33,556 nt of DNA from Candidatus Iainarchaeum sp. (GTDB taxonomy: Archaea; Iainarchaeota; Iainarchaeia; Iainarchaeales; JAFGBZ01): the NCBI GenBank assembly GCA_016932875.1, contig JAFGBZ010000062.1, forward strand, positions 1 to 33,556, written 5' to 3'. The translations under genes and the position numbers were made by a program. This document shows, one piece after another, positions 1-33,556 of this stretch (positions are counted from its first letter, which is position 1; every line of letters begins with the position of its first letter). The notes below the pieces were generated by a model that had not been told where the DNA came from, did not search any database, and saw only the letters and a list, made by a program, of their open reading frames with translations.

Positions 1-1
1 A

Positions 2-100
2 ATGGAAAAAATAATTAATGGAAAACAAATTGCATTCAATGCAACTGTTTCTGAATACAAAAAAGAACTTGAACTTATTTTAAGTGAATTAATTGCTTGA
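2..100 (+). CDS. C-terminal end of an upstream CDS (partial, truncated by window)
   Basis: Open frame ...MEKIINGKQIAFNATVSEYKKELELILSELIA* from the window edge to TGA at 98-100; overlaps the next TTG start. Confidence 0.5.
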   Translation: MEKIINGKQIAFNATVSEYKKELELILSELIA

Positions 101-1283
101 AATTCTTTTATTTATTTTAATTGGATGCATTATTGGATGCTTTACAGGACTTGTTCCAGGAATTCATTCAAATAATTTAGTTTTATTAATTTTTTTATTT
201 GCAGGTTTTCCTGCAATGAATGCATGCGCGCTTATTTTAAGCGCTGCATTAACTCATTCATTTGTTGATTCAATTCCTTCAATTCTTTTAGGCGCACCGG
301 AAGAAGAAACGGTTTTTTCTGCTTTAGCAGGACACAAATTTTTTTTAGAAGGAAATGGAGTACAAGCAATTCATTTAACTGTAATAGGAGGATTTGTTGC
401 AGGAATAATTTGTTTTTTCTTTGCAGGAATGTTTTTTCTTTTCATGAATAAATTTGAAGAATTAATTCCTTTGGTTATTCCGTTCATACTTATTTCTGTT
501 TTATTTCTCATGATTTTTGAAAAAAATAATTTAAATTCAATTAAATGGAATTTGACAATAATTTCTTTAAGCGGATTGCTCGGAGTAATTTCACTTAATG
601 CAGGAACTGGTTTTGCTTTAATGGCTGGAATAAGCGGTTTGTTTGGAGCAAGCAATGCATTTTATTCACTTTTATTTCCTCCTAAAATAAAGGAACAAAA
701 AAAAGAAACAACTGAAATTAAACTAAATGAATGCATTAAATGGAGTTCTTTCAGCGCATTATTTGGTTTTTTTACTGCACTGCTTCCTGCAATAACTTCA
801 GGACAATCAAGTTTGATTGCAGGAAAGCTTTCTAAAATGAATGCAGAAAATTACTTGATTTTTTCAGGGGGGATTAATACTTCAGCACAGTTAATGAGCT
901 TAATAGTGTTTTATGCAATTGGAAAAACAAGAACAGGGACTGCTTTAGGAATAAGCCAATTAATTGAACTTGATTTAATGCAATTAATTGAATTAAGTTT
1001 AATTGCATTAATTGTTTTAGGAATTGCTGCAATGCTTACTGAATTTCTTGCATTAAAAGCAATTAATTCAATGAATAAAATAAATTACTCTTATCTTAAT
1101 TTAACCGTTATTTTTCTTTTAACTGTTTTTTCTTTTTTCTTTGCAGGAATTAACGGATTAATTTTATTCTTTACTTCAAGCGCAACAGGAGTTTTATGCA
1201 TTTCCCTTGGAATAAGAAAAAGCAATTTAATGGCTTTTCTCTTAATACCAACAATTTTAATTTATTTGAACATAATTATTTGA
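93..1283 (+). CDS. TctA-like polytopic membrane protein (tripartite tricarboxylate transporter permease-like)
   Basis: 396 aa, many TM segments, N-terminal GxxxGxxPGIHSNN motif and PSILLGAPEEE resembling TctA/DUF112 permeases; TTG start overlapping the upstream stop. Confidence 0.65.
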   Translation: MLEILLFILIGCIIGCFTGLVPGIHSNNLVLLIFLFAGFPAMNACALILSAALTHSFVDSIPSILLGAPEEETVFSALAGHKFFLEGNGVQAIHLTVIGGFVAGIICFFFAGMFFLFMNKFEELIPLVIPFILISVLFLMIFEKNNLNSIKWNLTIISLSGLLGVISLNAGTGFALMAGISGLFGASNAFYSLLFPPKIKEQKKETTEIKLNECIKWSSFSALFGFFTALLPAITSGQSSLIAGKLSKMNAENYLIFSGGINTSAQLMSLIVFYAIGKTRTGTALGISQLIELDLMQLIELSLIALIVLGIAAMLTEFLALKAINSMNKINYSYLNLTVIFLLTVFSFFFAGINGLILFFTSSATGVLCISLGIRKSNLMAFLLIPTILIYLNIII

Positions 1284-1652
1284 ATGATTAAACTAAAAAA
1301 ATCAGTTATAGATGATTTGCTTTTGGCTGCAAGGAATACTTATCCCAATGAGTTTTTTGCTTATCTTGGTGGGGATAAAAAAACAAATACAGTTGATGAA
1401 TTTATTTTAGCGCCAGCAGTGTATGGAAAAACATTTGTAATGATTAAAGAATATCTTATGCCTTTTGATTCAAGAATAATGGGAAGCATTCATTCGCATC
1501 CGGGAAAAAGTAATTTTCCTTCAAAAGCTGATGTGAATTCATTTGGAAAAAAAGGAGAAATACATTTAATAATCGCTTTTCCTTATACTTTAAACAGCAT
1601 TCAAGCATATGATGAAAAAGGAATTAAAACAGAATTTGAATTAATTGAATGA
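1284..1652 (+). CDS. JAMM/MPN (Mov34/PAD-1) metalloprotease-like protein
   Basis: JAMM motif HSHPGKSNFPSKADVNSF (HxHPx6-7SxxD) in a 122 aa single-domain protein. Confidence 0.8.
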   Translation: MIKLKKSVIDDLLLAARNTYPNEFFAYLGGDKKTNTVDEFILAPAVYGKTFVMIKEYLMPFDSRIMGSIHSHPGKSNFPSKADVNSFGKKGEIHLIIAFPYTLNSIQAYDEKGIKTEFELIE

Positions 1653-1704
1653 AAAACTAAAGGAATTAAAAAAAATAATTATTAAATAAATTAAAGGGAT
1701 TAAA

Positions 1705-3204
1705 TTGAATAAAGTAATTCTGATTGTAATGGATGGATTAGGATTAGCAAAAAAAGATAAAGGAAACTGTGTTGCAATGGCAAAAACTCCCTGCTTAAAT
1801 TGGATGAAAACCCAGAATTTTACTCAAATAAATGCTTCAGGTGAAGCAGTTGGACTAAGCAAAGGAATTCAAGGAAATTCAGAAGTAGGACATCTTACTA
1901 TGGGAGCAGGAAGAATTGTTTTACAACCATTAGAAAAAATAAATCATGCAATAAAAAATAAATCTTTTTACAAAAACAAGGAATTAATTAAAGCAATTAA
2001 TTATGCTAAAAAAAATAATTCATCACTTCATTTAATTGGAATGATTTCAGATGAAGGAGTGCATTCACATTTAAATCATTTAAATGCATTGCTTGAACTG
2101 GCAGAAAAATTAAAGCAAAAAAAAGTATTTGTTCATGCAATAACTGACGGAAGAGATGTAGCAGAAAAAAGCGCTGAAAAATATATTAAAAAAATTGAAT
2201 CAAATTGCAAAAAACTGAAATTAGGAAAAATTGCTTCAGTCTGCGGAAGATTTTATGCAATGGACAGAGACAATAATTGGAACAGAACAAAAAAAGCATT
2301 TGAATTAATCACAGAAGGAAAAGGAATCAAAGAAGAAAATGCATTAAAAGCAGTAAAAAATGCATATGAAAAAGGAACTGAAACAGATTATTATATTGAA
2401 CCAATAATAGTTGATGAAAAAGGAATAATAAAAGAAAAAGATTCAGTTATTTTTTTTAATTATAGAACAGATAGGCCAAGACAATTAAGTCTTGCTTTAA
2501 CTTCAAAAAAATTTAATTATTTTAAAAGAAATAAGTTTCCAAAAATTCATTTTACTTCAATGACTCAGTATTCAAAAGAAATTCCTGCCTCATTTGCTTT
2601 TAAAGAAGAAAAAATAAAAAACAATTTAGGAGAAACTCTTGCAAGGAATAAATTAAAGCAGTTAAGAATTGCTGAAACAGAAAAATACGCGCATGTAACT
2701 TATTTCTTTAATTCACAGAAAGAAAAACCATTGAAAGGAGAAACAAGAATTTTAATTCCTTCACTGAAAGATAAATCATATGATTTGCATCCGAAAATGA
2801 GCGCTGAAAAAATAACTGAAACTGCGTTAAAAGAAATCAGAAAACAAAAATTTGATTTTATTTTAATCAATTACGCTAACTGTGATTTAGTAGGGCACAG
2901 CGCTAAAATTCCTGCAGTAATTAAAGCAGTTGAAACAGTTGATTCTGAAACATGTAAAATAATTCATGAAGCAGAAAAAAATAATTATATTTCAGTTGTA
3001 ACTGCAGATCATGGAAGCGCTGAAGAAAAACTTTATCCTAATGGAAAACCTAAGCCAGCTCATTCAAGCAATCCAATTCCATTCATTATAATAGGAAAAA
3101 AAGTGAATTTAAGAAAAGGCGGTTTAAAGGATGTTGCGCCAACAATACTTAAATTAATGAATTTAAAGAAACCAAAAGAAATGAGTGGAAAAACACTCTT
3201 TTAG
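1705..3204 (+). CDS. gpmI: 2,3-bisphosphoglycerate-independent phosphoglycerate mutase
   Basis: VILIVMDGLGL, GNSEVGHLTMGAGR, DGRDV, VTADHGSAEE; 499 aa, TTG start. Confidence 0.93.
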   Translation: MNKVILIVMDGLGLAKKDKGNCVAMAKTPCLNWMKTQNFTQINASGEAVGLSKGIQGNSEVGHLTMGAGRIVLQPLEKINHAIKNKSFYKNKELIKAINYAKKNNSSLHLIGMISDEGVHSHLNHLNALLELAEKLKQKKVFVHAITDGRDVAEKSAEKYIKKIESNCKKLKLGKIASVCGRFYAMDRDNNWNRTKKAFELITEGKGIKEENALKAVKNAYEKGTETDYYIEPIIVDEKGIIKEKDSVIFFNYRTDRPRQLSLALTSKKFNYFKRNKFPKIHFTSMTQYSKEIPASFAFKEEKIKNNLGETLARNKLKQLRIAETEKYAHVTYFFNSQKEKPLKGETRILIPSLKDKSYDLHPKMSAEKITETALKEIRKQKFDFILINYANCDLVGHSAKIPAVIKAVETVDSETCKIIHEAEKNNYISVVTADHGSAEEKLYPNGKPKPAHSSNPIPFIIIGKKVNLRKGGLKDVAPTILKLMNLKKPKEMSGKTLF

Positions 3205-3243
3205 AAAAGTATTTAATTGAATTAAATCTTATATGATTTCATT

Positions 3244-3633
3244 ATGAATAAAGGACAAATAAGTTTTGATTTTATTTTTGCCTTGCTTGTGGCAATATCG
3301 CTTATTTCAGCTTTAGCAGTAATAACACAGGATATTGCAGAACAGCAGAAAAATGCAAGCATTACTGCACAGGCAAAAAAAATTTCACTGGAAGTTGCAA
3401 GAATTGTTTCATTAAAAGAAACAATTGAAGATTATGATTATACTTTATCATATTATATTCCAAAAATAAATGTTCCAGGAGAAAGAATTCAAATGGACTG
3501 TGAAATAAATGTTGCAGGAAACAGCGTTACAGTAACTGCAGGAAGCATTACTGCTTCAACTCCAATTCAAAGAAACGGGCTTTCAAATCCATTGACTTTT
3601 AACTGTGGAAATAAAATGGAGCTGAATAAATGA
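3244..3633 (+). CDS. Class III signal peptide (type IV pilin-like) protein
   Basis: N-terminus MNKGQISFDFIFALLVAISLIS: KGQxSxxF cleavage motif followed by a hydrophobic helix. Confidence 0.75.
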   Translation: MNKGQISFDFIFALLVAISLISALAVITQDIAEQQKNASITAQAKKISLEVARIVSLKETIEDYDYTLSYYIPKINVPGERIQMDCEINVAGNSVTVTAGSITASTPIQRNGLSNPLTFNCGNKMELNK

Positions 3634-4094
3634 ATAAAGGACAAATTTTTTCATTGGATTTTATTATTGCTGCAGGAGTAGTATTGCTTGCATTAGCAGT
3701 AGTGATTAATTCAATTGAATCAGTTTCATTTAATTCAAGCACAATGTTTTATCAAGATGAATTACAGTATGTTGCAATGACTGCAGGAGACAGATTTATT
3801 TCAAGCGCAAGCCCGTGCAAATATAATGGAGTAAATGTAAAGAACTGTGTGTATATGAATCTATTATGGGTTCCTTCAGCAAAAATAAATAAAACAAAAT
3901 TAGGGATTCCAGATGAATACTCTTACACAATTAAACAAACAGAAAAAAGAAATTACTTTGACGGAATTTCAGCTGAACCAGAAGATAAATCAGTTTATTC
4001 AATTACAAGAATTTATCTGCAAGCAGGTTCTCTGAATCCTGATTTAAGTTCATTAACTGATTCAGTTATTACTTTCAGGGTGTGGAAAACATGA
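3630..4094 (+). CDS. Type IV pilin-like small exported protein
   Basis: MNKGQIFSLDFIIAAGVVLLALAVV N-terminus; start overlaps the preceding stop. Confidence 0.7.
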   Translation: MNKGQIFSLDFIIAAGVVLLALAVVINSIESVSFNSSTMFYQDELQYVAMTAGDRFISSASPCKYNGVNVKNCVYMNLLWVPSAKINKTKLGIPDEYSYTIKQTEKRNYFDGISAEPEDKSVYSITRIYLQAGSLNPDLSSLTDSVITFRVWKT

Positions 4095-4387
4095 AAAAAG
4101 GATTTGCTTTTGTTTTTGACGCACTTGCAGCAATAATTGTTGCATCAGTTTTAATAACAGCAATTACTTCAATGAATCCAAAACAAAATGAATCAAATGC
4201 ATTGCTTGCTTCTCAGCCGACTGCATTAGATGCAGCAACAGTGAAAATACATAAAACTTCACTTAATCAAAGTGTTTTAACTGAAGCACAAATTTCAACT
4301 GATGATGGAAATTTAATGTCTTGTGAGGAAACAATAAAATATAATGGAAGCAATTCAAGTGAAATAATTTGCAGAGTGATTAATTAA
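4091..4387 (+). CDS. Type IV pilin-like small exported protein
   Basis: MKKGFAFVFDALAAIIVASVLIT N-terminus; ATG at 4091 overlapping the upstream TGA (ORF track starts at 4082 GTG). Confidence 0.65.
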   Translation: MKKGFAFVFDALAAIIVASVLITAITSMNPKQNESNALLASQPTALDAATVKIHKTSLNQSVLTEAQISTDDGNLMSCEETIKYNGSNSSEIICRVIN

Positions 4388-4809
4388 TGAATAAAGGAAT
4401 GTTTTCAGCAATGCTTGCAGTTGCAGCAGTAATAGTGCTTGCCTCAACTGCATTTATTTCACAGGCAAAAATGCAGTTAACTGAATCAGAAGCATTTGCT
4501 CAAAGCATAAATAAAGTGAATTCAGTATGGCAGAATAATTATTTTGAAATAAAAGAAGTGCTTGAAAGAAATTCAAATTTTGATTTATTAACAGGAAACT
4601 GCATAGTGAATTCAAATGCAATAAATTCTTTCCTCATTGAAAGCAATGAAATAACTGGGATTGAATGCAGTGCATCAGAAATTTCTGTTTCAGGACTCAC
4701 AATCACTTTTACTTTAACTTGTGAAAAGACTTTCCCTGGAAGCATTGAAAAACAAAATTTAATCAGAATTAAAAAAGAAAATGTTTCTCATTCAATTTCA
4801 TGCAGTTAA
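4387..4809 (+). CDS. Type IV pilin-like small exported protein
   Basis: MNKGMFSAMLAVAAVIVLASTAFIS N-terminus; start overlaps the upstream stop codon. Confidence 0.6.
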   Translation: MNKGMFSAMLAVAAVIVLASTAFISQAKMQLTESEAFAQSINKVNSVWQNNYFEIKEVLERNSNFDLLTGNCIVNSNAINSFLIESNEITGIECSASEISVSGLTITFTLTCEKTFPGSIEKQNLIRIKKENVSHSISCS

Positions 4810-4814
4810 AGAAA

Positions 4815-6164
4815 TTAAATTAATTTTCTGTATTTATTTAATCCTGTTCCATACTGAATTGCTTTCTTTTTTCTTTCAATAGCTGTTTTTGAAACCCCGA
4901 ATTCTTTTCCTAATTCTCTTATTGGATGTTTTCTTAATTCATCTGAAATCGAATAAATTTTTTTTTCAGCAGAAAAAGCAACAGCTTTTTTTACAAACTC
5001 TAAATCAAGCAAAGGAGCATTAAAATTCAAATTAAATTTAGATGAAATCATTTCCTCGCGATAAAAATTTCTTGCATGCATTACATCCAAAAAATAATAA
5101 ATCTGCTCTTGAACCCCTAAATAACCTTTATTCTGTAAAGCAGATTTGAATTCACTGTAACCGCAGAATAATTCATCGCTTCCCTGCCCGTTAAAAATAG
5201 TCTTGAATCCTTTATCTGAAACATTTTCTGCAAGAATAAATTCAGGCAAACCAATCTGCAACTGCATTTCATCAAAAAAATACAATGCTTTAAGGGTTTC
5301 AATAACTTTTAATTTTAAATCTTTTTCTTTCACTTCAATTAACTCTAAATCTAAATTCATTTCTTTAGCTGATTTTTTAGCATAAATTAAATCCTGCGAG
5401 CCTTTAATTCCAACAGAAAATAAAACAGTTTTTTTCACTTTATCACTTACTGCTTTAGCAATTAAAGAAGAATCAATTCCTCCGCTGAAAAAAATTCCTG
5501 CTTTAGAAACTCCTTTAGTTCTTAATTCAATTGAATCATTAAAAGAAGAAACTAATTCAGGAAAAGATGTTTTTGATTTGATTTTTTTTAAATCCTCAAA
5601 ATTAAATAATTTTTTTAATTCAAATTTTCCTTCACTGAATTCAAGCAAATGCCCTGCAGGAAGCATTAAAGGAAAAGAAATATCCAGTTTTCTTAAAGCG
5701 CGGGGCTCTGAAGCAACAGCAAAAAAATTCGAAGTTTCACCAAACCATAAAGGCTTTGCCCCTAAAAAATCATTGAAAAAAAAGAATTTATTTCCTGAAT
5801 TAAATGCAACAGCATATTCTCCTCTTGCAATTGAAACAAATTCATTTAATTCAATTAAATTATTAAAATCAATTTTTTCCAACTTATTTAATGCTTCTGA
5901 ATTAAATATTTTTCCAGTTAAATAAATTCCTTTTTTAATTAAAAAAGAATTTTCTTCAAACTCGTTTTTAAAACAATTAAATGCAATTCCTTCACTGCAA
6001 GAAAAATCTTTTTCATTTAATCCTTTCAAATTATTTGAATTAATTTTTTCTTTTCCATTTAATTCAAAGAAATCCAATCCTCTGTGTTTTTGAGAATACA
6101 GGAAATCAATTAAATGCATTTTAACAGGATTTTTCTTTGAATAAATGAATGAAACTGAAGCCAT
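4815..6164 (-). CDS. Asparagine synthetase B-like protein (GATase-like N-domain plus Asn synthase domain), lacking the N-terminal catalytic Cys
   Basis: PP-loop FFSGGIDSSL, FNGQGSDELFCGY, and GATase-like SQKHRGLDFF, GEYAVAF, EPRALRKL; likely start MASVSFIYSKK at 6164 (ORF extends to 6203). Confidence 0.8.
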   Translation of the reverse strand: MASVSFIYSKKNPVKMHLIDFLYSQKHRGLDFFELNGKEKINSNNLKGLNEKDFSCSEGIAFNCFKNEFEENSFLIKKGIYLTGKIFNSEALNKLEKIDFNNLIELNEFVSIARGEYAVAFNSGNKFFFFNDFLGAKPLWFGETSNFFAVASEPRALRKLDISFPLMLPAGHLLEFSEGKFELKKLFNFEDLKKIKSKTSFPELVSSFNDSIELRTKGVSKAGIFFSGGIDSSLIAKAVSDKVKKTVLFSVGIKGSQDLIYAKKSAKEMNLDLELIEVKEKDLKLKVIETLKALYFFDEMQLQIGLPEFILAENVSDKGFKTIFNGQGSDELFCGYSEFKSALQNKGYLGVQEQIYYFLDVMHARNFYREEMISSKFNLNFNAPLLDLEFVKKAVAFSAEKKIYSISDELRKHPIRELGKEFGVSKTAIERKKKAIQYGTGLNKYRKLI

Positions 6165-6377
6165 AAGAATGACTTTAGGAATTGGTTTTTTAATGGTTTT
6201 CATGCAAGATTAATTTATGAATTTTTGTGATTGTCTCTGGAATTTATTCTGATGAATTCTCTAGGCATAGCACAAAACTTATTCTCTCAAATTTAATGCG
6301 TTCCATTTACTTCTGGCGCGAGCAGTTCTTTTTCTGATTCAAAAAAAAATTAAATTCAAAAAAAGGAGGAATAAAAA

Positions 6378-7649
6378 ATGGAATTTAATGAAATAACTTT
6401 AAGCAAAGAAGAACTGCCAAAAAATTACTATAATTTTATGGCTGATTTAGATAAACCAATGCCAATACCTAAAGGAGATATGAGCATTTTAGGAAAAGTT
6501 TTTGGTAAAAGCGTGCTGGAACAGGAAATGAGTCAAGAAAGGTTTATTCCTATTCCGCAGGAAGTAAGAGAAATTTATTCTCTTTTAGGAAGACCTACAC
6601 CAGTTTACAGGGCAAGAAGACTTGAAAAAAAACTGAACACGCCTGCAAAAATTTATTTTAAAAGAGAAGATGTTTCAGTTGTGGGCTCGCATAAAACAAA
6701 TACAGCAATAGCGCAGGCATATTACTGTAAAAAAGACGGCTTCACTCATTTAACAACTGAAACAGGAGCAGGATATTGGGGAAGCGCATTGGCTGTGGCA
6801 AGCACTTTATTTGATTTGAAATGCAAAGTATTCATGGTTTCAAGCAGCTATGAACAAAAGCCATACAAGAAATATTTAATGAAATTATTTGGAGCTGAAG
6901 TGATTTCTTCTCCTTCAAATAAAACAAAGTATGGAAAAAAAATTCTTGCAGAAAACCCAAATCATATTGGTTCATTAGGAATTGCAATAAGCGAAGCAAT
7001 GGAATTAGCGATGCAGGATGAAAAAACCGCTTACTGTCTGGGAAGTGTTTTAAACCATGTAATGATTCATCAATCAGTAATAGGACAAGAAGCAATAATT
7101 CAAATGCAGAAAGCAGATGATTTTCCTGATTCAATTATTGCATGCGTTGGAGGAGGAAGTAATTTTTCCGGAATTGCTTTTCCATTCATGCAGAAAAAAT
7201 TCAAAGACAAAGAAATTAATTTTACTGCAGTTGAACCAAAAGAAAGCGCTTCAATAACAAAAGGAAAATATGAATATGATTACGGCGACAGCTCAGGATT
7301 AACTCCTTTAATGAAAATGTATACGCTTGGAAAAGATTTTATTCCAGAACTGATTTTTGCACAAGGATTAAGATATCATGCAATGGCTCCAAGTTTATCA
7401 CATTTTGTAAAACAAGGAAAAATCAATGCAAAAGCATATGCACAAAAAGAAGTTTTTCTTGCAGCAAAAATTTTCAGTGAAACTCAAGGATTAGTTCCGG
7501 CGCCGGAATCAGCTCACGCAATAAAAGAAGCAATTGAACAAGCAATTGAATGCAAAAAAACAGGTGAAAGCAAAACAATTTTATTCAATTTAAGCGGACA
7601 CGGATTAATGGATTTGCCAGGATATGCAGAAGTATTAAACTTCAAATAA
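6378..7649 (+). CDS. trpB: Tryptophan synthase beta chain, TrpB2-type
   Basis: LGRPTPVYRARRLEKKLNTPAKIYFKREDVSVVGSHKTNTAIAQ, ETGAGYWGSA, CVGGGSNFSG, NLSGHG; strong ribosome-binding site aaaggagga. Confidence 0.9.
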   Translation: MEFNEITLSKEELPKNYYNFMADLDKPMPIPKGDMSILGKVFGKSVLEQEMSQERFIPIPQEVREIYSLLGRPTPVYRARRLEKKLNTPAKIYFKREDVSVVGSHKTNTAIAQAYYCKKDGFTHLTTETGAGYWGSALAVASTLFDLKCKVFMVSSSYEQKPYKKYLMKLFGAEVISSPSNKTKYGKKILAENPNHIGSLGIAISEAMELAMQDEKTAYCLGSVLNHVMIHQSVIGQEAIIQMQKADDFPDSIIACVGGGSNFSGIAFPFMQKKFKDKEINFTAVEPKESASITKGKYEYDYGDSSGLTPLMKMYTLGKDFIPELIFAQGLRYHAMAPSLSHFVKQGKINAKAYAQKEVFLAAKIFSETQGLVPAPESAHAIKEAIEQAIECKKTGESKTILFNLSGHGLMDLPGYAEVLNFK

Positions 7650-7697
7650 GATATAAAATTAAATAAAAAAAGCAATAAAAATAATAAATTAAATTTT

Positions 7698-7725
7698 GAT
7701 AAGGGTTTAACCCTTATCTTTTTTT
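7698..7725 (+). terminator. Inverted repeat plus T-run downstream of trpB
   Basis: GATAAGGGTT-T-AACCCTTATC followed by TTTTTTT. Confidence 0.55.
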
Positions 7726-9508
7726 AGATTTTATAATAATATTCTCCTCGTTGTTTTTGTTCTCTGTCTTTAACTGAATTTAATTTGTTTGCTCTTGGAC
7801 GTCCTGATTCAGGGTCTCTTCTGAAAGAAATATTCATTTGATTCAAAAATGAATTCATTCCTTCATGCATTGCAACAGGTTTTCCTGCAAATCCTTTTTC
7901 TGAAGGATTACCTGAAAAAACCATTAATCTATCTGAAACATGGTCAATGAATAAAATATCATGATCAACAATGAAAGCTGTTTTGTTTTTTTCATCAATT
8001 ACTCCACGGATTGTTTCAGCCATTGCAACCCTGTCTTCAGCATCAACAAAAGCGCTTGGTTCATCCAATAAAAGCAAATCATATTCACTTCGGGTTAAGG
8101 CAAGGGAAACAGCAACTTTTTGTAATTCGCCACCGCTTAATTGTTCTACTTTTTTTTCACTTAACTCACTTACATTCAAGCGCCTGTCAATCTGGGTTTT
8201 AAATAATTGAGTATCAACATGATTTTTATCAAATAATTCCTGCACAGAAATATCTTTTTCAGGAATAATATACTGAGGTTTATATGAAACCTTTAATCCA
8301 AGAGAAACATCTTGTTCATCAGCTTTTTCAACGCCTGCAAGAATTTTAACAAAAGTTGTTTTACCAATTGCATTAGGGCCTAAAATTCCTACTGCTTCAG
8401 CGCGAAATAATTTTCCTTCTTCAACTTCAAGAGAAAAACCATTAAAAGATTTTTTAAAAGAAGGATAATTTCCTAATAAAGTTTTCTTTTTATAATCAGC
8501 CGGAGGCCTTACAGAAAACTTTAATTCATATCCACGGAATTTTAAATTTTCATCTTTAATAAATCCATCCAAAAATTCATTTATTCCATTTCTGGTTGAT
8601 TTAGGATTTGAAACAACACCATAAACTGCTGGTTTTCCAAAAACAATATGAACTAAATCGCTTAAATAATCCAGTAAAGCTAAATCATGTTCAATTACAA
8701 TAACTGAAGTATTTTCATTTGCTAAAGAAGAAATTAATTCAGCTGCTTTTAATCTCTGGGAAACATCCAAATAACTTGAAGGTTCATCAAAAGCATAAAT
8801 ATCAGCTTTTTTTCCTGCAGCAGCAGCAATTGAAACTCGTTGTAATTCTCCTCCGCTTAAATTCTTTAAATCACGTTCAAGAATTTTTTCCAGTTCAAGT
8901 TTTGAAATTAATTCAGTTAAATTATTTTTTTCATTTGATTTCTTTAATAAATCATAAACTTTTCCTTTAATCATTTCAGGAAGCAAATCAATATTTTGAG
9001 GTTTAAAAGAAATTTTAATTCCTTTTTCTTTTAATTGTTTGAAAAACAGTGAAAGTTCTTTTCCTGCAAAAAAATCAATTACTTTATCCAAAGAAGCTTT
9101 TTCTTTATAATTACCTAAATTAGGAATTAAGCTTCCACTTAAAATATTTAATAAAGTACTTTTACCTAAACCATTTTTTCCGATTAAACCAACCACTTCA
9201 CCTTTTTTAGGATAAGGCATTCTGTAAACTCTGAAAGAATTTTTTCCAAACTGATGCAAGGGTTGAGATAAATTAGCAGTTAAATTAATTATTGAAATAG
9301 CTTTACGCGGGCATTTATTAGAACAAATCTGGCAGGCAGTGCATAATTCCTCTGAAATAATTGGACGATTTTTTTCCTTATCCTCAATAATGCATTGAGC
9401 TCCCTGCCTGTTAATAGGACAAAGTCTAATGCAAAGGAAATTTCCACAGCTTTCAGGAGAACATTTATTGTAATCAATTACAGCTAAGCGTTTTCTTTCG
9501 TCAGACAT
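7724..9508 (-). CDS. Ribosome recycling ATPase ABCE1 (Rli1 / RNase L inhibitor homolog)
   Basis: N-terminal Fe-S region (CSPESCGNFLCIRLCP, CTACQICSNKCP), two ABC domains (GKNGLGKSTL, LSGGELQRV, GPNAIGKTTF, LSGGELQKV). Confidence 0.95.
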   Translation of the reverse strand: MSDERKRLAVIDYNKCSPESCGNFLCIRLCPINRQGAQCIIEDKEKNRPIISEELCTACQICSNKCPRKAISIINLTANLSQPLHQFGKNSFRVYRMPYPKKGEVVGLIGKNGLGKSTLLNILSGSLIPNLGNYKEKASLDKVIDFFAGKELSLFFKQLKEKGIKISFKPQNIDLLPEMIKGKVYDLLKKSNEKNNLTELISKLELEKILERDLKNLSGGELQRVSIAAAAGKKADIYAFDEPSSYLDVSQRLKAAELISSLANENTSVIVIEHDLALLDYLSDLVHIVFGKPAVYGVVSNPKSTRNGINEFLDGFIKDENLKFRGYELKFSVRPPADYKKKTLLGNYPSFKKSFNGFSLEVEEGKLFRAEAVGILGPNAIGKTTFVKILAGVEKADEQDVSLGLKVSYKPQYIIPEKDISVQELFDKNHVDTQLFKTQIDRRLNVSELSEKKVEQLSGGELQKVAVSLALTRSEYDLLLLDEPSAFVDAEDRVAMAETIRGVIDEKNKTAFIVDHDILFIDHVSDRLMVFSGNPSEKGFAGKPVAMHEGMNSFLNQMNISFRRDPESGRPRANKLNSVKDREQKQRGEYYYKI

Positions 9509-9564
9509 ATAGATTAAATAGAAAAGAAAAACAATTTAAAGGAATAATCCAAGTTAATAGTAAT

Positions 9565-10605
9565 ATGAAAGTGCTAACTATTAATCGGAAAGAACAATTC
9601 TTTGAAGTACTTCCTGATTCAATTGAAGATTTATGGGTTTTAGAAAGATTGATTCAAGAAGGAGATTTATGTAGCGGGCAGACTGAAAGAAAGATTAAAG
9701 CAACACAAGAAGGAGAAAAGACAGTAAAGAAAGCTGTTTTTATTGAAGTGAAAGCAGAAAAAATTGAATTTCACCCTGATTCTGCAAGTTTACGCATACT
9801 TGGAGAAATAACTGCAGGACACCCAGCAGAATTAATTGAAATAAAATCCCATCACACAATTGAAGCTGAAATTGGAAAAAAAATTAAAATAAAAAAAGAA
9901 AAATTAATGCAATACCACATTGAATTATTAGAGAAAGCAAAAAAAGCTTCAATGAAAGAAAAAATTCTTGCAGTAATCCTTGATGATGAAGAAGCAGGAT
10001 TATATACTGTATCAGATTACGGCACAGAAAAAAAAGCATTAATTAAAGCAGAAAAACAAGGAAAAAGATTTAAAGCAGAAGAAAAAGGAAACAAATACTT
10101 TGAAGAAATAATTGAAAAAATTTCACAGCTTGAATCAAAAAAAATAATTATTGCAGGCCCTGGATTTACAAGAGAAAATTTAATTAAATTCATGCAAAAC
10201 AAAAAACAAAAAATGCAGATAATAAATGAACCGCTTAATTCAATTGGAAAAACAGGTTTAACTGAATTAATTAAATCAGGTAAAATGAAAGCACTGGAAA
10301 AAGAAATGGAATTAGAAAAAGAAGCATTAGCTGTAGAGGAATTAATTACTGAAATAAGCAGAGAAAACAAATTAGCTGAATATGGTTTAAATGAAGTAAA
10401 AAAAGCAATTGAATTTGGAGCAGGAAAAAAATTACTTGTATTAGATGAACTATTATTAAAAAACAGAAAAGAAATGGAAGAAATAATTAATTCAGCAGAA
10501 CAGCAAAAAACACCAGTAATAATTGTTTCAGTGAAAACAGATGCAGGAAAAAAACTCAAAGGATTAAGCGGAATTGCTGCTTTATTAAGATTTAAAATTC
10601 AGTGA
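9565..10605 (+). CDS. pelA: mRNA surveillance / ribosome rescue protein Pelota (Dom34)
   Basis: N-terminal Sm-like domain (EDLWVLERLIQEGD), ILAVILDDEEAGLYTVSDYG, GPGF, C-terminal KLLVLDELLL; 346 aa. Confidence 0.92.
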   Translation: MKVLTINRKEQFFEVLPDSIEDLWVLERLIQEGDLCSGQTERKIKATQEGEKTVKKAVFIEVKAEKIEFHPDSASLRILGEITAGHPAELIEIKSHHTIEAEIGKKIKIKKEKLMQYHIELLEKAKKASMKEKILAVILDDEEAGLYTVSDYGTEKKALIKAEKQGKRFKAEEKGNKYFEEIIEKISQLESKKIIIAGPGFTRENLIKFMQNKKQKMQIINEPLNSIGKTGLTELIKSGKMKALEKEMELEKEALAVEELITEISRENKLAEYGLNEVKKAIEFGAGKKLLVLDELLLKNRKEMEEIINSAEQQKTPVIIVSVKTDAGKKLKGLSGIAALLRFKIQ

Positions 10606-10610
10606 ATAAT

Positions 10611-10979
10611 TTATTCAATCCTGTATTCCATCCAATTAATTTTTTTATCTTTAACTAATTGTTTTATGTTTTTTTGTTTTGCACTTAACTGGGATTTATT
10701 TGTTTTAAATTCACAGAAAACTATTTTGTTTTCATCAAAAACTATTCCATCAATTGGTTTCCCTATAAAACAGAAATCCTGCGGATTAAAAGGAAAATCT
10801 TTAGTGAAAGGAATCCATTGCTCTGTTAACTGCCCGTATTTAACTGACTGGGAAATTTTCTGGGTTTTTAATTCAGTTAATTTTACTGAAAGGGAGGAAA
10901 TTTTATGGAATAAAAAAATAGTTACTCCAATTAAAATTACAAGTAAAACTAACAAAAACAACAGGAAAAAATCCATCAA
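10611..10979 (-). CDS. Membrane-anchored endonuclease related to archaeal Holliday junction resolvase
   Basis: N-terminal TM helix and nuclease-like GKPIDGIVFDENKIVFCEFKTNKSQLSAKQKNIKQLV (D..E.K pattern). Confidence 0.7.
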   Translation of the reverse strand: MMDFFLLFLLVLLVILIGVTIFLFHKISSLSVKLTELKTQKISQSVKYGQLTEQWIPFTKDFPFNPQDFCFIGKPIDGIVFDENKIVFCEFKTNKSQLSAKQKNIKQLVKDKKINWMEYRIE

Positions 10980-11060
10980 CTCACTTAACTTTCAAATTCA
11001 ATTAAACAACTTTTCTTTTTGCATCTGTGCTTTTTCTTTTTTTAAAAGAAAAAGTCAGGT

Positions 11061-11408
11061 TTAGTAATATTTTGTTCCGTCGCCTGTTAAAATTACTAAT
11101 GAATACTTTGAACCTTTTTCTTTTGCTGCTGAAAGCAATGCAATGTGTTCTTTTCCTGAACCTGAAACAATTGATAAAGCTAATTCGCCTTCAGGAAGTT
11201 TTTCCATTATTTCTTTTTTAATTATTTCAAATCCTGCTCTGCTGTTAACAAGAATCCAGTTTGCTTCTTTTGATGGTTTAAAGTTTTCTTTACCCCAGTC
11301 ATTTGAAATAAGGTAAATTCCATCCCATTCTTCTTCAGCAATCAAACGAGCCACATGTCCCCATGTTCCTTTGCCCATTCCAAGAACTGCAACTAAACTT
11401 TTTCCCAT
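11061..11408 (-). CDS. Conserved archaeal hypothetical protein, possible Rossmann/CARF-like fold
   Basis: VAVLGMGKGTWGHVARLI N-terminus, VSGSGKEHIALLSAAKEKG; 115 aa. Confidence 0.45.
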   Translation of the reverse strand: MGKSLVAVLGMGKGTWGHVARLIAEEEWDGIYLISNDWGKENFKPSKEANWILVNSRAGFEIIKKEIMEKLPEGELALSIVSGSGKEHIALLSAAKEKGSKYSLVILTGDGTKYY

Positions 11409-11530
11409 AAAATAACCCCCAAAAAAGTATATAGAATTCTATATTATTAATATTATATAAAGATAATGGATTTAAAAGAATTAAAAAAAATAAAAGGAAT
11501 TGAAGGTTTATTTTAGAAATAAGGATTAAA

Positions 11531-13114
11531 TCAGCGTTTTTTAAGGTTTTTAAACATGTAAACGCCTTTTTTAGAGTAATTAAATTTTTCTTTATAATAA
11601 TTTTTTACTCCTAATCCTGAAATAATAATCATTTTCTTTTTATCAAATTCATTTAATGCAAGCTCTTCAGCTTTATTGATTAATAATTGTCCTATTCCTT
11701 TATGCTGTACTGCGGTTTCTTTATGTTTTCCTACTGCAAGGGCTTCACCGTAAACATGCAGTTCTCTTATCAAAGCTGTTTCTGAATCAATTTCTTTTCT
11801 GAATGAAGTTGAAGGAATTCTTAATCTTGTAAATCCTGCAAGAATTTTTCTTTTTTTGTCTTCAAAGGAAATAAATAATTCTTTTCCTTTTGATGCATCA
11901 TATTTTTCAGTAAATAATTTGAATTCATTTAAATCAAATTCAGTTCCTTTTCTTGCATTAATTCCTGCTTCTCTGCATCTGATGCATTTGCATTCAGTTT
12001 TATTTTTCTTTAATTCAGTTTCAACTAATTCACGTAAATTGCTTTTAGTTACTCCTGCATCAATTAATCCTGCAGGAATGTCTCTTTGAATTCTCATAAT
12101 CCTAACCCAAGGAGGAATTTCTTCTTTTAATTTAGCAATTAATTTAGCTGCTCTTTCATTTGAAAGCGGAGTGAATTCATTTTTTTTATATAACTCATAA
12201 AGTTTTGTTCCTTTAATTACTAAACAAGGATAAATTTTCAGCATATCTGGTTTAAATTCAGGATTTGAAAAAACTTTTCTGAACATCAATAAATCTTTTT
12301 TTTCATTTGAACCATACATTCCAGGCATTAAATGATAAACTATTTTGAAAGCAGAATCCTTCAATAATTGAGTTGAATTAATTACATCTAACACTGAATG
12401 ATTTCTTTTATTCAATGAATAAATTTCATCATCAGGATTCTGAACACCTAATTCAACACGCGTTCCTCCTAATTCAAGAAATCTGTTTATTTCTTTTTTT
12501 CCGCAGTAATCAGGACGGGTTTCAAAAGTTATTCCAATTATTCTGCGCAAAGATTTTTCAGCTGAAAGTTTTGCTTCTTTAAATGAATTATTTTTCTTTT
12601 CAGTTACTGCATCTAAACAGCGTTTAACAAAATTTTTCTGATAAGAATAAGGCATTGAAGCAAGTGTTCCTCCCATTACAATTAATTCAATTTTTTCAGC
12701 TTTATGTCCTATTGCATCTAATTGTTCTATTCGATTTCTTGCCTGCTTAAATGCATTAAATTTAAACATTAATCCGCGCATTGCAGCAGGTTCTTTTCCA
12801 GTATAACTTTTAGGAGTATTTACTCCAATTCCAGTAGAACAATAAATGCATTGTCCTGGACATTTATGGGGTTTAACCATTACAGCAATTATCTGCACTC
12901 CTGAAATTGAACGCGTGGATTTAATTGAAAGAAATTGCTTTGCTTTTTCAGAAGGGTTTTTAGTTAATGAAAGCAAATCAGGGTTTGTAGGAATTTTTTT
13001 AACTGAATGTTTTCTGCATAAAATCATTTTTTTTAAATTTAATTCTTTAAATGACTTTATTTTACCTGAATCAATTAAATCATTTAATTCTAAAACAAAG
13101 GATTCAATAGACAA
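11531..13114 (-). CDS. elp3: tRNA uridine(34) carboxymethylation enzyme Elp3 (radical SAM plus GNAT)
   Basis: CPGQCIYCSTGI radical-SAM cluster, KSYTGKEPAAMRG, ETRPDYC, C-terminal GNAT HKGIGQLLINKAEELA. Confidence 0.95.
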   Translation of the reverse strand: MSIESFVLELNDLIDSGKIKSFKELNLKKMILCRKHSVKKIPTNPDLLSLTKNPSEKAKQFLSIKSTRSISGVQIIAVMVKPHKCPGQCIYCSTGIGVNTPKSYTGKEPAAMRGLMFKFNAFKQARNRIEQLDAIGHKAEKIELIVMGGTLASMPYSYQKNFVKRCLDAVTEKKNNSFKEAKLSAEKSLRRIIGITFETRPDYCGKKEINRFLELGGTRVELGVQNPDDEIYSLNKRNHSVLDVINSTQLLKDSAFKIVYHLMPGMYGSNEKKDLLMFRKVFSNPEFKPDMLKIYPCLVIKGTKLYELYKKNEFTPLSNERAAKLIAKLKEEIPPWVRIMRIQRDIPAGLIDAGVTKSNLRELVETELKKNKTECKCIRCREAGINARKGTEFDLNEFKLFTEKYDASKGKELFISFEDKKRKILAGFTRLRIPSTSFRKEIDSETALIRELHVYGEALAVGKHKETAVQHKGIGQLLINKAEELALNEFDKKKMIIISGLGVKNYYKEKFNYSKKGVYMFKNLKKR

Positions 13115-13120
13115 CTGAAA

Positions 13121-13909
13121 TCACATTAAATAGCCTGCAAGCACATTAATTAAATTAAATGGAATCAATGAAATTGAATAAACTGGAAACCCTGCAAGAA
13201 AAGCATAAAATTTTCCTTCAAGCGAAGGCTTTGAATTCATTACTGCATTAAGTGAAACAAGAATTTTTTTATTTTCATTTAAAAAATTAAATTTAAACTG
13301 TCTTCTTTCAGTCTGCTGAGGAACAACTTTAACATTTAATTCTTTAACTGAATTAGCCGGAACAATAAATGAAACTGCTTCAGTCCATGTTCTTGGAAGA
13401 GATGATTCCATTAAAATTTCCTGAGAACAAATTGAATTATTTGAAACAATCAATAAATACTTTGAAGATTCGCCTGTTTTTCCTTCAACAAAAAGAGCAG
13501 GAGAAGAAGCAAGAATTAATTGTTCATTAGTGATTATAACTTTTAAAGTAAAAGATTCTTTTTCAACTGATTTTAATGGAGCTGAAAGAATTAAATTAAT
13601 ATTATAAATATTCGGCAAAGTTGTTTCAGGAATTTTAATTAAAACTTCAATTGTTTTATCATTTTTGCCTGAAGATACAAGCTCCCAGCCTGAAGGAAGC
13701 ATTACATCAGCTTTTTCCCATAATAAGCCGTCTTCACGGTAAGAGTTGTCTGAAACAATTAATTTAAGCGTTTGTCCAGGCATTGCTTTGCCTAATTCAA
13801 TTGAATCATTTGCCTGCAGATGGCTTTCAATTGGAATTAAAATCAATGAATCAGCAAAACAATTAACTGAAAAAAGCAATAAAACTAATAAAACAGTTTT
13901 TTTAAACAT
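13121..13909 (-). CDS. Exported hypothetical protein with signal peptide and C-terminal hydrophobic segment
   Basis: MFKKTVLLVLLLFSVNCFADS signal peptide; beta-rich Ig/NEW3-like middle; C-terminal TM-like segment. Confidence 0.5.
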   Translation of the reverse strand: MFKKTVLLVLLLFSVNCFADSLILIPIESHLQANDSIELGKAMPGQTLKLIVSDNSYREDGLLWEKADVMLPSGWELVSSGKNDKTIEVLIKIPETTLPNIYNINLILSAPLKSVEKESFTLKVIITNEQLILASSPALFVEGKTGESSKYLLIVSNNSICSQEILMESSLPRTWTEAVSFIVPANSVKELNVKVVPQQTERRQFKFNFLNENKKILVSLNAVMNSKPSLEGKFYAFLAGFPVYSISLIPFNLINVLAGYLM

Positions 13910-13975
13910 TCAACTCCCCCATAATATAACTAAATATATGAGCAAAACTTAAAAATGAATTTGAGGGGTTAAAAA

Positions 13976-14557
13976 ATGCCTAAAACAAGGTTTGAAATGA
14001 TTAAAGAACGGCATAGAAAAACATTTGAAGAAGCTTTAAGCAAAGGAAAAATCGATGAGCCCTTGCTTGAATTATGCGAATTTATTTCAAAAACAAAAAA
14101 TTATTTTACAAGCAGCCATTGCTCTGGAAGAATAATGCTTTTAAATTCTGATTTAAATGAAGAAAAAAAAGAAGCAGCTTTTTACAGAAAATGGCATAGA
14201 AAAGTTGAATTCAAGGAATTAATGAATGCATTAACTGAATGCAGTCATCCTTTATGGTTTAAAATGGAGCCATTCATTCTTCACATCGGATGCGGAACAA
14301 TGGAAAATGCAAAAAAATTAATTGAATTAAAAGACAAATCAGGAATTAAACGCGGAGGAATAATGGTTTTAAGCGAAGGAAAAATAATTCTTGAATTAAC
14401 TGGAACACAATACATTAGTGTTCCATTAAAAGACAAAAAAATGCTTTTAGATGAACAAGCATTAAAAATAGTTCTTGAAACAGCAAATAAAAAAATGGAT
14501 AAAAACTTTGAACAAATTAAAAGACTTACAATAAATGCAAAAAAAATGCTGAAATGA
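13976..14557 (+). CDS. taw3: tRNA wybutosine-synthesis methyltransferase Taw3/TYW3 family
   Basis: FISKTKNYFTSSHCSGRIML, WHRKV, WFKMEPFILHIGCGTMENAKKL, SGIKRGGIMV. Confidence 0.9.
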   Translation: MPKTRFEMIKERHRKTFEEALSKGKIDEPLLELCEFISKTKNYFTSSHCSGRIMLLNSDLNEEKKEAAFYRKWHRKVEFKELMNALTECSHPLWFKMEPFILHIGCGTMENAKKLIELKDKSGIKRGGIMVLSEGKIILELTGTQYISVPLKDKKMLLDEQALKIVLETANKKMDKNFEQIKRLTINAKKMLK

Positions 14558-14596
14558 AAAAATAAATTAAAATTAAAAAAATTTAAAGTGAATTAA

Positions 14597-15103
14597 ATGC
14601 GCTGTTTTATTGCATTGAATTTATCAAATAAAGCAAAAAAAGAAATTAATGAATTAAATGAATTGATTGATGAAAAAAAATTCAGAAAAGTAAAAGAAGA
14701 AAATTTTCATATTACAATGCGTTTTTTAGGCGAAATAAGCGAAGAAAAAGCATTTGAATTAAGCAGGAAATTAAATGAAATTAAATTTAATGAATTTGAA
14801 ATTGAATTAAATGAAGCAGGCTTTTTCGGATTAAATGTTTTATGGATTGCTTCAAAAGAAAAAGAAAAATTAAATGAATTAAATGAAAAATTGAATGAAT
14901 TAATTGGAGAAGATAAAAGATTTCATGCACATGTAACTCTTGCAAGAAACAGAAATGCTGAAAAAAAAGAATTTAAGGAAGCAGTTGAAAAATTAAGGGA
15001 AAAAAAGTTTTCAATTAAATCAAAAATTAATTCAATTGATTTAATGGAATCAGAATTAACAAGCAAAGGAAGCAAATACAAAAAAATTAATTTAAAAAAT
15101 TAA
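14597..15103 (+). CDS. thpR: RNA 2',3'-cyclic phosphodiesterase (2H family)
   Basis: Two HxT/H motifs, HITMRFLG and HAHVTLAR; MRCFIALNLS N-terminus. Confidence 0.92.
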   Translation: MRCFIALNLSNKAKKEINELNELIDEKKFRKVKEENFHITMRFLGEISEEKAFELSRKLNEIKFNEFEIELNEAGFFGLNVLWIASKEKEKLNELNEKLNELIGEDKRFHAHVTLARNRNAEKKEFKEAVEKLREKKFSIKSKINSIDLMESELTSKGSKYKKINLKN

Positions 15104-16674
15104 AATTTCGGTGAAACATTATTCACTACATTTTCAAGAATTTCTTCCGGGTTATGATAATATTTCTGAATTATTGTTTCAACCTGTGGAGTTGAAGTGA
15201 TTTTGTTTGAAACCAGCCAGTCAAGGATGCGTTTTCTTATTCCTATTTCCTGAAGTACTTCTTTTTTTGTTTTAGCAGTTCTTTCAGCAAGCAGTTCAAT
15301 TGTATGGCTTGGAATATTTGTTCTCTTTATTTCATCTGACTGTTTATCCCATTCAAAAACATTTGCAAGCAATGGTTTTCCTTCAAGAGAAGTTAATTCA
15401 GTTATCTGATTCATTCGTCTAATAATCCCTTTTCCGCGGATATAATATTTGGATTGAACTAAAATCAAATCAAGCAAGGGAATCATTGATTCAGGAACAC
15501 TCATTGGATTTGATTCTAATCTAATCAATAAATCTTTTGCAGTATTTGAATGCAATGTACCCATGCTTCCTTTATGTCCTGTATCCATTGCAACAAATAA
15601 AGTCTGAGCTTCTTCTCCGCGGACTTCGCCTAAAATTATTCTGTCAGGACGCATTCTTAAAGAATTTTTCAATAAATCATTCATTGAAACTTCCTGCAGT
15701 TCCCTTATACGTGGTTTTGCTTCCATCTGCACCCAATTTTCTCTGGAACCCAAATGCAGTTCAAGAGTATCTTCAATTGTAATTATTCTGTCGCTGTAAC
15801 GAATGAAACTTGTAAGCACATTAAGGGTTGCAGTTTTTCCGCTTCCTGTTCCGCCTGAAATAATCATATTCATTGGCTCAATGTTAAGCCCTTCAACCAT
15901 AACCCATAAAAATGCAGCAACATCTGAAGAAAGAGTTTTATTATTAATTAAATCAATTACAGATAAAGGAATATGAGTAAATTTTCTTATTGTAAGAGTT
16001 GCACCAAAAGGAGTAACATAGGAATCTGTTGCATTTGCTCTGCTTCCATCAGGAAGTCTTGCATCCAATAAAGGCGCATTTTCTGAAATTTTTCTTCCGC
16101 AAGTTTCAGCAATCTTTGCAATTAAATCATCTAAATATTGTTTGCTTGAAATCATCAGATTTGTTTTGCATAAACCATAACGTTTATGATAAACATAAAT
16201 TGGTTTTTTTGCACCATTAATCATTACTTCTTCAAGTTTTTCATCTTCAATTAATGAAGCAATTAATCCATAACCAACTGATTCATCAATAAGCCTTGAA
16301 GAAAAAATTAATGGATCAGAAACATCTTTCACATATTTTTTCAAAAGCAAGGAAAGAGAACGCTTTAAATCAGAATAAAGTTCAGGATTTAATAGTTTTG
16401 ATTTTCCATCAACAGGATTTAAAATGCGGATTATTAATTCATTAAGTTCAGAAAAAAAATCCGATGAAATGCCTTTAATTTTTGAAGAAGACATTAAATT
16501 AGAACCGCTTATTGAATGTGCAAGAAAAGAAAAAATAACCTGCTCTTTCTCAGTGAATTCAGGAAATGAAACAACATAGAAATTCTGGGGAAAACCTTCA
16601 AAAATTTCAACTGAATCATATGACTCAAGTATTTTTCCTTTAATATCTTCAATCCCTGAATTCTTTTTAACCAA
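15100..16674 (-). CDS. Type II/IV secretion-system ATPase (archaeal pilus assembly)
   Basis: Walker A GGTGSGKTATLN, TIEDTLEL, RMRPDRIILGEVRGEEA, MDTGHKGSMGTLHSN. Confidence 0.93.
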   Translation of the reverse strand: MVKKNSGIEDIKGKILESYDSVEIFEGFPQNFYVVSFPEFTEKEQVIFSFLAHSISGSNLMSSSKIKGISSDFFSELNELIIRILNPVDGKSKLLNPELYSDLKRSLSLLLKKYVKDVSDPLIFSSRLIDESVGYGLIASLIEDEKLEEVMINGAKKPIYVYHKRYGLCKTNLMISSKQYLDDLIAKIAETCGRKISENAPLLDARLPDGSRANATDSYVTPFGATLTIRKFTHIPLSVIDLINNKTLSSDVAAFLWVMVEGLNIEPMNMIISGGTGSGKTATLNVLTSFIRYSDRIITIEDTLELHLGSRENWVQMEAKPRIRELQEVSMNDLLKNSLRMRPDRIILGEVRGEEAQTLFVAMDTGHKGSMGTLHSNTAKDLLIRLESNPMSVPESMIPLLDLILVQSKYYIRGKGIIRRMNQITELTSLEGKPLLANVFEWDKQSDEIKRTNIPSHTIELLAERTAKTKKEVLQEIGIRKRILDWLVSNKITSTPQVETIIQKYYHNPEEILENVVNNVSPKF

Positions 16675-16745
16675 ATAAAACCACTGTTTAAAAAAGTGTT
16701 AAACATATATTTATTTTTATCAATTCACATTATATTGAATGAAAA

Positions 16746-18122
16746 GTGATTAATATAAAGAAATTGCTTGAAAAAACCCTGAAAAAAATAAAGCCGATAG
16801 AAAAAGAGTTAAAAGAAGAAAAAAAATTCACTGAAGAAATCATTGAAAAAATACAGAAATTAAATCCAAACATACAAGAAACAGTGCTTGCAGGCTCTCT
16901 TTCACGGGAAACCCATCTGAAAGGAGACAGGGATTTTGATATCTTTATTTTATTTGATTCAAAAATGCCTTTAAAAGAATTTGAATTCCAAGCAATTGAA
17001 ACAGGGAAAAAATTTTTTAAAGGACATAAATGGGAAAAAGCCTATTCACAGCATCCTTACATTAAAGGAGAAATAAACGGATTCAAAATAGAAGTTGTTC
17101 CAAGCTATAAAATAAGCGGAACAGAATTAATGCAGAGCGCTGTTGACAGGACTCCTTTTCATACAAAATATTTGGAAAGAAAATTAACTGAAAAACAAAA
17201 AGATGAAGTAAGATTATTAAAAAAATTTTTGAAGGGAATTAATGCTTACGGCGCTGAATTGAAAACAAATTCAATGCCAGGATATTTAACTGAACTGCTT
17301 ATACTGAACTATGGTTCATTTGAAAATACTTTAAAGGAAGTAAGCAAATGGAAAACCATTCAGATAATTGACTTGGAAAAACAATTAACTGAAGAAGAAG
17401 CAAAAAAATTTGATTCACCTTTAATTGTAATTGACCCAGTGGATAAAACAAGGAATGTTGCAGCAGCAGTTTCAATGAATCAGAAAGCAAGATTTATTGC
17501 AGCGGCACGCGAGTTTTTGAAAAAACCAAGCGAAAAATTCTTTTTTGAACATAAAAGAAAAATATTGAATAAAAGCAAAATAAAGGAATTTTTGAAAAAA
17601 AAAGAATTAATTGCATTAAAAATAAATTACCCTAAAGGAGAGCTTGCAGATAATGTTTGGGGGCAGTTAAAAAGATTAAGCAAAAAAATCGCAAACGCGC
17701 TTGAAGAAAAAGAATTCATTGTTTACAGATTTGATGAATGGACTGATGAAAAAAAAGAAATGATTATAATGCTTGAACTTGAATCACTTGTTCTGCAGAA
17801 AACAAAAAAATTAATTGGACCAGAAATAACCCAAGAAGAACATGTGAATAAATTCCTTGAAGCCCATAAAAAAAAGCTTTCGGGACCAAGAATTGAAAAA
17901 GCAAGAATAATCCTTGAAGGAGAAAGAAAATACATTAAAGCAAATAAATTCATTGAAGATTTCATTAAAAAAACAAGCAAAGAAGGAAAAACAGCAATAA
18001 ATAAACCGCTTAAAAAACCAGTAATACTTAATGAAAAACAAATAATGCAGTTATTTGATTCAGATAAGCAATTTGCAAGGTTTTTATCTGATTATTTGAT
18101 TGGAAAAGAAGTATTCTATTAA
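16746..18122 (+). CDS. cca: CCA tRNA nucleotidyltransferase, archaeal class I
   Basis: AGSLSRETHLKGDRDFDIFILF nucleotidyltransferase motif, EVVPSYKI; GTG start. Confidence 0.93.
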   Translation: MINIKKLLEKTLKKIKPIEKELKEEKKFTEEIIEKIQKLNPNIQETVLAGSLSRETHLKGDRDFDIFILFDSKMPLKEFEFQAIETGKKFFKGHKWEKAYSQHPYIKGEINGFKIEVVPSYKISGTELMQSAVDRTPFHTKYLERKLTEKQKDEVRLLKKFLKGINAYGAELKTNSMPGYLTELLILNYGSFENTLKEVSKWKTIQIIDLEKQLTEEEAKKFDSPLIVIDPVDKTRNVAAAVSMNQKARFIAAAREFLKKPSEKFFFEHKRKILNKSKIKEFLKKKELIALKINYPKGELADNVWGQLKRLSKKIANALEEKEFIVYRFDEWTDEKKEMIIMLELESLVLQKTKKLIGPEITQEEHVNKFLEAHKKKLSGPRIEKARIILEGERKYIKANKFIEDFIKKTSKEGKTAINKPLKKPVILNEKQIMQLFDSDKQFARFLSDYLIGKEVFY

Positions 18123-18183
18123 TCAATTCCCTTAAATTAATTTTCTTCTTTCAGTTAAGCATAATTAATGGGGGTTGATTTAA

Positions 18184-19497
18184 TTGAAAAAAAAAGTAAT
18201 TATTCTTGGCGCTGCAGGGCGTGACTTCCATAATTTCAATACTTATTACAGAGACAATGCTAATTATGAAGTTGTTGCTTTCACCGCAGAACAAATTCCA
18301 GGAATTGATGACAAAAAATATCCTGCTGAATTAGCAGGAAAAAATTATCCTAACGGAATACAAATTTACTCTGAAAAAGAACTTTCTGGATTAATAAAAA
18401 AATTCAATGTAGATGAAGTAGTATTATCTTACTCTGATTTACCTTATGAATATGTAATGAATCGCTCTGCATTAGTTAATGCAGAAGGAGCAAATTTTGT
18501 TTTGCTTGGAACAAAAGACACGCAGATTAAATCCAATAAAAAAGTAATTGGAGTATGCGCTGTAAGAACTGGTTGCGGAAAAAGCCAGACTTCAAGAGCA
18601 ATAGTAAAAATACTTAAAAATCATGGAATTAAAGCAGCAGCAATAAGACATCCAATGCCTTACGGGGATTTAGTTAAACAAAAAGTACAGGCATTCAGAG
18701 AAATGAATGATTTAAAAAAACATGAATGCACCATTGAAGAAATGGAAGAATATGAACCATATATTGCTGAAGGATTAAGCATTTTTGCAGGAGTAGATTA
18801 CGGAGCAATATTAAAAGAAGCAGAAAAAGAAGCTGACTTAATTTTATGGGACGGCGGAAACAATGATTTCTCTTTTTATAAAACAGATTTACTGATTACA
18901 GTTGCAGACCCATTACGCGCAGGACATGAAGTAAGCTATTATCCAGGAGAAGTTAATTTCAGAGCAGCAGATATAATTTTAATAAATAAAATTAATTCAG
19001 CTAAACCAGAACAAATTAAATTAATTGAAGATAATGCAAAAAAAGTTAATCCAAAAGCAAAAATCATTAAAGCAGATTCAGTGCTTGAACTAGAAGAAAA
19101 AATTGATTTAAAAGGAAAAAAAGTTCTTGTGGTTGAAGACGGCCCAACAGTAACTCATGGAGGAATGGGAATCGGAGCAGGATATGTTTATGCAAAAGAA
19201 CACGGAGCAGAAATAATTGATGCGACAAAAAACTCTGTTGGATTAATTAAATCAACTTTTGAAAAATACAATCACTTGAAAAATGTGCTTCCAGCAATGG
19301 GTTACTCTGAACAGCAAGTAAAAGATTTAGAAACAACAATCAATAACACTGAATGCGATTTAGTTGTTTCAGGAACTCCAATTGATTTAAACAGATTAGT
19401 GAAAGCAAACAAAAAAATCGTGCACGTAAAATACGCTTTAAGCGATAAAGCAAAAAAAGAACTAGAAGAAGAATTAAAGAAAAGAGGATTTATTTAA
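18184..19497 (+). CDS. Cyclic 2,3-diphosphoglycerate synthetase-like / COG2403-type GTPase family
   Basis: VIILGAAGRDFHNFNTYYRDN, VRTGCGKSQTSRA, DGGNNDFSFYKTDLLI; TTG start. Confidence 0.7.
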   Translation: MKKKVIILGAAGRDFHNFNTYYRDNANYEVVAFTAEQIPGIDDKKYPAELAGKNYPNGIQIYSEKELSGLIKKFNVDEVVLSYSDLPYEYVMNRSALVNAEGANFVLLGTKDTQIKSNKKVIGVCAVRTGCGKSQTSRAIVKILKNHGIKAAAIRHPMPYGDLVKQKVQAFREMNDLKKHECTIEEMEEYEPYIAEGLSIFAGVDYGAILKEAEKEADLILWDGGNNDFSFYKTDLLITVADPLRAGHEVSYYPGEVNFRAADIILINKINSAKPEQIKLIEDNAKKVNPKAKIIKADSVLELEEKIDLKGKKVLVVEDGPTVTHGGMGIGAGYVYAKEHGAEIIDATKNSVGLIKSTFEKYNHLKNVLPAMGYSEQQVKDLETTINNTECDLVVSGTPIDLNRLVKANKKIVHVKYALSDKAKKELEEELKKRGFI

Positions 19498-19504
19498 TCC
19501 TCTT
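19482..19504 (+). terminator. Inverted repeat at the cpgS-like CDS 3' end
   Basis: AAGAGGATT-TATTT-AATCCTCTT followed by a T-rich tract; overlaps the stop codon. Confidence 0.4.
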
Positions 19505-19575
19505 CTTTCTGTTTTTTTAATAGCTCACTTAAAAGAAATAATTTAAAAAACTGTGTCACTAAAAATTAATGCATT

Positions 19576-19649
19576 GCACTCGTAGCGTAATGGTAGCGTT
19601 CGAGCCTTCCAAGCTCGCGGTTCGGGTTCGAATCCCGGCGAGTGCACCA
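19576..19649 (+). tRNA. tRNA-Gly(TCC), 3' CCA encoded
   Basis: GCACTCG...CGAGTGC acceptor, anticodon loop CTTCCAA, GGTTCGAATCCC T-arm, ACCA at 19646-19649. Confidence 0.96.
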
Positions 19650-19695
19650 TTTTTTTCTAAAAACTATTAAATACTTCTTTTGAATTAAAGATAAT

Positions 19696-20310
19696 ATGGA
19701 AGGTAAATTCATTGTTTTTGAAGGCGTTGATGGAAGCGGTAAAAGCCTGATGGCTAGAATGGCTAAAGAATACATTCTAGAAGAAAAAGGTTATTCTCTT
19801 GATAAAGTGGTTTTAACCCAAGAACCAACTAATTCTTTTTTTGGAAGACAGGCAAGAGATTTACAGAAAACAGATAAAAATCCATTAAAGAACGCAGAAA
19901 AATGCTTTGACTTATATGTGAAAGACAGATTAAATCATTTAAGATATTTAATTGAACCTGCATTGCAGATGAATAAAATTGTTTTATGCGACAGATACAA
20001 GTATTCAACTTTTGTTTACCAGTCATTGCAGGGAATTAATGAAAAAAAAATAATTGAAATGCATGAAACAATGAGAATACCTGATTTAATACTGGTTTTT
20101 GATGTAAGAGCAAGAATTGCTTTAGAAAGAATTGGAAACAGAGGAACATTAGAAAAATTTGAGGAAAAAGAATTCATGGAAAAAGTTTCACGAGGTTTTT
20201 CAGGAATTAAAATTCATTTCAAAAAAGAAAACATTAAAATAATTGATGCAGAAAAACCTGCAGAAAAAGTATTTGAAGAAGTAAAAAAAGAATTAAAGCA
20301 GATTATATAA
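19696..20310 (+). CDS. tmk: Thymidylate kinase
   Basis: FIVFEGVDGSGKSLMARM P-loop, TQEPT, LCDRYKYSTFVYQ. Confidence 0.93.
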   Translation: MEGKFIVFEGVDGSGKSLMARMAKEYILEEKGYSLDKVVLTQEPTNSFFGRQARDLQKTDKNPLKNAEKCFDLYVKDRLNHLRYLIEPALQMNKIVLCDRYKYSTFVYQSLQGINEKKIIEMHETMRIPDLILVFDVRARIALERIGNRGTLEKFEEKEFMEKVSRGFSGIKIHFKKENIKIIDAEKPAEKVFEEVKKELKQII

Positions 20311-20312
20311 TT

Positions 20313-22850
20313 TCATGTTTCATTTGGAGTAAGCATTATAACTATTTTTGTTACTGCAATTGAAGTAATGTAAGCTAATGCACTCATTCCCAATAAGAAA
20401 ATCCATTGAATTAAATCAAGCGGAACCACATGAAATAAGGAATTAAGCGGAGTATAAATTACAAATAACTGAAGCATTACTGAAAAAGCTAAAGCAGCTA
20501 AAAGCCATTTATTTGAAAGCCATGTAAGCTGTTCCTGAAAACGAATGCTTCCAATTCTAATAAATTCATATAAAATAAATCCAGTGAACAAACAGGTTCT
20601 TGCAACTTCAAAACCATAAAAATGATTTGAAATTAAAAAAATCACTAAAAGCATTAAAGCTTTTTTTACTCCAATGAAAGTTATAAGCATTAACAATCGC
20701 TTGTTAAGAATTCCTTCAGATTTTTTTCTTGGAGGTTTTTTCATTATTCCTTTTACTGCTGGATCAAGCCCTAAAGCAAGTGCAGGAAGTCCATCGGTTA
20801 AAAGATTAATCCAAAGCAAATGAACAGGCATTAAGATTGGCTGATTTAATGTAAGAAAAACTGTTGCAAGAAATACAACTGTTACTTCAGCAATATTGCA
20901 GGTAAGCAAATAATTCACAAATTTTCTTATATTATCAAAAATTCTTCTTCCTTCTTCAACTGCTGCTTTAATTGAATTAAAATTATCATCCAATAAAATA
21001 ATGTCGCTTGCCTGCTTGGCTATTTCAGTTCCCTTTAAACCCATTGAAATTCCTACATCTGCTTTTTTCAGGGTTAAAGCATCATTTACTCCGTCGCCAG
21101 TCATTGCAACACGGTAATTCTTTTTTAATATTTCAAGAATTCTTAATTTATGAAATGAATCAGCTCTTGCAAAAATATTCACTCCTGATTTAAGTTTTTT
21201 TTCAAGCTCTGAATCAGTTAATTTTTCTAATTCTTTTCCTTCAATTACATCTTTGCTTTTCAAATTTATTTCATCAGCAATTGCTTTAGCAGTTTCAGGA
21301 TTATCGCCTGTGATCATTATAACTCTTATTCCTGCAGTAAGACAGTCAGCTAAAGCCTGTTTTACTTCTTCATGAGGCGGATCACGCATTGCCTGCAAGC
21401 CAATCCAAACTAAATTTTCTTCTAAATCTTTTTCCTTTGAATGAGTTTCCTTAAAAGCAAAACCTAAAACCCTTAAAGTTTTTGAAGCAAACTCTTTATT
21501 CTGCTGTAAAATTTCTTTTTTCTTTTTAGAAGTTAATGAAACAATTTTTCCGTTTTCATAAAATTTAGTGCATGATTCAATTAAAATTTCAGGAGCTCCT
21601 TTAGAAAAAACAAAAAAATCGGTTTTTGAATCTCCTTGTTTTACAACAACTGACATCATTTTTCTTTCAGAAGAAAAAGGAATTTCATTTACACGCCAGT
21701 ACTTTATAAGTTCATTCTGTGAAAAAAAAGAATCAGAAATTTTTTTCAAAGCAATTTCAGTCTGGTCTCCAAGATATTTTTCTTCCTGTTTTTCAGAATC
21801 ATTGCATAATGCTCCGCAAAGAAATAAATTTTTTAAAGCATTATTTTCTTTTATTATTGCTACAGTTATTTCTTCAGGTTTTAAAACAGAATCAATGAAA
21901 ACATTTGATACAGTCATTTCATTTTTTGTAAGAGTTCCTGTTTTATCAGTGCAGATAATATCAATTGCTCCAGCTGATTCAGTTACTGAAAGCTTTCTAA
22001 CCAAAGCATTTCTTTTAGCCATTGCATTTGAACCTAAAGCTAAAGCAAGAGTTACAACTGCTGGAAGCCCTTCAGGAATTGCAGCAACAGCTAAAGAAAC
22101 TGAAACCAGAATTGAATCATATAACCCATATTTGAATAAAGCAATAAAGAAAATAATAAGGATAATTCCTAAGGTAAGCAAAATTAATTTTTTGCTAAAT
22201 TCATTCATTTCATTCTGGAATGGGGTTTTTTCTTCTTTTATTTCTTCAAGCTTTTTTGCAATTCCTCCAATTTTTGAATTCATTCCTGTTTTTTCAACCA
22301 CTGCTTCAGCTCTGCCAATAAAAACAGAAGTATTCTTGAAAACAGTATCTGAAACTTTTTTGAGCACATCATCTGATTCGCCTGTAAGAATTGATTCATT
22401 CACTTTCAAACTGAATACTTCTAATAATTTTGCATCAGCAGGAACCACATCTCCTGATTCAAGAAAAATAATATCTCCTGGAACAAGTTCTTTTACAGGA
22501 ATTCTTTTTTTTACTCCGTCTCTTAAAACAACAGCCGAAGGAGAAGACATTTCCTGTAATGCTTCAACTGCTTTTTCTGCTTTAAATTCCTGAATAAATC
22601 CTGCAATGCCTGAAGCAAAAACAATTAATAAAATCAGAGCAGTATCAAATACTCTTGGCTCTTGTCCTGGAAGAAAACCAATTGAAAAAGAAACAACTGC
22701 AGCAGCAATTAATAAAAGAATTAAAGGAGAAGTAAACTGAGATAAAAAGATTTTCAAAGGACTTAATTTTACACTTCGAGCAATTTCATTTAATCCATGA
22801 ATTTCAAGCAACCTTAATGCTTCAGCAGATGAAAGCCCTTTATTAATCAA
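20313..22850 (-). CDS. Cation-translocating P-type ATPase (P2/Ca2+-type)
   Basis: CTDKTGTLTKNEM, TGES, PEGLPAVVTLALALG, MTGDGVNDALTLKKADVG; ten-TM layout. Confidence 0.93.
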   Translation of the reverse strand: MINKGLSSAEALRLLEIHGLNEIARSVKLSPLKIFLSQFTSPLILLLIAAAVVSFSIGFLPGQEPRVFDTALILLIVFASGIAGFIQEFKAEKAVEALQEMSSPSAVVLRDGVKKRIPVKELVPGDIIFLESGDVVPADAKLLEVFSLKVNESILTGESDDVLKKVSDTVFKNTSVFIGRAEAVVEKTGMNSKIGGIAKKLEEIKEEKTPFQNEMNEFSKKLILLTLGIILIIFFIALFKYGLYDSILVSVSLAVAAIPEGLPAVVTLALALGSNAMAKRNALVRKLSVTESAGAIDIICTDKTGTLTKNEMTVSNVFIDSVLKPEEITVAIIKENNALKNLFLCGALCNDSEKQEEKYLGDQTEIALKKISDSFFSQNELIKYWRVNEIPFSSERKMMSVVVKQGDSKTDFFVFSKGAPEILIESCTKFYENGKIVSLTSKKKKEILQQNKEFASKTLRVLGFAFKETHSKEKDLEENLVWIGLQAMRDPPHEEVKQALADCLTAGIRVIMITGDNPETAKAIADEINLKSKDVIEGKELEKLTDSELEKKLKSGVNIFARADSFHKLRILEILKKNYRVAMTGDGVNDALTLKKADVGISMGLKGTEIAKQASDIILLDDNFNSIKAAVEEGRRIFDNIRKFVNYLLTCNIAEVTVVFLATVFLTLNQPILMPVHLLWINLLTDGLPALALGLDPAVKGIMKKPPRKKSEGILNKRLLMLITFIGVKKALMLLVIFLISNHFYGFEVARTCLFTGFILYEFIRIGSIRFQEQLTWLSNKWLLAALAFSVMLQLFVIYTPLNSLFHVVPLDLIQWIFLLGMSALAYITSIAVTKIVIMLTPNET

Positions 22851-22933
22851 TTAAAAACACCTTAATAAAAAAAAAGAATTCATTGATATTTAAGGATTGC
22901 TGAAAAAGAAAAAAGTAATTAAATGCGAAGCAA

Positions 22934-22995
22934 AGACTGCTGAAAGCAGTCTACGCCTGCCGGCTGGCGTGACAGCTGAGCGGAGTGAGCAGCTG
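22934..22995 (+). repeat. GC-richer three-hairpin intergenic element (family A, divergent member)
   Basis: AGACTGCT-GAA-AGCAGTCT; ACGCC...GGCGT; CAGCTG...CAGCTG followed by AA; shares ACTGCTGAA and CGGAGTGA with the element at 26592. Confidence 0.6.
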
Positions 22996-22998
22996 AAA

Positions 22999-23070
22999 TG
23001 CATCTGCCGGGATTTGAACCCGAATCAAAAGCTTGGGAAGCTCTCATCCTAACCATTAGACTACAGATGC
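22999..23070 (-). tRNA. tRNA-Gly(CCC)
   Basis: Reverse complement GCATCTG...CAGATGC A, anticodon loop TTCCCAA, GGGTTCAAATCCC T-arm. Confidence 0.94.
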
Positions 23071-23115
23071 AACAAATTAATTGTTTTGAGAATTGTTTAA
23101 ATAATTACGCAAAAA

Positions 23116-23152
23116 TCGCACCGGCAACTTACTCCTTCCTTTTGTTTTTAAA
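23116..23152 (+). promoter_or_regulatory. Shared upstream promoter module of the homing-endonuclease ORF
   Basis: TCGCACCGGCAACTTACTCCTTCCTTTTGTTTTTAAA ending 22 nt before ATG 23174; same arrangement upstream of 30727(-) and 33328(-). Confidence 0.6.
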
Positions 23153-23173
23153 GGAAAAAAAACAAATTTTAGT

Positions 23174-24118
23174 ATGGAAAACCTTTACCTCAATATTGAA
23201 AAAGAAAAGCAAAGGAAACTTGTAGAAATACTAAAACAAAAAGCAGGATTTAGCTGGACTCAACTCGCAAGATTTTTAGGCGTTACAAGAGGAATGACAA
23301 TAAATTACCATACAGGAAAATGCAGAATGCCTTTTGAAAAAATTAAAATGCTGTTCAAGTTAACTAAAACAAGCTGGACTAAATTTGATTTAAAGTTTAT
23401 AGAAGTAAAAAACAAGCCAAAAAACCCAGTTATAAGCGAATTTGACGAAGACTTTGCTGAATTTCTTGGATTACTTTATGGCGATGGATGCTTAAGCAAG
23501 CATGGAAACGTAATCCATGTTACATGCAATGCTGTTTCTGACAGAAAATATGTTGAAGAAACTGTAAAACCAAAATTTGTCAAATTGTTTTCATTAGAAC
23601 CAAAAATAATAATCAATGAAAGCTGGATTCGCTGCCGTTTATATTCAAAAAAAGTTTCTGAATTTCTTTCAAACACTTTTGAAATCCCAATAGGAAAAAA
23701 GAAAGGAAAAATGAAAATTCCTAAAATAATTTATTCAAATCCGGTTTATTATAAAGCATTTTTGAGGGGATTGTTTGATACTGATGGTGGATTTCACAGG
23801 CATCATAAAAACAGTGCACAAATTCATTTTACTAGCGCTGATGAAAATTTTTTGAAAGAAACATGGAAATTATTATTAAAATTAGGGTTTAATGCTAAAT
23901 TAGGTAAAGAAGACATCTGGATTTTGGATTCTGTTGAAATCGATAAATTCTTTAAAGAAATAAATCCACATAATCCAAAACATATTTATAAATACAAAAA
24001 ATACAAAAAAACAGGAATTGTTCCATTACATAGAGAAATAGATTACGCTAAACTATTTGGAGTTTGCGACCGCCGGGAATCGAACCCGGCTCCAAAGCTT
24101 GGCAAGCTCCGATCATAA
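23174..24118 (+). CDS. LAGLIDADG homing endonuclease with N-terminal HTH-like domain
   Basis: FAEFLGLLYGDGCL and KAFLRGLFDTDGGF motifs; HTH-like SWTQLARFLGVTRGMTINYHTG; C-terminus runs into antisense of tRNA-Gly(GCC). Confidence 0.88.
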   Translation: MENLYLNIEKEKQRKLVEILKQKAGFSWTQLARFLGVTRGMTINYHTGKCRMPFEKIKMLFKLTKTSWTKFDLKFIEVKNKPKNPVISEFDEDFAEFLGLLYGDGCLSKHGNVIHVTCNAVSDRKYVEETVKPKFVKLFSLEPKIIINESWIRCRLYSKKVSEFLSNTFEIPIGKKKGKMKIPKIIYSNPVYYKAFLRGLFDTDGGFHRHHKNSAQIHFTSADENFLKETWKLLLKLGFNAKLGKEDIWILDSVEIDKFFKEINPHNPKHIYKYKKYKKTGIVPLHREIDYAKLFGVCDRRESNPAPKLGKLRS

Positions 24119-24137
24119 ACCAATAGACTACGGTCGC
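24065..24137 (-). tRNA. tRNA-Gly(GCC)
   Basis: Reverse complement GCGACCG...CGGTCGC A, anticodon loop TTGCCAA, GGGTTCGATTCCC T-arm. Confidence 0.94.
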
Positions 24138-24169
24138 GTACAGAAAAAATTTCTTTTGCAAAAGGTTTA

Positions 24170-25861
24170 TTAAAGGAATTTTTTGATTAAAGAAAACAGC
24201 CATTCAATGAAATCATTTAATGGATTTGAAGATATTTCAGTTGTTTTCTGGGCTTCATCTTGTTTCTGTGTTTGAGGAATTATTACTGGTTCCTGCTTTA
24301 ATGGAACAAAAATTTCAGTAATTGATTTTAATTCATTTGATTCAATTACAAGAAAAACAGTTCCATAATTAAAAGAATCCAAAGAAAGATTCAATTGCTT
24401 TAATTCATTTCCGTTTAATGAAATTGTTTTTTCATCAAATTTTTTTTCATTGAATTCAAGCCATGCATTCAAATCAGTTTCAGCGGTTCCAGTATTTTGA
24501 ATTTTAAATGAAACTTTAAGGGAATTATTTTCCTTGAATGGACTTACATCAATTAATTTAATTTCCCCTTCCTGTGATACAACAATAGTTTCTTCAGGAA
24601 AAACATTTAATTCAATTTCTTTTTCTGAATCAGGAGAAAAAAACTTTCCTGTGTAAGTGAAGTATTTTCCTTTTTCTCCATCCAAAGGAGAAACAATAAT
24701 CCATTCTATTTCAATTGTTTTTCCTGGTTTTACTAATAAAAGATGTTTTTCTTTTTCTGAAATGAATTCTTCGTGAAGCAATAATTCAACTGGAAAAATC
24801 ATTTCAGTTGAAGCAATTGATTTAATTTTTGCTTTAACTGAAAATTTTTCGCCTAAAGAAAGCTTTTCAGGAAAAATTAATTCTGTTTCAGTTAAATCAG
24901 TGAAATGAGTTACTTTAATTATTTCAATTTCAGGTTTAAGCAAAGTCATTTCAATTTTCAAATCATTAACTGAATTAATTGTTGTTTCAACTGAACTGAA
25001 TTCATTTGCATCTTTTCCTTTGCTTAAAATAATGTGCGCTGCATCAACAAATCCTGCTTCAGAAAAAGTTGAATCAACCGGCAACCAGCCTTTCCCTTGA
25101 ATAAATAATTCATTCCATCCGTGGCTTCCGAATTCTTTTCCATCAAAACTTATTCCTGAAACATATTTTGCAGGAATTCCTTTAATGCGCGCGAAAGCTG
25201 CAGTTAAATTAGCAAATTCATCGCATACTCCTTTTCTTAACTCGTAAGTTTTTTTAGCTGAATTAATGAAAGGATAAAAATCATAATCATATTCAATATT
25301 GTTTGAAACCCAGTCAGTTATTTCCATTAAAGTTTCAATTGAAGCGCCTTTCCTGAATTCAATTCCTGCTTTAGCAATTAACTGTGGGTCATTTGATTCA
25401 ATAAAAAAAGTTGGATTTAAATAATCAGTAAATTCATCAAGAAATGCATTAAAATCCTGTTTTTTATTTAATTCTATTTCAGATTCGCGCTGAACCCTTG
25501 CTTTAATAATTATTTTAAATTCAGGATTTAAAGAAAATTCATTTAATTTATCAACTTTAAATACAGCATATCTTGAACCATTAATTATTTCTGATTCAGC
25601 TGAAAATTCTTTTCCATCAAAAAAAAGTTTTTCATTAAGTTCAGAAATTTTTTGCCCTTCAAATTCATTAAAGCTTAAAGCCTTGAAAGTAATTGAATCA
25701 TTTTCAGATGTTTTTCCTAAAAGAGTTCCTTCAGCAGTCATTGAAACAACTGCATCCATAAAAGAAATTGAATTAGGCTGTATTTCCAATGAAAAAGAAT
25801 TCATTAAAAAAAACATAAAAAATAAAATCAAAAACAATTTACTTAAATTCATAAAATTCAT
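24170..25861 (-). CDS. Exported transglutaminase-like (cysteine-protease fold) domain protein
   Basis: RKGVCDEFANLTAAFARIKGIPAKYVSG and GSHGWNELFIQGKGWLPVDST (Cys-His-Asp core); signal peptide MNFMNLSKLFLILFFMFFLMNSFSLE fixes the start near 25861 rather than the ORF start inside the tRNA. Confidence 0.85.
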   Translation of the reverse strand: MNFMNLSKLFLILFFMFFLMNSFSLEIQPNSISFMDAVVSMTAEGTLLGKTSENDSITFKALSFNEFEGQKISELNEKLFFDGKEFSAESEIINGSRYAVFKVDKLNEFSLNPEFKIIIKARVQRESEIELNKKQDFNAFLDEFTDYLNPTFFIESNDPQLIAKAGIEFRKGASIETLMEITDWVSNNIEYDYDFYPFINSAKKTYELRKGVCDEFANLTAAFARIKGIPAKYVSGISFDGKEFGSHGWNELFIQGKGWLPVDSTFSEAGFVDAAHIILSKGKDANEFSSVETTINSVNDLKIEMTLLKPEIEIIKVTHFTDLTETELIFPEKLSLGEKFSVKAKIKSIASTEMIFPVELLLHEEFISEKEKHLLLVKPGKTIEIEWIIVSPLDGEKGKYFTYTGKFFSPDSEKEIELNVFPEETIVVSQEGEIKLIDVSPFKENNSLKVSFKIQNTGTAETDLNAWLEFNEKKFDEKTISLNGNELKQLNLSLDSFNYGTVFLVIESNELKSITEIFVPLKQEPVIIPQTQKQDEAQKTTEISSNPLNDFIEWLFSLIKKFL

Positions 25862-25924
25862 TTTCCAATTTTTACTTTTTTGCAGAACAAAAAAGTGTTT
25901 TCTTTTACTTGAAATATTCCTTTT

Positions 25925-25989
25925 CAATTCCACTAAAGTGGAATTGCTTTTTTTGGGTGAACATAAGCCTTTTTTTCTAAAAAAGGCTT
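25925..25989 (-). repeat. Double-hairpin intergenic element, family B, abutting the tRNA-Arg 3' end
   Basis: AAGCCTTTTTT-AGA-AAAAAAGGCTT, 18-nt spacer ATGTTCACCCAAAAAAAG, CAATTCCACT-TT-AGTGGAATTG; matching architecture at 33387-33452. Confidence 0.6.
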
Positions 25990-26062
25990 TGAGCCCGGAG
26001 GGATTCGAACCCCCAGCCGATTCGTCCGAAGCGAATTGCGCTATCCATTGCGCCACGGGCCC
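25990..26062 (-). tRNA. tRNA-Arg(TCG)
   Basis: Reverse complement GGGCCCG...CGGGCTC A, anticodon loop CTTCGGA, GGGTTCGAATCCC T-arm. Confidence 0.94.
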
Positions 26063-26163
26063 TGTTTATCTCTTTTATATTAATCATATAAGAGAGTATT
26101 TATTTTTTGGGTTATGGTTTAAAAACCTTTAAGGTAAAGAAAATAGTAATTGAGTGATTTAAA

Positions 26164-26319
26164 ATGAAGGTTTGTGGCAGTTGTAATAAAGAAGTTTCAG
26201 ATGATTTTGTTGAATTTAAATGTCCTAGTTGCGGTAAAAGCAATATAATTAGATGCCTGCATTGCCGTGCTACTTCAAAAGAATATAAATGCGAAGAATG
26301 CGGTTTTACCGGTCCATAG
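26164..26319 (+). CDS. Small zinc-ribbon protein (51 aa)
   Basis: MKVCGSCNKEVSDDFVEFKCPSCGKSNIIRCLHCRATSKEYKCEECGFTGP; four CxxC pairs; directly upstream of aEF-1beta. Not in the ORF track (short). Confidence 0.85.
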   Translation: MKVCGSCNKEVSDDFVEFKCPSCGKSNIIRCLHCRATSKEYKCEECGFTGP

Positions 26320-26327
26320 GTGAGTTA

Positions 26328-26591
26328 ATGGGCAAAATGATTGTTATTTACAGAATTAATCCTAAAGAACAAGAACAAGCAGAAGAATGTCTTGAAACCA
26401 TTAAATCAGGAAGTTTTTCAGGCGAATTAAGAGATGTTCAAATGGCTTCACCTGGATTTGGAATAAAAATAATTAAAGCAGCTTTTTTACTGCCTGATAA
26501 AGTTGAAGGCGTAGTAGATAAATTAACTGAAGAAATAACTGCATTAGATTTAGTTGAAGATGCAGAAGTAGAAGGAATGAATTTACTTTAA
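26328..26591 (+). CDS. Elongation factor 1-beta (aEF-1B)
   Basis: MIVIYRINPKE...FGIKIIKAAFLLPDKVEGVVDKLTEEITALDLVEDAEVEGMNLL; start MGKMIV at 26328 rather than 26289. Confidence 0.85.
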   Translation: MGKMIVIYRINPKEQEQAEECLETIKSGSFSGELRDVQMASPGFGIKIIKAAFLLPDKVEGVVDKLTEEITALDLVEDAEVEGMNLL

Positions 26592-26659
26592 TTCTGCACT
26601 GCCGAAGGCGTGCTCACGTGCCAACGGAGTGAACCGTTGAAGGAATGAATTTACTTTAA
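26571..26659 (+). repeat. 21-nt exact direct repeat (26571-26591 and 26639-26659) flanking a 47-nt hairpin element (26592-26638)
   Basis: GAAGGAATGAATTTACTTTAA twice; intervening TTCTGCACTGCCGAAGGCGTGCTCACGTGCCAACGGAGTGAACCGTT. Confidence 0.85.
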
Positions 26660-26697
26660 ATTAATTCTATAAACTTTTTCTTTTCTTTTAATATTAT

Positions 26698-28758
26698 ATG
26701 ATTAAATCCATTGAATTAACTAACTGGAAAAGCCATCAGCATTCTGTTTTAGAGTTTGAAAAAGGAACCAATGTATTAATTGGTGTTGCAGGAGCAGGAA
26801 AAAGCAGTGTAATGGATGCAATCTGTTATGCTTTATACGGGACTTTTCCTTCACTGAATTCAAAAAAAGTATCAATTTCTGAAGTGCTTATGAATAAGCC
26901 GATTAAAGCAGAAGAAGGAAAACTAAAGTTATGTTTTGAATACAATGAAAAAGAATATGAAATTGAAAGAACAATTTATTTGAAAGGCGTGAATCAAGCG
27001 AATTTAAGAGAATCAGGAAGAATTATTGCCGGCCCAAAGCCAAAAGAAGTAAATGAAAAAATAATTGATTTAATTAAAGTTGATTTTGATTTATTTTCAA
27101 GAGCAATTTACTCTGAACAAAATAATCTGGATTATTTTTTAAGAATGACTCCAATGCAGAGAAAACAAAAATTTGATGAACTACTGCAGATAAATAAATA
27201 TGAAGAAGCAAGAAGCAATTGCCTGACTGCAGTAAATAGATTAAAGAAAACAAATGAAGAAAGAATGAAATTAATTGAATCGCAAAAAAAAGCATTCAAT
27301 GAAAAAGAATTAAGCATGCTTGAAGAAAAAATAAAAGAAAAAGAAAAATTAATTAATGAAATTGAAAAAAATTCAGTTGAATTAAAGGAAAAAGAAAAAA
27401 CATTAAAGGAAAAAATGCAGAAAAACGAATTAAAGGAAAAAGAATTCAAGGAACTGAATAATGCAGTGAATTTAATTAAAGGGAAAACTGATTCAGCGGA
27501 AAAAGAATTAATGAAAGCAAAAAAAGAAGTAAATGAAAAAAATATTGATAAAATAAAAGAAGAAATGAATGAATTAATTAAAGTGCTTGAATTAATTCCT
27601 TTAAAGAAAAAAGAAATTGAAAAAAAATTGAATGAAAAAGAAGAAAAATATTCAATGAATTTAAAAGAATGCTCTGGAATTGAAGCAAAAGAAAAGCAAT
27701 TGCAGGAATCTAAAAATAAACTGCAGGAAATAGGGGCTGAATGCCCTTTATGCAGGAAACCCATGGAAATGCATTCAAAACAAGAATTAATGCAGGAAAT
27801 TGAAAAAGAAGCAGTAAAACTGAAACAGGAATTTGAATTAAAAGAAAAAGAACTGAAAAAAATAAGCGAAGAAAAAAAAGAATTAAAAAAAGAAATTGAA
27901 TTAATTTCAGAAAAAGAAAAAAAACTGATTGAAGAAAAATATGAACTGCAGGAAAAAATCAGTTCATTTAAATTAATGCAGGAAAAAGAAAAAGAAGTAA
28001 AGGAACTTGAAGAAAAGAAAAAAGAACTGATGAATGCGTTAAAGAAAACAGAATTCAATGAAAAGGAATTCAATGAATTAAAACAGGAATTTTATTCATT
28101 AAAAGAAAAAATTAATTCAAAGGAAAAAGAAATTTCAGGAGAAAAAGAATTAATTCAGGAAATGAATAAACGCATTAATGAAATGAATGAATTCAGGAAA
28201 TCATTCACTGAATTAGAATTAAAAGCAGTTCATTCAAAAGAAATGCAGGAAAAGCTTTCAGTTTTCATGAATTCATTAAAGCAGACTCAAAACGAATTAA
28301 GAGTTGTTTTAATTGATTCAATTAATTCAGCAATGGAAAGCATCTGGCCTCAGGTTTATCCTTACAAAGATTTTTCTTCAGCAAAAATAATTGTAAATGA
28401 AGGAGAATATGAAGTAATGGTGAAAAACAAGGAAAATGAATTCATTAGAGTTGAAGGAATTCTTTCAGGAGGAGAAAGAACTGCAGCAGCAATAACTTTA
28501 AGGATTGCTTTCTCGCTTGTATTAACTCAGAATTTAGGATGGATTATTTTAGATGAACCGACTCATAATTTAGATGAACGTTCAGTGAAAGAATTAGCAG
28601 TAATGCTGAAAAAACATCTGCCTGAAATAGTTGAACAGGTTTTTGTTATAACTCATGATAATGAAATGAAGAACGCTGCAACAGGAAAACTTTATTTACT
28701 GGAAAGAAAAAAAGAAGAATTTGAATCAACAAATATTATTGAAACAAATTTATTTTGA
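26698..28758 (+). CDS. rad50: DNA double-strand break repair ATPase Rad50
   Basis: GVAGAGKSSVMDAICYALYG Walker A, long Glu/Lys coiled coil with zinc hook CPLCRKP, LSGGERTAAAITLRIA signature, ILDEPTHNLD Walker B. Confidence 0.93.
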   Translation: MIKSIELTNWKSHQHSVLEFEKGTNVLIGVAGAGKSSVMDAICYALYGTFPSLNSKKVSISEVLMNKPIKAEEGKLKLCFEYNEKEYEIERTIYLKGVNQANLRESGRIIAGPKPKEVNEKIIDLIKVDFDLFSRAIYSEQNNLDYFLRMTPMQRKQKFDELLQINKYEEARSNCLTAVNRLKKTNEERMKLIESQKKAFNEKELSMLEEKIKEKEKLINEIEKNSVELKEKEKTLKEKMQKNELKEKEFKELNNAVNLIKGKTDSAEKELMKAKKEVNEKNIDKIKEEMNELIKVLELIPLKKKEIEKKLNEKEEKYSMNLKECSGIEAKEKQLQESKNKLQEIGAECPLCRKPMEMHSKQELMQEIEKEAVKLKQEFELKEKELKKISEEKKELKKEIELISEKEKKLIEEKYELQEKISSFKLMQEKEKEVKELEEKKKELMNALKKTEFNEKEFNELKQEFYSLKEKINSKEKEISGEKELIQEMNKRINEMNEFRKSFTELELKAVHSKEMQEKLSVFMNSLKQTQNELRVVLIDSINSAMESIWPQVYPYKDFSSAKIIVNEGEYEVMVKNKENEFIRVEGILSGGERTAAAITLRIAFSLVLTQNLGWIILDEPTHNLDERSVKELAVMLKKHLPEIVEQVFVITHDNEMKNAATGKLYLLERKKEEFESTNIIETNLF

Positions 28759-28947
28759 TTCTGCTGCACTTACTGTGCGGGTAATAAATCCTGCAACAAG
28801 ATTTCTTGTTGTTTTATCAAAAGGTAAATCCAGTGAATCAACAACTCTTTTGTTTGCATCAAAATTTTCTTTAACAAACTTGTCTTTATATCTTTCAAGC
28901 AATTCAGCTGAAATCATTTTAATTCTTCTTGGAACAGCTTTGCCCAT
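28750..28947 (-). CDS. rps17e: 30S ribosomal protein S17e
   Basis: MGKAVPRRIKMISAELLERYKDKFVKENFDANKRVVDSL...RNLVAGFITR. Confidence 0.88.
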   Translation of the reverse strand: MGKAVPRRIKMISAELLERYKDKFVKENFDANKRVVDSLDLPFDKTTRNLVAGFITRTVSAAESK

Positions 28948-29160
28948 TTAATTCACCTCAACAATCTCTGATTTTCCATTAGGAAAAGCCCTGATTACAT
29001 TAATTGGAAGGACTTTCTGATCAAATTCAATTTTAGCAATATCAGTTGGAGAAGAATCCTTTGAATATTTTACCAAAGGAGGCGCTCCCAATGAAATTTG
29101 TAATGCTCTAGCGCTAATCAAGCGAGTTACTTCAAAAATACTTAATTTTTCCAAATTCAC
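28948..29160 (-). CDS. rpoK: DNA-directed RNA polymerase subunit K (Rpb6 homolog)
   Basis: LSIFEVTRLISARALQISLGAPPLV...IAKIEFDQKVLPINVIR. Confidence 0.9.
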   Translation of the reverse strand: MNLEKLSIFEVTRLISARALQISLGAPPLVKYSKDSSPTDIAKIEFDQKVLPINVIRAFPNGKSEIVEVN

Positions 29161-29218
29161 ACCTTAAATAATTAACAATACTTATGATTCTTTTCAAGGA
29201 AAAATTAATAAATGAACA

Positions 29219-30727
29219 CTAAACAGCACATGAGCTCCATTCGGAAACAATTTTAGGAGAAGGAAACCCTGATTTAAGGGAAAAATCCCTTAAAATGCTT
29301 AAAGGGAACTTTGCCTGAACTAATGCCTTTTCAGGGGAACAGAACAGTATTCTGGCTCCATTGCTTGCAAGATTTTCCTTAAATTCATTCAGTATAAGGT
29401 TTTGCAGAGAATCAATTGATTCAGCTAAAACACCTGAATAAAAACGGGAAAAAGGAGACATTAAATGAAAAGGAATTCCTTCAAGCAAAGAATCAATTGA
29501 AAACTGCAAAAAATTAAGGAAAGCAAATTCAGGAGAAACACTTAATTCTTTTTCATAATTTAATGCAAAAGAATCAATAAATTTTTTATTAAATGAAGAA
29601 ATTAATTTCTCGGATTCATTCAATAAAGAAATTAATTCAGCAAATGAACTGGAAATAAAAGAATTTTTTTTAGTGCAATTCCAGATTAATTTAGAGGAAT
29701 CAAAAATTATTTTTACTTTTTTTTCCTTCAATAAATTTAAAGCATCAGGAAGCGGGATTAATGCTCTTTCTTCGCGCATAAAAGGGCCTAAAGGAGGAAA
29801 CTCTAATCCCCATTCTGCCTGATGTTTTTTTCTTGCGTGCATTAAAGGGTTTGATTTATGAAAAGAAGAAGCAAAACTTGGATTAAAAGAAGAAAACATT
29901 AATCCATCAGAAAGAAATTCAACTTCAATTAATGAATTAGGCAAAAGATTTGAATTATTCAATGAACTTGGCTTGCAGCAATTGCAATTAATTGAATCAA
30001 ACCCTAAATTATGAAATTCTTTAAGGAAAAGACTGCTCCAAAGCTGATTGAAATTCATTTCACATAAATTATTTTTAATCACATCAATTTTTTCGCGTTT
30101 AACAGGAAGAAAATCAGATTCAATTCTTTCAGGAAAAGAAAAACTGTTTTCAAAAAAAGAATTCTGCAAAAAAACCTCGCAGGCAATAAATTTTTCAGTT
30201 GAAACAATTGAAGGAGAAATTTTTAAAATTTTGCTTAAAGAAATGCGGTGCAGTAATTCACGCGCACTCTTAGGGCTTGAAGAAAGCATTTCTCTTAAAA
30301 GAGAATTCAATGGAACTGAATCAAGCATTATTTCAGGAAAAGAAACAGAAGAAATTTTTTCAGGAAATTTATTCATAAAAATAAATTCATCAAAATAACT
30401 CCATTTTTTTGAAATAAGAAACTGTCTTTCAGGTTCAATCAATAAAACAGAATCAATTCCAAATAAAGCAGAAAAATTCTTTAAAGCAGAAAAATTCACT
30501 GCAGTGATTTTCAAAGAATTTTTTTCTTCATTCAATGAAATCTGTTTTTTGAATTTATTTGAAATTAATTCAAATGCTTTGGTTTTCAGAGTTAAAGGAA
30601 TAAATGCATAAGGAAAAAACTGTTCACGGTAAATTTTTCCACTGCATCCATTATGAAACTGGCATGCTATTTCCTTTTTTTCTTCTGAATAGAGAACTTT
30701 AACTAAAAATGCTCTTGGGGGAGACAT
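29219..30727 (-). CDS. Divergent, probably catalytically inactive B-family DNA polymerase-like protein
   Basis: SRFYSGVLAESIDSLQNLILNEFKENLASNGARILFCSPEKALV parallels PolB [45 protein letters not shown] with the DTD replaced; N-terminal LIEPERQFLISKK and FFPYAFIPL are PolB-N-like. Confidence 0.6.
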   Translation of the reverse strand: MSPPRAFLVKVLYSEEKKEIACQFHNGCSGKIYREQFFPYAFIPLTLKTKAFELISNKFKKQISLNEEKNSLKITAVNFSALKNFSALFGIDSVLLIEPERQFLISKKWSYFDEFIFMNKFPEKISSVSFPEIMLDSVPLNSLLREMLSSSPKSARELLHRISLSKILKISPSIVSTEKFIACEVFLQNSFFENSFSFPERIESDFLPVKREKIDVIKNNLCEMNFNQLWSSLFLKEFHNLGFDSINCNCCKPSSLNNSNLLPNSLIEVEFLSDGLMFSSFNPSFASSFHKSNPLMHARKKHQAEWGLEFPPLGPFMREERALIPLPDALNLLKEKKVKIIFDSSKLIWNCTKKNSFISSSFAELISLLNESEKLISSFNKKFIDSFALNYEKELSVSPEFAFLNFLQFSIDSLLEGIPFHLMSPFSRFYSGVLAESIDSLQNLILNEFKENLASNGARILFCSPEKALVQAKFPLSILRDFSLKSGFPSPKIVSEWSSCAV

Positions 30728-30749
30728 AATAATAAAGAAAAATCCGGAA

Positions 30750-30786
30750 TTTAAAAAGCATCGGAAGGAGTAGATTGCCGGTGCCA
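30750..30786 (-). promoter_or_regulatory. Shared upstream promoter module of the PolB-like ORF
   Basis: Minus strand TGGCACCGGCAATCTACTCCTTCCGATGCTTTTTAAA; TATA-like box -23 to -30 from the ATG at 30727. Confidence 0.6.
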
Positions 30787-30867
30787 GAAATGCATTAAAA
30801 TGCCTTAAAAAGGCAAAAATAAAGGTTAAAGGAATGCTTAAATAACTAATACCACGGAATATGGTTA

Positions 30868-30906
30868 GCTGATGGAGGCAAAGTTCAGAGGGCTTTGATT
30901 ATCAGC
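30868..30906. other. Intergenic structured segment (possible small RNA)
   Basis: GCTGAT...ATCAGC outer stem and CAAAG...CTTTG inner stem; preceded by TTAAATAA TATA-like sequence on +. Confidence 0.3.
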
Positions 30907-31006
30907 ATTAAATCAAAAACAAACCTGCTTTTCCAAAAAAAAATTTTAAAAATTGTTTAACCTAATTAATACCTCTAAAAAAAGAAAAAAAATAAGGGGG
31001 AATATT

Positions 31007-31093
31007 ATGGCTCAAAAAAGGAAAAAAAGAGAAGAAGATGAATCTGAAAGAGAAGATTTTGAAGAAGAAAAATACGAAGAAGATGAATACTAA
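31007..31093 (+). CDS. Very small highly charged protein (28 aa)
   Basis: MAQKRKKREEDESEREDFEEEKYEEDEY; strong RBS-like ataaggggg. Confidence 0.5.
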   Translation: MAQKRKKREEDESEREDFEEEKYEEDEY

Positions 31094-31106
31094 AAAAGGG
31101 AATTAA

Positions 31107-31262
31107 ATGAATGCAGATAAATACGCTAAATGGAATCCACCGAAAACAAAAACATATAAATGCATGAACTGCGGAAAAGAAATAGCTTCAACAGAACAAG
31201 GAAATCCGTTAAGCAAAAGATTTTGTTCAGAAAAATGCAGACAAGAATATCTCACAGAATAA
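31107..31262 (+). CDS. Small zinc-finger protein (51 aa), TRASH/MYM-like
   Basis: MNADKYAKWNPPKTKTYKCMNCGKEIASTEQGNPLSKRFCSEKCRQEYLTE; CxxC...FCSxxCR. Confidence 0.65.
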   Translation: MNADKYAKWNPPKTKTYKCMNCGKEIASTEQGNPLSKRFCSEKCRQEYLTE

Positions 31263-31277
31263 AATTACTATTTTTTT

Positions 31278-31295
31278 AAGGGAAGAAATTCCCTT
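31278..31295. terminator. Inverted repeat with flanking T-runs on both strands
   Basis: AAGGGAA-GAAA-TTCCCTT between T-rich tracts. Confidence 0.4.
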
Positions 31296-31340
31296 CACTT
31301 TTTATTTTTCACTTTTCAAAATTAATAATATTTAATTAAA

Positions 31341-31435
31341 TTACAAAAAATCTTCTGCTTCAGCCGTCCCGTCGGCTGGCGGACGGAGCACGCCTTCAGC
31401 AGTGCAGAATCAATTCACAGAAAATCTTCTGCTTC
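31341..31435 (-). repeat. 21-nt near-identical direct repeat (31415-31435 and 31341-31361) flanking a 48-nt hairpin element (31362-31409) plus 5 nt
   Basis: GAAGCAGAAGATTTTCTGTGA vs GAAGCAGAAGATTTTTTGTAA; element TTCTGCACTGCTGAAGGCGTGCTCCGTCCGCCAGCCGACGGGACGGCT. Confidence 0.85.
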
Positions 31436-32956
31436 TTTTACTGCTTCATCTTTGTTTTCTTCAAATCTTTTTGCTTCATCTTCTAAAGTAACTGAATGCC
31501 TTGATTCAGGAGAATTTCTTTTTCTTACACTGAAAAAAAGAGGATAATTAACTCCTTCACCAATAATTAATGCTTCTCCAACTCTTAAAGAAGTAATCAT
31601 GTCTTTTGAATTTGAATCAATTCCTTCAGCGCTTTTACCAATATGATCCAAATCATAAGGATTAGTAATTCGTAAAATAATGTTTGTATTACACTGGCTT
31701 AAAGCAGTAGCACTTAATTTAATCGGACGCTGAGAAATTAAACACAATGAAGCGCCAAACTTTCTTCCTTCTCTTGCAATTGTTTCAATAATGCTTCTGC
31801 AAATTGCATTCTCATAAGAAGCACCTTCAGGAACAAACTGATGAGCTTCCTCTAAAACCAATAAATAAGGAGGAACTGTTTTTTTTCTGCGTTCATTAAA
31901 TAATTTTGAAGCAAAAAAAGTAACTAAAATCTGTTTCTTGCGTAAATCAATTATATCACTTAAATCAACTACAACTAAATGCCCTGGCTTAATTAAATCA
32001 ATAACTGAAACAGAATCAGTTTTAGAAAATAAACCAAGAGCATGAAGTGAATCAATCCAAGAAATTAAAGCGCTTTTGGTTTTATCATTCATTTCATCAT
32101 CTTTAAATAATTCTGATTTAACTGAATGAAAATCAAATGGCCCTAATCCTTCCTTCATTTCTTTTTTAAGTTTTAAAATCACTTTATCTAATTCACGGAA
32201 CTGTTGCGCAGAAATATTAGGCAGAAAAGAAGCAATCATTCCAGGAGAAAGATTTGAAACACCTATTTTGAAATCTCTTCCATTAATAATTCTGGTTTGA
32301 GTTGAATAATCTTTTTCACCTTTTTCAGGTTTTAAAGCAAAAGAACTGTATTCACCATGAACATCTAAAATAATTGTTGCAATTCTTCCGGCATCTTTTT
32401 TTCTGGAAAGAATTTCCTCTAATAAAACACTCATACAATAACTTTTTCCTGCACCACTCATTGCAAGCAAAGCCAAATGCTTTTGAAGCAGTTTAGTTAA
32501 ATTTAATTTCACTGGAATTTCATGAAAAGGAACTTCTCCTAACAATAAACCGTTTTCTTTATCAAAACCTAAAAATTTTTCCAATATTTTTTCATCAGCA
32601 ATTTTAACTTTATCTCCAGGACTTGGAGGAAAAGTAGGACGCTTAAGCATTCCATTAGAATACACTCCTAAAGGCCTTGTTTGTGCAACCAAATATTCCC
32701 ATTCTTCTGCAGGAAAAGAATCAAATAATTTTCTTCCCTGAGATTCAAATTCTTTTACTGCCTCGCTTCTTTCAAAATAACGATTTGATTTCACTAAATT
32801 AACAACCAAAGCAACAAGAATTCCTTCAGCATAATTAATTTCAACAAACTGTCCGCGATGAACTTTTCCTTTACTTACAACAAAATCCAAAGCACTTGGA
32901 CTTGGCCCTAAAGGACTTGAAACAACTGTACCAATTTCTTCAATCAAAAAAATCAC
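31415..32956 (-). CDS. herA: HerA-like DNA translocase/helicase
   Basis: LLAMSGAGKSYCMSVLLEEIL Walker A, ILDVHGEYSSF, LLVLEEAHQFVPEG Walker B, IAREGRKFGASLCLISQRP. Confidence 0.92.
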   Translation of the reverse strand: MIFLIEEIGTVVSSPLGPSPSALDFVVSKGKVHRGQFVEINYAEGILVALVVNLVKSNRYFERSEAVKEFESQGRKLFDSFPAEEWEYLVAQTRPLGVYSNGMLKRPTFPPSPGDKVKIADEKILEKFLGFDKENGLLLGEVPFHEIPVKLNLTKLLQKHLALLAMSGAGKSYCMSVLLEEILSRKKDAGRIATIILDVHGEYSSFALKPEKGEKDYSTQTRIINGRDFKIGVSNLSPGMIASFLPNISAQQFRELDKVILKLKKEMKEGLGPFDFHSVKSELFKDDEMNDKTKSALISWIDSLHALGLFSKTDSVSVIDLIKPGHLVVVDLSDIIDLRKKQILVTFFASKLFNERRKKTVPPYLLVLEEAHQFVPEGASYENAICRSIIETIAREGRKFGASLCLISQRPIKLSATALSQCNTNIILRITNPYDLDHIGKSAEGIDSNSKDMITSLRVGEALIIGEGVNYPLFFSVRKRNSPESRHSVTLEDEAKRFEENKDEAVKEAEDFL

Positions 32957-33159
32957 TTTAATTTTTCATTTAAATTTTTTTTAAAATTATTAATAAACTT
33001 ATAATCGCCTTCCAATACAATTCCAGAATAACCACAATCCATGCAGTTATGCAACTGCCCAAAAGGATAACCTTGTGCATTAAATACATGCTTTAAATTA
33101 ACTGAACTGCATTTAGGGCAAAACAAAAAAACTTTTTCAGAATTACTTTTTTCCTTCAC
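32953..33159 (-). CDS. Small zinc-ribbon protein, paralog of the adjacent ORF
   Basis: FCPKCSSVNLKHVF...NCMDCGYSGIVLEGDYKFINNFKKNLNEK. Confidence 0.75.
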   Translation of the reverse strand: MKEKSNSEKVFLFCPKCSSVNLKHVFNAQGYPFGQLHNCMDCGYSGIVLEGDYKFINNFKKNLNEKLK

Positions 33160-33328
33160 TTAAATTCCTCTTAAATTCATTAATAAACTTATAATCTCCT
33201 TCCATTGCAAAACCAGTAAAACCGCATTTCTTGCATTTAAACTGTCCTGATTGAAAACCAATAAATTCTTCTAATTCAGTTGAACCGCATCTCGGACAAA
33301 ACCTTGAAACAGGAAGTTTAGGCTCCAT
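33143..33328 (-). CDS. Small zinc-ribbon protein, paralog of the adjacent ORF
   Basis: FCPRCGSTELEEFIGFQSGQFKCKKCGFTGFAMEGDYKFINEFKRNLSEGKK. Confidence 0.75.
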   Translation of the reverse strand: MEPKLPVSRFCPRCGSTELEEFIGFQSGQFKCKKCGFTGFAMEGDYKFINEFKRNLSEGKK

Positions 33329-33351
33329 GAAAAAGAAATGAATGAAAGTAA

Positions 33352-33386
33352 TTTAAAAAGATTTAGGAAGCACTTTGCCGGTGCCA
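33352..33386 (-). promoter_or_regulatory. Shared upstream promoter module of the Zn-ribbon ORF
   Basis: Minus strand TGGCACCGGCAAAGTGCTTCCTAAATCTTTTTAAA; TATA-like box -24 to -31 from the ATG at 33328. Confidence 0.6.
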
Positions 33387-33452
33387 AGCTTTCTTTTTAG
33401 AAAAAAGAAAGCTGTGTTCGCAAAGAAAAAATGAATTTCGCAAGCGAAATTC
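33387..33452 (+). repeat. Double-hairpin intergenic element, family B
   Basis: AGCTTTCTTTTT-AGA-AAAAAGAAAGCT, 19-nt spacer GTGTTCGCAAAGAAAAAAT, GAATTTCGC-AA-GCGAAATTC. Confidence 0.6.
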
Positions 33453-33556
33453 AAAAGAAACCAAATCGATTTAAATTAATTTAGCAAATAAAAATAAATA
33501 TTGAATGTGAAAGCTTCCACCTACTAACTGAAAAAATTTGTTAAGCCAAACCCATT

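What the first reader, a model, noticed from the sequence alone, without database searches (positions are those of the whole stretch)
26571..26659. 47-nt hairpin element directly after the aEF-1beta stop codon, with the last 7 codons duplicated on its far side
Seen directly: the final 21 nt of the CDS (GAA GGA ATG AAT TTA CTT TAA = EGMNLL*) recur exactly at 26639-26659, separated by TTCTGCACTGCCGAAGGCGTGCTCACGTGCCAACGGAGTGAACCGTT. That insert is GC-rich in an AT-rich genome and folds as GCAC-t-GCC-GAA-GGC-GTGC and CAACGG-AGTGAA-CCGTTG (using the G of the downstream copy). A related element sits in the same place after herA. Inference: a miniature element that inserts at gene 3' ends and regenerates the coding end. 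A 21-nt duplication is longer than usual transposon target duplications.
Basis: partly seen in the sequence, partly recalled or inferred. Interest (0 to 1): 0.85.

Follow-up and report, generated by a model that had tools for sequence, protein, structure and literature searches.

The report
Tiny archaeal elements duplicating gene ends
An archaeal genome carries dozens of about 50-base, pseudoknot-forming elements that sit right after protein genes or at the ends of tRNA genes, often with 17-72 base copies of the gene's end on both sides, and no obvious enzyme to move them was found, which points to an unrecognised way for small structured sequences to spread.

Summary
The 47-nt insert after aEF-1beta, flanked by an exact 21-nt copy of the CDS end, is one of about 40 related GC-rich elements in this 1.0 Mb, 30% GC archaeal genome. 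Each is a hairpin plus an H-type pseudoknot; both pseudoknot helices covary. Two further families (B, C) insert by the same rule. Of 45 copies examined, 20 are flanked by direct repeats (17-72 nt) whose downstream half starts within 2 nt of the element's 3' end. Eleven duplicate protein-gene ends and three duplicate tRNA 3' ends, always with the element sense to that gene. Other copies abut the mature end of a tRNA exactly; with B and C, about 17 of 39 tRNA genes have one. Twenty-two relatives show no element after aEF-1beta. No reverse transcriptase or Cas1 was found in the 13 element-bearing genomes tested. I conclude these are real miniature mobile elements with an exact pseudoknotted 3' end and a looser 5' end. 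RNA-templated, SINE-like insertion is the best but unproven mechanism; the polymerase is unknown.

The parts
26571..26591 (+). D1: upstream copy of the duplicated sequence; native last 6 codons and stop of aEF-1beta (EGMNLL*)
   Evidence: relatives' C-termini
26592..26595 (+). 5' joint of the element (TTAATTC/TTAATTA-like sequence overlapping the end of D1)
   Evidence: read directly; compare the 5' flanks listed
26596..26613 (+). Hairpin P1 of family A: GCAC-T-GCC-GAA-GGC-GTGC
26614..26639 (+). H-type pseudoknot: S1 TCAC (26614-26617) with GTGA (26629-26632); S2 CAACGG (26622-26627) with CCGTTG (26634-26639); last base = element 3' end
   Evidence: read directly; the structure class covaries in related copies, this subtype was not in that alignment
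26639..26659 (+). D2: downstream copy of the gene end, starting at the element's 3' end (first G shared)
31408..31435 (-). D1 of the herA copy: end of herA (..EAEDFL*) plus 7 nt
31361..31406 (-). Family A element after herA (hairpin P1 + pseudoknot, 61.3 bits)
31334..31361 (-). D2 of the herA copy (24/28 identical to D1)
22933..22978 (+). Family A element with P0 (TGCGAAGCA) just before P1; 3' end 20 nt from the 3' end of tRNA-Gly (22998-23071, minus strand), with a second hairpin-like stretch between; no direct repeat found
25925..25989 (+). Family C-like element (CAATTCCACTAAAGTGGAATTG .. AAGCC..GGCTT) ending exactly at the 3' end of tRNA-Arg (25990-26062, minus strand)
   Evidence: assignment to C by inspection

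Best explanation
These are non-autonomous miniature mobile elements. Each encodes a small structured RNA (hairpin plus 3'-terminal H-type pseudoknot) and is copied into new sites with an exact 3' end and a looser 5' end, giving the order U-D-element-D-W. Shown: many copies, the structure, the duplications, the target bias and empty sites in relatives. Inferred: the element RNA is the template. A 3'-OH at the target, on the strand complementary to the start of D or at a tRNA end, primes DNA synthesis from the exact 3' end of the RNA; the new strand leaves the template at a variable point and rejoins just past the end of the gene, so 17-72 nt of the gene end are duplicated. Copies directly before tRNA nucleotide 1 could, after RNase P cleavage, release RNA with about that 3' end (inference). 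The polymerase is unknown.
For: D2 starts -1 to +2 nt from the element end in all 20 copies with repeats, while the distance from D1 to the element core varies from 0 to over 100 nt. The P1 motif is always followed by the pseudoknot, whereas pseudoknot-only, 5'-truncated matches exist. Both pseudoknot helices covary, which argues for selection on RNA. In 14 of 14 repeats that involve a gene end the element is sense to that gene. D2 starts with AA in 15/20, P about 1e-8 against genome-wide AA frequency, as microhomology with a GAA-like tail would give. 22 relatives are empty after aEF-1beta. Three sequence families (A, B, C) share the rule.
Against: No reverse transcriptase in this genome (89.9% complete) or in the 12 element-bearing relatives. 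Some tRNA copies are antisense (after nt 73, or at the 37/38 junction), which a simple sense-RNA model does not explain. Copies at tRNA borders lack direct repeats. There are no RNA data.
Confidence: 0.45

Rival explanations
1. DNA-level insertion: an unidentified structure-specific recombinase or endonuclease acts on the folded single-stranded element and on folded target DNA (tRNA acceptor stem, T-loop, anticodon loop), cutting the two strands far apart so that 17-72 nt are duplicated.
For: tRNA sites used are 1, 37/38, 53 and 73, all at stem or loop borders, and both orientations occur. No RT was found.
Against: DNA transposons normally have two exact ends and short, fixed duplications; here one end is loose and the duplication varies fourfold. 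Orientation follows the gene in 14/14 gene-end cases. The only tyrosine recombinase found is a single gene of a family present in 56 of 58 genomes. Cas1 is absent. Y1/TnpB transposases were not tested.
Confidence: 0.3
2. Circle integration: a small DNA circle holding the element plus a 3' fragment of a gene (perhaps copied from an element-transcript chimera or a circular RNA) recombines with the matching chromosomal gene end, as phage integration at att sites does.
For: D runs from inside a gene to just past its end; D1 ends on average about 5 nt past the stop codon (P<=0.00025) and at or a few nt past tRNA ends, as attachment-site repeats do (PMC3293823).
Against: Each insertion would need its own captured gene end, whereas a real integrase element has one fixed site; D can be as short as 17-21 nt; no integrase in the elements.
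Confidence: 0.13
3. Not mobile: conserved cis-acting hairpins (tRNA processing or termination signals) plus repair or assembly accidents that create the duplications.
For: Many copies sit at tRNA ends and lack direct repeats; a single MAG without reads; a role at tRNAs was not excluded.
Against: The same anatomy occurs at 20 loci on many contigs, with D starting at the same element base and D copies that differ by point changes (65/71, 24/28). Family A is nested inside B at two loci. Relatives are empty at aEF-1beta.
Confidence: 0.08

Closest known systems
SINEs / non-LTR retrotransposition (target-primed reverse transcription)
   Same: Exact 3' end, variable 5' end, long variable target duplications, non-coding structured RNA
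   Different: No RT in the genome, no poly-A or simple-repeat tail, only about 50 nt long, in archaea
GC clusters of yeast mitochondrial DNA and double-hairpin / repetitive hairpin elements of mitochondria (PMC4478555, PMC2800124)
   Same: Short GC-rich hairpin elements in an AT-rich genome, many copies, merging or nesting
   Different: GC clusters are flanked by AG or ACT only (PMC4478555); no gene-end duplication
Integrative elements at tRNA 3' ends (SSV and pNOB8-type integrases; model in PMC3293823)
   Same: Direct repeats of a tRNA 3' end flank the insert; one host copy stays intact
   Different: The insert encodes nothing and one element family uses many different genes as sites
Casposons and CRISPR spacer integration (Cas1)
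   Same: Insertion next to tRNA or elongation-factor genes is known for casposons (own knowledge)
   Different: No Cas1 in the 13 element-bearing genomes tested; duplication length varies
Mobile archaeal tRNA (BHB) introns
   Same: Some A copies, and C-like sequences, lie in tRNA introns with the element 3' end at the anticodon-loop junction
   Different: Most copies are outside tRNAs, several after stop codons with long direct repeats

Membership tests
SINE / TPRT-type retroelement | variable-length target duplications with an exact 3' joint and a looser 5' joint | tested here: met
   20 of 45 copies, D 17-72 nt, D2 start -1..+2
SINE / TPRT-type retroelement | a reverse transcriptase available in the genome | tested here: not met
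   PF00078 absent in G000 and in the 12 element-bearing relatives; the MAG is 89.9% complete
SINE / TPRT-type retroelement | transcribed RNA intermediate | not testable with these tools
   no RNA data; covariation is indirect
MITE / DDE transposon derivative | terminal inverted repeats and short, fixed target duplications | tested here: not met
   no inverted repeat joins the two element ends; duplications vary from 17 to 72 nt
Casposon / CRISPR-type integration | Cas1 integrase | tested here: not met
   PF01867 absent in the 13 element-bearing genomes tested
Mitochondrial GC cluster / double-hairpin element | 2-3 nt flanking repeats | tested here: not met
Integrase att-site element | encodes or carries one fixed attachment sequence for one gene | tested here: not met
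   family A is found at many different genes; no coding capacity in about 50 nt
IS200/IS605-type, REP or TnpB elements | Y1 transposase or TnpB present, insertion without duplication | tested here: inconclusive
   duplications are present, which argues against; the enzymes were not searched
Mobile BHB intron | bulge-helix-bulge motif spliced by EndA | not tested
   positions at the anticodon-loop junction seen, folding of the BHB not analysed
Rfam RNA families | match to a curated RNA family | tested here: not met
   no family other than tRNA at gathering score; only weak chance-level matches elsewhere

The most novel reading that the evidence does not exclude
A previously undescribed class of RNA-derived mobile elements in archaea: three different pseudoknot-ended small RNAs spread in one genome by a shared process that joins an RNA's 3' end to cut gene or tRNA ends and copies it into DNA without a dedicated resident reverse transcriptase.
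Probability: 0.35. Interest if true: 0.93.

Novelty: new variant of a known kind. Interest (0 to 1): 0.8.

Why it matters
No mobile element that I know of combines an exact pseudoknotted 3' end, 17-72 nt duplications of gene ends and insertion at mature tRNA borders, in genomes with no detectable RT or Cas1. It makes an old question testable: how short hairpin elements with no enzyme of their own (GC clusters, REP-like repeats, tRNA introns) move. It may also help explain how tRNA introns and tRNA-flanking hairpins are gained in small archaeal genomes.

Tried and rejected
Rfam families: none. Reverse transcriptase and Cas1 as resident machinery: absent. Transduction of source-locus sequence at the 5' joint: the extra 5' sequences had no convincing match elsewhere in the genome. 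Viral carriers: four exact-pattern scans of viral contigs gave no hits. The G036 match (L004) shows no pseudoknot or repeat around it. A codon-phase bias of D starts (9/11 in frame) was dropped because it depends on whether a shared G belongs to the element or to D. Programmed bypassing elements and DGRs were considered: the stop codon precedes the insert, and there is no RT. Literature searches found no description, but only open-licence PMC papers were searchable.

Full report
Observation. The aEF-1beta CDS ends at 26591 with GAA GGA ATG AAT TTA CTT TAA; the same 21 nt recur at 26639-26659 after a 47-nt, 60% GC insert. The motif occurs a second time in the window after herA, on the minus strand, where the CDS end is also repeated downstream (24/28 over the repeat). 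No such motif appears in 100 shuffles.

Copies in the genome. The window lies in a 1.0 Mb genome of 100 contigs. I read 925 kb of it in stretches and later 76 kb more. A covariance model from 16 copies (R1) gives 44 hits at E<=1, 37 of them at E<0.01; the seed members match by construction. The remaining 76 kb gave two weak hits only. Two more families follow the same insertion rule: B (..CAATCAGGAAGGGTTAACGTAAGGGGAACCTGGGTTCCCCTCG) and C (CAATTCTGCGAAGCAGAATTG..AGCTTC..GAAGCTGG). A is nested inside B at L043 and L080.

Structure. Family A is a hairpin P1 (GCAC-T-GCC-GAA-GGC-GTGC type) followed by an H-type pseudoknot whose second helix ends on the element's last base. A descriptor for such pseudoknots finds 26 sites against 2 in one Markov-shuffled genome; most of the 26 are these elements, some counted on both strands. 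On 22 distinct copies both helices covary: 95.9% of cells pair against 83.4% in shuffles and at most 51% when slid, with 34 two-sided changes against 10.2. All four Watson-Crick orders occur at S1 pair 2-19. The copies are related, so the shuffle counts are not probabilities, but the slid controls support the structure. The window's copy at 26595-26639 is of a second subtype (TCAC/GTGA) that was not in that alignment. The pseudoknots that I read into B (CAGG/CCTG with GGGGAAC/GTTCCCC) and C are by inspection only.

Direct repeats. For 45 copies I compared downstream with upstream flanks, with mismatched pairs as the null. Twenty copies have a repeat whose downstream half starts -1 to +2 nt from the element's 3' end. 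Eighteen score above the null's 99th percentile (15.1); L052 is marginal; L007 was cut by the fetched stretch and later confirmed at 33-34 nt. Lengths run from 17 to 72 nt. The other 25 show nothing at that position above background. Eleven repeats duplicate the end of a same-strand protein gene (stop codon inside D1 in ten, 5 nt past it in one) and three cover a tRNA 3' end; all three of these start at or next to G53 of the T-loop (L074, family A; L079 and L007, family B). The other six are L040 5221, which lies in an already duplicated gene end, four intergenic copies, and L083, whose repeat overlaps the 5' part of an opposite-strand ORF at a contig edge. D1 ends on average about 5 nt beyond the stop, much closer than uniform insertion in 3' gaps would give (P<=0.00025). 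D2 begins with AA in 15/20 cases.

tRNA borders. Family A copies end within -1 to +2 nt of a mature tRNA boundary at 14 tRNAs, seven in this genome and seven in relatives: sense before nt 1, or antisense after nt 73. The element's 3' end faces the tRNA in all of them. Three more copies sit in tRNA introns with the 3' end at the anticodon-loop junction. For this genome alone, seven such copies among about 36 have a chance of about 1e-13 even if all copies were confined to intergenic DNA (the 12% intergenic share is my assumption). By inspection, B copies sit before nt 1 of five tRNAs and C-like copies after nt 73 of five others, so about 17 of 39 tRNA genes are flanked.

Relatives. R1 finds copies in 13 of 58 genomes of the order, this one included, and in one genome of another order-level group of the class. 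Most relatives have 1-7 matches against 36 here, so a burst in this lineage is likely; matches near E=0.01 may include chance. An exact pattern match also occurs in a 'Euryarchaeota' MAG, with a second weaker copy there. Family B was found only in this genome at up to 3 mismatches. aEF-1beta was found in all 30 genomes searched. In the 22 relatives whose flanks were printed, no element follows the gene, and most end in a conserved G/A-M-T-L-L type C-terminus, so D1 is the native end and D2 is the added copy.

Machinery. No reverse transcriptase and no Cas1 in this genome or in the 12 element-bearing relatives; genomes that have an RT or Cas1 have no element in that search. One tyrosine recombinase in this genome. 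At 89.9% completeness a gene could be missing here, but some element-bearing relatives are 96-99% complete.

Mechanism. An exact 3' end, a looser 5' end, 3'-anchored truncation, RNA covariation, sense orientation in all 14 gene-end cases and long variable duplications are together what RNA-templated insertion leaves. The missing polymerase, the antisense tRNA copies and the lack of repeats at tRNA borders argue against a simple version. I therefore give RNA-templated insertion 0.45, DNA-level structure-specific recombination 0.3, a circle model 0.13 and non-mobile accidents 0.08. That the elements inserted at many sites with duplication of the flank I hold at about 0.9.

Known systems. It works most like SINE insertion, but membership fails on the RT. 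GC clusters of yeast mitochondria match in size and composition but have 2-3 nt repeats (PMC4478555). Integrase att repeats at tRNA 3' ends match the duplication but not its variety of sites (PMC3293823). I found no published description in the open-licence library; subscription papers were not searched. I file it as a new variant of a known kind (miniature mobile element), with a real chance that the insertion process is a new kind.

Limits. One MAG, no reads, no RNA data; B and C assigned by inspection; gene models are ORFs; the tools did not name the taxon (a phylum with 93 held genomes).

Noticed in passing
L135 1222-1289 and L175 (Euryarchaeota MAG ND3_Bin_21): Family A pseudoknot with a different upstream hairpin in a MAG labelled Euryarchaeota, so the family either extends beyond this phylum or was transferred.
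   Followed up: partly
L097 4140-4280, L101 14340-14456, L083 1581-1669; relatives L119, L127: Composite arrays of several hairpins and pseudoknots, up to about 140 nt, that look like merged or longer versions of the element.
   Followed up: no
L022 3712-3875, L034 2737-2911, L044 277-467, L021 4864-5011; L133: tRNA introns that contain family A or C sequence with its 3' end at the anticodon-loop junction; these elements may be a source of tRNA introns.
   Followed up: partly
upstream of tRNAs at L007 19827, L008 3024, L044 467, L059 12748, L079 12518: Family B-like hairpins end exactly at tRNA nucleotide 1.
   Followed up: partly
window 33385-33452 (minus) and 11006-11060 (plus): Further C-like hairpin sequences in the window, not analysed for flanking repeats.
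   Followed up: no
G053, G002, G004, G009, G024, G043 and others: In the 58 genomes, possession of an RT or Cas1 and possession of the element do not overlap; the numbers are small.
   Followed up: no
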